From a virus: 46,478 nucleotides of DNA. A program made the translations under genes and the position numbers. The stretch is taken from positions 1-46,478 of the IMG/VR virus record IMGVR_UViG_3300045242_000171; one strand, given 5' to 3'. The notes below the pieces were generated by a model that saw only the letters and a list, made by a program, of their open reading frames with translations, searched no databases and was not told where the DNA came from. Numbering within the stretch: position 1 is the first letter of the stretch; every line of letters starts with the position of its first letter. This document shows positions 1-46,478 of this stretch, piece by piece.

Positions 1-146
1 TATAAGCTCGAGGCTGAGCCGTTCCTCGACGAAGCTATCCACGTCCCGTTCCACGGATTCGTAGAAGTCGTTCGCATCCTGGGCGAGGACCTGGTCGATC
101 GCGTGGTACACCGCGTGCGCGGCCGGGTACTTCACGAAGCTCACTC
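1..146. repeat. Terminal redundancy, left copy
   Basis: These bases recur at 46333-46478 with a single difference (C at 102, A at 46434). The repeat lies inside one leftward reading frame, and that frame is completed by the stop codon just before the right-hand copy. This is what a circular or circularly permuted genome opened at an arbitrary point would give. A true packaged direct terminal repeat is less likely because its copies would be identical and would not usually split a gene. Confidence 0.9.
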
Positions 147-258
147 CCGCGAACAGGACTGCGGCCACCAAGCGGGCGGCCTCAGGGTCGAGCGTGAGCA
201 CAACCTCGCGCACGACCGGCTGGGGGATCTCTCTGACCTCTGCTTTAACTGACGGCAC
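1..258 (-). CDS. Hypothetical protein, cut by the contig end
   Basis: A leftward frame of 86 codons starts at a GTG (258-256) behind a good ribosome site (AGGAG). It runs off the left edge; its TGA stop is seen at the other end of the window (46330-46332), so the complete protein is 86 residues. The start overlaps the end of the upstream gene by 14 bases. The protein is acidic, ends in a run rich in Glu, Val and Asp, and has a short hydrophobic stretch in the middle. I do not recognise the family. The C102/A46434 difference between the terminal copies changes one Ala to Ser in it. Confidence 0.7.
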   Translation of the reverse strand, partial: MPSVKAEVREIPQPVVREVVLTLDPEAARLVAAVLFAGVSFVKYPAAHAVYHAIDQVLAQDANDFYESVERDVDSFVEERLSLELI

Positions 259-538
259 TGGATTCTCCTGGGGGAAGTCTTCGATGGAAGGAAGCGGGAT
301 TCGGGTCACGCAGCTGCACGACGAGCTCAGCGCCGTCGGCCAGCAGGGCCTGGGTGAGGCGCAGGACGTACTCGTCCGTGGCGCCAGCGACGATGAGACA
401 GATCCCCAGCGAGCCCTTCACGGGCCACTGCACGCTGCCGGGATCCATGTCGATCGGCGCGATCAAGTAGTGCTGCGGGAGAAGGTTCGCGCGCTCACGA
501 AATTTAGTGATGCCCACGCGCGTCCCGCAGATGATCAT
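245..538 (-). CDS. Hypothetical protein, first gene of the leftward operon
   Basis: A 97-residue protein. I chose the ATG at 538 because GAGGG lies about 7 bases upstream; an in-frame ATG at 622 has no ribosome site and would require reading through the terminator at 558-598. The protein begins MIICGTRVG and has a C-terminal helix-forming half (ALLADGAELVVQL). No family is recognised. It is the first gene after the terminator, so its expression reports on read-through into the late operon. Its 3' end overlaps the next gene by 14 bases. Confidence 0.65.
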   Translation of the reverse strand: MIICGTRVGITKFRERANLLPQHYLIAPIDMDPGSVQWPVKGSLGICLIVAGATDEYVLRLTQALLADGAELVVQLRDPNPASFHRRLPPGESSAVS

Positions 539-557
539 TGCGGGGCCCTCGTTGCAT

Positions 558-598
558 AAAAAAGCCCGCGAGCCGGGCAAATACCGGCGGTCGCGGGC
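558..598 (-). terminator. Intrinsic terminator at the head of the leftward operon
   Basis: Read leftward, GCCCGCGA pairs perfectly with TCGCGGGC (591-598 with 564-571). There is a nested GCCGG/CCGGC stem in the loop, and six U follow immediately (563-558). It ends about 20 bases before the ATG of the first leftward gene. Transcripts from the tRNA genes, or from a promoter upstream, would stop here unless anti-terminated. Confidence 0.8.
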
Positions 599-674
599 GG
601 AAGTTGAGGCAACCATATCCATGCAGCGCTAGTAACCTACTACTAACTCGCACGGCTGTGTTGTTGCTAGCGCG

Positions 675-697
675 GACCTAGGTCACAGTTCTATAAT
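675..697 (+). promoter_or_regulatory. Promoter -10 box with adjacent palindrome
   Basis: A perfect TATAAT lies at 692-697. The -35 is weak (TTGTTG/TTGCTA around 661-669 is too far for a standard spacer). A perfect 10-bp palindrome, GACCTAGGTC, sits at 675-684, where an operator would overlap RNA polymerase. The expected transcription start, about 7 bases after the box, falls on the ATG at 704. Confidence 0.5.
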
Positions 698-703
698 CCC
701 GGC

Positions 704-817
704 ATGGCCACATTCCAATCTAAGGTCATCCACGGACCCAAGACCAAGAGGCGCTGGGGTAAGAAGCGCTACCGCCCCGTGAAGAAGGGGTTCAGAGATC
801 CGCCGAAGAAGAAGTAG
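704..817 (+). CDS. Small basic protein (37 aa), possibly leaderless
   Basis: ATG at 704 and TAG at 815-817 give 37 residues, very rich in Lys and Arg: it begins MATFQSKVIHG and ends PPKKK. Such charge suggests nucleic-acid binding, but no family is recognised. There is no ribosome site upstream; instead a TATAAT box ends 6 bases before the ATG, so the mRNA could start at or next to the start codon. The gene is isolated, between the leftward operon head and the tRNA genes, and is read opposite to both. Confidence 0.5.
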   Translation: MATFQSKVIHGPKTKRRWGKKRYRPVKKGFRDPPKKK

Positions 818-821
818 GTGT

Positions 822-884
822 CCCCGTTTCTGGTGGCGACGGGGCCAGGCGCCGACCCCCTCTGATGTCCCAGCATCGGGGCCT
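822..884 (+). terminator. Two hairpins after the 37-residue gene
   Basis: CCCCGT (822-827) pairs with ACGGGG (839-844). Further on, CCCC...GATG pairs with CATCGGGG around 856-880, followed by CCTTT. There is no long U run, so this is only a plausible rightward terminator. It separates the small rightward gene from the opposing tRNA genes. Confidence 0.3.
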
Positions 885-889
885 TTGGA

Positions 890-964
890 TGGCTGACGCG
901 GCAGGGATCGAACCTGCGACGACCGGCTTAACAGGCCGGCGCTCTGCCTCTGAGCTACACGTCA
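890..964 (-). tRNA. tRNA-Asn (GTT)
   Basis: All arms fold. The acceptor TGACGTG pairs with CGCGTCA (one G-U), with a GCTC/GAGC D stem, a CCGGC/GCCGG anticodon stem around the loop CTGTTAA (anticodon GTT), and a GCAGG/CCTGC T stem around TTCGATC. The 3' CCA is encoded. The length is 75 bases. Phage tRNAs usually supply codons common in late genes; Asn codons AAC are frequent in the fibre genes here, but that link is inference. Confidence 0.93.
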
Positions 965-967
965 ATC

Positions 968-1043
968 TGGTAGCGGGGGCAGGACTTGCACCTGCGACGG
1001 CATGGTTATGAGCCACGTGCTCTACTACCTGAGCTACCCCGCC
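968..1043 (-). tRNA. tRNA-Met (CAT), or tRNA-Ile2 if modified
   Basis: The acceptor GGCGGGG pairs with CCCCGCT (first pair G-U). The D stem is GCTC/GAGC. The anticodon stem CGTGG/CCATG flanks the loop CTCATAA (anticodon CAT). The T stem is GCAGG/CCTGC, and CCA is encoded. The anticodon stem lacks the three G-C pairs of an initiator, so it is an elongator Met or a lysidine-modified Ile tRNA. The T loop is TGCAAGT, with G instead of the usual T at position 55, which would remove the pseudouridine. It lies 3 bases from tRNA-Asn, so the two are probably co-transcribed leftward. Confidence 0.88.
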
Positions 1044-1584
1044 ATTGTCTCACTAATGCATCAATCGGATTGTCTCGCCGGTGCATCAGTCCCGGCCTCT
1101 GGCCCCCAATATAGAGAGCTGGTGAACCAACCCATCTCGCTGTCCTGTGGTGAATCACCGGGCGGTCGAATAGCCTTGGTGCCATTCGGCCGCCCTGGGT
1201 GTGTGTCCTGCGGAGCCACCACCTGGTCCTAGCTACTTATCGCGGGTCTGTCCCCACGCCCTACGTTTCGCGACTTCTAGGTCAGCGTATCGCGCCCGGT
1301 GATGTAAGCGCCCCTGGTACCGGGAGTGACGCTGCAGGCCAGCGGTGTCGTGTTATCGGCCCCTGCAGCGTGGTAGCACCCGTATGGGCCCCTACCGCAG
1401 ACATAGCATAGCAGCCTGCTACTGATCCGTGTTGCTGGACCCCACTGGGGTGAGACTTGGCCGACTCTGGCTACAGTGTTATCTGACTTGCCCTGACCAG
1501 TAGTTTGTGACTAGACTCCCTGTATACGACCATATAGCGACTTAACAATAATTCCATCGAAGCCGAAGCAGAAGGACGACGACC
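1044..1584. other. Gene-free control region rich in inverted repeats
   Basis: No convincing gene is present; short open frames here lack ribosome sites and family features. What can be seen: GGTGAATCACC (1149-1159), a palindrome; a long stem, GGGCGG-CGAAT with ATTCG-CCGCCC (1160-1195); a perfect 10-bp stem, ACGCTGCAGG with CCTGCAGCGT (1329-1371); and CCTGCTACT (1415-1423), which recurs elsewhere. The right end holds the leader of the XRE gene, with A/T-rich stretches (TATACG, TATAGC, CAATAAT at about 1520-1550) that could carry its promoter. It probably contains the leftward tRNA/late promoter, and perhaps a structured RNA. Confidence 0.5.
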
Positions 1585-1950
1585 ATGGGCAGCCCGATCC
1601 ACAACGAGAGAATCCGCAAGACTCTCGCGAAGAACGTAAAAGCTTTCCTCGTGATGCTCGAGATCAGCGAGAACGCGCTAGCCAACAAGTGCAAGGTGAG
1701 CCAGAAGCAGGTGAACAACATCACGAACGCGCGCACCGGATGCGGCGTGGACGTGATCGTGGAGATGGCCACGGTGTTCGGCTGCGAGCCCTGGCAGCTG
1801 CTGCTCGAGGACCTACCGCAGGTCGTGACGCACCACACTCGGCTGGCGCGGCTAGTAGCTCGCTACGTACAAGCCAGCGAGTCCGACCAGGACCTCATCG
1901 AGCACGTGGCGCAGAAGACCGCGCCCGCTAAGGCTCGTGCCGCTTCTTGA
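1585..1950 (+). CDS. XRE-family helix-turn-helix regulator, likely repressor
   Basis: 121 residues; ATG at 1585 behind AGAAGGA. The N-terminal half fits the XRE/Cro-CI fold: VKAFLVMLEISENALANKC and then KVSQKQVNNITN form helices 1-3, with the recognition helix at about residues 38-50, followed by VIVEMATVFGCEPWQLL. The C-terminal 45 residues are helical and could mediate dimerisation; there is no LexA/CI-type autocleavage domain. In a phage with an integrase, this is the best candidate for the lysogeny repressor, but a Cro-like role is possible. It lies directly right of the palindrome-rich region, and its 3' end overlaps an opposing small gene by 23 bases. Confidence 0.85.
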   Translation: MGSPIHNERIRKTLAKNVKAFLVMLEISENALANKCKVSQKQVNNITNARTGCGVDVIVEMATVFGCEPWQLLLEDLPQVVTHHTRLARLVARYVQASESDQDLIEHVAQKTAPAKARAAS

Positions 1951-2119
1951 GGTTCTTCTTGCGTTTGATCACGCCGGTCGCGTCAGGGTCGGCCGGCTCC
2001 CCCTCCTCATCGATCTCTATGCGGCGGTGAGCGCCTGTGGCTGTGTGCGAGCGCTTGTAGCGCTCCCGTAGTGCCAGGCGCTCAAGCGCCGCCTTCCGCT
2101 TCTCGTCCTTGGCGGTCAT
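1928..2119 (-). CDS. Small charged protein, unknown
   Basis: 63 residues on the left strand, with ATG at 2119 behind AGGAA at a good distance. It is almost entirely charged: Lys/Arg at both ends (ends KKRHEP) and an acidic DEEGEP patch in the middle. It converges on the XRE gene with a 23-base 3' overlap and diverges from the MarR-like gene, so it sits between two regulators. No family is recognised. Antisense pairing with the XRE mRNA tail is possible. Confidence 0.55.
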   Translation of the reverse strand: MTAKDEKRKAALERLALRERYKRSHTATGAHRRIEIDEEGEPADPDATGVIKRKKNLKKRHEP

Positions 2120-2162
2120 GGTGCGTTCCTAATGCTAGGGATCTCTGCACTCTATCCGCCAT

Positions 2163-2174
2163 CGGATGCATCCG
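2163..2174. promoter_or_regulatory. 12-bp perfect palindrome, possible operator
   Basis: CGGATGCATCCG is self-complementary. It lies in the divergent interval between the leftward 63-residue gene and the ATG chosen for the MarR-like gene, a usual place for a MarR-family operator. This is inference from position and symmetry only. Confidence 0.35.
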
Positions 2175-2227
2175 CAACGGGATCAGCATCCCTCTTTTGG
2201 CACGTTCCCGGTTACGCTCGATTTAGA

Positions 2228-2629
2228 ATGAGAACAAATAAGACGCCAGCGGTCGCCCCCGACCGCCTGACTATGCTGCGCACGATCGCCGCCACCATGA
2301 GCGCCGCGCTCTCGAGCCGACACGTGAAGGTGAGGTCGCCCTCCTCTCGCCCGCTCATGCTTCTCATCCACGTCGCACTAAAGGAGGCGGCGGGCGGGGC
2401 GCCAGAAGTATCTATAAAAGACCTGCGGCGTGATCTTAAGATTTCTCAAGCGAGCACATCCAGGACCGTGGCAGCACACCTGCGCTCCGGTGCGCTCGAA
2501 TGCGTGCAGACCGACGACTCGCGCAAGACCTGCGTGAGGCTCACGCGCAGCGGGAATGCCTTTATTGATGAAGTGCTGGGGGCAATGCAGCGCGCGGCCA
2601 TAGCCGAGGCGCCACGCCAAAAAGTGTGA
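2228..2629 (+). CDS. MarR-like winged-helix regulator
   Basis: 133 residues from the ATG at 2228; the frame stays open upstream to 2132, but the upstream part reads as non-coding leader. The core at about residues 65-120 fits a MarR-type winged helix: SIKDLRRDLKISQASTSRTV (helices including the recognition helix), then AAHLRSGALECVQ, then the wing DDSRKTCVRLTRSGNAFI with the family D-R...V-LT--G pattern. It probably binds a palindromic operator as a dimer. It could regulate its own divergent promoter or the early promoter at 2691. No ligand can be inferred. Confidence 0.7.
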   Translation: MRTNKTPAVAPDRLTMLRTIAATMSAALSSRHVKVRSPSSRPLMLLIHVALKEAAGGAPEVSIKDLRRDLKISQASTSRTVAAHLRSGALECVQTDDSRKTCVRLTRSGNAFIDEVLGAMQRAAIAEAPRQKV

Positions 2630-2690
2630 CGCGATCGTTGGATCCTTCGACTTCCGTCCAAGAAATACTTCGTGGCTCTTTGTAATAATC

Positions 2691-2718
2691 TTGACCTGAG
2701 CTAGGAACCTGCTACTTT
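2691..2718 (+). promoter_or_regulatory. Likely early promoter
   Basis: TTGACC (2691-2696), a 16-base spacer, then TACTTT (2713-2718). The expected start is at about 2725, some 40 bases before the gene at 2767. The spacer contains CCTGAGCTAG (2695-2704), which recurs exactly at 4188-4197, and CCTGCTACT (2708-2716). The leader then holds a CCGGGC/GCCCGG hairpin (2729-2748). Confidence 0.6.
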
Positions 2719-2766
2719 ATGTCTGTCTCCGGGCACTGACAGGCCCGGCGTAACCCAGAGAGCACA

Positions 2767-3021
2767 ATGCACATCGACACGGTTCACCAGCACACACGGA
2801 CCATGGTCAAAATAACTACCTGCTCTGCAGTGGAGCGCGCGCTTTCCGACGAGGACTGGAAGCGCGTCGCCTTCAACCAGCACAGGCTCCTTTGGAGAGA
2901 CGATGCATCCGGCACCGCGGTCCTCCCGCGTCGCCTCACCGGCGTCCTGCCGGCCGAGGGCTCTCGAGTAGAGAGACCGGAACCCGATCACATTATCGTG
3001 ATCATCCCCATTGACTTCTGA
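2767..3021 (+). CDS. Hypothetical early protein
   Basis: 84 residues, first gene after the likely promoter at 2691. It begins with a His-rich MHIDTVHQHTRTM, contains the mixed helix SAVERALSDEDWKRVAF, and ends in a hydrophobic strand HIIVIIPIDF. A GAGAG stretch precedes the ATG. No family is recognised. The position, alone between a promoter and a strong hairpin at 3043-3067, suggests a separately controlled early protein. Confidence 0.6.
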   Translation: MHIDTVHQHTRTMVKITTCSAVERALSDEDWKRVAFNQHRLLWRDDASGTAVLPRRLTGVLPAEGSRVERPEPDHIIVIIPIDF

Positions 3022-3042
3022 GATCGCGTTTATTAATGGTGG

Positions 3043-3067
3043 CGTCAGTAGTAGCGAACTACTGACG
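3043..3067 (+). terminator. Perfect 10-bp hairpin between early genes
   Basis: CGTCAGTAGT pairs perfectly with ACTACTGACG around the loop AGCGA. TCGCTTTAACTT follows, with only three consecutive T, so termination may be partial. It could attenuate transcription from 2767 into the SSB/exonuclease operon, or serve as a protein-binding palindrome. Confidence 0.5.
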
Positions 3068-3101
3068 TCGCTTTAACTTCAACTAGTATCGAGGTACTAA
3101 G

Positions 3102-3392
3102 ATGGCAACGAAGAAATTCCCCACCAAGGCCGCCTTCAAGGCCTGGCTCCTTCGCCAGCGCACGTTCGGCGTCTTCCAGACTGGCGGCAGCTGCAAATCG
3201 AACCCGACGCCCTGCCCCATCGAGGCCTACACGGGCCTCCCCACCGGGGCCGCATTATCCGGCGGCCGCCCCATGCCGCTCTGGGCGCGCGCCTTTGTCT
3301 CAGCATTCGACAGCCTCATCCCCGAATGGGCGGGGCCCGTCGAATCCAAGAGCGTGCGCGCCGCGATCCGCTCCGGCCAGCTGCTGGCCTGA
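3102..3392 (+). CDS. Hypothetical protein
   Basis: 96 residues starting MATKKFPTKAAFKAWLLRQ, a basic amphipathic helix. A middle part follows with two close Cys (GGSCKSNPTPCPIEAY), and then a Trp-containing helical C terminus. No family is recognised. It follows the 3043 hairpin and precedes the SSB-like gene, so it belongs to the early operon. Confidence 0.65.
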   Translation: MATKKFPTKAAFKAWLLRQRTFGVFQTGGSCKSNPTPCPIEAYTGLPTGAALSGGRPMPLWARAFVSAFDSLIPEWAGPVESKSVRAAIRSGQLLA

Positions 3393-3396
3393 TCCC

Positions 3397-3600
3397 ATGA
3401 TGACGACCCATCCAAGCCACACGCTGATACGAGTGAGCACTGACTCCCTCGACGACGTGAAAGCGGCGCTCGCGCTCATCGGAATGACCCTGAGGAAATC
3501 CGAGGTGCTCAAGCGCTACGACGCGGTGCACATACCCGAGCACCTGCAGCGACAAGACGGGAAATCAATGTCGCAACTCGAGGAGATGAAGACGGTATGA
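3397..3600 (+). CDS. Hypothetical protein
   Basis: 67 residues; ATG ATG at 3397, four bases after the previous stop. It has a beta-alpha-beta feel: TLIRVSTDSLDDVKAALALI, then MTLRKSEVLKRYDAVHIPE. The last codons overlap the SSB-like start as ATGA, which indicates translational coupling. No family is recognised; it is possibly a partner or regulator of the SSB-like protein. Confidence 0.6.
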   Translation: MMTTHPSHTLIRVSTDSLDDVKAALALIGMTLRKSEVLKRYDAVHIPEHLQRQDGKSMSQLEEMKTV

Positions 3601-4187
3601 AAGCGAAATCAACAGCGACCGGCACGTTCACGCCGGTCCCGGTGGGCGCACACATTGGCGTGTGCACCGGACTCTATGACATCGGCACCCAGGGCGGCGG
3701 GAAGTTCGAGCCCAAGCCCCAGCTGATCGTCACGTGGTCCCTGCCGAGTCAGCTGAACGACGCGGGTGAACCAATGCGCATCAGCTCGACCTACACGAGC
3801 TCGATGAACAAGAAGGCGAACCTGCGCAAGGTGATCGAGTCGTGGTTCGGAAAGAGCTTCCCGACAGAGGACGTGGCGAAGGACTTCGACTTCAAGGCGC
3901 TCCTGGGGCGGTCTTGCATCGTGAACGTGATCCACAAGGAGAGCGGCGAGAAGACCTACGCGAACGTGAGCGGGGTGATGCCGATCCCGAAGGGGATGCA
4001 GGCGCCCGCCGCTCCTGCCTCCACGCAGTTCTACTCACCGGAGGACCAGGCGCCGGATGAACTGAGCGTGGCGTACGCCAACCTGCCGGAGTGGATCCGC
4101 AAGAAGGTGGACACGCAGCTGCCGGCTGATGGCGGGACGCCCGACATCGGTGACACGGACGCGGGCGGGGACGACATCCCGTTTTAA
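3597..4187 (+). CDS. SSB-like single-stranded-DNA binding protein
   Basis: 196 residues. The first ~130 have alternating strands compatible with an OB fold (PVPVGAHIGVCTGLYDIG; QLIVTWSLP; CIVNVIHKES). A long Pro/Ala linker follows, and then the extreme C terminus reads GGDDIPF. An acidic tail ending D-D-I-P-F is the hallmark by which bacterial SSB proteins recruit partners. I infer that it binds single-stranded DNA in recombination or replication and docks host SSB-interacting proteins. The exonuclease at 5057 in the same operon fits a recombination module. The OB fold itself is inferred, not proven. Confidence 0.7.
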   Translation: MKAKSTATGTFTPVPVGAHIGVCTGLYDIGTQGGGKFEPKPQLIVTWSLPSQLNDAGEPMRISSTYTSSMNKKANLRKVIESWFGKSFPTEDVAKDFDFKALLGRSCIVNVIHKESGEKTYANVSGVMPIPKGMQAPAAPASTQFYSPEDQAPDELSVAYANLPEWIRKKVDTQLPADGGTPDIGDTDAGGDDIPF

Positions 4188-4237
4188 CCTGAGCTAGTAG
4201 CAAGAGACTAAGCCCCTGGGGAATCCGCCCCAGGGGC
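4188..4237 (+). promoter_or_regulatory. Shared CCTGAGCTAG site and strong hairpin
   Basis: CCTGAGCTAG at 4188-4197 repeats the sequence inside the early promoter at 2695-2704, but without a good -35/-10 pair. It is followed by a hairpin whose arms CCCCTGGGG (4213-4221) and CCCCAGGGG (4228-4236) pair perfectly around AATCCG. There is no U run, so pausing, an mRNA 3' end block or a partial terminator is more likely than a clean stop. Confidence 0.45.
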
Positions 4238-4255
4238 CCTGAGGAGAGGAACGAA

Positions 4256-4528
4256 GTGAGCACCACAGCACTACTGAATTACTCCGAGGCGATGAGCCGC
4301 GAGCGCTTCAAGCAAGAGGCCGCGCTCATCGTGTTGGACCGCGTGATGGAGGCCGTGGGGAGCCAGTTCGCCACGCGCGCCAAGACCCTCAAGACCGACA
4401 CGATCAACAAGGCCCTCGGCCAGTTCGAGGAGCAGCGGGCGCGCGTGATCGGCGCCGTGGCGGAGGCCATCGCGGAGGGCGTGGCGATCGCGATGGGCCC
4501 CGAGCTGATCCCGCAGGTGGACCTGTGA
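4256..4528 (+). CDS. Hypothetical helical protein
   Basis: 90 residues from a GTG behind GAGGAGAGGAAC, a strong ribosome site. Nearly all alpha-helical: [20 protein letters not shown], then [19 protein letters not shown]. The stop overlaps the HNH start as GTGA. No family is recognised. It lies between the SSB-like gene and the exonuclease and may be a small recombination accessory. Confidence 0.6.
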
Positions 4529-4884
4529 GCGCCGTGTATCTGGATGGGCGCCCCGACCTCGAGCCGAGCCTGCAGTGGCGCGTGACGCGGTTCTGGGCGC
4601 ACGTGGTCACGCAGGGATCCGACCAGTGTTGGGTGTGGGTGGGTGTGATCAACGGCACCGGCCGCGGTCAGTTCCCTTGGATTAACAAACACCGCAGCAC
4701 GACCGCTCCGCGCGCCGCGTACCAGCTCTTCGTTGGCCCCGTGAGGGAAGACCAGGTGGTCTGCCACGAGTGCGACAACCCGATCTGCGTGAACCCGCGC
4801 CATCTCTTCCTGGGCACCGGCAAGGACAACATGCAGGACATGATCTCAAAGGGCCGCGCCTGGTTCCAGCGGAGGGCCGCATGA
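4525..4884 (+). CDS. HNH endonuclease, HNH_3 type
   Basis: 119 residues from GTG at 4525. The core is recognisable: [16 protein letters not shown] near residues 35-50, then [29 protein letters not shown] with the catalytic His/Asn set and paired Cys, then [12 protein letters not shown]. This layout is typical of phage-borne free-standing HNH genes, which often behave as homing elements. Its frame overlaps both neighbours by four bases, so it is fully built into the operon. A role in DNA processing cannot be excluded. Confidence 0.85.
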
Positions 4885-5057
4885 GCTGGTCGGCGAAGGA
4901 AATCATCGAGAACTGCATCGAATCTAACAAGATGGAGCAGAAGGCATTTCAGAGGGACATCGAAAGCCTTCTGAAGCGAGTCGTGGACCTGAGCCTGAGA
5001 TCCGCCAGGCTGCAGCTCGACATCGATCAGCTTGAGCGCGACGTGAGGAAGCTCTAA
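4881..5057 (+). CDS. Small coiled-coil protein
   Basis: 58 residues starting at an ATG overlapping the HNH stop (ATGA). Heptad-like Leu/Ile spacing runs through most of it ([19 protein letters not shown]), predicting a coiled coil. Its TAA overlaps the exonuclease ATG (TAATG). It may be a dimeric partner of the exonuclease, but that is only context. Confidence 0.6.
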
Positions 5058-5776
5058 TGGCCACCCCACGCGCCGGCTACCGCACCAAGGACGGCACCAA
5101 GGTCCCGTCCGTCACCACCGTGCTGAGTCGCTTCAAGGACTCCGGCGGGCTCATCAAATGGGCCTACCGCGAGGGCCGCAAGCATGAGGGGATGCAGCGC
5201 CAGGGCCTCGAGGCGCCCGAGCATCTCTACGACAAGACAGCGACGTCGACGCAGGCCGCGTGGGCCGGCACGATCGCCCACGACTTCATCGAGTCCTACA
5301 TCCTCGACGGCGCCGCCGAGGGTGACCGCTTCGCGCGCGCGAAGGCGCAGTACGCCGAGGAGGACGCCGACGTGAAGAGGCGCGCGTGGAACGCGTACCA
5401 GCAGTTCCTGAAGTGGTTCGCCAACACGCGCATCACGATCACCCACACCGAGATGGGCAACGTGAGCGAGAAGCACAAGTACGGCGGCACGCTGGATGCC
5501 ATTGGCCGCGACTCTGACGGGCAGATCGTGCTCATCGACTGGAAGAGCTCCAACGCCGTGTATGGCGAGTACCTCATCCAGCTGGGCGCGTATTCGATGC
5601 TGCTCGAGGAGAACCACCCCGAGCTCACGCCGACCGGCTTTCACCTGCTGCGCGTGGCCAAGGAAAGCGCCGACTTCGCGCATCACCACTACGGCGATCT
5701 TAAGGATGAGAAGGAAGCGTTTCTCCTGATGAGGTCGTTGTACGAGCTCGTCTACAAGATTGAGAAGCGGGCGTGA
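5057..5776 (+). CDS. PD-(D/E)XK exonuclease, RecB/Cas4-like
   Basis: 239 residues. Motif order fits the RecB/Cas4-like nuclease fold: an N-terminal helix region PSVTTVLSRF, AGTIAHDFIE with the early His, then GGTLDAIG (metal-binding Asp), IVLIDWKSS (the D-x-K core) and the downstream YLIQLGAY (Q-x-x-x-Y motif). Such phage proteins chew one DNA strand to make 3' tails for annealing. With the SSB-like protein upstream, this forms a plausible recombination module, although no annealase or RecT-like gene is seen. The stop overlaps the next GTG start. Confidence 0.85.
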   Translation: MATPRAGYRTKDGTKVPSVTTVLSRFKDSGGLIKWAYREGRKHEGMQRQGLEAPEHLYDKTATSTQAAWAGTIAHDFIESYILDGAAEGDRFARAKAQYAEEDADVKRRAWNAYQQFLKWFANTRITITHTEMGNVSEKHKYGGTLDAIGRDSDGQIVLIDWKSSNAVYGEYLIQLGAYSMLLEENHPELTPTGFHLLRVAKESADFAHHHYGDLKDEKEAFLLMRSLYELVYKIEKRA

Positions 5777-6207
5777 CACCGAGCTTCTACGACCAACTGT
5801 ACGGCCAGCAGAACATGGCCAACGCGCAGCAGGCGCAGTTCATGAACGCGTACGGCGTTGGTCTGCGGCCAAACCTACAGGACCTGCAGCAGTTGCAGCC
5901 TGGCGGCGTCGTGAGGATGGGCAGCCCCCTGTGGGGCGTTGACTCGTACGTCACCGACGCCGGCACGCTGCATGGCGAGGAGGCGCGCGAGGCGTATAGG
6001 GCCGAGCGGCGCGCCAGCAACAAACAGACATCTATTAAATGCAGAGGAGCTCGCATGGAACGTAAGTTAGACCGCCGTCGCGCCGCGATCACGCGCAAGT
6101 GGCAGTGGAGAGCTAAGGCTGCGGGCGTGGTGCTCTTCGGCGCCCCGCTGGCAATCGGAGCGTTAGGGGTCCTGTGGAGGCTCGCCCTCACCGCGGTGCT
6201 CGGATGA
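5773..6207 (+). CDS. Gln-rich protein with C-terminal membrane segment
   Basis: 144 residues from GTG (GTGA overlap). The first part is Gln/Asn-rich and resembles a virion protein N terminus (FYDQLYGQQNMANAQQAQF). The middle is basic. Residues ~115-143 form one hydrophobic segment (AGVVLFGAPLAIGALGVLW). A second strong start lies inside: ATG at 6055 after AGAGGAG would make a 50-residue basic membrane protein. So this may be two products or a natural fusion. No family is recognised. Confidence 0.55.
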   Translation: MTPSFYDQLYGQQNMANAQQAQFMNAYGVGLRPNLQDLQQLQPGGVVRMGSPLWGVDSYVTDAGTLHGEEAREAYRAERRASNKQTSIKCRGARMERKLDRRRAAITRKWQWRAKAAGVVLFGAPLAIGALGVLWRLALTAVLG

Positions 6208-6368
6208 CGCCCCCTCCCCCGCGAGAGGAGCTGATCCCGCGCGTCAAGCCCGACTCGCCGGATCCTATCGACTGGAGCCAGTGCCCGCTGGCGCGCGCCT
6301 TCCCGCGGGCCGGGAAGCGAGCGCCGTGGAAGGTGGGGATGGGGCGCTGGAAGCGGAGCGGCGTATGA
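6204..6368 (+). CDS. Small Pro-rich protein, unknown
   Basis: 54 residues beginning MTPPPPREELIPRVKPD and ending in a basic, Trp-containing tail. ATGA overlaps join it to genes on both sides. Many phages carry a similar short Pro/Trp protein in this kind of gene chain, but I assign no function. Confidence 0.5.
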   Translation: MTPPPPREELIPRVKPDSPDPIDWSQCPLARAFPRAGKRAPWKVGMGRWKRSGV

Positions 6369-6751
6369 GCTGGGCCACCCACACCCCCGAGGAGCGCCGG
6401 GAGTACAATCGGCTTGCGAAGGCCAAGTCCCGCGCGCGAGCCGGCATCGGTCCGGCTTTCAAGCGCCTCACGATCTCGGAGCTGCCGCCCTCTTCCACCA
6501 GGGAGCTCAACCGGTGGCTTGCGGCGCCGGTGTTAGCTGCCGCCCTGCTGCTTGCCGCGTGCTCGTGTGACGGCGGCCTTCGCAACATGAGTGATCAGTG
6601 GTGCGAGAAGAGCACGCCAGGTTCCGCGCAGGCGCCTCTAGAACCCTTGCCTTCGCAGTCGTGGGACCAAGCAAACCTGAAGCGCCACGACGTTGGCTGC
6701 CCCTCGGCCGTGTTCATCGCGCCGGGTGGCAATCTGGAGCAGTGCGAATGA
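6365..6751 (+). CDS. Small protein with internal hydrophobic helix and lipobox-like site
   Basis: 128 residues by the ATGA-coupled start. The first 45 are basic (THTPEERREYNRLAKAKSRA, a motif common in phage proteins). Residues ~50-68 are hydrophobic and end LLLAAC, a perfect lipobox but far from the N terminus. The rest has several Cys and Pro. Either the protein is membrane-spanning, or an internal start (for example the GTG at 6530) makes a separate lipoprotein such as a spanin subunit. No outer-membrane spanin is otherwise obvious in the window. Confidence 0.5.
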   Translation: MSWATHTPEERREYNRLAKAKSRARAGIGPAFKRLTISELPPSSTRELNRWLAAPVLAAALLLAACSCDGGLRNMSDQWCEKSTPGSAQAPLEPLPSQSWDQANLKRHDVGCPSAVFIAPGGNLEQCE

Positions 6752-6951
6752 GCGTGGAGCGTTTGGCCGATCCGCGCGACGAATGCTTGGGTCTTATTCG
6801 GGACTTGGCCGTGGCCTACGACACGCCGGGGATGTGCCGGTGCGCGGAACTGCATACGCCTAGCAACCCAAAGCTCGCCACTAACCACGTACACGGCTGC
6901 CCTGTCGATGAGGCCGTTAGATATGACTTGGCGTGCGCGGGGATCGTATGA
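6748..6951 (+). CDS. Small Cys/His-containing protein
   Basis: 67 residues, coupled to its upstream neighbour by ATGA. It has CRCAELH and HVHGCPVDEAV, a CxC...HxHxxC pattern that could bind one metal ion. Part of the chain of tiny genes; function unknown. Confidence 0.55.
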   Translation: MSVERLADPRDECLGLIRDLAVAYDTPGMCRCAELHTPSNPKLATNHVHGCPVDEAVRYDLACAGIV

Positions 6952-6992
6952 GCGCGGAGCATCGGACATCGAAGAACCACAACGGATTGTAA
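6948..6992 (+). CDS. 14-residue linking ORF
   Basis: ATG overlaps the previous stop (ATGA) and TAA abuts the GTG of the next gene. The product, MSAEHRTSKNHNGL, is too short to judge. It may simply carry ribosomes across the gap to the GTG start at 6993. Confidence 0.3.
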   Translation: MSAEHRTSKNHNGL

Positions 6993-7427
6993 GTGAAGGT
7001 CATCCCCATGACATTACGCGCGGCTCGTGAGTACGTGAACGAGCATCACCGGCACCACAAGGCGCCGCAGGGCGGCCTGTTCGCTGTCGGCTGCGAGGTT
7101 GAGGGCAAGATGGTCGGATGCGCCATTGTTGGCAAGCCAGTAGCCCGGATGCTGAATGATGGCAAGACGGTAGAGATTACGCGCCTGTGCGTGGATGGCA
7201 CCAGGAACGCTTGTAGCTTCCTCTACCGGGTCTGCGTCCGGGTGGCTAACGCGATGGGCTATCGGAAGGTTCTGACCTACACGCTCGCCACAGAAGACGG
7301 AGCGAGCCTTAAAGGAGCTGGCTTTACATGCACTGGAAAGACATCTGGCGGAAGCTGGTCGAGAGCGACGCGCCTCCGTACAGACAAGCACCCTACCCAA
7401 GAGAAGTTCCGGTGGGAAATCACATGA
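6993..7427 (+). CDS. XF1762-family acetyltransferase-like protein
   Basis: 144 residues from GTG. The start LRAAREYVNEHHRHHKAPQ, then FAVGCEVEGKMVGCAIVGKP, VEITRLCVDGTRNACSFLY and KVLTYTLATEDGASLKGAGF match the layout I know for the phage XF1762 family, related to GNAT N-acetyltransferases. Substrate unknown; such proteins are candidates for modifying host or DNA-linked targets. Coupled to the next gene by ATGA. Confidence 0.75.
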   Translation: MKVIPMTLRAAREYVNEHHRHHKAPQGGLFAVGCEVEGKMVGCAIVGKPVARMLNDGKTVEITRLCVDGTRNACSFLYRVCVRVANAMGYRKVLTYTLATEDGASLKGAGFTCTGKTSGGSWSRATRLRTDKHPTQEKFRWEIT

Positions 7428-7549
7428 GCCTAAGCGGCTGGATGGTGACGGACTGGAGCGATGGAGAAATGACGTGCGTTCTCTGCGCCCCGGACGTTTG
7501 CACAGCAAAGTGCAGCCGGCTTTATCCAGATGGAGACAGGAAGCTGTGA
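7424..7549 (+). CDS. Small Cys-rich protein (41 aa)
   Basis: Starts at ATG 7424 (ATGA overlap) and ends in TGA overlapping the next GTG. Contains CVLCAPDVCTAKC, four Cys in 13 residues, suggesting metal binding or disulfides. Function unknown. Confidence 0.55.
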   Translation: MSLSGWMVTDWSDGEMTCVLCAPDVCTAKCSRLYPDGDRKL

Positions 7550-8106
7550 CAGAGCATAGGACCAAGGAACCGTTGGCCTGCCCAGAGTGCGGCAGCACGA
7601 ATCTAGGCGGGCCGCCTATCCCCGGCGGCGCGGACAAGGTATGCAACGAGTGCGGCGCTCAGTTCGACGTATTCGCTCACGGGCCTGACTGCATTATCCC
7701 CGGCAACCGACACCGGACCTCAAATCCGAGCAACGATCCAACAGACTGGATCGGCTACCTTGAGGCGTACCCGAAGGTTGAGCCGTACCTAGCAATAGCG
7801 GCAGCATGGCGTAAGGACAAGGCTGAGATCGAGCGGCTGACCGCTGAGGTTGAACGCCTAAGCCATTACGCTGACACCTGCGGCGGCTCAGACAATGACG
7901 GACGCTGCCCCATGAGGCCATCGGACGAGACGCCAGCAGCTCCCTCTTGCTCTCACAGAGACGGGCCTTGGCAGGGGCCGTGTGAAGCGTGCCAGCAGGC
8001 GGGGCCTTACTGCCCCGATACTCTCTCCCCGTGCCTTCGCATGTGTCAGACGATGTGCCATATACGCACTGAGCGAGCAGCGTCTAAAACAAGAAGGAAG
8101 TCATGA
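7546..8106 (+). CDS. Zinc-ribbon protein with C-terminal Cys cluster
   Basis: 186 residues from GTG. Residues ~10-35 form a classic zinc ribbon (CPECGSTNL...CNECGAQF). A helix with heptads follows (DKAEIERLTAEVERL, shared in style with the genes at 8680 and 9317). The C terminus has six to eight Cys in CxxC spacing (CEACQQAGPYCPD, CLRMCQTMC). This Lar/restriction-alleviation-like small zinc-ribbon style is common in phage accessory blocks; I do not assign a target. ATGA links it to the next gene. Confidence 0.6.
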   Translation: MTEHRTKEPLACPECGSTNLGGPPIPGGADKVCNECGAQFDVFAHGPDCIIPGNRHRTSNPSNDPTDWIGYLEAYPKVEPYLAIAAAWRKDKAEIERLTAEVERLSHYADTCGGSDNDGRCPMRPSDETPAAPSCSHRDGPWQGPCEACQQAGPYCPDTLSPCLRMCQTMCHIRTERAASKTRRKS

Positions 8107-8297
8107 CTAAGGATTTACTCTCGGCTCACCTGCGTGATGTAGCCAACGCGGGGGCGAATGACCGTCGAAACTGGCAACAAGCACTGAGGGATGCTGCCGA
8201 CGAATTGGACAAGCGGGAAATTCAAATTCATGTGCTTCTGAAAGAGCTTGAATTTCGTGCGCGAGCCGCAGTGAACGGGTCCGATGCGCAATCGTAA
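8103..8297 (+). CDS. Small helical protein
   Basis: 64 residues, fully helical (LRDVANAGANDRRNWQQALRD; LDKREIQIHVLLKELEFRA). ATGA-coupled upstream, 14-base overlap downstream. Similar short proteins with a W-x2-A-L-x-D-A-A-D-E-L stretch occur in phage accessory blocks. Unknown function. Confidence 0.6.
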   Translation: MTKDLLSAHLRDVANAGANDRRNWQQALRDAADELDKREIQIHVLLKELEFRARAAVNGSDAQS

Positions 8298-8502
8298 TCT
8301 AAAGCGGTTCTTCGGGTTCATGGTGGTTAATCCGACCATGACGCCCTTGCAGGAGCGCGTGTACGGAATGAACGTTTGCGCACACTGCCATACGAAGACC
8401 ATGAACCACATCCATACGGCTGGCGGCATCCGCTGGCTGCAATGCGCGGCCTGCAAGACGGTCGCATGCTTACCGGAGAGCGAGTTCGATGGCAACCCTT
8501 AA
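8284..8502 (+). CDS. Small zinc-ribbon protein
   Basis: 72 residues. CAHCHTKTMNHIHTAGGIRW and then CAACKTVACLPES give a CxxC-x(n)-CxxC ribbon. Starts 14 bases before the upstream stop and ends 14 bases into the next gene. An internal ATG at 8320 would trim the basic N terminus. Confidence 0.6.
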   Translation: MRNRNLKRFFGFMVVNPTMTPLQERVYGMNVCAHCHTKTMNHIHTAGGIRWLQCAACKTVACLPESEFDGNP

Positions 8503-8683
8503 GACTTTACAGACGCGCAATTACAAGTTGCGCAAGGAAATCAAGTTCCTCCGTGAATGGCTCGAATACATCAGCGAGCACGCGTCAGACGATTGCATTG
8601 ATCCAATGGACTTGTCTGATATGTGCGTAGGCGCGCTATACGGGTACCCGATGCCAGCGGAGGGCAAGGAACCAGCTAAATGA
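8489..8683 (+). CDS. Small helical protein ending GKEPAK
   Basis: 64 residues: a basic coiled-coil start (LQTRNYKLRKEIKFLREWLE), then an acidic middle. Its last six residues lie in the 63-bp repeat and are matched, with one change, by the C terminus of the gene at 8934 (GKEPTK). ATGA joins it to the next gene. Confidence 0.6.
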   Translation: MATLKTLQTRNYKLRKEIKFLREWLEYISEHASDDCIDPMDLSDMCVGALYGYPMPAEGKEPAK

Positions 8684-8724
8684 TTGCCCTGGTCATCAGC
8701 TTGCAGGATAAGGTCCGCAAAGAA
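8662..8724 (+). repeat. 63-bp direct repeat, copy 1
   Basis: Matches 9107-9169 over 63 bases with one difference (G 8674, A 9119). It covers the end of one gene, the ATGA junction and the first 15 codons of the next. The copies are 445 bp apart. Confidence 0.95.
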
Positions 8725-8937
8725 GAACGGGGGAGGAGGTCTATGAGACCCGTGCTCGATGAATACGAGAAAGTGCTGGACTACGACCGCCTAGCGGCGG
8801 AAGTTGAGCGCCTGCGCGAGATTATCCGAGAGGCGATAGCCGTCGCCAATGACTGCAATATCGGCGGGGACGTTGACTATGGTGGGCTTATGTACTGGCT
8901 AGATAAAGCAGCTGAGAGCGAGGGAGAAAGTCTATGA
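8680..8937 (+). CDS. Small protein with repeat-derived N terminus
   Basis: 85 residues. The first 15 (MIALVISLQDKVRKE) are identical to those of the gene at 9125 because both starts lie in the 63-bp repeat. The remainder is a Glu/Arg-rich helix (YDRLAAEVERLREIIREAI) followed by an acidic tail. The hydrophobic start is short and could be a membrane-touching helix. Function unknown. Confidence 0.6.
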   Translation: MIALVISLQDKVRKEERGRRSMRPVLDEYEKVLDYDRLAAEVERLREIIREAIAVANDCNIGGDVDYGGLMYWLDKAAESEGESL

Positions 8938-9128
8938 GCTACGATTGCCCTAACTGTGGTAAGCCTATCCCGACTCAAGAGGAGTGGCTTGCTCATGCTC
9001 AGCTTGGCCTACAGGACAATCTCAACCAACAGATACATCGGTGCGATGCCCATGTGACAGCCGAGACAATCCGCCGCATTGTTCGCGAAGAAATTAGAGC
9101 AGCTCTGGGCAAGGAACCAACTAAATGA
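8934..9128 (+). CDS. Small protein with CxxC start, ends GKEPTK
   Basis: 64 residues, beginning MSYDCPNCGKPIPTQEEWLA, half of a zinc ribbon with later Cys/His (HRCDAH). A helical C-terminal part (IRRIVREEIRAALGK) follows. Shares its final residues with the gene at 8489 through the repeat. Confidence 0.6.
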   Translation: MSYDCPNCGKPIPTQEEWLAHAQLGLQDNLNQQIHRCDAHVTAETIRRIVREEIRAALGKEPTK

Positions 9129-9169
9129 TTGCCCTGGTCATCAGCTTGCAGGATAAGGTCCGCAAAGAA
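9107..9169 (+). repeat. 63-bp direct repeat, copy 2
   Basis: Second copy of 8662-8724, with one mismatch. It again spans a gene end and the following gene start. Confidence 0.95.
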
Positions 9170-9307
9170 TTCATGTTGGGGCCGTGGGAGCAGCACTGGT
9201 ACCGACATGACCATGGCAACTGCCGTCCGTGCAAACGCTATTTCCAGCTCTTGGATGACTGCGGAGTACGTATGACATCGTCTGATTCCTCCGATGCGCA
9301 AAAGTGA
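9125..9307 (+). CDS. Small protein with repeat-derived N terminus and HxHxxCxxC
   Basis: 60 residues. The first 15 duplicate the start of the gene at 8680; the rest differs completely and has WYRHDHGNCRPCKRYF, a compact His/Cys motif that resembles other small phage zinc-binding proteins. It looks like a chimera made when the repeat copied a start signal in front of another frame. Confidence 0.55.
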   Translation: MIALVISLQDKVRKEFMLGPWEQHWYRHDHGNCRPCKRYFQLLDDCGVRMTSSDSSDAQK

Positions 9308-9316
9308 GGTAACGAC

Positions 9317-9700
9317 ATGATAATCCCCGGAACCGGACGCCCCCAAGGCTACGACCCTAGTCCACTAGAGAGTTTTGTTGAGTGTGATTCGTGTCGAACC
9401 CGAAAGGATCATCACTTGTGCGACGGATGTCGGCACAATCAGCAAGCGATCAACATGCTTACTGGCCAGTTGGACCTGTACATCGGAACGAGAGATCGTG
9501 AACGCCAATACTCTGCGCTGCTCGGCCAGGAAATCGCCAAACTCGATGCCGAGGTGGTGAGGCTTAGGGCGTTGGATTACGAGCGACTCTCTAATGCTTT
9601 GGAGAAGATTCTAAAAACCCACGGTCCCAAGGATTCCGCGTACCTAATCGCCGCGGGGGCATTAAGACCACTGTCTAGTGCGGTAGCTACTCATGGGTGA
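9317..9700 (+). CDS. Zinc-ribbon plus coiled-coil protein
   Basis: 127 residues; ATG 9317 after GAGGTAACGAC. N-terminal CDSCRTRKDHHLCDGC forms a CxxC...CxxC knuckle. A long helix follows (AKLDAEVVRLRALDYERLSN). The C terminus overlaps the next gene by 8 bases. Unknown function. Confidence 0.6.
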   Translation: MIIPGTGRPQGYDPSPLESFVECDSCRTRKDHHLCDGCRHNQQAINMLTGQLDLYIGTRDRERQYSALLGQEIAKLDAEVVRLRALDYERLSNALEKILKTHGPKDSAYLIAAGALRPLSSAVATHG

Positions 9701-9962
9701 ACTAACACGCTACTGCCTGTACAAAGACGCAGACGGAGAATACAGGTGCGGCGTGCACTTTCTGGCGACTCACAAGAGTTCCAAGCTGAGCCTATGCGAT
9801 GGCCATCGCCAACGCGTGCGACTTCCTTTAGAATCCATCCGCCAACGGATTCAAGGAGAGAGCGATGCGAAAGTGGACGGCAGAGCGGCGAGCGAAGTTC
9901 AAAAGGACGATGAAGGCCAAGGCCCAGGCCCGCGAGCCCGGCCCGAAGTCGAACGGTGCTAA
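9693..9962 (+). CDS. Small protein with Cys/His N-terminal half
   Basis: 89 residues. The first 55 look like a small metal-binding fold (YCLYKDADGEYRCGVHF; LCDGHRQRVRL). The last ~33 overlap the next gene in another frame and are low-complexity, so the tail may be poorly conserved. Function unknown. Confidence 0.5.
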   Translation: MGELTRYCLYKDADGEYRCGVHFLATHKSSKLSLCDGHRQRVRLPLESIRQRIQGESDAKVDGRAASEVQKDDEGQGPGPRARPEVERC

Positions 9963-10071
9963 ATTACCGCCCGACTTCGAGCTGGCGCTCGCCCTGCTCG
10001 TGGAGCACCACGTTCAGCGCACGCTCGAGAGGCTGCTCAAGGGAGGCGGGATCTTCAGCGAGTCCAAGTAG
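9865..10071 (+). CDS. Small basic protein
   Basis: 68 residues with a strong ribosome site (AAGGAGAGAGCG before ATG 9865), supporting it despite the 98-base overlap with the previous frame. Begins MRKWTAERRAKFKRTMKAKA, a basic helix, then a hydrophobic helix FELALALLVEHHVQRTLERL. It is the last gene of the small-gene chain and its end overlaps the opposing integrase by 58 bases. Confidence 0.65.
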   Translation: MRKWTAERRAKFKRTMKAKAQAREPGPKSNGAKLPPDFELALALLVEHHVQRTLERLLKGGGIFSESK

Positions 10072-11231
10072 TCTGCCCACTGCTGCATCATCGCCCGCCG
10101 AGCCTCCAGCTTCTGCGCGCGATTGTATGCGCCCCTGACGGCGTTGCGTTCCTTATGAGCGAGCTGGAGTTCGATCAGGTCTCCGTCTACGAGGAGCTCG
10201 TTAAGGAGCGTGCTGGCGATCGTACGGAAGCCGTGGGGCGTCTGCTGCTCGCTGGTGTACCCGAGGCGCTTAAGGGCGCCGTTCAGGGTGTTCTCGGAAA
10301 TCGGCCGGTCATCCGAGACGAGGCTGGGGAAGAGAAGGCGCGTGTGACCCGTGTGAGCCTGGAGCTCACGGAGGAGCGCTACCGCCTGCACGGAGAGCGG
10401 GACTATGTGTTCTTCGGACACATTCACGCGGCTCCCCTTCATGCGAGCGCCGGGGATTCTCCACTCTGCAGCGTCAAAGTTGATCTCACTCCACTCACCG
10501 CCGCGAAGCTCGCGGCTGCGCAGGAACACCAGGGGCAGGAGCCGCAGCGCGTATGCGGCCGATGGCTTGCCCGTGTAGCCGTCGATGGCCCGGAGAAGCG
10601 CCCCCACGTCGGCCTTGTTGGTCATGGCGGCCCGGTGTTCAGCTGGCGTTGCGACGATGGCTCCGCGGAGATCCTGTGCTGGATCACGCGAGCACCGGCC
10701 CGTCGCGATGCCGAATCGAAAGATGCGGCTGGCTAATGTCCTCACTCTGAACACGGTGTCGGTGAGGTTGAGCTCCTCGATCTTGCGCAGCGCGCGCAGG
10801 AGCTCCGGCGCGTCGATGTGATCGATGGGGCGCGTGCCCAGGTACGGGCGCAGGTACTTCCCGTACAGCTGCGTGTGCTTCGCGAGCGTGGAAGAATCCA
10901 GCTTCTTAGCCTGCTGCTCGAGGTGCTCAAGAGCCACGGCGCCGAAGGTGTGGTCGAGCTTCGCGCGCTCAGCCTGGCGCTGCTCGCTGGGATTGTCGCC
11001 GCCCGCCACTGACTTGCGGGCCGCGTCGCGCTTCGCTCGAGCGTTCTTCAGCCCCACGTCCGGGTACGCGCCCAGGCTGATGAGCTTCTCCACTCCGCCG
11101 TAGCGATACTTGAAGCGCCAGAGCTTCGAGCCGGAGGGCTGTACGATCAGGTACAGCCCGTTGGTGTCGTACAGCTTGCGGGGCTTGTCGCCGGGCAGCG
11201 CGGCCTTGATGGCTGGGTCGGTGAGGCTCAT
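10014..11231 (-). CDS. int: Tyrosine integrase, DUF4102 (P4-like) family
   Basis: 405 residues from ATG 11231 (ATGA overlap with the upstream gene). N-terminal DUF4102 arm-binding domain: YDTNGLYLIVQPSGSKLWRF, then KLISLGAYPDVGLKNARAKR. SAM-like core-binding domain at about residues 100-190. Catalytic domain: LVFLRSRELRGGEWSEINF carries the first Arg (R-x-x-E-L), HGFRTIASTLLNE the H-x-x-R box, and LAHKERNAVRGAYNRA the second His and the likely Tyr nucleophile. Integrates the phage into the host chromosome, usually at the 3' end of a tRNA or tmRNA gene. Its transcription faces the small-gene chain; the probable attP lies about 460 bp upstream. Confidence 0.95.
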   Translation of the reverse strand: MSLTDPAIKAALPGDKPRKLYDTNGLYLIVQPSGSKLWRFKYRYGGVEKLISLGAYPDVGLKNARAKRDAARKSVAGGDNPSEQRQAERAKLDHTFGAVALEHLEQQAKKLDSSTLAKHTQLYGKYLRPYLGTRPIDHIDAPELLRALRKIEELNLTDTVFRVRTLASRIFRFGIATGRCSRDPAQDLRGAIVATPAEHRAAMTNKADVGALLRAIDGYTGKPSAAYALRLLPLVFLRSRELRGGEWSEINFDAAEWRIPGARMKGSRVNVSEEHIVPLSVQAVALLRELQAHTGHTRLLFPSLVSDDRPISENTLNGALKRLGYTSEQQTPHGFRTIASTLLNELLVDGDLIELQLAHKERNAVRGAYNRAQKLEARRAMMQQWADYLDSLKIPPPLSSLSSVR

Positions 11232-11437
11232 GACTTCACCGCTACGGGCTCGAGCTTGTAGTGATCGATGCGTCCCTGCAGCGCGGCCTCTGGGGTCGGC
11301 CACCCGCGCCGCGACGGGCTGCGCTGGAAGGCTGGCACGAAGCGCCAGCCGTCGCGGTGGAGTCGCACGCTGCCCAGCAGGAGCCCCGCGGGCCACTTGC
11401 CAGTGCCATCGGTGATGACTCGGTAGATGTTGTTCAT
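11228..11437 (-). CDS. Hypothetical protein, upstream of int
   Basis: 69 residues; ATG 11437 overlaps the previous stop and the TGA overlaps the int ATG. Begins MNNIYRVITDGTGKWPAGL and has a basic, aromatic middle (RDGWRFVPAFQRSPSRRGW). Its place immediately before int would suit a recombination directionality factor, but I see no clear winged-helix signature, so this is only positional. Confidence 0.55.
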   Translation of the reverse strand: MNNIYRVITDGTGKWPAGLLLGSVRLHRDGWRFVPAFQRSPSRRGWPTPEAALQGRIDHYKLEPVAVKS

Positions 11438-11685
11438 GACTGCACCGCCTTAGCGATGGCAGCGCGGACAACGCGGCGTAGCGGCTCACACATGGCGCGG
11501 CTGTCGCAGTACTCATCGCACATGCGCAGCGCGGCCAAGAGATCTGGCGCGGCCGCAAGTAACGGCGCGTATTTGGGATAATCCGTGGTCGCAATCGAGC
11601 CACCGTGCTCGCCTACAACGTGCGTTACGCCATTGACGGTGGCGACGCGCCACGGGCCGGGTGTGTGTTTGCTTACGGTCTTCAT
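11434..11685 (-). CDS. Hypothetical 'HTPGPW' phage protein
   Basis: 83 residues from ATG 11685, which follows GGAGACCGAG; the frame is open upstream but this start has the ribosome site. Starts MKTVSKHTPGPWRVATVNG and has the helical APLLAAAPDLLAALRMCDEY tail. This layout is common among small proteins of unknown function in phages and prophages. First gene of the integrase operon. Confidence 0.75.
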   Translation of the reverse strand: MKTVSKHTPGPWRVATVNGVTHVVGEHGGSIATTDYPKYAPLLAAAPDLLAALRMCDEYCDSRAMCEPLRRVVRAAIAKAVQS

Positions 11686-11694
11686 CTCGGTCTC

Positions 11695-11933
11695 CTTGGG
11701 GGTACGATTGGGGGTAGCTGCTAAGTAGGTTGCTCCTAGTCCCATACGATGTCAAGCACTTATATGCATCATTCGTTGCCTATTCCCGGCACCATCCACT
11801 GTATAAACCACTGTATAATCAGTAGCCTGCGACTAGCTTTCTAGTCCACACCCCTGCCTAGAGATGGACAAGCGTAAAAGCCTAGTAATTACGGCACTCG
11901 AGCGAAACGAGCTTGGGGGTACGATTGGGGGTA
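11695..11933. other. Probable attP region with arm-type repeats
   Basis: Two identical 22-bp direct repeats (11695-11716 and 11912-11933) each hold two GGGGGTA boxes separated by CGATT. They bracket about 195 bp that contain two tandem CCACTGTATAA copies (11796-11806, 11808-11818), a TATAAT (11814-11819) and TTCCCGGCACCA (11783-11794), which reads like the 3' end of a tRNA. DUF4102 integrases bind direct arm repeats around a short core, and the core often copies a tRNA 3' end. The core assignment is inference. Confidence 0.5.
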
Positions 11934-11987
11934 TCTGGAGAGCGTTGGGGTACGCACTGTATGGATAGCCAGCTGCAGAGGCTCTGC

Positions 11988-12016
11988 TTGACGTCTAGGC
12001 CGGAGGGGCCTAGTAT
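11988..12016 (+). promoter_or_regulatory. Promoter with palindromic operator in the spacer
   Basis: TTGACG (11988-11993), exactly 17 bases, then TAGTAT (12011-12016). The spacer holds a perfect palindrome, CTAGGCC-GGAGG-GGCCTAG (11995-12013), which overlaps the -10. A repressor bound there would block polymerase. It drives the methyltransferase operon; the first gene has a strong AGGAGG site. Confidence 0.75.
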
Positions 12017-12040
12017 CTGGCTCCTACATAGGAGGTTCAC

Positions 12041-12160
12041 ATGAGCAACTGGCAGCAGCACCTCTCTTGGTCACAGGCGACCGTGGCGTTTTTTTGCCTG
12101 TGGCTAGTAGCAGGTTTCTTGGTCGCGCGCTTCATCACGTGGGCGGTGGCCCGTGGCTAA
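12041..12160 (+). CDS. Small single-span membrane protein
   Basis: 39 residues; ATG 12041 behind AGGAGG, and the stop overlaps the methyltransferase GTG by 8 bases. Residues ~13-33 are a hydrophobic helix (ATVAFFCLWLVAGFLVA), flanked by polar ends. Being first in a tightly controlled operon, it might be a lysogenic-conversion or superinfection protein; that is speculation. Confidence 0.65.
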   Translation: MSNWQQHLSWSQATVAFFCLWLVAGFLVARFITWAVARG

Positions 12161-13478
12161 GAGCGGCGCGTACTACAACGAGTTAGACCCGAAGGCGGCC
12201 GCGTGGCTGCGCGAGCTAATCAAGCGTGGCGCTATCGCGCCGGGAGATGTTGATGAACGATCCATCAAAGAAGTACGGGCAGATGATCTTGCCGGGTATC
12301 GGCAGTGTCATTTCTTCGCCGGGATTGGAGTCTGGTCTCACGCTCTTCGAGGTGCCGGCTGGCCCGACAACCGACAGGTATGGACCGGAAGTTGTCCGTG
12401 CCAGCCTTTCAGCGCTGCAGGACGGAGAGGTGGAGTCGAGGACGAGCGCCACCTCTGGCCTGCCTTCTTCGATCTCATCGAGGTCGCGCACCCTGACGTT
12501 GTGTTTGGCGAGCAGGTTGCGAGCAAAGACGGACTTGGCTGGCTCGACCTTGTATGCGCTGACTTGGAAGGAGCGGGCTACGCCGTCGGGGCGGCAGATA
12601 CCTGCGCTGCGGGCTTCGGCGCGCCGCATATCCGCCAGCGACTCTACTGGGTGGCCCACGCCAACGACGCCGAGCGGCGGCCAGACGCCACCGGAGGGCA
12701 CGACGTCTACAGGCAGGACACCAGACGGTCGCAAGGTGCAAGTGACGCTCAAGGACGTAGCAGTGTTAACGGGGTGGCTGACTCCGACAGCTTGCTCACC
12801 CAACAGCCTGCGCGGGGCTGGACAGGACCCGGAGATTCGCAAGGCGAACGGGCACACGGTGAATCTGCAGGATCAAGTCAGGCTGGCGGCGTGGCCGAGT
12901 CCGGTGGTGAACGACTCGAAGGGATCGGACTACTCCTACAGCCAAGGGGATCACAGCAAGATCGCCCTGAAGCTTGGAGGGGCTGCGAAGCTGACCGGCT
13001 GGGCCACTCCGGCAGCGAACGAGGCGGGCGGCACGCCGGAGCGCTTCTTGGAGAGGAAGGCTGCGCTGGAGGGAGCGTGCGGGGTGAGCCTCACGAGTCT
13101 GGCGCTGCAGGCGCAGATAGCGGCGTGGCCCACTCCTGCCACGACGGACTACAAGGGAGGCTATCAGGGCGGCCGGATCCGCAACGGGAAGCTGTCGGTG
13201 GATCGGCTGGATGTGGCGGCGCAGTTGGCGCAGCCAGCCCGACTAACGGCGAGTGGCGAGCTCCTGACTGGCTCTTCTGCAGGGATGGAAAGTGGAGGCC
13301 AGTTGAATCCGGCACATTCCCGCTGGCTAATGGGGCTGCCGCCCGTGTGGGACGACTGCGCGGTTACGGCAATGCCCTCGTCGGCCCGCAAGCCCAAGCC
13401 TTCATTGAAGCCTACCTAGAGGCCAGGGGCTCTAAAACACCTTCTACCCTAGTATCCTCCTCCTCAGAAGGAGAATAA
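12153..13478 (+). CDS. dcm: C5-cytosine DNA methyltransferase
   Basis: 441 residues from GTG. Motif I is FFAGIG (residues ~55). Motif IV is GSCPCQPFS with the catalytic Cys. Motif VI reads VFGEQV in place of the usual E-N-V. Motif VIII is IRQRLYWVA, and the C-terminal motif IX/X region is GRLRGYGNALVGPQAQAFI. Between VIII and IX lie ~170 low-complexity residues rich in Gly, Ser, Glu and Arg, with repeats of VAHA, VADS, VAES and VAHS. This is the target-recognition position. It methylates cytosine in an unknown site, probably to evade restriction. Positions 12253-13419 also encode a second protein in the +1 frame. Confidence 0.9.
   Translation: MAKSGAYYNELDPKAAAWLRELIKRGAIAPGDVDERSIKEVRADDLAGYRQCHFFAGIGVWSHALRGAGWPDNRQVWTGSCPCQPFSAAGRRGGVEDERHLWPAFFDLIEVAHPDVVFGEQVASKDGLGWLDLVCADLEGAGYAVGAADTCAAGFGAPHIRQRLYWVAHANDAERRPDATGGHDVYRQDTRRSQGASDAQGRSSVNGVADSDSLLTQQPARGWTGPGDSQGERAHGESAGSSQAGGVAESGGERLEGIGLLLQPRGSQQDRPEAWRGCEADRLGHSGSERGGRHAGALLGEEGCAGGSVRGEPHESGAAGADSGVAHSCHDGLQGRLSGRPDPQREAVGGSAGCGGAVGAASPTNGEWRAPDWLFCRDGKWRPVESGTFPLANGAAARVGRLRGYGNALVGPQAQAFIEAYLEARGSKTPSTLVSSSSEGE
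12253..13419 (+). CDS. Overprinted protein inside the methyltransferase gene
   Basis: 388 residues, in the frame +1 to the methyltransferase and wholly inside it. ATG 12253 follows GGGAG at 6 bases. The sequence has family-like features: an N-terminal SSPGLESG stretch, GSTLYALTWKERATPSGR, five GW(P/L/A)TP- or AWPSP-type repeats each ~50-70 residues apart, GRTPDGRKVQVTLKDVA, and a C terminus NPAHSRWLMGLPPVWDDCA. I recall proteins with this pattern in phage and prophage annotations next to C5 methyltransferases, and a similar NP--WLMG-P-W ending in some methyltransferase C termini. Its repeats are the +1-frame image of the VA(H/D/E)S repeats of the other frame. A role as target-recognition partner is possible but unproven. 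Confidence 0.6.
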   Translation: MNDPSKKYGQMILPGIGSVISSPGLESGLTLFEVPAGPTTDRYGPEVVRASLSALQDGEVESRTSATSGLPSSISSRSRTLTLCLASRLRAKTDLAGSTLYALTWKERATPSGRQIPALRASARRISASDSTGWPTPTTPSGGQTPPEGTTSTGRTPDGRKVQVTLKDVAVLTGWLTPTACSPNSLRGAGQDPEIRKANGHTVNLQDQVRLAAWPSPVVNDSKGSDYSYSQGDHSKIALKLGGAAKLTGWATPAANEAGGTPERFLERKAALEGACGVSLTSLALQAQIAAWPTPATTDYKGGYQGGRIRNGKLSVDRLDVAAQLAQPARLTASGELLTGSSAGMESGGQLNPAHSRWLMGLPPVWDDCAVTAMPSSARKPKPSLKPT

Positions 13479-13480
13479 AA

Positions 13481-13515
13481 ATGACAGCCAGCTACTATTA
13501 CTGGAGGCGCACGTG
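13481..13515 (+). CDS. Possible 11-residue leader peptide
   Basis: ATG 13481 lies behind a very strong AGAAGGAG site located on the methyltransferase stop. The product is MTASYYYWRRT, and its TGA overlaps the GTG of the next gene. Three Tyr and one Trp in a row recall amino-acid-sensing leaders, but the simplest reading is a ribosome loader for the weak GTG start. Confidence 0.4.
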
Positions 13516-13719
13516 ACCTTCCAAGGCATCCGGCCGCGGGACCTGGTCCAGTACCGCACGCCCCAGGGGCAGACCGGCTTCGGCCGGGCGCAGGCGCTCC
13601 TGCTCTTCCCCACCCACGTCGTTGTCAATCGGTGCGGCTCCAGGGGCCAGCCGGTGGTCGTGACCGAGCGCAACTACATCGGCCACAAGCCGAGCCAGTT
13701 CGGCGGGAGGCGCTCGTGA
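13513..13719 (+). CDS. Hypothetical protein
   Basis: 68 residues from GTG coupled to the 11-residue ORF. Contains an SH3-like strand pattern: IRPRDLVQYRTPQGQTGFG, LLLFPTHVVVN, GQPVVVTERNYIG. No family is recognised with certainty. The stop overlaps the next GTG. Confidence 0.6.
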   Translation: MTFQGIRPRDLVQYRTPQGQTGFGRAQALLLFPTHVVVNRCGSRGQPVVVTERNYIGHKPSQFGGRRS

Positions 13720-13817
13720 CCTGCGCGCCGCTCGACTACGCGCAGGCCGCCACGATCGGAGCCATCTTTCTGATGGTGGCGCTGATCTGCGTCTCGCTCT
13801 TCAGGGGGATGAAGTGA
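13716..13817 (+). CDS. 33-residue membrane protein
   Basis: GTG 13716 to TGA 13815-13817. One hydrophobic helix (AATIGAIFLMVALICVSLF) with a short basic tail RGMK. Overlaps both neighbours as GTGA. Function unknown; forms a pair with the next small membrane protein. Confidence 0.5.
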   Translation: MTCAPLDYAQAATIGAIFLMVALICVSLFRGMK

Positions 13818-13903
13818 CCGCCGCGGACTGGGCCCTGCTCATCGTCACGCTGTCCGCCATCATCGGCGCCCTCGTCTACGAGGGCGGAGGGGATGAACGA
13901 TGA
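13814..13903 (+). CDS. 29-residue membrane protein
   Basis: GTG 13814 to TGA 13901-13903. Single helix (WALLIVTLSAIIGALVY) with a charged tail. Second of two consecutive mini membrane proteins in the same chain; they may form a complex, but only adjacency supports that. Confidence 0.45.
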   Translation: MTAADWALLIVTLSAIIGALVYEGGGDER

Positions 13904-14079
13904 GAGCGCGCAAGCTGCCGTGCGGGTGTCTCGAGACCGATACGCACTACACCGCCCTGTGCGATCCTCACAAGGCGGAATACGAGGAGATCAGGAAGCG
14001 CTGGGCGGAGGAGAAGATCGCCAACAGCATCCCACGAAACTACGAGGTGCCCCATGTTGGACCCGACAGACAAGGTTAG
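13900..14079 (+). CDS. Small Cys/His protein (59 aa)
   Basis: ATG 13900 overlaps the previous stop (ATGA) and TAG is at 14077. Begins MRARKLPCGCLETDTHY, then LCDPHKAEYEEI: a CxC...H...CxxH set that would suit one zinc ion, followed by a basic helix. It overlaps the next gene by 26 bases. Confidence 0.55.
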   Translation: MRARKLPCGCLETDTHYTALCDPHKAEYEEIRKRWAEEKIANSIPRNYEVPHVGPDRQG

Positions 14080-14260
14080 CTTCGCGGCGTACGCGCACGA
14101 CGTGTATATGCGTGGCCACCGCCATCAGAACGTGCGGACGCTCATCACGATGCTGGTGCGCTACATGGAGCACGCGGTGCCGGAGGATGACCTGACCAAG
14201 GACGTGGCCGCGCGCAAGGTGGTAGAGCAGATCCACCACCTGATGGCTGAGCCATGGTGA
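14054..14260 (+). CDS. Small helical protein
   Basis: 68 residues, all helical, with many His: AAYAHDVYMRGHRHQNVRTL, then a second helix near the C terminus. Overlaps both neighbours. Function unknown. Confidence 0.6.
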   Translation: MLDPTDKVSFAAYAHDVYMRGHRHQNVRTLITMLVRYMEHAVPEDDLTKDVAARKVVEQIHHLMAEPW

Positions 14261-14565
14261 AGAGCATCATCGACGCTGCGTTCGTGCGCAGTCTTATCGC
14301 GGCCGCGCCTGGGTTCACCCAGGTGAGCGCGGCGCGCGCGATAGGGATCTCGCCGCGGTCTATGCGGCGCTACGTGAGCAACGGGCCAGCCTACAAGGAG
14401 CCACCGATGGTGGTGCTGGTGGCCCTCAAGTGCCTGGGGATGTCGCGGCGACAGCCGCCGCGGACGCAGATGGAGCAGAGCGCCCGCTCTTCTGCAGTGC
14501 GAGACGCGCCTTGTAAATGCGGTCGAGCTCATCCAGGAAAGCCTGGGCCTTCTGTCCGTCGGTAG
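14254..14565 (+). CDS. HTH protein, last gene of the accessory operon
   Basis: 103 residues. GFTQVSAARAIGISPRSMRR followed by KEPPMVVLVALKCLGM looks like a helix-turn-helix of the kind found in small phage regulators. The last ~45 residues are basic and Pro-rich and contain CKCG; they lie antisense to the end of the leftward gene at 14426-16345 (140-base overlap). Possibly a regulator of the operon or of late genes. Confidence 0.55.
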   Translation: MVKSIIDAAFVRSLIAAAPGFTQVSAARAIGISPRSMRRYVSNGPAYKEPPMVVLVALKCLGMSRRQPPRTQMEQSARSSAVRDAPCKCGRAHPGKPGPSVRR

Positions 14566-16345
14566 AGTAAAGAGCGTCGGCCACGCCTGAGTTGCGGGAC
14601 TGCAGGAGCCTCCCCACCACGGCGTTGCCGGCGCGCTTCAGCGCAGCGCCCGCGATAGCAGTCATGCCGCCGTTGGCCGCGTGCACTGAGTCCAGCACCC
14701 CCTCGAGCGCCCCCTGCTGATCGGCCAGCTTGTTGGCGGTGTTGGAGCCGCTCACCACGAAGTTGCGCCCGGCGGTCATCTTGCGCTCGATGTCCATGGC
14801 GGCCAGGAACTTCTGCAGCGCGTCGCCGTTGCCGAATGACTTCTCGAGATCGGTGGCCGCTGCTCCTACGTCGCTGGTGCCGGCGATCGGCTTCACCAGG
14901 TCGGGGAACTTGGAGCGGTCGGCGGCCTGGGAGAGCGTGACCTTGATCTCGCGCAGCGCGGCGTGCCTGGAGGCTTCCTCTCGAGCGGCCGCGTAGGTGG
15001 GCGAGGCGGCGTCCGTGGCGGCCAGCATCGCCTTCTGGGTGCCTGTGTAGGGGCCCGCCACGGCCTTCTCGGCGGCGTCCCCGGTCTGCGCCATGGGCCC
15101 GCCGGCAGTCTGCAGCCGCGCGTCGTTGTACTTCTTTATGAGGTCGATGTCGCGCACGGTCGCGGGGCGCGTGAGCTTGCTGCCCACGATGTTGCCGGAC
15201 TCGTCCCGCACGTCCTCGAACAGCGGCAGCGGCGCCTCGTCTGGGTTCACGTGGAGCAGCTGCGCCCGCATCTTGTCGAACGCTTCTCTGATGACCGGCG
15301 AGCGCGTGAGGAGCGCGTCGGCGTTTGGCACCACGTCGCTGGCCGAGGCGCCGTAGTTGGCTGCGATGTTCGCCTCGTCCGGCGCGCCCGCGAGGGCGGT
15401 GGCGTCGCCCGTGACGCGGGGCAGCACGGCCTGCGGGGTGGCACGCTGGTCCAGGGCGGTCGTGATCGCCGCCCGTGCCGGACCCGGCTGCACCACGGCG
15501 CCGCGCCCCAGGCCCTGCATGTTCGGGCCCCCGAAATCCGAGATCATCGCCGGCTTGCCGGCAGCCTGGGCGGCCAGCATCTGGGCCTTCAGGGCATCCG
15601 GGGTGGTGTTGTCCTCTTGTATGGCCCGCGAGATGTCGGCCTGGGCCTGGGTGGGTCCTGGCGCGACCGGCGGTGGCGCCACGGCGTGCTCCGCGGCGGC
15701 GCTCAGGCGCCCGCCCCTGACGTAGTTCGCCAGGGCGTTGATCGGTGCCCGCAGGAGCGCCGTGGCGGCGTCCCCGGCGACTGGGGCGCCCGCTCCAAAC
15801 GCAGCCCCCCAGGCGGCGCCCTTACCTGCTCCCTCGGCCACCTGCCCAGGCTGTGCGTCCCCAGCGCCCTGTGCGGTCCCCAGGGCGGCCCCAGTGCCCG
15901 CCCCGATGCCCATGCGGGCTAGTAGCCCGCTGCCGCCCCCCAGCTTGCCAAGAGCCGTGGCGAGGCCCGTGGTGGCCAGCCCAGCTGCCGCCCCCGTGGC
16001 CCGGATCGCGCCCGCCATAACCGGGTGGTCCTTGGCGGAATCCTCTGTGGCCTGGCTGATCACGGCGTGGTAGTGCTGGTAGAGGTCGGAGTAGTCGTGC
16101 TTGGACCCCTCAGCCTTGTCGAGCAGCGCACGGATCGAGGCCTGGGCCTCGTCGCCCCACCCGAGCGTGGCGCCCTGGGCGAGCTGCTGCGGGCCCCCAT
16201 TGGCCAGGATCCGCTCTCGGATGGCGGAGTCAGTCTCGTGCTGCGGCAGGATCTCGGTCTCGATCGCCTTGTGCATGTCACCCGGAGACATCCCGTCAGG
16301 GAACGCCACCAGCCCCACGCCGTCGACTTGTACGTACTGGCTCAC
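14426..16345 (-). CDS. Internal virion / DNA-ejection protein, distal
   Basis: 639 residues. The first ~25 (YVQVDGVGLVAFPDGMSPGD) form a short beta domain seen at the start of many phage virion proteins. An Ala/Gly-rich region follows (residues ~120-210) with amphipathic, membrane-like character, then long helical stretches. Such large, Ala-rich, helical proteins after the tail hub are typical ejection proteins of podoviruses (compare P22 gp7, gp16, gp20), released into the host envelope to carry DNA across. It is the last gene of the leftward operon. Confidence 0.65.
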   Translation of the reverse strand: MSQYVQVDGVGLVAFPDGMSPGDMHKAIETEILPQHETDSAIRERILANGGPQQLAQGATLGWGDEAQASIRALLDKAEGSKHDYSDLYQHYHAVISQATEDSAKDHPVMAGAIRATGAAAGLATTGLATALGKLGGGSGLLARMGIGAGTGAALGTAQGAGDAQPGQVAEGAGKGAAWGAAFGAGAPVAGDAATALLRAPINALANYVRGGRLSAAAEHAVAPPPVAPGPTQAQADISRAIQEDNTTPDALKAQMLAAQAAGKPAMISDFGGPNMQGLGRGAVVQPGPARAAITTALDQRATPQAVLPRVTGDATALAGAPDEANIAANYGASASDVVPNADALLTRSPVIREAFDKMRAQLLHVNPDEAPLPLFEDVRDESGNIVGSKLTRPATVRDIDLIKKYNDARLQTAGGPMAQTGDAAEKAVAGPYTGTQKAMLAATDAASPTYAAAREEASRHAALREIKVTLSQAADRSKFPDLVKPIAGTSDVGAAATDLEKSFGNGDALQKFLAAMDIERKMTAGRNFVVSGSNTANKLADQQGALEGVLDSVHAANGGMTAIAGAALKRAGNAVVGRLLQSRNSGVADALYSTDGQKAQAFLDELDRIYKARLALQKSGRSAPSASAAAVAATSPGT

Positions 16346-17766
16346 TGGGTCACCGGGATCAGCGGCTTGCCGGGCGTATAGATGTAGTCGGCCTTAGCGG
16401 CAGGCGCAGCCGCGGGCGCGCCAGGAGCTCCAGCCACTGGCGGGTTCACCGGCGGAGCCGGCTGTGGCATATCTGTCGAGGCAGCGCCGGGCTGGCCGTA
16501 GCCGGGGAAGGCAGAGCCGACCTGTGCGGCCTTGACCTGGTTCGAGATCGATCCCATGCGGGTGTCCATCTCGGCGAGCAGACGGCCGATGACACGCTTG
16601 ATCTGCCCGGAGTTCATGTTGCCGGAGAGCATCTGCTGGATCTCGTCGCGGGACTGCTGCGTCACTACGCCGCCGAGCATCTTCGGGTCAGACACGATGC
16701 GCGCCACGCCGGGGATGAAGGTTGTCAGCATCGCCCGCAGGTCCGAGAGATCCTGGTCGCCGAGGCCGCGAATCTTCGCGCCGCGTATCACCTCGTTGAT
16801 CATCGGAGACCCGCTGTCCGGGATCTTATTCGCTAGCGCGAGGAGGTTGTTCGCCGTCACGCGCTCGCTCGACTCGAACTGCTGCAGGTTGTTGAGCTGC
16901 TGCGTGAGCTGCACGGCGCTCTTGCGCTCACCCATGATCTGGGCCCGGATGCCCGCGAGATCGTTCGGCTTCATGTTGTGTTCGGCCAGGTAGTCAGCCT
17001 GAGCGTGGTTCATCTGGTTCACGTACGGCTGCGTCTCCTTCGAGCTCCTCCCCACGGCGAAGTACTTGATCGCAGTAGGATCGGCCAGCACCTGCGGCAG
17101 AGCCAGGTCGACGATGTCGGAAGTCATCGGGCCCTTGAACGGGTTCTCTTCCCAGGCTGCTGGCGTGGCGCCTGCGGCAGGCTTGCCCGACCCCACCTTC
17201 GCGATGGTATGCCCATTCTCCGCGTCGACCACATAGGCATAGCCATCGCCCGGCGTGAGCGTCAGCGTGTTGCGCGGCGGCTTCGACGGGAATGCATTAC
17301 GCGCCACCTGCTCCATAAGCTTCGGGTCGGAGAGATCCAGCATCCCAAGGATCTGCCCCTGCTGCTGCTCCGTTGGGTCGCTGCTGTTCTTCAGCTTGTC
17401 CACGTATGCAGCCACCGCGGCGCGGCTTCTCTGTTGGCTCTGGTAGCCACGCAGCGCAGCCACGTCCTTGATGGAGTTCTGGATGTCAGAGGTGTACTGC
17501 GCGCCCGCGGCCTGGCCAGCGTCCGGTGCCACCTGGTAGAACTTCGCGCCACCGGCCGTGGCGTTCGCTGCGCCCGCCTGCAGATTGCGCTGGTAGTTGG
17601 ACGCCGCAGCCGCGAGCTGATCAGGCGACGCCATATCCTGCAGCGCCGGGTCGAGCGCCGGAGGCTGCCCGTAAGGCCCCATGGACGCCTGTGGCAGCGC
17701 TTGCAGCATCTGCAGCAGGTTGTGGCCCACGCCGCCGGTCTGAGAGAACATGTCGAGAAGGTTCAT
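16342..17766 (-). CDS. Internal virion / ejection protein, middle
   Basis: 474 residues. Gln/Ala-rich helical N terminus (NLLQMLQALPQ; ASNYQRNLQAG), a small beta section near 170 (GDGYAYVVDAENGHTIAK), a long helical part, and a Pro/Ala-rich tail ending YIYTPGKPLIPVTQ. Overlaps the next gene by four bases. Second of three consecutive large virion proteins, so ejection-protein role inferred from context and composition. Confidence 0.6.
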   Translation of the reverse strand: MNLLDMFSQTGGVGHNLLQMLQALPQASMGPYGQPPALDPALQDMASPDQLAAAASNYQRNLQAGAANATAGGAKFYQVAPDAGQAAGAQYTSDIQNSIKDVAALRGYQSQQRSRAAVAAYVDKLKNSSDPTEQQQGQILGMLDLSDPKLMEQVARNAFPSKPPRNTLTLTPGDGYAYVVDAENGHTIAKVGSGKPAAGATPAAWEENPFKGPMTSDIVDLALPQVLADPTAIKYFAVGRSSKETQPYVNQMNHAQADYLAEHNMKPNDLAGIRAQIMGERKSAVQLTQQLNNLQQFESSERVTANNLLALANKIPDSGSPMINEVIRGAKIRGLGDQDLSDLRAMLTTFIPGVARIVSDPKMLGGVVTQQSRDEIQQMLSGNMNSGQIKRVIGRLLAEMDTRMGSISNQVKAAQVGSAFPGYGQPGAASTDMPQPAPPVNPPVAGAPGAPAAAPAAKADYIYTPGKPLIPVTQ

Positions 17767-17767
17767 G

Positions 17768-19930
17768 CTAATTCGCTCGCGTGTATTTGCCGCCGACAGA
17801 GGAACCGGGGCCCGTGAATGCCTTGGTACGATCCACTGTGGGCACCGAGGGGTCTGGGCCCGCAGTCCACTTGGTGTTGAGAGACCCGTCTGGATTCAGC
17901 ATCCCGTAGGACTGAGCCAGCGACATGATCTGCGGAGGGATCCCGGCGCCCTTCTGGCCGAAGTCATTCTGGGTCGGGCCGCGCAGAATCATGTTGTACA
18001 GAGACTGCTTAGCCTGGTACTGCTGAGAGGCAGGCGAATCGAACTTATCGTAGTTCGCGTTGCCGCTCGTGCCCTTTGTCAATGAAGTCTGGAAGTTGTC
18101 CCACCAGTCCTTGTTGAGCGTGTAAGGCTGGGACATCATCCCGGTCAGAATTGCCGACAAGGGAGCCGCCACAGCAGTAGCCCCACCGGCAGCAGCACCA
18201 AGCCCAGCGCTAGCCCCACCAGCCCCACTAGCACCAGCAGCAGCACTACTACCATTTATAAGTCCTTGCGCACTGTTGTAGAGCTGCACGCCGTTGAGCG
18301 CCGCAGAGCCGTAGCCCGCCACGCCGCCCTGCTTGATCCCGCCGACCACGCCGAGCGCTGCGCCGAGTGGACCGAGAGTAGAGCCGAGCGTGCCGCTGGG
18401 GCCGCCGAAGGCCCCAAGCTGTGTGGCGAGACGCCCAGCATTCACTGCCGCGCTGCCATAGCCAAGACCCCCGCCCTGCTGAATCCCGTTGTAGATGCCG
18501 AGGCCAGAGCCCGCGACACCGAGCCCCTTCCCAACCGTGGAGCTGCTGGATCCGAATGCGCCGAGCCTGTTTGCTCCCGCCGTGGCGTTGAGCGCTCCCG
18601 AGGCGATGCCCTGCGGCGTGCCGCTCGCGAAGCCCTGGATGGCTCCCAGCGCGTTGCCACCCGCGGCGAGCCCGTTGCCGTAGGAAAGACCTCCGCCAGC
18701 GGACGGCGCCTGGTAGCCGGCTACCGCTGCTTCGTTCGTTGACTGGGGGTTGCTTGCTGTCTGTCCTGATACGGGGTCGTACCCGGCGGCTTCCCCGCCA
18801 GCGGAGCTAAAACCCCATTGGGACGGATCGCCCCAGTTGCTGGGATCGTTTATGTCTGTGCCATCTGGCGCATACGTGGAACCATTGCCGCTCTGTACGT
18901 AGCCGGAGCCGCCCTGGTCGCCGAGCCCCATGTTGGAGTAGTTGCTGTTGAAGACGCCCGAGAGGCCGGGGATCTGCTTGAGCAGCTGCGAGAGCGTGCT
19001 CCCCATCTGCAGCCCGCCCTGCAGGCCCTGGATGGCGCCGCTGACCGGGTCCACCTTCGTGCCGTCCTGGCCGTTGCTGCTGTAGCCAACCTGCGGGTTG
19101 AGGTTCTGGCCCGCAATCTGCCCCTGCTGGATCGCCCAGTTCGCCGTGTTCTGGTTCTGCGTCTGCTGCTGGTTGCCAGACGTGAGAAGGTTCTGGTTCT
19201 GCGAGTTGTTGGCGTTGATCCGGTTGAGGATCGCCTGCTGCAGCTGCTGATTCCCTGAGAGCTGCGCGCTCTGGTTCTGGAACGCAGCCTGCGTGGCGTT
19301 CTGGTAGCCGGTGTTCTCCATATTGGCCGCAGTGCTGGCCATCGCACGGTTGTAGGAGTCGTCGGAGAGGTTCTGCGCCACGAGCCCGCGATCGCCGCCC
19401 CACGCGCCGGCCGCGTTGGCCGCGCTCTTCACGCCCGCGCTCGAGATGTCTCGCTGGCGCGCGATGTCAGACATCGTCTGGTTGATCGCTGTCTGCTGGT
19501 ACGGGTTGAAGAAGTTCTGTATCTGAGTGGGACTGATGCCCTGCGCGAGCTGGGCTGCCGTACCTTGGGAGGCACCCAGGTCCGGCATCTCGAAGCCCAT
19601 CGAGCCGCGGATGTTCTGCATCGCGGCCAGTTGGTCCGGCGTGAGCCCGGCCACTGCTTGGCCCGCAGTACGAGCGGCCGCGGCATTATTGTAGCCGTAG
19701 GCGGTCTGGTACTGCTGCTGCTCCCACGGCAACGTGGCGCTGGTGCGCTGATTGATCTGCGAGCCGGCCCCGTACGGGGAGCTCAGTGAGCTCGCGATGC
19801 CGCCGATGCCGCCGAGTATCGACAGCCAGTCGGCCGCTCCGCCCTGGGGCGCCACCTGGGGCGTCTGGTACTGGGGCGCCTGAGTAACCTGATACTGAGG
19901 CAGGGCGTTCGTAGAGTAAGAAAGAGCCAT
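17768..19930 (-). CDS. Internal virion / ejection protein, proximal (Gln/Gly-rich)
   Basis: 720 residues from ATG 19930; the frame continues upstream, but this start follows AGGACGGA and begins MALSYSTNALPQYQ. The first 330 residues are Gln/Asn-rich with repeated QNQ and GYNNA-like stretches; the next 270 are Gly/Ala repeats of the type 'GYGSAAVNAGRLATQLGAFG', several times over; the end is more globular (YTLNKDWWDNFQ). Low-complexity glycine repeats suggest a flexible or membrane-active ejection protein. Confidence 0.6.
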   Translation of the reverse strand: MALSYSTNALPQYQVTQAPQYQTPQVAPQGGAADWLSILGGIGGIASSLSSPYGAGSQINQRTSATLPWEQQQYQTAYGYNNAAAARTAGQAVAGLTPDQLAAMQNIRGSMGFEMPDLGASQGTAAQLAQGISPTQIQNFFNPYQQTAINQTMSDIARQRDISSAGVKSAANAAGAWGGDRGLVAQNLSDDSYNRAMASTAANMENTGYQNATQAAFQNQSAQLSGNQQLQQAILNRINANNSQNQNLLTSGNQQQTQNQNTANWAIQQGQIAGQNLNPQVGYSSNGQDGTKVDPVSGAIQGLQGGLQMGSTLSQLLKQIPGLSGVFNSNYSNMGLGDQGGSGYVQSGNGSTYAPDGTDINDPSNWGDPSQWGFSSAGGEAAGYDPVSGQTASNPQSTNEAAVAGYQAPSAGGGLSYGNGLAAGGNALGAIQGFASGTPQGIASGALNATAGANRLGAFGSSSSTVGKGLGVAGSGLGIYNGIQQGGGLGYGSAAVNAGRLATQLGAFGGPSGTLGSTLGPLGAALGVVGGIKQGGVAGYGSAALNGVQLYNSAQGLINGSSAAAGASGAGGASAGLGAAAGGATAVAAPLSAILTGMMSQPYTLNKDWWDNFQTSLTKGTSGNANYDKFDSPASQQYQAKQSLYNMILRGPTQNDFGQKGAGIPPQIMSLAQSYGMLNPDGSLNTKWTAGPDPSVPTVDRTKAFTGPGSSVGGKYTRAN

Positions 19931-19947
19931 GAGAGTCCGTCCTTGGA

Positions 19948-20295
19948 CTAAGCCGGTGTGACCGAGAGGCCGCCGTCGGCGCGATACCATAAACTCACGT
20001 CCGCTGATCCGTCAGCGACCATGAGCCGGTGGTTGGTGGTGTCGTAGATTGAGCGCCCGGCGTACTTCCCCACGGTGTTCGTGGCGGAGGCCTTGGCTGC
20101 GATATTGGCGGCGGTGTCGGCGCGCGTCTCCCACGTGGAGTGGAAGTTGCGGGCGTCGATCTTCACCAGCACGCTACCGGTGCCGCCCCCTGGCGGTACT
20201 ACAGCATACTGCTGGATCTTCTCGAAGGCCGCCTCGATAGCGGCGTGGATGCGCTGCGTGGCGGGATCGGTGACGAGCGGAAGCCTGAGGTTCAT
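19948..20295 (-). CDS. Small tail-associated protein
   Basis: 115 residues from ATG 20295 (ATGA overlap with the tail-hub gene). A helix (TQRIHAAIEAAFEKIQQYA) precedes a beta-rich C-terminal part, YDTTNHRLMVADGSADVSLWY, resembling short virion decoration or fibre-attachment proteins. Function inferred from position only. Confidence 0.5.
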   Translation of the reverse strand: MNLRLPLVTDPATQRIHAAIEAAFEKIQQYAVVPPGGGTGSVLVKIDARNFHSTWETRADTAANIAAKASATNTVGKYAGRSIYDTTNHRLMVADGSADVSLWYRADGGLSVTPA

Positions 20296-21794
20296 CGCCC
20301 GCTGGTCTCCACGGCGTCCCACCGGATGCGACCGAGCTGCCAGGCATTGTCCGTGGTGGGCGTGACGCGCATCACGATCTGCCGACCGGCAAGCCGGGCA
20401 TCTACGTAGCCATCCGCCCGCGCGAGGAAGGGCCCGAAGGCATAGTCCACGCCGTTCGGGGTTTCGCGCGCGGTGAAGTTGAACTGGATGTCGCCGAGGG
20501 TCTTCTCGTCGGTGATCATCTGGTTGAGCTCCACGAAGCGGTCGCCGTTGCCAGACTCGAGCGCCCCGGTCTCCGCGTATACGGAGCCCACGCGAGAGGC
20601 GCCATTGGCCAGCGAGGTGGTCTCGTGGTTGTAGATGAGCCCGTCGGCGCCCACGGCCATCGGTGTGGGGAAGGCACCCTTGTCCACCCAGGACGAGCGC
20701 GGCAGGGCCCCGATCATCCAGTGCTGATTCTTGTAGTTGTAGGCCACATAACGGTCAGGCTCAGAGGACCCGGTGCCGCAGTAGTTCCACTGCACCTCCT
20801 CGAAGGTGCCATTCGAGCCCGCGTAGAACTTCTCCGACTGCGAAGCGTTCATGTTGTTGAATACGTAGTCGGCCACATCGCACGGCACTTCCTGCACCGC
20901 GGCGCCGTCATACATCCAGAAGCGCTTGTCGCTCATCCACCATGCCGCGTTCCCCGCGACCACGATCGCGTTCGGGCCGATGAGCCCGCACTGGTCGCCC
21001 ACCTTCCCGCGCGCGAAGATCAGCGGCTGGCCGAGGTAGGTGACGGCGTGGGCGTCCACGTTCGTGAGCACCAGGATCTGGCCCCTCACCCTGACGCCCC
21101 GCATGATCGTGCCGGGCGTGACGAGCTCGATGGAGCCGGCCTCGTTCGTTGCGGCCGCGGCCCAGAGCGTGTTGTTCTCCACGTCCGACCACTTCAGCAG
21201 GCGCCCGTTACCGCTGGCGCCGAGCGCCATCAGGTGCCGCTGCTCGGTGACCAACATTCCGAGGTTGTTGGTCGGCGCGTTCGTGACCACCGCGGCGGGC
21301 GTACCGGTGGCGAGGGCCCACTCGTAAATCTTGCCGTCGCCCTTCGCGCACGCGACGAGATGCTCACCCCACGTGTCGAGCTGCCAGGTCATCGGCGGCA
21401 GGAAGTTACCGCTCGCTCGAGGCGTGCCGTAGGTGCCGGTCCCGTACGTGGAGCCGCCGTAACCGAGCTGCTCCACGGCGTTGTCTGAGCCGGCGGTGAA
21501 CCCGGCCGGCGTCACATCAAAGACAGTGGCGTCACCCTTGCCTACGATCAGCTGAGTCGACGTACCCACGGCATAGAAGCGCCCGCCGCCGTTGGTGCGC
21601 CATGCGAGCATCCCCCGCGCCGGGTGCGCGAGCGGGGTCGTGGTGATCGCGGCCCATCCCCCGATCGGTTGCATGATCCCATCCAGCCAGCGTACCTGGT
21701 TGGCGTCATACCATCGACCACGCACCTGGTAGCGTGTGCCATTGCGAACGACACCCGGTGGTAGGTCAACTGGAAGGAGGGGGAGCTTCGCCAT
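20292..21794 (-). CDS. Tail hub / packaged-DNA stabilisation protein, P22 gp10-like
   Basis: 500 residues. Starts LPLLPVDLPPGVVRNGTRYQ, then a series of beta-propeller-like strands each with Gly-Trp or Gly-Tyr turns (WYDANQVRWLDGIMQPIGGW; AAWWMSDKRFWMYDG; RYVAYNYKNQHWMIG). This matches the P22 gp10-like tail-hub/stabilisation family, which closes the portal below the connector. Length agrees (gp10 is ~470). Neighbours are ejection proteins and lysis genes. Confidence 0.75.
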   Translation of the reverse strand: MAKLPLLPVDLPPGVVRNGTRYQVRGRWYDANQVRWLDGIMQPIGGWAAITTTPLAHPARGMLAWRTNGGGRFYAVGTSTQLIVGKGDATVFDVTPAGFTAGSDNAVEQLGYGGSTYGTGTYGTPRASGNFLPPMTWQLDTWGEHLVACAKGDGKIYEWALATGTPAAVVTNAPTNNLGMLVTEQRHLMALGASGNGRLLKWSDVENNTLWAAAATNEAGSIELVTPGTIMRGVRVRGQILVLTNVDAHAVTYLGQPLIFARGKVGDQCGLIGPNAIVVAGNAAWWMSDKRFWMYDGAAVQEVPCDVADYVFNNMNASQSEKFYAGSNGTFEEVQWNYCGTGSSEPDRYVAYNYKNQHWMIGALPRSSWVDKGAFPTPMAVGADGLIYNHETTSLANGASRVGSVYAETGALESGNGDRFVELNQMITDEKTLGDIQFNFTARETPNGVDYAFGPFLARADGYVDARLAGRQIVMRVTPTTDNAWQLGRIRWDAVETSGR

Positions 21795-21797
21795 TGC

Positions 21798-22196
21798 TCA
21801 GGTGTCGGACTGAGTCCGGCGCCAGTAGCGGATGCCGTAGGTGGCGAAGAAGATCGAGACCAACATCACCTGATACCAGAGCGGCGTGAGGGCGAGCGCG
21901 GTGAACCCGGCCGCCACGATCATCGAGCAGCCAGGCACGAACGCCAGGATCGCCGGGATCGACACCACGATCAGCGTGTACTCGTCTTTCCAGGACGTGG
22001 CCGCTTGCCTTGCAAACTCCATCTCCCAGTTCGCGTCGGCGGTAAGCCCCTGGGACGCCAGCTGAGCCTGCCGCTCGCCCTGCGCCTTCAATAGGTCGAC
22101 GTCGTTGGCGTGGGCCTGGGCGTTGAGCTCAGCCTTGCGCGTGAAGTAGGTGGCGATCGCCTGCGGGATGCCAGACAGAAGTGAGAGCCAGTTCAT
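21798..22196 (-). CDS. Holin, GTA_holin_3TM-like
   Basis: 132 residues. Amphipathic N terminus, a long polar helix (AELNAQAHANDVDLLKAQGE), then two clear membrane helices at ~75-97 (YTLIVVSIPAILAFVPG) and ~105-122 (WYQVMLVSIFFATYGI) ending in a basic tail. That layout matches the three-segment holin family of gene-transfer agents and related phages. It would form the membrane lesion that releases the endolysin. Directly downstream of the endolysin with a four-base overlap. Confidence 0.75.
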   Translation of the reverse strand: MNWLSLLSGIPQAIATYFTRKAELNAQAHANDVDLLKAQGERQAQLASQGLTADANWEMEFARQAATSWKDEYTLIVVSIPAILAFVPGCSMIVAAGFTALALTPLWYQVMLVSIFFATYGIRYWRRTQSDT

Positions 22197-22726
22197 CGTG
22201 ACGCCTCAGCACACAGTGAGAAGAGCCGGCGCATCCAGCCCTTGCCGTAGACGCCAAAGTCCTTGGACTGCGTGTAACGAAGGGCCCGCTGTGCTAGGAA
22301 GTAGTTGATCAGCTTGTCCTGCTCGAGGTTGCGCGCAGCGGCGCGCGTTTGCGGGCCGAGCTCGCCGTCGACCACGATGCCAAGCGCTACCTGCAGCAGC
22401 CTCACCGCCGCATCCACGCCCTGGTTCACTGCGGAATCAAACACCGCTAGGGCGGCTCGAGGCGGGAGATCGTCACCGCCGATGACAGCCCAGAAGTCCT
22501 TGTTATAGAGCGCCACTGCCTGCTCGCGAGAGAGGCTGGCGATGTCAAGAGCCGGGTATGACTTCGCACTGATGCCCCACTTCGTGCCACGCAGGTCGCC
22601 CTTGCCCTGCGCGCCGCCGGTCCAGTTGCCCGGATCCTTGGGGTCCATCGAGAGCTTGCCGGCGCCCTCGATCGTGGGATCGAGAACGAAGTTCACGGCG
22701 CGGATGAAGGCTTGCGAGTAGATCAC
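22193..22726 (-). CDS. Endolysin, GH108 muramidase with peptidoglycan-binding part
   Basis: 177 residues. N-terminal GH108 core: FVLDPTIEGAGKLSMDPKDP carries the catalytic Glu (about residue 20), followed after an insert by GTKWGISAKSYP, the family Asp-Pro...T-x-W-G-I-S block. A C-terminal PG_binding_3-like part contains ALAVFDSAVNQGVDAAVRLL and IVVDGELGPQTR. Cleaves the glycan strand of the host wall. No signal peptide, so it depends on the neighbouring holin. Confidence 0.85.
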   Translation of the reverse strand: MIYSQAFIRAVNFVLDPTIEGAGKLSMDPKDPGNWTGGAQGKGDLRGTKWGISAKSYPALDIASLSREQAVALYNKDFWAVIGGDDLPPRAALAVFDSAVNQGVDAAVRLLQVALGIVVDGELGPQTRAAARNLEQDKLINYFLAQRALRYTQSKDFGVYGKGWMRRLFSLCAEASR

Positions 22727-22908
22727 TTGAGCCCCGCGTGCACCACGAGGTAGGAGCAGGCTGCTAACAGCTGCAAAATCGTGGTGCCAGCCACCGCCCA
22801 GAGGATCCGCTCCAGCTTCCTCACGCTATATTGGAGGCCCTCGTAGCGCTCCGCGCAGATCCGTTCGTGGTTCTCGATGCGATCGAGGGCCAGAGTGCCT
22901 TCATCCAT
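22723..22908 (-). CDS. Small membrane protein, XhlA-like
   Basis: 61 residues: a polar helix with heptads (LALDRIENHERICAERYEGL), then one membrane span LWAVAGTTILQLLAACSYLVVHAG at the C terminus. This is the layout of XhlA-type hemolysin/holin helpers beside endolysins. ATGA overlap with the endolysin start. Lysis accessory, or an inner-membrane spanin candidate. Confidence 0.6.
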   Translation of the reverse strand: MDEGTLALDRIENHERICAERYEGLQYSVRKLERILWAVAGTTILQLLAACSYLVVHAGLK

Positions 22909-22917
22909 AGGTTTTCC

Positions 22918-23007
22918 TTAATCACACTCGCAGCAGTCGTCTGTACATAGGCCGCACCGCTCGCAAATCTTCTTGACGTAGCCTCCGCACTGACTGCAGA
23001 AGCGCAT
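22918..23007 (-). CDS. 29-residue Cys-rich microprotein
   Basis: ATG 23007 overlaps the previous stop (TGATG) and the TAA is at 22918-22920. The product begins [19 protein letters not shown] and ends LCTDDCCECD: eight Cys in 29 residues, arranged CxxC...CxxCxxC...CCxC. This could bind one or two zinc ions. It lies between a tail-fibre gene and the lysis genes. The spacing and strict coupling support that it is translated. Confidence 0.6.
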   Translation of the reverse strand: MRFCSQCGGYVKKICERCGLCTDDCCECD

Positions 23008-23456
23008 CACAAGGCGTTATTGAATGTCAGTTGTACAGTCACGTTGACCGTGACAGAGCTCAAGCCGTCGCTCACCACGCACCGGTACACGCCCGTATCG
23101 GATGAGTTGTCGGCCGAGCGGTTCTCAGAGAATGTTGCGGTGGCTGATGTGTTGCCAGCCACCGCGAAATTGACTCCACTCACGCGCGACCACACGTATG
23201 TGTAGGACCCTGTGCCGCCGGTCGCCACGATCGTCGCCACGGCCACCGCGCTGCACGGAGTGGAGCTGTCAGGGGCGTGACTATTGCACTGTCCAAACAC
23301 AGAGCCAGGACCAGTGGCACCAAGAGCCGCCCCAGTGAACCGGTGCCACGCTCCCGCCACGTGCACCCAGCCCACAGCCGGATGCCATGCCCCCGCTACC
23401 TTCACGAATGGGGTGAAGGGATGCCAGGCGCCCGCTACGTGGACGCCGCTGCTCAC
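23007..23456 (-). CDS. Tail protein with AGAWH repeats and an Ig/PKD-like domain
   Basis: 149 residues. The first 40 hold three near-copies of V-(H/K)-V-A-G-A-W-H ([30 protein letters not shown]), a motif found in phage tail proteins. From residue ~62, a beta-sandwich-like section ([21 protein letters not shown] ... [19 protein letters not shown]) resembles an Ig- or PKD-type domain. Probably on the virion surface, binding sugars or another fibre. Confidence 0.7.
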
Positions 23457-23869
23457 GAGTACTGGAGCCAGACGTCCCCGTCAGCGCCGCCAGAGGGCGC
23501 AGAGGCAGAGACCGTGACGAGAGCAGACGAGAACGCGCCACCGTGGCGGAGAGCCTTCGTAGGGAGCTGGGTCACAGGCAGGGCGCCCGCGGTAATATTC
23601 GCGGCGTTGGTGAAGTAGGAGGCGTCGTGACCGTCCAGGAGGTCTGCGTCGACGCCAGAGCCCGCGCCATCAACCGTCAGGAGCTTCGCCTTGACATCCG
23701 CGGCCGTGTAGGCGCTGGCTACTAGCGCAGCGTTAGCCACAACCGAGACGGCCTTCACGGTCGTGTCGATCGTGTCTAGGTCTGTGTTTATCTTGCCGCC
23801 CCATGAATCAGGGCTCGCCCCTACCTCCGGCTTGACCAGAGCGTAGTTGGTGGTGGTGGTATCAGCCAT
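23453..23869 (-). CDS. Tail fibre segment
   Basis: 138 residues. Opens with [20 protein letters not shown] and [12 protein letters not shown], a common phage tail-fibre N-terminal motif, and continues with [15 protein letters not shown], another repeated fibre motif. Likely attaches to the tail or to another fibre chain. TAATG coupling with the upstream gene. Confidence 0.75.
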
Positions 23870-24201
23870 TACACGCCACCGTCACCGCGGGTGCAGTAGA
23901 TAGGGGCCGGCGTGACGCCGGTGGCGATGAACGCCGCCACGGTGTCCACGCCCGGCGGGATGCGGATGTTCGTTGGCAGGCCGCTGGTGCCGATCGGGGG
24001 CACCGGGTAGTCGGTGGCTACTGCCGTCTGGGCGCCAATGCCCCAGCGCAGGAAGGCGAACGCGGTGCAGGTGTTGAAGACCTGCAGGGTATCCGTGTAC
24101 TTCTCTTCCACCGCGGACCAGTTGACAGAGGCGGAGGAGTTGGCGACCGGGGTGAGGTTCTTGGTCGTGGACTGCGGCAGGAATGCCGTGGAATTACTCA
24201 T
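23869..24201 (-). CDS. Hypothetical virion protein
   Basis: 110 residues of beta-rich sequence: [51 protein letters not shown]. Resembles short virion surface or fibre-tip proteins. No specific family; placed in the fibre cluster. Confidence 0.55.
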
Positions 24202-24383
24202 TGGAAAGACCCTACGGGTGAGGGGTTGGGGGTCACCACTATTGTATCTTCAGCGTTCTCTGACACCCACAACGGGCGCATCGGGCTGATGTAGATGGTG
24301 GGCAAGGACACCGAGAAAATGGCGTCCAGAGGCGGCGCGGGGGCCGCCGTGGAGTCAAGGTTTAGCCACAGGGGAAGAAGCAT
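24198..24383 (-). CDS. Hypothetical small protein in fibre cluster
   Basis: 61 residues, Pro-rich and hydrophobic (LPTIYISPMRPLWVS), beginning MLLPLWLNLD. ATGA-coupled to the next gene and 4 bases after the preceding one. May be a structural minor protein. Unrecognised. Confidence 0.45.
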   Translation of the reverse strand: MLLPLWLNLDSTAAPAPPLDAIFSVSLPTIYISPMRPLWVSENAEDTIVVTPNPSPVGSFQ

Positions 24384-24387
24384 GGTA

Positions 24388-25593
24388 CTAGCCTCCAGCG
24401 CCGAGCATCATCTGCCGGCCGGTGCCAGCCCCACCGCCACCACCAGATGGAACGCCGGTCAGGTAGATGATGAACTCGCGGCCGATGTTGTTGACGTCCG
24501 CGGCCGGCAGAGAAGCCGGGGGAGTGGTGTAGGAGAAGTTGGCCGGCAGGTTCTGCTTCAGCTTAAAAGCGTTGGAGCCGTTGTCGACCGTGACGAGGCA
24601 CACGCCAGAGTCTGGCACCAGGTCGAGGTAGTACTGCTGGGCGGTGGTCGTGAACGACATCGCCACGCTCTGTAGCCCCACGGCCACGGGCAGCACCGAG
24701 CTCGTCCCCACCTTATTGCCGGTGCCGGTCTCGTACGCCACAACCTTGACGTTGCTGGCCGTGTTGCCGCCGGACCCGATACTCACCCACGCCGTGTCCA
24801 CGGTGCCGGCAGTGGCTAAGTAGCCGGCGTTGAAGTACATCGAGTCGCCGTTGCCGCCCGACTCGTTCTCCGATACCGGGGACGAGAAGCCAGTGCCATC
24901 CTGGCCGCAGAGTTTGGTTGATGGCTCTGCGAAAGCGACGGTGATCACATGCTCGTTGGCAGACGCGCCATGAGAGTCAGTCATCGTTGCGGTATACGTA
25001 CCGCTCGACGTGACCCGGAGCCCCTCAACCATCAGTCCGTAGTTGACGGTGTTCCCGGCCGCCTTGTAGTGCTGCGTGTATCCAGTGCCCGCCGTCAAAG
25101 AATTTACCGCGCCGTTCCCAGAGCCTCCGACAGCAATGACGAAAGCAGGGAGCGTGCCCACTACAAGCCCGGTCCCGGCCATCGCGTCTGTGCCGGTTCC
25201 TGGGTTAGTAAACGCGCGCTGATTGGACCCAATTATGGAAGAGGCCGTCTTTAAGCCGCTGACCTCGAAGGCCACGACCATAATGCTGCCAGGGTTCCCC
25301 CCATTGAAGCTCACTGTGGCAGTCGTGATGCCGGCGGGGCAGTTCTCTTGATAGTAGAGACCCATGTGAAAGGTGCCGGCGTCGGCGGTCGTGTTGCCAG
25401 TGACATTGATTGTGCCGATGACTGACTTCCAGGTCCCGCCCTGGTTATCAACGATGCCGGTAACGTACGGATTTCCGGCGCCAGGAGAGGTCAACGTCCA
25501 GAGGAACGCCGTGTTTCCCGCAACGAAGCTGCGGTTAATCACGTTCGTGTTGGTGGCGGTCTGTACCGCGGTACTGACGAATGCAGCAGTCAT
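24388..25593 (-). CDS. Beta-rich tail fibre protein
   Basis: 401 residues rich in Thr, Gly, Asn and Val. The first half is a long beta section (TATVSFNGGNPGSIMVVAFE; TYTATMTDSHGASANEHVIT), the second half ~230-360 a separate lectin-like section, and it ends in a glycine run and RQMMLGAGG. Begins directly after the preceding stop. Surface attachment role inferred; host-receptor specificity unknown. Confidence 0.6.
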   Translation of the reverse strand: MTAAFVSTAVQTATNTNVINRSFVAGNTAFLWTLTSPGAGNPYVTGIVDNQGGTWKSVIGTINVTGNTTADAGTFHMGLYYQENCPAGITTATVSFNGGNPGSIMVVAFEVSGLKTASSIIGSNQRAFTNPGTGTDAMAGTGLVVGTLPAFVIAVGGSGNGAVNSLTAGTGYTQHYKAAGNTVNYGLMVEGLRVTSSGTYTATMTDSHGASANEHVITVAFAEPSTKLCGQDGTGFSSPVSENESGGNGDSMYFNAGYLATAGTVDTAWVSIGSGGNTASNVKVVAYETGTGNKVGTSSVLPVAVGLQSVAMSFTTTAQQYYLDLVPDSGVCLVTVDNGSNAFKLKQNLPANFSYTTPPASLPAADVNNIGREFIIYLTGVPSGGGGGAGTGRQMMLGAGG

Positions 25594-27141
25594 TTAGAAG
25601 TTGCTCCCGATCTGGGCGGGCGCGAGCCCTGTGTTCACGTCGATTCCGCCCCACGCGCCCATGTCCGTCGGCGTCCCGCCAGTTGTTCCGTCGCTAGAGC
25701 CGGGCTTTGTGCCGGTCGCCGAGCAGGTGCTGCCGGGCGTGAGCTTGTAGAAGGCAGCTTCTGACCCAGATCCCACGAATCCCGGAGAGTTTGTGGTGGC
25801 TGAGTGCGCATCCTTCCCGATGCAGCCCGACGGGACCTGCGTGCCCCACGTGGCCAGAGAAGATGTGAGCGACGTCGGGTAGGCGCTCCCGTTGTGGTCT
25901 ACCGTGAGACCTAGCTGCGGAACCGCCGGGTAGCAGTTGTAATCGATCTGAGCCAGAGAACTCGTGCTCACATCGATGTCGCCACGGCCGCCAGTGGTGC
26001 CGCGGTTGATGATGTTGTTGTAGATGGTAATAGTGGCAGCTGCGCCGAAGCGCGACAGACACCCTACGGGGTTATTGGGGATCCCCAGGAAGGTGTTGTT
26101 CGCCCACAGCTGCTTGTTCGCTGAGTCAGGGAAGGCGCCCGTCGAGATTATGAACGCCGACGCGCCCTGATCAGCGATTACGACATTGTTCTTGATAGCG
26201 AACGTGGTAGAGCCGTTCCCATCTGAGTCGCCACCGATTGCCGTGGTGGCGCCGCCGCTGCCATCCTGGAACGGCAGGTTGATGTAGTTGTAGCGGATCG
26301 TGTTGTTGTTCTGCGCCGCGTTCTTGAACTCGATGCCGCCGTGGTGCTGGTTGCTGGTGGAAATAATCGTGTTGTACTGTACGATCGTGTTGATCGAAGC
26401 CCAGGCCTCGATTCCGCACGCACGGCTGGTCGTGTCGGCGAGATCCGTGATGCGGTTGTTCTGCACGATCGCGCCGTCAGAGGCGTAGATCGTGATGGCG
26501 GTTGAATTAGCCCCGGTCAGGGAGTTTGTCTGTCCATGCGCGTAGTTGTTCTGGACGATGATGCCCTTGGTGCGCGTCCCTGGGATGTTCCCCGTCTGGC
26601 CGCCGATGGAGAGCGTGCGGTTAAAGCCGCCCTTCATCTCTAGGCCGTCGATGGTGATGTAGCCGGCCCCAGCCACGCCGCCGCCGGATCCATTGCCGAT
26701 AGATCCGAGGAGTGGCTGGCCCTGTGTGTTGTTACCCGAGGTGGCGCTGCCGCTCAGGATCGGGCCATTCCACACGCCGGCGGTGAACCCAGGCGCTCCA
26801 GTGAACGCCGTGCCATCTGACTGGCTGGCCGCAATCACCGTCTGCGCGGTGATGGTGCCACCAGCGATATTGAACGCGGGCGTGGCAAAGTCGCCCGTAT
26901 ATGAGCCGCCAATGAGTAGCAGGCAGTTATATGTGCCTGGCAGCAATCCCACCTTCTTGCCTGCGTAGGTGGCGCGCTTTGAGTTGATGGCTGTCAGGGC
27001 CCACGGGGAGATCAGCGTGCCTGGATTAGAGTCCGATCCCGTCGTCGAAATGTAGAAGTCAAAACTGCCCGGAGGCGGTGGGCCGCCGCCGCCACCACCG
27101 CCCTGCTGCGCAGGGGCCCTGATTGCAATCGCGAGTGCCAT
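25594..27141 (-). CDS. Tailspike with right-handed beta-helix
   Basis: 515 residues from ATG 27141 (TAATG overlap; the frame is open further but only this start matches its neighbour). N terminus MALAIAIRAPAQ, then a Gly/Pro linker, then FDFYISTTGSDSNPGT and repeated Asn-ladder coils such as IVQNNYAHGQTN, IVQNNRITDLAD, IVQYNTIIST and NNTIRYNYINL, the signature of a parallel beta-helix as in pectate-lyase-like spikes. Such proteins bind or cleave surface polysaccharide. The short anchor sequence is shared with the upstream fibre gene. Confidence 0.8.
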   Translation of the reverse strand: MALAIAIRAPAQQGGGGGGGPPPPGSFDFYISTTGSDSNPGTLISPWALTAINSKRATYAGKKVGLLPGTYNCLLLIGGSYTGDFATPAFNIAGGTITAQTVIAASQSDGTAFTGAPGFTAGVWNGPILSGSATSGNNTQGQPLLGSIGNGSGGGVAGAGYITIDGLEMKGGFNRTLSIGGQTGNIPGTRTKGIIVQNNYAHGQTNSLTGANSTAITIYASDGAIVQNNRITDLADTTSRACGIEAWASINTIVQYNTIISTSNQHHGGIEFKNAAQNNNTIRYNYINLPFQDGSGGATTAIGGDSDGNGSTTFAIKNNVVIADQGASAFIISTGAFPDSANKQLWANNTFLGIPNNPVGCLSRFGAAATITIYNNIINRGTTGGRGDIDVSTSSLAQIDYNCYPAVPQLGLTVDHNGSAYPTSLTSSLATWGTQVPSGCIGKDAHSATTNSPGFVGSGSEAAFYKLTPGSTCSATGTKPGSSDGTTGGTPTDMGAWGGIDVNTGLAPAQIGSNF

Positions 27142-28481
27142 TAGACGATCAACCCGGTGCCAGCCAGAATCTGGCCGCCACTCTCTGGGCACACGTATAC
27201 GTAGCCGGTGAATCCCGACTGCAGCTTCCCCTTGTGGAAGTGAAAGCTGGCGTTGTTGTCTACCAAGGAGTCGATGATCTGTGGCTCCCGAATGGTGCAC
27301 GTGGACCACGTGGCGCTATTGCCCACGTACACGGCCGCGCAGTTGCCGGTCACCCCGGTGCCGCTCACGTCCGCGTAGGCATCGCAGTAGTAGCGGTAGT
27401 TGAGAACCCCGCGATTGCGCGAGTAGTTCCCCATCGCAATGTTGCGGGTGGTCGGGGAAGTCAGATTGTCTGTCTTCCCTGAATAATTCATGATCAGGGA
27501 GCCGTTGTCGTACACCCGCATAAAACCGGTGGATCCGGTGTTATTGGTGATGCACATCTCGACTTCGCGCCGAATCCACCCATTTGCCGGGTTGAACGGC
27601 ATCAAGGCCTGGTTCCAGTTTGTAGTGTTATGCCCGTTGGCGTCGTTCGGGCCCTGGAACATCCCGGCCGCGTAAGCGTCGGTCTGATACTGCGCGGTGG
27701 TGTCAGTGTTGTTGTATGGACGGTTGGCGAAGCCACCCGACGTGTAGGTGCTGAATGCGGTGGAGTCGATGTTGACGGTTGCGGTCCACGCCCCGAAGGA
27801 ACCGCCCACCGCGCTCACAGTCCCATAGAGACCGTTGATCTGCGTCATCCCTGCGACGCTGTTGAACTCCCAGGTCGCCCCCACCGAGAAGGGATTTGCT
27901 GCCTGCGCGGTTGACACCGTGATGACCGCGTTGGCGGCCTTAGTGATGCCAGAAATCGCAAAGAAGTTGTTCTGACGCAGACCCCAGTTGGTGTATGTGA
28001 AGTCCACGCCCTGAAAGGGCGAATCGCCGTCAGTCCAACAGAGGTCCTTGGTGTTCTGATCTCCCTGCGGGTCAAACACGAATCCGGGATCGAAGCGGTA
28101 ATACCAGCCGTACCTCAAGCAATATGGGTAGGCCGGCGGCGTGAAGGTGACTGACACCTGCACGTTGTTGTAGGGGTTTGAGGTGTCCTTGTGGCAGCCG
28201 GCGAGCATCTTGCTCACGTACGGATGCGGGGCTCCTATCACGTATGAGGACGGCTGGAACGTGAAGAGCTGGTTCTGCATCGCATACACGTCGCCGCCGC
28301 CCGGAGCATTGTTGCCTCCGGTCCACTGCGATGAGATCGTGCCCACTGGGTCCGCGCCCAGGTCGCGCACGATAGGCGCGAGGGCTCTGGACTTCGTGCC
28401 GAAGCCTGAGCCGCCTACGCTAAACGGCTGTCCGTGGACTAACCCGCCAGCCGGCGCGCGAACTGCGATGACAAGAGGCAC
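27141..28481 (-). CDS. Tail fibre / spike with shared N-terminal anchor
   Basis: 446 residues. Starts MPLVIAVRAPAGGLVHGQPF with a beta-sandwich-like opening, a Tyr/Trp-rich middle (YPYCLRYGWYYRFDPG), a short module ~195-255 with INGLYGTVSAVGG...STYTSGG (as in many fibre repeat domains), then a lectin-like end (IREPQIIDSLVDNNASFHFH). The start MPLVIAVRAPA repeats the start of the beta-helix spike, MALAIAIRAPA. Binding role inferred. Confidence 0.65.
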   Translation of the reverse strand: MPLVIAVRAPAGGLVHGQPFSVGGSGFGTKSRALAPIVRDLGADPVGTISSQWTGGNNAPGGGDVYAMQNQLFTFQPSSYVIGAPHPYVSKMLAGCHKDTSNPYNNVQVSVTFTPPAYPYCLRYGWYYRFDPGFVFDPQGDQNTKDLCWTDGDSPFQGVDFTYTNWGLRQNNFFAISGITKAANAVITVSTAQAANPFSVGATWEFNSVAGMTQINGLYGTVSAVGGSFGAWTATVNIDSTAFSTYTSGGFANRPYNNTDTTAQYQTDAYAAGMFQGPNDANGHNTTNWNQALMPFNPANGWIRREVEMCITNNTGSTGFMRVYDNGSLIMNYSGKTDNLTSPTTRNIAMGNYSRNRGVLNYRYYCDAYADVSGTGVTGNCAAVYVGNSATWSTCTIREPQIIDSLVDNNASFHFHKGKLQSGFTGYVYVCPESGGQILAGTGLIV

Positions 28482-28489
28482 TGCTACCC

Positions 28490-29548
28490 TTACAGGTAGC
28501 CTAGGTTCACTGCGACCTGGCCCGTGGCGACTGCGGTCGTGTCGGCGTCAGCCGCTCCGCCCGTGACCGCGATCGCGATGCCGGTGGCGAACGAGAGGCC
28601 CGCAGGGATCGGGAGCGTGAAGCCGGCACCCGTGGTGGCGCCGGGGATCATGTACGTCTGGACCGGCACGTCAGTGCCGACCGTCGGAGCCGAGGCCTTG
28701 TTGTAGAGCTTCAGGTACGCGACCGTGGCGCCGTTGTTCCCCACATGCGCGAAGCCGATCGAGCCGGCAGAGGCCTTCACTGACTGCGCGTTGGTTGTGT
28801 TGGCCGAGATGAGCTTGTACGGGGTCCATCCGCCGTTGAGGTTCGCCTGCGGCGCCACGATGAGCTGGCGGCTCGCGGTGAGGCGCGGGGTGCCAGCGTC
28901 ACCTGAGGTGAGAGCCGAAATGCCGTCGTTATAGACGCCCATGATCGGCAGGCCGGAGCTCGTGCCGGCCGTGAAGACGCTGTTGTCGGTCTGCGCGGCC
29001 ACGCCGCCGGCCGCAATGTTCACCTTCAGGTTGCCCGAGCCGTCCACGGCCAGGGGCTTCATGTTGGTGCCGTCAGTGGCTCCAACGGCAGTGGCAGAGG
29101 CCGGATACGCGGCGTTGATCGCCGAGCTCGTGCCGCCCGCGGCAGCTCCCGCCTTGATGTTGACGTTCAGGTTGCCATTCACGTCGGTCTGGAGATCCGC
29201 GCGCTGGCCGGTGGTGAACGTGGGGGCGCCGGAGTTGTACACACCCGCGACTTTCACCGGGAATCCGCTGTCCGCGACTCCGCTCGCCACGTTGCCATTG
29301 ACTGGGCTCGTGCCCGTGAGGCTCACTGAGCCGCTGACGGTGACGGAGCCGATCGCGTTGGCGCCCGCCGGGAGGGCCGTCGCTACGGTGACGGGGAGCG
29401 GGTTGCCAGATCCCACGCTGACCGGGTCGCTGCCCCCGTTCTGCGTCTGGACGATGACTTCCTGATGCTGGCGCGAGGTTGCGTCCGCGAAGGTCGCTAC
29501 GTTTGAGCCGCCTGTCCCAACATTAAGTTGGACGCTGGTTTCTGCCAT
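28490..29548 (-). CDS. Repetitive beta virion protein
   Basis: 352 residues of Gly/Ser/Thr/Ala/Val beta repeats. A recurring pattern PVTVATALPAGANAIGSVT, DVNGNLNVNIKAG, DGSGNLKVNIAAG suggests stacked strands. The C-terminal domain has Tyr and hydrophobic strands (VAYLKLYNKASAPTVGTDV). Similar proteins occur beside coat or tail genes in phages with no known function; it may be a fibre shaft or a decoration protein. Confidence 0.6.
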   Translation of the reverse strand: MAETSVQLNVGTGGSNVATFADATSRQHQEVIVQTQNGGSDPVSVGSGNPLPVTVATALPAGANAIGSVTVSGSVSLTGTSPVNGNVASGVADSGFPVKVAGVYNSGAPTFTTGQRADLQTDVNGNLNVNIKAGAAAGGTSSAINAAYPASATAVGATDGTNMKPLAVDGSGNLKVNIAAGGVAAQTDNSVFTAGTSSGLPIMGVYNDGISALTSGDAGTPRLTASRQLIVAPQANLNGGWTPYKLISANTTNAQSVKASAGSIGFAHVGNNGATVAYLKLYNKASAPTVGTDVPVQTYMIPGATTGAGFTLPIPAGLSFATGIAIAVTGGAADADTTAVATGQVAVNLGYL

Positions 29549-29574
29549 AAATAAGTCCCTTCCTTGGGATCAGC

Positions 29575-29997
29575 TCAGTTTTGAAACGTGAGCGGCGTAG
29601 AGAAGATTGAGGAGAACGTGCCGTTGGACGACGTCACGTCCATTCCGAAGTCGATGTAGGCGACGAGCTCGTCAGCTGACGCCGCGCCCCCGCGGGCGTT
29701 GTAGATCACGAGCCCGCGGGCGGTGATCGAGGCGGAACTCCATAGCGGACTCGAGAAGGTCCAGAGCCGACGGTGCGCGGCGTTGTTGGTCGAGCGCGCG
29801 AGCACGGTGATGAGACCGCCCGCGGTGTAACCGGAGGCGCCCGTGATCTCACCGGTCACCTGCGAGCGCTTCGTGTGGCCAGACTTGTCGGGCGAATAGG
29901 TGTTGTCCACCAGCATCGCCATGAATGTGGCGGTGGACGGGTTGTAGTTGCCCGAATCCAGGTCCGCGAGGAAGCAGTCGTATGCGAATGTGGCCAT
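29575..29997 (-). CDS. Virion protein, possible head/tail decoration
   Basis: 140 residues: TATFMAMLVDNTYSPDKSGH, TGEITGASGYTAGGLITV, SASITARGLVIYNARGG and LVAYIDFGMDVTSSNGTFS. Beta-rich and compact; proteins of this type are frequent in tailed phages next to the capsid genes. The exact role is uncertain. Confidence 0.6.
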   Translation of the reverse strand: MATFAYDCFLADLDSGNYNPSTATFMAMLVDNTYSPDKSGHTKRSQVTGEITGASGYTAGGLITVLARSTNNAAHRRLWTFSSPLWSSASITARGLVIYNARGGAASADELVAYIDFGMDVTSSNGTFSSIFSTPLTFQN

Positions 29998-30000
29998 GTC

Positions 30001-30651
30001 TTACCCGTAGGTGGATTGGAGGCGGGCCTTCATCGGCTGCCCGGCCTTCTCGGCGCGCTCGTTGGCGACGCGGAGGTCCTCGAGCATCTCGTCTGCCGTG
30101 GCCTTCCACATCGGGACGCGCTCGTCGTCCTTGAGGTACTTGGAGGCGGCGTCGAGGGAGCCGTAGAGGTAGATGTCAGGATGATCGGCGAGCAACCAGT
30201 TGCGAGTGTTTGCAGACGTGAGCTTCGGCAGCTTCGCGTAGTAAACGATCTCGATCCGGTACTGCGTGTCGGGGAATGGGCCGAGCCGCAGAGAGGCGCC
30301 CACGATGTTGTAGCGCGTCGGCACTCCGGGGCTCTGCTGGGCCTGCATACGGTCGATGTCGGACATCGAGGCGTACGACATCGGCTCCTGGGCGCTCGTG
30401 GCGTTGATCACGCGTACTCGCACGAGCTGCAGGTAGTCGCCGGGCAGCGGCAGGTACTCGCTGGCAGTGCCGTCGGTGACAGAAGAGAGCGTGTCGGCGT
30501 AGGCGCGCAGAACCATCTGTCGCGTGCGCTGCGTGCGCTCCACGCGGGCCTCGAGGAGGCGCACGAAGGTCGGAATCTTGGCGGTGAGCGACTGCCGGTT
30601 CAGGAAGTCGGCGATTTCGCCCTTGAGCCCGTCGTAGGTGTCGAGTGCCAT
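30001..30651 (-). CDS. Head-tail connector / adaptor (P22 gp4-like)
   Basis: 216 residues, mainly helical. YDGLKGEIADFLNRQSLTAK, IPTFVRLLEARVERTQRTRQ, LPLPGDYLQLVRVRVINA, LRLGPFPDTQYRIEIVYYAK, ADHPDIYLYGSLDAASKYLK. This series is the familiar head-to-tail adaptor pattern in podoviruses: it forms the ring below the portal to which the hub protein attaches. TAATG-coupled to its upstream neighbour. Confidence 0.75.
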   Translation of the reverse strand: MALDTYDGLKGEIADFLNRQSLTAKIPTFVRLLEARVERTQRTRQMVLRAYADTLSSVTDGTASEYLPLPGDYLQLVRVRVINATSAQEPMSYASMSDIDRMQAQQSPGVPTRYNIVGASLRLGPFPDTQYRIEIVYYAKLPKLTSANTRNWLLADHPDIYLYGSLDAASKYLKDDERVPMWKATADEMLEDLRVANERAEKAGQPMKARLQSTYG

Positions 30652-30965
30652 CAGACCTTGCCGGTGAAAGTGCGGTACTTGCGGTTGTCAGAGTGGTTTA
30701 GCCACTTCCGCATGTAGTCCTGGTCCAGTTGCTTGCCGTGGGCGTACCACTCGGCCAGCACCGTCTGGGGAATGAAAGCGACGTGCTTCCCGTCCCCCCA
30801 TCTCTTGCCGTCTGTCTCGATGCGCGACCTGTTGGCGGCCTCGAGGAGCGGCTCGATGTCCTGCACGGTCTCGATCGTGGCCGTGTCAGTGTCGTCGTCG
30901 TAGTGCCAGTACTTGGTCACGCCGAAGGTGTCGTCGTGCGAAAAGAACCGGCGCTGGACTGTCAT
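30651..30965 (-). CDS. Small conserved-looking phage protein
   Basis: 104 residues. FSHDDTFGVTKYWHYDDDTD, IETVQDIEPLLEAANRSRI, VAFIPQTVLAEWYAHGKQL, KWLNHSDNRKYRTF. I recall proteins of this pattern between coat and adaptor genes in many podoviruses, function unknown. It starts 12 bases after the terminator that follows the coat gene. Confidence 0.6.
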   Translation of the reverse strand: MTVQRRFFSHDDTFGVTKYWHYDDDTDTATIETVQDIEPLLEAANRSRIETDGKRWGDGKHVAFIPQTVLAEWYAHGKQLDQDYMRKWLNHSDNRKYRTFTGKV

Positions 30966-30976
30966 TCATGCCCCCA

Positions 30977-31011
30977 TGAAAGAAAGGGGCCCAGGTTTCA
31001 CCCTGGGCCCC
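30977..31011 (-). terminator. Intrinsic terminator after the major capsid gene
   Basis: GGGGCCCAGG (31011-31002, read leftward) pairs perfectly with CCTGGGCCCC around a 6-base loop, followed by TTTCTTTC. It lies 8 bases after the coat stop codon. It should reduce read-through into the connector and tail genes, giving more coat mRNA than the rest. Confidence 0.8.
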
Positions 31012-31018
31012 GATTGGC

Positions 31019-31990
31019 TTACGTCAGGTCAGCCGCGATGCCGTGGGCGGCTTCGTGGTTCACTTTGACGCCCCAGTCCACGAGCAGCAGGCGCTTCTCA
31101 GCGTCGCCGGTCTTGGCAAGGGTGATCTGCTGGAACGGACGCAGGAACACGATCTCGATGTACTCAGGATCCAGGAACAGACCCGAGCGGTTGCGCGAGA
31201 AGCGGTTCGGTACGATCTGGATCGTGCCGAAGTCGCTCAGGTACGCGTCAGCCGCGCCGATGATGACGGCCGCTTTCGCGCCCGTCTCACGCCGCTGCTG
31301 GGCGATGCCCGCGAACCCAGACGCCACCTGCTTCTGCAGGGCGCCGAGCATCAACATCGTCAGGTGGCCACCGCTGGTCCACACCTTCTGCGCCACGTCC
31401 TTCAGGATCACTTCCGTGAAGGCCCGCTGCGTGCCGTCTGTCGGCGCCGCATTCGGGTAGCCCTGGGTGCCGCCCGACAGGGTCGAGTTGGCGCCCGCGG
31501 CTCCGCGGTTCGTGTTGGTGCGAAGGAAGGTCTCGAAGCTCGCAGTCGTGGAGGCAGTCGCGCCAACCGTGCCGGGTGCGGCAAAGTTGTTCTGGCACGA
31601 GATGGACTCCATGTCGCGCTTCAACTCAGCGCTGCGAAGCGCCAGCTGGTAGCTCAACTCGGACTTGCGGCCGGCCTTCTTCACGCGGTCCACACGACCG
31701 GACACCAGCACCTGCTTGGTGCTGATCTGGCAGTAGTTGCCCAGACGGGTCGTCGGCACCGCGGCCGGGAAGGCCGTGTAGTCGTTACCGTCGAGCTGCG
31801 CGTTGTTGGTCGTCGCTGCCGCGAGGGCATCGTTCTGCCACTCGAAGTAGGTGTTGTCGACAGTTCCGCCCTTGCCCACGTTCGAGATGAACGGGGTCTC
31901 TTCGGGCGAGATGCGGTAGATCACGTCCGAGAGCTCTTCTCGGATACCGCGCGCGTCGTACGCGGTGTAGGTATTGGCAATAATGGTCAT
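31019..31990 (-). CDS. Major capsid protein, SU10/DUF5309 family
   Basis: 323 residues. The opening AYDARGIREELSDVIYRISP, EETPFISNVGKGG and then ALRSAELKRDMESISCQ are characteristic of the DUF5309/SU10-like coat family, with the HK97-type fold. ATG 31990 has a strong AAGGAGGG site. It follows the scaffold gene as in most tailed phages and precedes a strong terminator. The family is found mainly in podovirus-like phages including BPP-1 relatives, as far as I recall. Confidence 0.85.
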   Translation of the reverse strand: MTIIANTYTAYDARGIREELSDVIYRISPEETPFISNVGKGGTVDNTYFEWQNDALAAATTNNAQLDGNDYTAFPAAVPTTRLGNYCQISTKQVLVSGRVDRVKKAGRKSELSYQLALRSAELKRDMESISCQNNFAAPGTVGATASTTASFETFLRTNTNRGAAGANSTLSGGTQGYPNAAPTDGTQRAFTEVILKDVAQKVWTSGGHLTMLMLGALQKQVASGFAGIAQQRRETGAKAAVIIGAADAYLSDFGTIQIVPNRFSRNRSGLFLDPEYIEIVFLRPFQQITLAKTGDAEKRLLLVDWGVKVNHEAAHGIAADLT

Positions 31991-32037
31991 GGACAGGCCC
32001 CTCCTTGGGCCCGCCAGCAGCTAGATACTAGCGCCGG

Positions 32038-33051
32038 CTAAAGGTTGTCGAGTGTCTCGAAGTAGCCCGCCAAATCCTTGGTGGACCCACTCCGGTTGAA
32101 GCGAGTGCGCGCCTGGTCCGTTTTGGACTTAGGCTGTACCGATCCGCCGCCCGGCTTCACCACCCGCGCCGCTTCCTGCTTCTTGCGCAGGCCCGGCCGG
32201 GATGCTTCCACCTCGGCCCACTTCGCCGCCATATGGGCGATCATGAGTGCGCGGTGGTCGGTGACAGTCAGCTCGTCGTCTCCAAACCCCACCGACCTCA
32301 TCACCTTCTGGATCGCCTCGCTCGCGGCTTTCGCCTTGGCGGGCTCCTTCCATTCGGGGAGCTTCTTGATCAGCTCGTTTCGCTGCTCGCCCATGTATTT
32401 CTTCATGGCGGCCTGGGCCTCTGCGGCCTGGGCTCCTTGGGTGCGGGCCTCTTCGGCCTTCACCTGCGCGATGCGGGCATTGCTCTGTTGCCAGAGGGCC
32501 CACTGCTCAGCGAATTTGTCGGGGGTCTCGGAACGGATCTTTGCCCAGTCCGGCTCAGCTCCCGCCGCGTTCTCGAGCGTGGCTCGAAGTTTCGGCAGGA
32601 GGTTGGCGTACTCGGCGCGCTCCTGACGCACACCCACCTGCTCCTGCTCGAAGGCCTTGCGGTCGGTCGAGAGGGCCTGTGTCTTGCGCGTGTAGTCGGA
32701 CTGGCGGGAGTAACCTGCCAGAAGTTCGCTCAGCGGGACCTGCTCTTCCTTGCCGTCTACTCGGACGGTGAACGCTTGGTCGGCCGGCTGCTTCTGCGGG
32801 CTCTCGTCATCTGACTCGGATTCCTCGTCCTCGGTGGGCTCTTCAGCCTCCTCGTCCTCGGTCTCCGTTGCCTCGGCCTCGAGTTCGGCGGGCCTTGCGG
32901 CTGCCTCCTCTTCGGTCAGGGCTGGGGTCGCTTCGGCACCGTCTTCCTTGTCCTCAAGAGGGGAAAGCAGCGATTCGAAGGCAGATGCAGCGTCTCTGAC
33001 GCTCAAACCGGTTGTCTCTGGCGAGACCGTACCGGTGCTGTTCGCATCCAT
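32038..33051 (-). CDS. Scaffolding protein
   Basis: 337 residues, very acidic in the first 130 (ATETEDEEAEEPTEDEESES) and helical throughout. It then has a pattern seen in capsid scaffolds: AFTVRVDGKEEQVPLSELLA, SRQSDYTRKTQALST, NLLPKLRATLENA, and a basic Gly/Lys-rich C terminus (RVVKPGGGSVQPKSKTDQAR) that probably binds coat protein. Directly upstream of the coat gene. Confidence 0.85.
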   Translation of the reverse strand: MDANSTGTVSPETTGLSVRDAASAFESLLSPLEDKEDGAEATPALTEEEAAARPAELEAEATETEDEEAEEPTEDEESESDDESPQKQPADQAFTVRVDGKEEQVPLSELLAGYSRQSDYTRKTQALSTDRKAFEQEQVGVRQERAEYANLLPKLRATLENAAGAEPDWAKIRSETPDKFAEQWALWQQSNARIAQVKAEEARTQGAQAAEAQAAMKKYMGEQRNELIKKLPEWKEPAKAKAASEAIQKVMRSVGFGDDELTVTDHRALMIAHMAAKWAEVEASRPGLRKKQEAARVVKPGGGSVQPKSKTDQARTRFNRSGSTKDLAGYFETLDNL

Positions 33052-33102
33052 GGATCATTATCTCCTACGGCAGTGGCTCCTGGCGGTTGGCCTTGCTGCG
33101 CG

Positions 33103-33444
33103 TTATCGGAAGGCGATTTTTGCGATCTCTGCGCGCGCGGCGTCGCCGTTCTCCACGCACGCAATTAGGAAGGTTCGGAGGTCTTTAAGGAGGCTCGCCG
33201 CGACGTGGCAGCGCTCGCGCTTCTCCACGTCGAGGAAATCGGACAGGCGCCAGGCGCTCATGTACACGTCCTCGACGATCGTGAAGGCTTGCGAGAGATC
33301 CGGGTCCTCGAGCAGCTGCTGGGCCTTCTGGCCGCGGCGCGCCGCCTCGCGGAGCTTCACCTCGTCGCGCTCGATCGGCTTTCGAAGGCCGAATTTGACG
33401 AGCGCTTCCTTAATCATGCCGTCGTAGCCAGAATCTTCAGCCAT
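33103..33444 (-). CDS. Helical protein in the head operon
   Basis: 113 residues. ATG 33444 overlaps the previous stop (TGATG); a GTG one codon earlier is an alternative. Strongly helical and charged (REAARRGQKAQQLLEDPDLS; DFLDVEKRERCHVAASLLKD). Located between portal-side genes and scaffold, a common place for a small head-assembly factor; no proof. Confidence 0.55.
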   Translation of the reverse strand: MAEDSGYDGMIKEALVKFGLRKPIERDEVKLREAARRGQKAQQLLEDPDLSQAFTIVEDVYMSAWRLSDFLDVEKRERCHVAASLLKDLRTFLIACVENGDAARAEIAKIAFR

Positions 33445-34949
33445 CACGTGCCCCCGTCGTCATTTGCGCCCTGTGCGAGCAGCCCGCCGGCCGCGGTGGC
33501 GCCGCCGAGCTGTAAAAGCGTGTGTTTGCCCTGAATCAGCTCTTTTAGGGCCTGCGCCTTCGAGATTCCGCGCGCGTTGCCGGTCTTTCCGAGCCGGTCA
33601 TCGAGCACCTTCATCAGGGCTAGCGGTTTAGAGCCCAGCCCGGTCACTTTCCCCGCTCCCAGCCACAGGGCGGCCTGGGCCTGCGCGGGCGTGAGGCCGA
33701 GGTCGGCCGCAAGACGCTTGTTCATGCCCTCGAGGGCTAGGTAGGCGGTCTTTTTGGGCGCGGACTCGAACCATTGCGGCGGGATCTGCTCCCAGGGCAC
33801 GTTGTGCTCCGCGACGTAGGCGCGCGGATTGAAGGATTTCGGGTCCCAGTCGGCCGGATCCACGAAATCAGGCCGGGAGGCGCCCTTCTCGTCCGCAAGC
33901 CTCACACCGATCCACTCCGGGTCCTGCGAGGCGATGCCCATCGCACGCACGTTGTGCGTGTCGACCGTCGCGTACTGTTGGTTTCCCTTCAGGTTCTCCG
34001 CGAACGTGTAGCGCTTCGGATTCTCAATCGGATCCAGACCTCCGCCGCTCAGAATGTCCGCAGCGTTGCGGAAGTGAAGCTGCTGGGCCTTGTGGCCATA
34101 GCCTGATCCTTTAGCCGGCAGCTCCGTGGGGAGCCCTTGGGCATCCCGCACGTAGTAGTGGGAGGCGATTTTGAGGTTGGCGTCGGTCTTGGCGCCCGCG
34201 GACGTGGCGCCCACGAGGTCGATGTACTTGTCGAACTGCGCGTTGCCCTTATCTGCGCCAAGCTCTGTAACGAACTCCTTGCGCAGCTGCTCCATGTTGT
34301 ACCAACCGACGCCGTCCTCGGTCATGCCCTGCTGGGCCCATCCCTTCAGGCGCTGGTAGGCATCCTCATTGGTGAGCAAGCGCTGCTCACGCTGAGGCAC
34401 GCCACGCGGCGGATCGTAGCGTGGTATTTCACGCACACGCCCTGGGTCTTGCGAGAGCAGCGAGTAATCAAACATAGGCTGCGCATTCGCCGCCTTCAGC
34501 TCGTCTGGGGTCTGCGTCAGCAGGGAGCGCAACGGTGCTGCACGTTCACCAATGGTGGCGGCCCGCACGCCCTTGGGGCCCGGCATCGCCATGCCCGCGA
34601 TGCCAGCGAGGAGCCCGTAGTTTTCTGGGCTCCCTGCCTGCTGGGTGAACCAATCGTCCACCGGCTTCACGAGTTGCTGCACGGCCGGCGGGTTCATCGC
34701 GTAGCCGAGGGCCTCCATGGCCTTCTTGCCCCAGTGGGTCTTGGGCTGCACGGTGAGCGTGTCGGAGAGCGCATCGGCGGCCCGCTTGCTCTCGCCCGGC
34801 GTCTCGCCAGTCATGAGCTGCCCCCAGCCCTGGCGCACGAGGCCCGCCAGGCCTCCGGCGGCGCCGGTGACTACAGCGCCCGCGGCGTCGAACGGCGACT
34901 CGAGCGTGTCGAGAAGGCCGCCGGGGGCCGGTGGATCAAAGTAGCCCAC
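33444..34949 (-). CDS. Virion-associated protein, DUF7178-like?
   Basis: 501 residues. The first 120 are Gly/Ala-rich, like an ejection or internal protein. The centre (residues ~200-380) has a globular block with WYNMEQLRKEFVTELGADKG, FDKYIDLVGATSAGAKTDAN, TVDTHNVRAMGI and WIGVRLADEKG. I have seen this block annotated as DUF7178 in phages with no known function. It is next to the portal and might be packaged with the DNA. A hydrolase or binding role cannot be decided. Confidence 0.5.
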   Translation of the reverse strand: MGYFDPPAPGGLLDTLESPFDAAGAVVTGAAGGLAGLVRQGWGQLMTGETPGESKRAADALSDTLTVQPKTHWGKKAMEALGYAMNPPAVQQLVKPVDDWFTQQAGSPENYGLLAGIAGMAMPGPKGVRAATIGERAAPLRSLLTQTPDELKAANAQPMFDYSLLSQDPGRVREIPRYDPPRGVPQREQRLLTNEDAYQRLKGWAQQGMTEDGVGWYNMEQLRKEFVTELGADKGNAQFDKYIDLVGATSAGAKTDANLKIASHYYVRDAQGLPTELPAKGSGYGHKAQQLHFRNAADILSGGGLDPIENPKRYTFAENLKGNQQYATVDTHNVRAMGIASQDPEWIGVRLADEKGASRPDFVDPADWDPKSFNPRAYVAEHNVPWEQIPPQWFESAPKKTAYLALEGMNKRLAADLGLTPAQAQAALWLGAGKVTGLGSKPLALMKVLDDRLGKTGNARGISKAQALKELIQGKHTLLQLGGATAAGGLLAQGANDDGGT

Positions 34950-34951
34950 TA

Positions 34952-37105
34952 CTAGGCCGAAACAGCAGTCGGGTCAGGTTGCATCTGCTCGATCTGCACC
35001 GCGGTCTGGTTCTTCTCGCGGGCGATGAGCGCGTCGATCTGCTTCGCGTCGAAGTTGGCGCCGTACTCGGCGTTGATCTGGGCAGCCTGGAGGCGCGAGT
35101 TAATCTGGAGCTCCTCGTGGCGGAACTCGTCGTCGAGGATGATCTTCAGCTTGTCCTTGTCGAGCTTGGCGCCCTCGATCTTCACCTGCGCCTCCGCGAT
35201 CACCTGCTCAGGCGAGGGCTTCGGCGGCTGGATCGTGATGCCCTGCTGCTTGCTGACCGTGGGGTCGCGCCAGTAGCGGTGAGAGTCGCGGACTCCGGCC
35301 TCGTTGAGCAGCGACACGAGCCCGTTGTAGTACTCCTGCAGACCACAGAGCGGGTTTTCCACGCCGAGCGTCATCAGGATGTCTTTTTGCGCCGCGGACG
35401 TGGCGCCGAGGGCCGCGATCTTCACGTCGCTATTGCCCACGCCGAGGCCCGTGTCGACCACGGCGTGCATGTCGGGGTCCCACTGCAGCGGGTTCACGTT
35501 GAACGTGCGCCCGTTGAGGTCGAACTGCATCCGGTTGTTCTGGTGGTCGACCAACAGCCTGAGCACGCCGCGGAACATTCTTGCTACGCCGGCCGCAAAC
35601 ATGCGGGCAGTGAGGTCGACCTGGGCCTGGGCGGCCGTGACAGTCGCCTGCGCCGCCACCGGCGTGGTGGACTGCAGGGCCGCGCCGTCGAGCGCCATGG
35701 CGCTGTTGCCCACGCCCGTACGTTGTTCCCTCACCTGGTCGAGTTGGCTGAGAATCGGGAGCGCTTCGCCCCCCGTGAAGGGCACTACGAGCGGCTGCAC
35801 CATCCCTGGTGCGCGCTGCCGGATGGCGGCGCCAATTTCCGTATTGAGCACGTCGTCCAGGTTCGCCTGGCCCTCGACGTAGGCCATGCGCGGGAAGATT
35901 GACTGCTTGAGCGAGTCAAGCATGTCGCGCCACACGTGCGAGTTGATGTTCTGCACGTCCATGATGAAGTCGGCTTGCGAGTTGCCGACCATCACGTGGG
36001 GCTCGGGGTCCGGGCACAGCTGCGCCAGCGGCACCTCGTTGAAGATTTTGTTGGAGACGATCTTGCCGTTGATGCCGAGCTTGCAAATCTTGCGCAGCTC
36101 GCTGATCCCGTCGCCGTCCTGGTCGATCTGGTAGTAGCACTCGTAGTAGGGGACCATCACCTGCGACCAGGCGCTGTTGGAGGCCTGGCTCTGCACGCCG
36201 GAGGGGATCGTCTGGCGGGCTAGATATTCGACGTTGGAGAGGGTATCCACGTCGTCTGCCGTGACATCGTCGAGGTCCGCGGGGCTCACCCCCATCGCGA
36301 CCAGCTCGCCGCGGCTCTTGCGCGTGCGGTGGGCAATCAAACGGCACCCGTCCACGCCCATGGCATCCCTGCCGAAGAGAATCTCGTCCGGCGGCACGCA
36401 CGCCACTCTGACCCGGTTCTTCGGCTTGCGGCTCTTGACGCAAATCGAGTACTCAAACACAGGCACCGACATCATCTGCGGCTGCGGGGGCGGCTGGGGC
36501 GGCGCCCCAGGCATCTGCGGCGGCATTTGCGGCGGCGGAGCGTTGGGGTCGGGCACCTGCTGCGTCCCAACCTGGTTTTTGCTCTCGATGCTGAGCTCTT
36601 CGCCCTTCTCGAGCGTGGCGTGGGTGGCCTGGAGCTGCTCTTCGGTCACGCCGGAGTAGTATTTGGCGGTGATCGTTACCGATTCATCCCACCACCACTT
36701 CAGCCAGCCCGATTTCGAGCGCAGCGCGTCCTTGAACGCTCCCCAGAGGACCATGTAGCCCTCGTTCTGCACGCTGAACACGTAATTGACGGTCGCGGTG
36801 GCGTCGTCGGCGAACTCCCCGCCCTTCGTGGAGCCGGGGCTGAAGGTGACAACCTGCCGGCTGCCGAAGAATTTCTTCATCAGCGACGGCAAAGTGGCGC
36901 GGATGGTGTCGCGCACCACCGGCATCACGACCTGGGAGCGTCCCTGCTCCTCGTCGCCGAATTGCCGAGCGTGGTAGTAGTGAATCGCCAGAGCGCGCAG
37001 CGGGCCGAGCTCCGTGTCGATGTATTTGGAGGCGTCCTCGAGGTCTGAACTCAGGGCTGTGTCGACAGCGTCATCGTCCATCGGCCCAAGTTCTTGCTGA
37101 TCCAT
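34952..37105 (-). CDS. Portal protein, P22-type
   Basis: 717 residues, close to P22 gp1 (725). ATG 37105. The start has an acidic N terminus, then IDTELGPLRALAIHYYHARQ, ATLPSLMKKFFGSRQVVTFSP and LWGAFKDALRSKSGWLKWWW. A Pro/Gln-rich linker at ~195-215 is unusual. The later MLDSLKQSIFPRMAYVEGQA, PLVVPFTGGEALPI and a helical C terminus fit the portal crown/barrel. It forms the dodecameric DNA entry ring and the platform for terminase and connector. Confidence 0.9.
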   Translation of the reverse strand: MDQQELGPMDDDAVDTALSSDLEDASKYIDTELGPLRALAIHYYHARQFGDEEQGRSQVVMPVVRDTIRATLPSLMKKFFGSRQVVTFSPGSTKGGEFADDATATVNYVFSVQNEGYMVLWGAFKDALRSKSGWLKWWWDESVTITAKYYSGVTEEQLQATHATLEKGEELSIESKNQVGTQQVPDPNAPPPQMPPQMPGAPPQPPPQPQMMSVPVFEYSICVKSRKPKNRVRVACVPPDEILFGRDAMGVDGCRLIAHRTRKSRGELVAMGVSPADLDDVTADDVDTLSNVEYLARQTIPSGVQSQASNSAWSQVMVPYYECYYQIDQDGDGISELRKICKLGINGKIVSNKIFNEVPLAQLCPDPEPHVMVGNSQADFIMDVQNINSHVWRDMLDSLKQSIFPRMAYVEGQANLDDVLNTEIGAAIRQRAPGMVQPLVVPFTGGEALPILSQLDQVREQRTGVGNSAMALDGAALQSTTPVAAQATVTAAQAQVDLTARMFAAGVARMFRGVLRLLVDHQNNRMQFDLNGRTFNVNPLQWDPDMHAVVDTGLGVGNSDVKIAALGATSAAQKDILMTLGVENPLCGLQEYYNGLVSLLNEAGVRDSHRYWRDPTVSKQQGITIQPPKPSPEQVIAEAQVKIEGAKLDKDKLKIILDDEFRHEELQINSRLQAAQINAEYGANFDAKQIDALIAREKNQTAVQIEQMQPDPTAVSA

Positions 37106-37135
37106 TCGGGGGCGCGCTCCAAGGTGTGAGAGGTC

Positions 37136-37173
37136 GGGGGCCGGGCGCGATTCCTTGCGCTATTCCGGCCCCC
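37136..37173 (-). promoter_or_regulatory. 9-bp hairpin in the portal leader
   Basis: GGGGGCCGG (37136-37144) pairs with CCGGCCCCC (37165-37173), with nested GCGC pairs in the loop. The 154 bases 37106-37259 hold no convincing gene. It lies just upstream of the portal start on the transcribed strand, so it may stall transcripts or stabilise the portal mRNA 5' end. Confidence 0.4.
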
Positions 37174-37259
37174 TGGGGCGAACGACCAGGCGGGGGCGTG
37201 CTCCGGCGACGGTGACGCATCCATGCGAAACCCTACCGGTGCTGGTCAGTGCCTTAGTA

Positions 37260-37394
37260 CTATGATACTTGGCGGCAGAGATGGCAGGCTGTCGCGTTGT
37301 GCCACCAGGCAGCCCAGATGCCTATCAGCCTGCCGAGCTCAATCTGGAACTCGATGGTGCGGACGATGTCGGGGAGGTCGTCCATGCTCTTCAT
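37260..37394 (-). CDS. Small protein after terminase, 44 aa
   Basis: ATG 37394 overlaps the terminase stop (ATGA); TAG at 37260. Sequence begins MKSMDDLPDIVRTIEFQIEL, with an amphipathic Trp/Ile helix and Cys/His near the end (ACHLC). The ATGA link favours real translation. No function is known. Confidence 0.45.
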   Translation of the reverse strand: MKSMDDLPDIVRTIEFQIELGRLIGIWAAWWHNATACHLCRQVS

Positions 37395-38812
37395 ACGACC
37401 CCCTTGATGCCGCGCTTCAGCGGCTTCGACCAGTCGGACGTGTAGCCGGGTGAGCCAGCGCCGGATGCGGCGTCAGAGGCCAGCGTGAGGAGGAAGCTGT
37501 CCGCGTAGTCGGGGGAGTTAAGGCCGCGCTTCTTGAGGTCAGACTTGCTTTCGACCTTTAGCTTTCCGTTTGACAAGAAGCTGTAGCGGGGCACGGCCAG
37601 CTCCAGCAGCCCGTCGTCCTTCGGCAGCTTGCAGTCGCGAGCCTCCAGCCACTTCTTCCCCTTGGCCCACAGCTCATCGCGCAGGAGGGCGTACGAGCCG
37701 CTGGGGTCGAATGCGGGTGATTCTGAGACGTTGATCCCTCTGACTGGAAGCTTCAGCTCCCGGCATCTGTCAACCACCCCGGCGCCAAGGCCGATCACGT
37801 CGACGAGGATCTCTACAGGCCTCTGGCCCACCACGGTGTTGTCGTACTCGTACTTCACGGCGCCGACCAGCTGCATCAAATCGAAATTCCGCCAGTACTT
37901 GGGGGGCTCCGGCACTACCTTGCCCCACCGCTTAGTGAGCACGCTCCTGTCTGTGCCGAATCGAGCCACGTCGAGGCCCCAGTACTTCACGCTGCCCGTG
38001 TCAGTGGCGATGTCGCGGTCCATGGCCGCGGTGACAAGCTCTAGCGGGATGAGCGTGGCGTCGTCGCGGATTGGGAAGTCACCGAGGACGCGTACCCTGT
38101 AAGCGTTCGAGTCCTCGCCGTAGCGAATCGCCATGTCGCTCAGGTAGTCGCGCGCCACACGCTTGGATGTGACGCAGCTCACATGCTTGGTGAGCCAATG
38201 GTCCTTCAGCCGGTGGTGAGTATCAAAAAAGAAGCCTGTGATTCGGGTCGGGTTGGAGAACAGAACTGTGCAGCAGTTCTCGCCGCTCATGCTCCCCGAT
38301 CCGGCCTCGAACACGGAGTCAGCGATGCCGCTGGCTTCGTCGCACACCAGGATGACCCGGCCGAGCTCGCTATGAATCCCTTGGATCGCCTCAGGTGTTT
38401 CGGCTCGAGACGTGCGGGCAGACACGAAGAGCTGCTCAGGAGCAGCCACCGAGGCGATGCGGTCGGCGCCCAGCGTGAAGCTCTCGCGCAGGGCATCCGG
38501 CAGCATGGCGAACCACATCTTGGTCTCGGCGTAGAGCGCATCGAACAGCTGCGGGCCAGAGGGGGCGGTGAGGATCACCTTGGCGGCACCACCAGTGGTC
38601 AGGGCCCACACGGCGATCCAGGCTCCCAGGGCACTCTTGCCTGTTCCGTGCCCCGACCTAACTGAGACCCGGCGCGCACCAGCGGCAATCGCCCTCAACA
38701 CGTCGGCCTGCCAGTCGTCGGGCTCGACGCCCAGCACGGACTGCACCAGGCCCACGGGGTCCGTAGCGTAGCGGTCGGCGAACTCAACGAATACGTTCGG
38801 GGAATTGGTCAT
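37391..38812 (-). CDS. terL: Terminase large subunit
   Basis: 473 residues. ATPase: Walker A RSGHGTGKSALGAWIAVW (residues ~53-60), Walker B VILVCDEASG, and coupling motif region FSNPTRITGFF. Nuclease: YWGLDVARFGTDRSVL (first Asp), EILVDVIGLGAGVVD (second Asp), and DYADSFLLTL near the C terminus (third Asp). It packages DNA through the portal and cuts the concatemer. Similar in size to P22 gp2. The small subunit lies 0.8 kb upstream, separated by an HNH gene. Confidence 0.95.
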   Translation of the reverse strand: MTNSPNVFVEFADRYATDPVGLVQSVLGVEPDDWQADVLRAIAAGARRVSVRSGHGTGKSALGAWIAVWALTTGGAAKVILTAPSGPQLFDALYAETKMWFAMLPDALRESFTLGADRIASVAAPEQLFVSARTSRAETPEAIQGIHSELGRVILVCDEASGIADSVFEAGSGSMSGENCCTVLFSNPTRITGFFFDTHHRLKDHWLTKHVSCVTSKRVARDYLSDMAIRYGEDSNAYRVRVLGDFPIRDDATLIPLELVTAAMDRDIATDTGSVKYWGLDVARFGTDRSVLTKRWGKVVPEPPKYWRNFDLMQLVGAVKYEYDNTVVGQRPVEILVDVIGLGAGVVDRCRELKLPVRGINVSESPAFDPSGSYALLRDELWAKGKKWLEARDCKLPKDDGLLELAVPRYSFLSNGKLKVESKSDLKKRGLNSPDYADSFLLTLASDAASGAGSPGYTSDWSKPLKRGIKGVV

Positions 38813-38821
38813 AGTACCCTG

Positions 38822-39283
38822 CTACTGAGGCTGGACGCGGCGAAGCCAGTCGGCGACCAGCTGCACATCTGTCGCGGTGAAGGAACTCTTGATAGAGTTC
38901 GCCGCCTTGCTAATGATCACGACGTTCCCCGGCTCATATCCCAGGCTGTTGTCGAGCCGGTCGAATGACGGGGTGATCCTGGGGTCCTTGGTGTGTCCAA
39001 TGCCGAGGCTGTAGTCGAGCTTCGTCCCCAGGGCGGGGCAATAGTCTGGCCAGGAGATATCGGAGAACTCGAGACTGAAAGGCACGCCCCTGGTCTTTGC
39101 TGCACCACGCTTCGAGTAGAATATCCTCTTCTTGGGATTGGCGCGCTCATGTGCCCTGGTCCGAGCCATATGGCATGTCTTGCAGTAGCTTGACAGCCCA
39201 TCTGTCCTGCCGGGCTGCCGGAAGAAGTTGCTCAGCGATAGATTCCCGGAGCAGTCGCAGCAGACTTTGGTCTTGGGCTCCAT
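38822..39283 (-). CDS. HNH-type endonuclease between the terminase genes
   Basis: 153 residues. Zinc knuckle CCDCSGNLSLSNFF and SYCKTCHMARTRAHER, then a His-Me-type core DRLDNSLGYEPGNVVIISKA with the Asp and Asn of the active site, and NSIKSSFTATDV after it. ATG 39283 has no ribosome site and lies in an A/T-rich leader, so it may be expressed from its own signal. It could be a homing endonuclease or a packaging-linked HNH, as in some cos phages where HNH sits beside terminase. Confidence 0.75.
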   Translation of the reverse strand: MEPKTKVCCDCSGNLSLSNFFRQPGRTDGLSSYCKTCHMARTRAHERANPKKRIFYSKRGAAKTRGVPFSLEFSDISWPDYCPALGTKLDYSLGIGHTKDPRITPSFDRLDNSLGYEPGNVVIISKAANSIKSSFTATDVQLVADWLRRVQPQ

Positions 39284-39369
39284 GAAAACTAAAACAAAAG
39301 ATAGTCTGCGGGGGTGCGGGAGAGCCCGCGGCCACCAAACATCGAAGGGGGGGTAAAAGGATCTCCTTT

Positions 39370-39454
39370 GCCTGGGGCAGGCATCGAACCTGCCTGTTGA
39401 ATCAATGACTTAGCCTCGACCATCAGCATCGTACCCCTAGTCCTACCCCCAAGC
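39370..39454 (-). other. tRNA-like / att-like element
   Basis: Read leftward, a perfect T-arm (GCAGG-TTCGATG-CCTGC) is followed by CCCAGGC, which pairs with GCTTGGG 85 bases earlier. No normal anticodon arm fits between, so it is not a convincing tRNA gene. Next to it is CTAAGTCATTGATTC (39400-39414) and a GGGGGTA...GGGGTA pair (39432-39454) nearly identical to the two repeats at 11695 and 11912. It looks like a tRNA 3' end with integrase arm sites. Confidence 0.45.
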
Positions 39455-39535
39455 TCGAGGCGATGCACGCTCGAGCGCGCGGGCGCACGAGGCTCGCGGC
39501 CCGTGGCGCTGGGCTAGGAGCTGGCTGCTGCCCAC

Positions 39536-39567
39536 GGGTGAACCAACGGGTGAACGCATGGGTGAAC
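39536..39567 (+). repeat. Three GGGTGAAC iterons, 12-bp period
   Basis: GGGTGAAC occurs at 39536-39543, 39548-39555 and 39560-39567, each separated by 4 bases. A 12-base period puts the copies about one helical turn apart. Located immediately after terS, they are candidates for terminase small subunit binding (pac/cos) or a replication origin. Confidence 0.7.
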
Positions 39568-39615
39568 ATACACATCTACTAGTACACTACTGATCCTGCT
39601 ACGGACTACACAGCT

Positions 39616-39653
39616 GGTGTCATAGCTACACACATCATGTGTTAGGTGACACC
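39616..39653. promoter_or_regulatory. Nested inverted repeat over the terS stop codon
   Basis: GGTGTCA (39616-39622) pairs with TGACACC (39647-39653) and an inner ACACA (39628-39632) with TGTGT (39638-39642). The terS TGA lies in the loop. No U run follows, so a protein site or mRNA end structure is likelier than a terminator. Confidence 0.5.
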
Positions 39654-40186
39654 TGTACATACACAGCATCTATGACATCAGGCTGTCCTATATGGACAGG
39701 CTGGCCTAGGCTCTGTGGTGCCGGCAGTGCCTCGTCCTTCCTGATGGTGATGGATGGCCGCGGCCGCTTGGCGAGCTCCCTCAGTGCCTCCAGGTGCAGC
39801 CTGGTCTTGTCTGTGTAGTTGAGGTCCACCTGCTGCTTCTGTCCGTAGCGGCCGCTGTTCAAGCGCTCCGCTCTCCACTGCTTGCTCTTCAGTAGCTCGC
39901 GTGCCTCGTTGAAGCCTAGCTTGGCTGCCTCCAGCTTATCCTCGATGACTGCCATATCCTCGAGGGCTGTGTCGGCACGCACCAGCTTAGCAGCCTCGTA
40001 CTCTGAGCCATGGTGCTGCGCGAGATAGCGCATGGTAGTTGGGTAGACCAGGCCATATGCAGAGCATAGGGATCGAAGGTTATCGCCGTCGGCCAGTCGC
40101 TCGAGTAGCTCATCGACTCGCTCCTTATCCTCGAGGAAGGCACGCGTGGCCAGGCGCATCACGGCCTTGGCGTCATTGACTGGCAT
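39635..40186 (-). CDS. terS: Terminase small subunit
   Basis: 183 residues. The first 60 form a helix-turn-helix-like DNA-binding part (DELLERLADGDNLRSLCSAY, GLVYPTTMRYLAQH), a helical middle (DMAVIEDKLEAAKLGFNEAR, ELLKSKQWRAERLNSGRYGQ), and a flexible C terminus. This layout matches small-terminase families. Recognises the packaging site; the iterons at 39536-39567 lie just beyond its 3' end. Confidence 0.8.
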   Translation of the reverse strand: MPVNDAKAVMRLATRAFLEDKERVDELLERLADGDNLRSLCSAYGLVYPTTMRYLAQHHGSEYEAAKLVRADTALEDMAVIEDKLEAAKLGFNEARELLKSKQWRAERLNSGRYGQKQQVDLNYTDKTRLHLEALRELAKRPRPSITIRKDEALPAPQSLGQPVHIGQPDVIDAVYVQVSPNT

Positions 40187-40443
40187 CAGCGGAAGCCCCG
40201 CCTACACCACTCCTTGTACGCGAACTCCTCAGCATCACGCTGGATACGCGCACATCGCTGCCAAGTGCTCTCCGGTTGTAGACGCGGCCCACGAGCCCAC
40301 CGCGCCCAGTCGTGGAACATCTGCCGCTTGTATGCCTGCTGCTCGCTTGAGGCCTTGGCGGCCACGGGATACCAGTTGGTTGGCCGTGGCAAGACGCGCT
40401 GGATGAGCGCGAGCTCCTCGCCCCAGTGCCAGCCTTTACTCAC
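40186..40443 (-). CDS. Hypothetical Trp/Arg-rich protein
   Basis: 85 residues from GTG 40443 (GTGA overlap). Many Trp and Arg (GWHWGEELALIQRVLPRPTN; WARWARGPRLQPESTWQRCA). Ends by overlapping the terS ATG. Possibly DNA-binding; no family. Confidence 0.5.
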   Translation of the reverse strand: MSKGWHWGEELALIQRVLPRPTNWYPVAAKASSEQQAYKRQMFHDWARWARGPRLQPESTWQRCARIQRDAEEFAYKEWCRRGFR

Positions 40444-40559
40444 AGGTCCACCAGGTTGCCGTCCTGATCCATGTGGGCAGGCGACGTGCCAGCTGGACGG
40501 ATGGCGTTGTAGATGCCCAGTAGCACTCGGATGATGATCTTGAACTGGTACATGCTCAC
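40440..40559 (-). CDS. 39-residue protein
   Basis: GTG 40559 overlaps the lipoprotein stop; TGA 40440. MSMYQFKIIIRVLLGIYNAI suggests a short membrane-associated helix, then a polar tail. An ATG two codons later is the alternative start. Translational overlaps on both sides support it. Confidence 0.5.
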   Translation of the reverse strand: MSMYQFKIIIRVLLGIYNAIRPAGTSPAHMDQDGNLVDL

Positions 40560-41164
40560 GACGCCACCTTCTGAGGCTCCGCGAACTTACCGATGATGCG
40601 GCCCTTGGTCAGCCAGATCCCGCCGATGATGGCGTCCACGTCAGGCTTGTCGCCTCGCTTGAACAGATGCACGCTGCCCGTGCACCAGTCGCCCATGTAG
40701 GTCGCTTCGCGACGCGCAAACAGCACACCGAAGAGATCCGGCGGGCTGAAGTACTCCACCATGTGATCGGCGATACAGGGGTGTGTGTGATAGTCAGCCA
40801 CGTGCTCGAAGTCAGGCGGCAATCCACCCAAGAGCTCCACGTGGTCACCCTCGAAATCCGTCACCGGAGCAGAGAACGCGTACTCACCCTTGGCGTTGCG
40901 CCCTATCAGGCCGCCCCACTCGTACACGCTGGTGCGCTTCTCAGCGATCTGCTTGAACGCAGCGATGGCTGCCTCGTCCTGGGTCTTGTACTTCTCGTAC
41001 GAGACGGGCTCCAGCACGCCCAGAACGATCCCTGGCCCGAAGATCGCTTCCAGCTGTGCCTGCGTCGCCGACGCAATCTCCTGTGACGTACGATGCGGCT
41101 TTTGCGGCGGCGTTGAGCAGCCTGCTACTAGCACGAGACAAAGAGCGAGGAATAGATTCTTCAT
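40556..41164 (-). CDS. Lipoprotein with JAMM-like (DUF4329) domain
   Basis: 202 residues from ATG 41164; the frame is open further but only this start gives a signal peptide. NLFLALCLVLVAGC is a signal with a perfect LVAGC lipobox, so the mature protein is lipid-anchored. From ~90 on, it carries EWGGLIGRNAKGEYAF, then ADYHTHPCIADHMVEYFSPP D, which gives H-x-H-x(n)-S-x-x-D of the JAMM/MPN+ metalloprotease fold, as in DUF4329. The Ser and Asp positions fit, but the essential Glu should be verified. It sits beside the small terminase, an odd place for a surface protein; a moron or host-envelope role is likely. Confidence 0.75.
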   Translation of the reverse strand: MKNLFLALCLVLVAGCSTPPQKPHRTSQEIASATQAQLEAIFGPGIVLGVLEPVSYEKYKTQDEAAIAAFKQIAEKRTSVYEWGGLIGRNAKGEYAFSAPVTDFEGDHVELLGGLPPDFEHVADYHTHPCIADHMVEYFSPPDLFGVLFARREATYMGDWCTGSVHLFKRGDKPDVDAIIGGIWLTKGRIIGKFAEPQKVAS

Positions 41165-41379
41165 TTGGACCCCATCGCGGTGTAAAGCGTCTCGAGCGCT
41201 AGTTGATCCGTGTCCACCATCTGCTGCTCGAGGAGCGCGATGGTGCGGGCTAATTCCCACGACGGTGATCCCACGTGTGCCTTTACGTTCTTCAACACGA
41301 GCGGCAAAAGCCCGAGGATGGCGTGAGCGCGGGCCAGTGCGTTCAGGCCGGTCTTGTTGGTGTCGGAGTCGATGCTCAT
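41161..41379 (-). CDS. Small helical protein
   Basis: 72 residues from ATG 41379; TAA overlaps the lipoprotein ATG region. Contains LNALARAHAILGLLPLVLKN and WELARTIALLEQQMVDTDQL, a two-helix pattern. Function unknown. Confidence 0.55.
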   Translation of the reverse strand: MSIDSDTNKTGLNALARAHAILGLLPLVLKNVKAHVGSPSWELARTIALLEQQMVDTDQLALETLYTAMGSK

Positions 41380-41660
41380 GCCATCGCCTTCAGCCCACAC
41401 TTTCGCAGCCGCGCCTCATCTGGTGACAGCTTGGGCGGACCCTCGAACTGAGCCGCCATTGCGTCCAGCTCAGGCGTGATGCGCACCAACGTGATGTTTC
41501 TCCCCCAGCCGTCCACGTAGTAGCCCTCGGCGCTTATGGCGCGGCGCAGGACGTCAAGCGAGCGGCTGTATACGTCGGCTGTGTCTTTGTGCATCTTGCG
41601 GGAGCGCTCGCGCGCACCCAGCTCGTCTCTCAGCACCCACCTGCAGATACGCTTAATCAT
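41376..41660 (-). CDS. Hypothetical protein
   Basis: 94 residues. Starts MIKRICRWVLRDELGARER, a basic helix, then VYSRSLDVLRRAISAEGYY and a strand-helix pair ITLVRITPELDAMAAQF. Overlaps both neighbours. No family. Confidence 0.55.
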   Translation of the reverse strand: MIKRICRWVLRDELGARERSRKMHKDTADVYSRSLDVLRRAISAEGYYVDGWGRNITLVRITPELDAMAAQFEGPPKLSPDEARLRKCGLKAMA

Positions 41661-41854
41661 CGCGTCACCGTGACCTGAGCGCCGCGCATCACCTCAACGG
41701 CGAATGCGTGCGTCTCTTGCATGTCTGAAATCTGCTGCTTGAGGGCGGCGATCTTGGCCGCCTGCTCTTCGTGCCGGTTAGAGAGCGCGGCCATGAGCCC
41801 ATAGTGGACCTGGAGCCAGTCGTTGAGCCACCAATGGCAGAAGCTTGTGATCAT
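41657..41854 (-). CDS. Small coiled-coil protein
   Basis: 65 residues. A Trp-rich start MITSFCHWWLNDWLQVHYG, possibly membrane-touching, then EEQAAKIAALKQQISDMQET, a coiled coil. Overlaps the zinc-ribbon gene by one base (TAATG) and the next gene by four. Confidence 0.55.
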   Translation of the reverse strand: MITSFCHWWLNDWLQVHYGLMAALSNRHEEQAAKIAALKQQISDMQETHAFAVEVMRGAQVTVTR

Positions 41855-42243
41855 TAGTACATCCCCATCTCGCGCATCAGGCTCTCGCGATCGAGCTTGT
41901 CTGGCGCTGCTTCAAAGCCTGTGTCGTACCAGGTGCTCGCGTCGGTGCGCCGGCTGAGCCGCTGCGCTCGAGCGATGCGCCCACGCCTGATGTCGGTGGC
42001 AATGATTGCCTGCATCACGTCAGCGTCCACGTTGGCGGACCGGAGCTCGTTGGCTATGAGGCGAGCCTTGATGCTCGCGTCATCCTCACCGCGGGGCGCG
42101 AAGTCATGGCGGCCGATGTGTTCGGTGGTCGTGAAGCGTCGGCCACAGAGAGGGCTCAGGCACTGGCGCCGTCGCCGCGTCTGAGCTCCCCTCTGCACTG
42201 TCTCCAATACCTCAGTCCGATCCTTGCATTTGGGACACTTCAT
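41854..42243 (-). CDS. NrdR-like zinc-ribbon regulator
   Basis: 129 residues. The N terminus MKCPKCKDRTEVLETVQRG, RRRRQCLSPLCGRRFTTTEH follows the NrdR zinc-ribbon pattern (CxxC ... RRRR-C--C--RFTT-E). The rest, with helices (IKARLIANELRSANVDADVM), lacks the ATP-cone of host NrdR. It probably binds DNA or regulates transcription of late genes; NrdR itself represses ribonucleotide reductase, so an effect on nucleotide supply is possible. Confidence 0.7.
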   Translation of the reverse strand: MKCPKCKDRTEVLETVQRGAQTRRRRQCLSPLCGRRFTTTEHIGRHDFAPRGEDDASIKARLIANELRSANVDADVMQAIIATDIRRGRIARAQRLSRRTDASTWYDTGFEAAPDKLDRESLMREMGMY

Positions 42244-42252
42244 CTCGCTCTT

Positions 42253-42414
42253 TCAGGCGTTCGCGCCCGCGGCGACGACAGTGAGAGCAAACACACCAAA
42301 CAGCAGCCAGAGGCCGATGACGATGAAGAACGGCGCGAGCGCGGTGCCCCAGCCAATCGAGAGGAGCCCGAGGAGCTTCAGCAGCACGAGCAGGCAGCCC
42401 AGTGCGATGATCAC
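42253..42414 (-). CDS. Two-span small membrane protein
   Basis: 53 residues; GTG 42414 overlaps the previous stop (GTGA), TGA at 42253. Two hydrophobic segments: IIALGCLLVLLKLLGLLS, then APFFIVIGLWLLFGVFALTV, with little polar sequence. Resembles the short phage 'transmembrane Fragile-X-F' type proteins. Could be a second holin-like protein, but the position far from lysis genes argues against. Confidence 0.6.
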   Translation of the reverse strand: MIIALGCLLVLLKLLGLLSIGWGTALAPFFIVIGLWLLFGVFALTVVAAGANA

Positions 42415-42617
42415 TCTGCGACCGGCTGAGCAGCCGCCTCGAGTTCACTCACGCGCGCCAGGCGCTCCTGCTTCAGGCGCTCGCTCGTCGGGTTGCCCGA
42501 GAGCTCGTTGTCCAGCCACGCCAGATGCGAATCCGTCGAGGCGGGCGATTGCTCGCTCTTCTCCGTCGGTTTCTCGGAAGTGGTGGTCGACTTCGTCTCC
42601 GTCGTCTCGTCCGTCAC
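42411..42617 (-). CDS. Thr/Glu-rich protein
   Basis: 68 residues from GTG 42617. N terminus is a Thr/Glu/Lys run (TDETTETKSTTTSEK), then SHLAWLDNELSGNPTSERLK and helical end. The first 173 bases overlap the previous gene in another frame. The second half looks like real protein and fixes the frame. Confidence 0.55.
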   Translation of the reverse strand: MTDETTETKSTTTSEKPTEKSEQSPASTDSHLAWLDNELSGNPTSERLKQERLARVSELEAAAQPVAE

Positions 42618-42924
42618 TGTCAGTCTCCTCGTCGGTGATGTTGGCCGAGGGCTTGTTCTGCCCCAGGATCTCTCTCAGGATGTCGACGAGCTCCTTGAGC
42701 TCGCCTGCGTCGATCTGTGTGTCGCCCTTCGCCTCGTGGAAGAACACCACGGCGTTGATCTTCAGCCAGGTGTAGTAGAGGTCGGCGTAGAAGGCCTCGA
42801 AAGCGCCCCGGATTTGCTTGCTCTTTATTGGCTGGATGCGGTCGATCGCATAAGAGCGCGACAGCGAGCGCAGCGTCTTGTCGTCGGAGTAGTCGACCTC
42901 TTCGCCGCGGATGGTGAGCTTCAT
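42445..42924 (-). CDS. Hypothetical protein with overlapping acidic tail
   Basis: 159 residues from ATG 42924 (ATGA overlap). Residues 1-95 are orderly: MKLTIRGEEVDYSDDKTLRS, QIRGAFEAFYADLYYTWLKI, QIDAGELKELVDILREILGQ. The last 55 are Asp/Glu/Arg-rich and overlap the 42411-42617 gene. The tail may be a real acidic extension or a run-on that ends at the next stop by chance. Confidence 0.55.
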   Translation of the reverse strand: MKLTIRGEEVDYSDDKTLRSLSRSYAIDRIQPIKSKQIRGAFEAFYADLYYTWLKINAVVFFHEAKGDTQIDAGELKELVDILREILGQNKPSANITDEETDSDGRDDGDEVDHHFRETDGEERAIARLDGFASGVAGQRALGQPDERAPEAGAPGARE

Positions 42925-43316
42925 GCTGCTATTGCCTCGGTTATTTGAGCGACCGCAGTGGGAAGCCAGTCGCGCTTCGGCACGTATCGCAGGACGCGCC
43001 AGCCGTCGAGCGTGGCGAGGTTGTACTTCTCGCAATCAGCTGCGTAGCCGTAACCACGCGTATGCCGGCCGCCTGTAAAAACGCCGCCTTCGACTTCCAC
43101 GGCCAGATGAAGAGCAGGCCAGGCGAAATCGAACCTAAAGCGACGCGTAGCATGGAAGCGGTGCTCCTCGATCCACTCAGGGAGCCTGGCGTGCCGTAGG
43201 GCGTCGGCGAGCAGCGTCTCCGGCTTTGAGCGTTTCGGCCTTGAGGGCTTGCCACTCGCGGCGGGCGCGGGCGAGGTTGGGAGCCGGCTCCCAGGTGACG
43301 AGCTGGGCGCGTACAC
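42921..43316 (-). CDS. DUF559/Vsr-like endonuclease
   Basis: About 131 residues if GTG 43316 is used. The core: HRFHATRRFRFDFAWPALHL, LAVEVEGGVFTGGRHTRGYG, YAADCEKYNLATLDGWRVLR. The D...E-x-E...His/Arg arrangement with RFDFAWP-LAVEVEGG is the DUF559 family of the PD-(D/E)XK fold (Vsr-related). It nicks DNA; the substrate is unknown. Start uncertain because the frame stays open to 43460 and overlaps the next gene in a different frame. Confidence 0.75.
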   Translation of the reverse strand: MYAPSSSPGSRLPTSPAPAASGKPSRPKRSKPETLLADALRHARLPEWIEEHRFHATRRFRFDFAWPALHLAVEVEGGVFTGGRHTRGYGYAADCEKYNLATLDGWRVLRYVPKRDWLPTAVAQITEAIAA

Positions 43317-43476
43317 CGCTCCACCGCTCCCAGCCACCGTGATCGTTACCTCTGACTTGTAGGGCCGTGAGCCTGGCTCCAAAACGCGCACGAAGCGTGT
43401 CCATGACTTCGAGGAGCGCCGGCTCCGCTTCCCCGATGAGCTCCCTGATTTGCGCGGCATTAGGTTTCGTCTCCAC
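43177..43476 (-). CDS. Hypothetical helical protein overlapping the DUF559 gene
   Basis: 99 residues: METKPNAAQIRELIGEAEPA, LLEVMDTLRARFGARLTALQ, WERWSGVRAQLVTWEPAPN, then a basic tail. ATG 43476, 17-base overlap with the preceding gene. At least 140 bases are shared with the DUF559 gene in another frame. Possibly an endonuclease partner. Confidence 0.5.
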   Translation of the reverse strand: METKPNAAQIRELIGEAEPALLEVMDTLRARFGARLTALQVRGNDHGGWERWSGVRAQLVTWEPAPNLARARREWQALKAETLKAGDAARRRPTARQAP

Positions 43477-43678
43477 CGGTCAGTAGCTTACTACTAATCA
43501 CTACTGAGCTGCGGTTAGCTCCTGCCTCCGCGAGTAGCTCCCTGATCTGGCCAACAACTGCCGCGCGCTGCTCTAGCTCCTCGATGTAGTTGAGCACGTC
43601 GTACAGGATCGTCTCCTGCGTGGCGTTGTCCACGATCCAGAAACGCGAGAGCTCAGCGGCCAGCCGCAGATTCTTCAC
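43460..43678 (-). CDS. Hypothetical small protein
   Basis: 72 residues. Mostly helical (LRLAAELSRFWIVDN, LYDVLNYIEELEQRAAVVGQ). Coupled by ATGA-type overlap to the upstream gene. Its stop region holds CAGTAGCTTACTACTAATCAC, a pair of short inverted repeats that could be a site. No family. Confidence 0.5.
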   Translation of the reverse strand: MKNLRLAAELSRFWIVDNATQETILYDVLNYIEELEQRAAVVGQIRELLAEAGANRSSVVISSKLLTGGDET

Positions 43679-43923
43679 GTGGCCCCCTGATCTGCTATCA
43701 CCGCCTCGGCTCGCAGGATGTCACCCTGGATGGCGCCCACGCAGTGGTGAGGATTGTTTCCCATGATCAGGTTGATGATCGGCGCGAATATCTTCCCGCG
43801 GATCTTGCCCTGCTGATAGGCAGAGCCGGCGCGGCCCGAGAGCGTCTCGCCAGGCTTGCCGCCGCAGATGGCGCTCACGAACATGTCCAAGCCTAGCGCC
43901 ACGTTGAGTAGGTAGAGCTTCAT
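43675..43923 (-). CDS. Hypothetical phage protein
   Basis: 82 residues from ATG 43923 overlapping the helicase stop. Starts MKLYLLNVALGLDMFVSAIC, then GGKPGETLSGRAGSAYQQGK and INLIMGNNPHHCVGAIQGDI. I recall similar proteins in other phages, function unknown. The hydrophobic N terminus could be membrane-touching. Confidence 0.65.
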   Translation of the reverse strand: MKLYLLNVALGLDMFVSAICGGKPGETLSGRAGSAYQQGKIRGKIFAPIINLIMGNNPHHCVGAIQGDILRAEAVIADQGAT

Positions 43924-45491
43924 GCAGGTTCTCCTATTGACTCGAGCCACTGTTGTGTGGATTCGGTGTTGGGTCGGTACTCACGCCGCTTCACGCGGTG
44001 GTAGGCGATGTCGCGGGACTTGATCCAGCGCAGCGTGGAGATAGAGGGGTCAATGCCGCCGAATCGCTGCACGTGGGAGGACCAGTTGCGGGGCGGCCAC
44101 TCGCCGAAGCGCTCCTTGTACTTCATCGCGGAGTAGCCAGGCTTGTAGGCCTTCATCTCTCCGTAGCCGGCGAGTTCCAGGTAGAAGTTGCGCCGCTGGT
44201 TCTCCGTCAGCAGCGAGGCCCTGCGTGGTCCCACCTCAGAGAGCTCTCCTTCGCCGACGGTGACCACTCGAGCACGCGGGGCGAAATAATATCCACACGA
44301 GGGGCAGGTGTTGGAGCCGGCCCACACGCACTTGCAGTCGGGGCAGGTGAGCTTCTTGATCTCGTCTTTCGGCTTGGCCGCGGCGGCTTCGGCGGTGCGC
44401 TTCTCGTCGATCGCGTACTTGCCGTGAAGGGTCCAGTAGCGGTCATCCGTGGCGAACCCGTGGCGATGCACATTGCCCGCGTGATCGAGTACCAGGCAGT
44501 CCGACTTTCCCGCAGTGGGGCGGAGTCCTCGTCCGAGCATCTGGAGATAAAGTCCGAGAGACTTCGTAGGGCGCGCAAAGACGACGCAGTCGAGCTCCGG
44601 GAGGTCGAAGCCGATACTGGCGAGGGTGCAGTTGGTGAGTACTTGCGTGCGGCCATTCGAGAACCTCTCAAAGATTGCTTCACGAGCGTGCTGGGGCGTG
44701 TTGGCATCGACATGCTCAGCGGCTACGCCCTCGGACAGGAACTGCTGCGCTAGCGCCACGGAGTGCGGGATCTTGGTCGCGAACACCACCGTCCTGCGGC
44801 CAGCCGCGTACTTGAGCCAGTGCTCCACGATGTCACCGGTGAGCTGCGGGCGATTCATCACGCCCTCGAGCTCACCCAGGTTGTAGTCACCGCCGAGCGT
44901 GTGGACTGCCTTGAGGTCAGGCTCGCTCACGCTGAAGTAGCGGGCGGGGACCAGGAAGCCCGCGTCAGTCAGTTCTCTGACGGACGCCACCTCGATGAGC
45001 TCGTCGTACACGCGCCCCAGCGCCTTACCATCAGAGCGGCAGGGTGTGGCGGTGAGGCCAATGATCTGTGCGTCCGGCCAAAGGCCCAACAACGCAGCCC
45101 GCGTGTCAGTGAGACCCACGTGGGCCTCGTCCACGATGATCCTATCAAACGGCGCAAGCTCAATCCGCTTGCGTCGGAGCACGCGGGAAATAAGCGTGTC
45201 CACGCTCCCCACCTGCACGTTCGAGTACAGGTTGGTGCGGTTGTCACCAGCAAGAATCACTCCATACTTCACGCCAACGTCGTCGAGCTTCCTGCAGGTC
45301 TGGTGGATCAGCTCCCGGCGCGGAGCCAAGAACAACGTGCGGCTGTCGCCGCCCCGGCGGATGATCTCGGCGGCAATGACAGTCTTCCCAGAACCAGTTG
45401 GGGCGACCAGCAGAGGCGCCCTCACGTTCATGAACCGCATCTGGTCGACGCGGTCCACCGCGGCCTCCTGGTAGGGGCGTAGCTGGATCAC
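43920..45491 (-). CDS. SF2 helicase
   Basis: 523 residues from GTG 45491 (GTGA overlap). Helicase motifs in order: Q-like RPYQEAAVDR, motif I APTGSGKTVIAAEI, motif II VDEAHVGL, motif III LTATPCRSDG, later motif V LTNCTLASIGFDLPEL and VI QMLGRGLRPT. A zinc ribbon, CPDCKCVWAGSNTCPSCGYY, lies at ~390-410, followed by a helical C terminus. The type I-restriction R/UvrB-like group of phage helicases fits. Unwinds or remodels DNA in replication/recombination. Confidence 0.9.
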   Translation of the reverse strand: MIQLRPYQEAAVDRVDQMRFMNVRAPLLVAPTGSGKTVIAAEIIRRGGDSRTLFLAPRRELIHQTCRKLDDVGVKYGVILAGDNRTNLYSNVQVGSVDTLISRVLRRKRIELAPFDRIIVDEAHVGLTDTRAALLGLWPDAQIIGLTATPCRSDGKALGRVYDELIEVASVRELTDAGFLVPARYFSVSEPDLKAVHTLGGDYNLGELEGVMNRPQLTGDIVEHWLKYAAGRRTVVFATKIPHSVALAQQFLSEGVAAEHVDANTPQHAREAIFERFSNGRTQVLTNCTLASIGFDLPELDCVVFARPTKSLGLYLQMLGRGLRPTAGKSDCLVLDHAGNVHRHGFATDDRYWTLHGKYAIDEKRTAEAAAAKPKDEIKKLTCPDCKCVWAGSNTCPSCGYYFAPRARVVTVGEGELSEVGPRRASLLTENQRRNFYLELAGYGEMKAYKPGYSAMKYKERFGEWPPRNWSSHVQRFGGIDPSISTLRWIKSRDIAYHRVKRREYRPNTESTQQWLESIGEPA

Positions 45492-45619
45492 CGGCCACTG
45501 ACGAGCACGATGCCGGCGACGAGCACGGCGACCCATCCCAGGGCGGCGAACACGCCGACCACCACGCCTGCCACCACGCGCGTGATGGACAGCGCCACCT
45601 CTCGAGCGCGGCGGGTCAC
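45488..45619 (-). CDS. 43-residue membrane protein
   Basis: GTG 45619 overlaps the previous stop (GTGA); TGA at 45488 overlaps the helicase GTG. Sequence: a basic start, then VVAGVVVGVFAALGWVAVLV as one or two membrane spans. The longer open frame reading from 45853 is a shadow of the upstream gene. Confidence 0.6.
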   Translation of the reverse strand: MTRRAREVALSITRVVAGVVVGVFAALGWVAVLVAGIVLVSGR

Positions 45620-46110
45620 TTCGGGCTCCCGACGCAGCCGGCGAAGCGCTTGTGGGCGGCCTCCTCTGCCTCGGCCAGCACCACATCCACGCTGCGCCGG
45701 AAGGCGCCGTCGGTGGCGAGCTCTTTGCCGGCGACGTGACCGTTGGCGTCCGGCGCTGGCAAATAGTAGAAGTCCCATGGAGTCTTCGGCTTGGGAGGAT
45801 TCTTGCCCTGGTCCGCCTCGATCGTCAGCTGCAGCAGCGCGCACAATCTCCACACTGCCTTCGCCAGGTGGTAGGTGCCATCCTCGTCTTTTACGTTGCC
45901 CTGCTGGTGGTCAATCATGTGGCGCATGACCTTGTTGGCGTGGTCGGTCGAGACTCCCCGCTCCCACCGCAGCGCTCCGCCCAGGGCGTGCTGCTTGTTG
46001 CCGAGCAATGACACTGCAGCCACGGCCGCGGGCACGTCGGGGAAGTAGGCGATGAATCCATCCCACACAGGCAGCGCGTTGCGCGCGTCGCGATCAGTTG
46101 GCAGCGTCAT
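45616..46110 (-). CDS. dATP/dGTP diphosphohydrolase-like protein (DUF5664 type)
   Basis: 164 residues from ATG 46110; a TTG at 46122 is an alternative. The pattern RNALPVWDGFIAYFPDVPAA, VSLLGNKQHALGGALRWERG, VSTDHANKVMRHMIDHQQ, DGTYHLAKAVWRLCALLQL matches the phage family I know as DUF5664, named dATP/dGTP diphosphohydrolase in Pfam. Conserved His/Asp (GNKQH, STDHA) would bind metal. Such enzymes remove specific dNTPs; here no purZ is seen, so base replacement is not indicated. Confidence 0.7.
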   Translation of the reverse strand: MTLPTDRDARNALPVWDGFIAYFPDVPAAVAAVSLLGNKQHALGGALRWERGVSTDHANKVMRHMIDHQQGNVKDEDGTYHLAKAVWRLCALLQLTIEADQGKNPPKPKTPWDFYYLPAPDANGHVAGKELATDGAFRRSVDVVLAEAEEAAHKRFAGCVGSPK

Positions 46111-46333
46111 TTGTGTTCCCAAAGCGAAGTCCGTTAAACCAGCGTCTCAACACGTAGCTGCGGACCAGCGAGATGACCGTGTAGAGCAGGCCGATGATGA
46201 AGTTCTTGCCGGCCGTTAGACCGTGGAATCCGAAGAGCGGCAGGATCAGCATGTTCGCGCTGAAATTCACGCAGAAGCCCACCGCGATGTTCGCGGCGGC
46301 CTCGGCGAGAGAGCCGCTCTTCGTTTGGCTCAT
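46094..46333 (-). CDS. DUF7220-type membrane protein
   Basis: 79 residues. SGSLAEAAANIAVGFCVNFS, then NMLILPLFGFHGLTAGKNFI, IGLLYTVISLVRSYVLRRWF. This sequence pattern (two spans, then S-(L/I)-(V/A)-R-S-Y-x-L-R-R) is one I know from small phage proteins of the DUF7220 family. ATG 46333 overlaps the previous stop; its end overlaps the phosphohydrolase by 17 bases. Confidence 0.75.
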   Translation of the reverse strand: MSQTKSGSLAEAAANIAVGFCVNFSANMLILPLFGFHGLTAGKNFIIGLLYTVISLVRSYVLRRWFNGLRFGNTNDAAN

Positions 46334-46478
46334 ATAAGCTCGAGGCTGAGCCGTTCCTCGACGAAGCTATCCACGTCCCGTTCCACGGATTCGTAGAAGT
46401 CGTTCGCATCCTGGGCGAGGACCTGGTCGATCGAGTGGTACACCGCGTGCGCGGCCGGGTACTTCACGAAGCTCACTC
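46330..46478 (-). CDS. C-terminal part of the gene at 1-258
   Basis: TGA at 46330-46332, preceded by the last 48 codons of the protein that starts at 258. This copy carries one nonsynonymous difference: Ser in place of Ala, at the codon holding 46434. It completes the gene when the ends are joined. Confidence 0.75.
   Translation of the reverse strand, partial: VSFVKYPAAHAVYHSIDQVLAQDANDFYESVERDVDSFVEERLSLELI
46333..46478. repeat. Terminal redundancy, right copy
   Basis: Repeats 1-146 with one mismatch (A 46434 for C 102). Joining the two ends restores one continuous leftward gene overlapping the DUF7220 start (TATATGAG). Confidence 0.9.

Follow-up and report, generated by a model that had tools for sequence, protein, structure and literature searches.

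A phage C5-cytosine methyltransferase gene whose two overlapping reading frames probably encode a catalytic and a specificity subunit

A second reading frame within a phage methyltransferase gene

The DNA analysed here (the window, 46,478 bases) is the IMG/VR virus record IMGVR_UViG_3300045242_000171. Since it carries genes for an integrase (10014-11603), a portal protein (34952-37105), a terminase (37391-38812) and a helicase (43920-45686), it is probably a temperate phage or a piece of one. We examined its C5-cytosine methyltransferase gene (frame 0; Table 1), in which the +1 reading frame runs without stops over 12226-13419. A GGGAG sequence at 12242-12246 lies six bases 5′ of the ATG at 12253, the order read in the initial annotation. 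This annotation had also proposed that five repeats are shared by the two frames, and in the window the five W-x-[TS]-P repeats of the +1 frame and the frame-0 segments VAHA, VADS, VAES, LGHS and VAHS are indeed identical DNA. On the minus strand, an antisense ORF of 213 aa (12216-12857) overlaps the gene and is most likely an incidental product of composition.

The frame-0 protein matched the PHROG_363 profile (1.2e-80), PF00145 (4e-14, across aa 76-179) and M.HhaI (3e-07). C5-methyltransferase motifs I, IV, VI, VIII and X are present in order, motif VI reading GEQV, not ENV. The motifs I, IV, VIII and X listed in the initial annotation are thus confirmed, with one correction: motif IX, when looked for in frame 0, is absent and is located in the +1 frame instead. 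The target-recognition region and motif IX lie together in the +1 frame, not in the polypeptide that carries the core. In some relatives (L055), next to nothing separates the frame-0 core from its tail.

Table 1. Features of the methyltransferase locus in the window
Feature	Position	Strand	Basis
Frame 0, putative catalytic subunit of C5-cytosine methyltransferase, 441 aa, GTG start	12153-13478	+	PHROG_363, PF00145 and M.HhaI matches
+1 frame, putative specificity subunit, 388 aa, ATG 12253, stop 13417-13419	12253-13419	+	PHROG_31772, PHROG_1008; relatives
Candidate internal start of the +1 frame: ribosome-binding site GGGAG with ATG	12242-12255	+	sequence; SD and ATG in relatives
Frame-0 motif I (FAGIG)	12315-12344	+	sequence; conserved in alignment A1
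Frame-0 motif IV, catalytic Cys (GSCPCQPFS)	12387-12413	+	sequence; alignment A1
Predicted +1 helix and beta-hairpin module, over core motifs VI-VIII	12475-12621	+	AlphaFold; dual-frame constraint
Frame-0 motif VI region (VFGEQV)	12501-12518	+	sequence; GEQV invariant in alignment A1
Frame-0 motif VIII (GAPHIRQRLYWVAH), end overlaps first +1 WPTP	12618-12659	+	sequence; alignment A1
+1 module 1 (WPTPTTPSGGQT...KVQVTLKDVAVLTG)	12652-12774	+	recurs in other phages as second, third or fourth module, at 82-90% identity
Frame-0 middle, VADS-type repeats, unconstrained linker	12660-13259	+	codon-position test
+1 module 2	12775-12891	+	sequence; module parsing
+1 module 3 (WPSPVVNDSKGSDYSYSQGDHSK...)	12892-12999	+	83% identical copy at position 1 in L132
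+1 module 4	13000-13125	+	sequence; module parsing
+1 module 5 (WPTPATTDYKGGYQGGRIRNGKLSVDRLDVAAQLA)	13126-13230	+	same module type elsewhere at other positions
Frame-0 tail (PDWLFCRDGKWRPVE...), motif X GYGNALVGPQ within 13350-13406	13260-13406	+	sequence; conservation
Putative +1 motif IX (LNPAHSRWLMGLPPVWDD), over start of frame-0 motif X region	13303-13356	+	hhalign to actinophage enzymes

The +1 frame is kept open and constrained across the family

Synonymous-codon shuffling of the window frame 0 over the overlap left the +1 frame open in 3 of 20,000 shuffles, with a mean of 5.7 stops. A sample chosen without regard to the inner frame then came from a search with the methyltransferase core alone: 80 loci from viruses and 80 from bacterial genomes. 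Among these, 148 have an intact frame 0. Over the stretch scored, which runs from core codon 60 up to the tail, every one of the 148 has an open +1 frame and none has an open +2 frame. Inner-frame stops in homologues with an intact methyltransferase frame, which the initial annotation had proposed looking for, were hence found in 0/148, and its claim that the frame over 12253-13419 is open and not random holds. In a wider set of 169 nonredundant loci pooled from all searches, the +1 frame is open in 165, against 8.9 expected from synonymous shuffling. Thirteen loci with a disrupted frame 0 (stops in L111/L193, L241 and L099, frame shifts in the other nine) were taken to be degenerating copies, errors in contigs or duplicates of a single record; in L111/L193 and L241 frame 0 has a stop, yet motif IX is still found in an open +1 frame.

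Synonymous conservation is raised within the overlap (Z 9-112 over core columns 49-156 and tail columns 1-48). Values are highest at core columns 73-156 and tail columns 1-48 (Z 24-112), intermediate at core columns 49-72 (Z 9-16) and Z 7 at the last seven core columns, whereas outside the overlap, 5′ of the inner start region and 3′ of the inner stop, they are at or near baseline (Z -1 to 6). Similarly, change at frame-0 third positions is 0.58 before and 0.55 after the overlap, compared with 0.35 (core columns 109-160) and 0.24 (tail columns 13-44) within it. The middle region shows the +1-frame pattern, with change at +1 codon positions 1, 2 and 3 of 0.33, 0.26 and 0.53. Both frames are thus constrained at core columns ~73-160 and tail columns 1-44, and between these the +1 frame only: the suppression of synonymous change anticipated for both frames along the whole overlap was observed at its two ends and not in the middle. 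Conservation and codon-position pattern together therefore give the coding order frame 0, both, +1 alone, both, frame 0. In the middle it is mainly third positions of +1 codons that change; on this pattern, the frame-0 VADS repeats are a passive by-product, the +1 GWxTP repeats seen one base off and not themselves maintained.

High GC and codon use might by themselves leave a +1 frame open that encodes nothing, as open frames are more numerous in high-GC DNA and the 213-aa antisense ORF occurs at the same place. The rarity of open shuffles (3/20,000), the 165 open loci against 8.9, the absence of open +2 frames and the restriction of constraint to the overlap refute this explanation, to which we give practically no weight. 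Dual coding across the family is strongly supported by these comparative sequence data.

The +1 protein contains the parts that frame 0 lacks

The +1 protein matched PHROG_31772 (1.6e-43) and PHROG_1008 (1.4e-32), both of which are named DNA methyltransferase in PHROGs and are distinct from the frame-0 family PHROG_363. No family of Pfam or PADLOC matched the window +1 protein, the Pfam matches being to frame 0 only, and a Pfam scan of 76 inner proteins returned a single match, a weak one to TolA, and no HNH.

A block described initially as Trp-rich, STLYALTWKERATPSGR, contains one W only and is actually a conserved beta-hairpin. AlphaFold gave pLDDT of ~80-92 at +1 residues 77-123, which form a helix and this hairpin, and likewise in a short homologue; for the isolated proteins as a whole the mean pLDDT was 58.7 (window) and 62.2 (short homologue), with low confidence beyond the helix and hairpin. 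Foldseek against the PDB with the +1 protein model found no fold match. The helix/hairpin region coincides with the strongest dual-frame constraint in the core, and the modelled hairpin may be a dock between subunits.

The C-terminus of the +1 protein reads LNPAHSRWLMGLPPVW, followed by a short tail. In C5-methyltransferases of actinophages (Moonbeam, Neville and about thirty IMG/VR loci), PTP modules and LxPxFxEWMMGxP stand in the core frame, directly ahead of motif X. Inner proteins aligned with these single-chain enzymes by hhalign (95% probability, E 2.4e-8) and with their in-frame C-terminal half by blastp (1e-9), and PHROG_1008 matches both. L270 encodes in frame 0 a module that L206 encodes in +1, the two copies being 62% identical over 37 aa. 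When a profile of the single-chain enzymes was compared with the PDB, the segment aligned to RKLHPRECARVMGYPDSY of HhaI, which is motif IX, though its own score was weak (1.1 bits). Because of this homology to in-frame parts of actinophage single-chain enzymes, the inner protein is most likely the target-recognition region plus motif IX, shifted into the other frame. The initial annotation had seen an extra protein overprinted on a complete enzyme; instead, the +1 product appears to hold the target-recognition region and motif IX that the enzyme is missing.

Could the +1 protein be an independent accessory, for example a regulator or an anti-restriction protein, that shares the DNA and acts outside the enzyme? 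Its lack of a Pfam or PADLOC match, and of a fold match for the isolated protein, would fit such a role. The target-recognition region and motif IX missing from frame 0 are, against this, exactly what the +1 frame contains in a form homologous to single-chain enzymes, and both frames are retained together in all intact core-selected relatives; we regard an accessory as very improbable. Since the two frames are kept together and the motifs are divided between them, a split enzyme is the most likely reading.

Modules are diverse and shuffled

Between hairpin and motif IX, the window +1 frame carries five GWxTP modules of 41, 39, 36, 42 and 35 residues (12652-13230). Parseable relatives have from 0 to 7. 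A threshold of 75% identity gave 111 matching module pairs, and in 71 of these the two copies occupy different ordinal positions. The modules occur in 90 orders among 96 proteins. Phages that share modules are no closer to each other than random pairs (core identity 72.2% vs 70.5%).

Target-recognition domains of the SPbeta type are about 40 aa each. In C5-methyltransferases of the temperate Bacillus phages SPbeta, phi3T and rho11, several such domains are arrayed per polypeptide (PMC12707154). The window likewise has tandem exchangeable modules between motifs VIII and IX, of 35-42 aa; unlike in the single-chain, one-frame SPbeta-type enzymes, the array is in a separate +1 polypeptide and not in the chain of the core. 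By analogy with these tandem domains of Bacillus phage enzymes, the behaviour of the modules is that of exchangeable target-recognition domains, and each would read its own DNA site.

Modules might instead merely tune binding or fill space in a split enzyme whose specificity is set by a single one. A module number that ranges up to 7 and goes down to 0 or 1 indicates that one may suffice. The module types are nevertheless diverse, recurrent and shuffled, in the manner of the tandem recognition domains of multispecific phage enzymes (PMC12707154), and we judge the single-module alternative unlikely, though it keeps an appreciable share of the probability. That the +1 protein is an interchangeable specificity subunit acting in trans, with phages altering their methylation specificity through module swaps that keep both frames open and each module adding a methylated site, is on balance slightly favoured by the sequence comparisons. 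A role of the inner protein in specificity, raised as a possibility in the initial annotation, is strongly supported across the family at the sequence level, as the enzyme's own missing part and not as that of an additional protein.

The inner frame has its own start signals

In 111 of the 169 loci, an SD-like sequence and an ATG are found at or near core column 29, 35 or 39, the window start being the column-29 site; roughly a third of the relatives lack an SD-like sequence at these three favoured ATGs. One inner start site is supplied by the conserved frame-0 motif VDERSIxDV. Codon choice in this motif is skewed: the rare codon AGG is used for Arg31 in 28% (6% elsewhere) and GAT for Asp35 in 79% (32% elsewhere), and the ATG is present in 46 of the 49 loci with AGG at Arg31.

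EBPR siphovirus 2 (L098, 1495-3987) has an intein, with Hint and LAGLIDADG matches, that splits the catalytic PC|QPFS motif of frame 0. Its +1 ORF opens inside the intein DNA and continues without a stop for 419 codons, which cover hairpin, modules and motif IX. As this ORF begins within the intein, the locus argues for independent initiation; it also suggests that the inner protein depends little on its first ~50 residues.

Independent initiation has to be weighed against programmed frameshifting, which would fuse the frame-0 core and the +1 modules into one chain, with no separate +1 protein. The order of motifs across the two frames is that of single-chain enzymes, and contig L113 has the core and motif IX in one ORF, as frameshifting would have it. 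The +1 frame is constrained 5′ of any useful shift point (core columns 73-160), however, and has start signals of its own, and the +1 ORF of EBPR siphovirus 2 starts within an intein. Just one heptamer, GGGTTTG, recurs in many loci (76/169); it sits within the core, where the two protein sequences account for it. A scan of the 169 loci for -1 slippery heptamers found none common in the tail (at most 9/169). Frameshifting thus appears highly unlikely.

Mixed states in actinophages

In ordinary C5-methyltransferases, the core, target-recognition region, motif IX and motif X form one chain, so the split arrangement is most likely the derived state. The single-chain actinophage enzymes (Moonbeam, CheeseTouch, Neville; L260-L291) have a homologous core, modules and motif IX, and a hairpin-like segment also in +1; they differ from the window in that motifs IX and X are in the core frame and the +1 frame stops downstream. 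Some actinophages are in mixed states, with hairpin and first modules in +1 and later modules in frame 0 with IX and X. L286 has hairpin, modules, IX and X all in a single +1 ORF, and in its relative L289 this C-terminal half is read in frame 0; this related pair, of mycobacteriophage type, looks like fission by frame change caught midway. Frame changes within the module array could yield such a series of mixed states.

In the actinophage-type loci L260-L303, translating the +1 frame across motifs VI-VIII gives a hairpin-like 'YSETxPxSGMTRNGRLxxLP' and then PTP modules, with IX and X in frame 0. Synonymous conservation is raised in the hairpin region of the single-chain enzymes (Z 11-13), which spoiled their use as a clean negative control for dual coding. 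From the L260-L303 sequences, dual coding may be wider than the family of the window.

Two further arrangements were noted. The more distant ENV-type C5-methyltransferases L292-L296 (Microbacterium phage R1 type) have motif IX (NPRWIEWLMGFP) in +1 and X in frame 0. In L113 (2459-3718), a frame change puts core, modules and IX in one ORF and leaves X in another frame, which is either a natural fusion or a contig error.

A proposed two-subunit enzyme and its known counterparts

We propose that the locus very probably encodes, on overlapping frames, a two-subunit C5-cytosine methyltransferase with a catalytic and a specificity subunit, as the sequence comparisons suggest. Frame 0 would give the catalytic large domain with motifs I-VIII and X. 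The small domain, with helix and hairpin, five target-recognition modules and motif IX, would come from the +1 frame by internal initiation near 12253. If both are translated, the two products would assemble into one enzyme, as complementing fragments of C5-methyltransferases do (PMC3404938). Site choice would fall to the modules, each of which probably specifies one DNA site. The resulting methylation would shield phage DNA from restriction by the host, as phage methyltransferases usually do, and the overlap would fix co-inheritance of the two subunits. Low model confidence beyond the helix and hairpin, the lack of a fold match, the relatives without an SD-like sequence and the weak HhaI score tell against the proposal.

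Lee, Kam and Shaw reportedly described in 1995 that an alternative frame within the coding sequence of the large polypeptide of M.EcoHK31I encodes the small one, the layout also seen here. M.EcoHK31I (YGGCCR) consists of two polypeptides, of which the large has motifs I-VIII and X and the small has motif IX (PMC3404938), and on comparison of motif layouts the window and its family show the same division. The predicted TRD of M.EcoHK31I was placed in the large subunit, not the small one (PMC3404938), which speaks against the split-enzyme reading and differs from the modular array in the small polypeptide here. M.EcoHK31I also belongs to a restriction-modification system, unlike the present phage locus. 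M.AquI (CYCGRG) is another C5-methyltransferase that is naturally split in two, and its small subunit likewise contains motif IX (PMC3404938). The small subunit of M.AquI comprises IX and X, while here X remains with the core and the genes overlap almost entirely.

Two phage cases share the out-of-frame location. Escherichia phage K1ind2 has the same family and arrangement, ORF28 ('putative Mte8-like protein') lying inside ORF29 ('putative C-specific methylase'); its depositors annotated both frames, without a function or an account of the overlap. The ShiLan domain is a mobile homing endonuclease of the HNH type, inserted out of frame in a phage methylase (PMC11855218). The present ORF also lies out of frame within a phage methylase gene but, unlike ShiLan, has no HNH.

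Annotation of the family and significance

Hundreds of phages and prophages share this conserved arrangement, and annotations usually show it as one gene. In phages PMG1 (L095) and phiKX1 (L087) the inner frame alone is annotated and the catalytic frame 0 was missed; in N15 (gene 58) and epsilon15 it is frame 0 alone. The initial annotation supposed that the family might be known and the dual coding not systematically described: precedents do exist in M.EcoHK31I (PMC3404938) and in the two-frame K1ind2 record. Our search of the open-access literature found no paper on a family-wide overlap or on module arrays of this kind in phages. What appears new is the combination of split enzyme, overlapping frames and module array, together with its scale.

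A gene annotated hundreds of times as one methyltransferase would thus become two overlapping subunits, and the overlap would be one of the longer same-strand gene overlaps with good support in phages and prokaryotes, its two frames having stayed in step despite great divergence. The family would offer a system for studying how long overlaps evolve, here by enzyme fission through frame change with intermediates visible in actinophages, how recombination shuffles dual-coding modules, and which DNA site each module reads. Methylation specificity predicted from the annotated frame alone would miss the part most likely to determine it.
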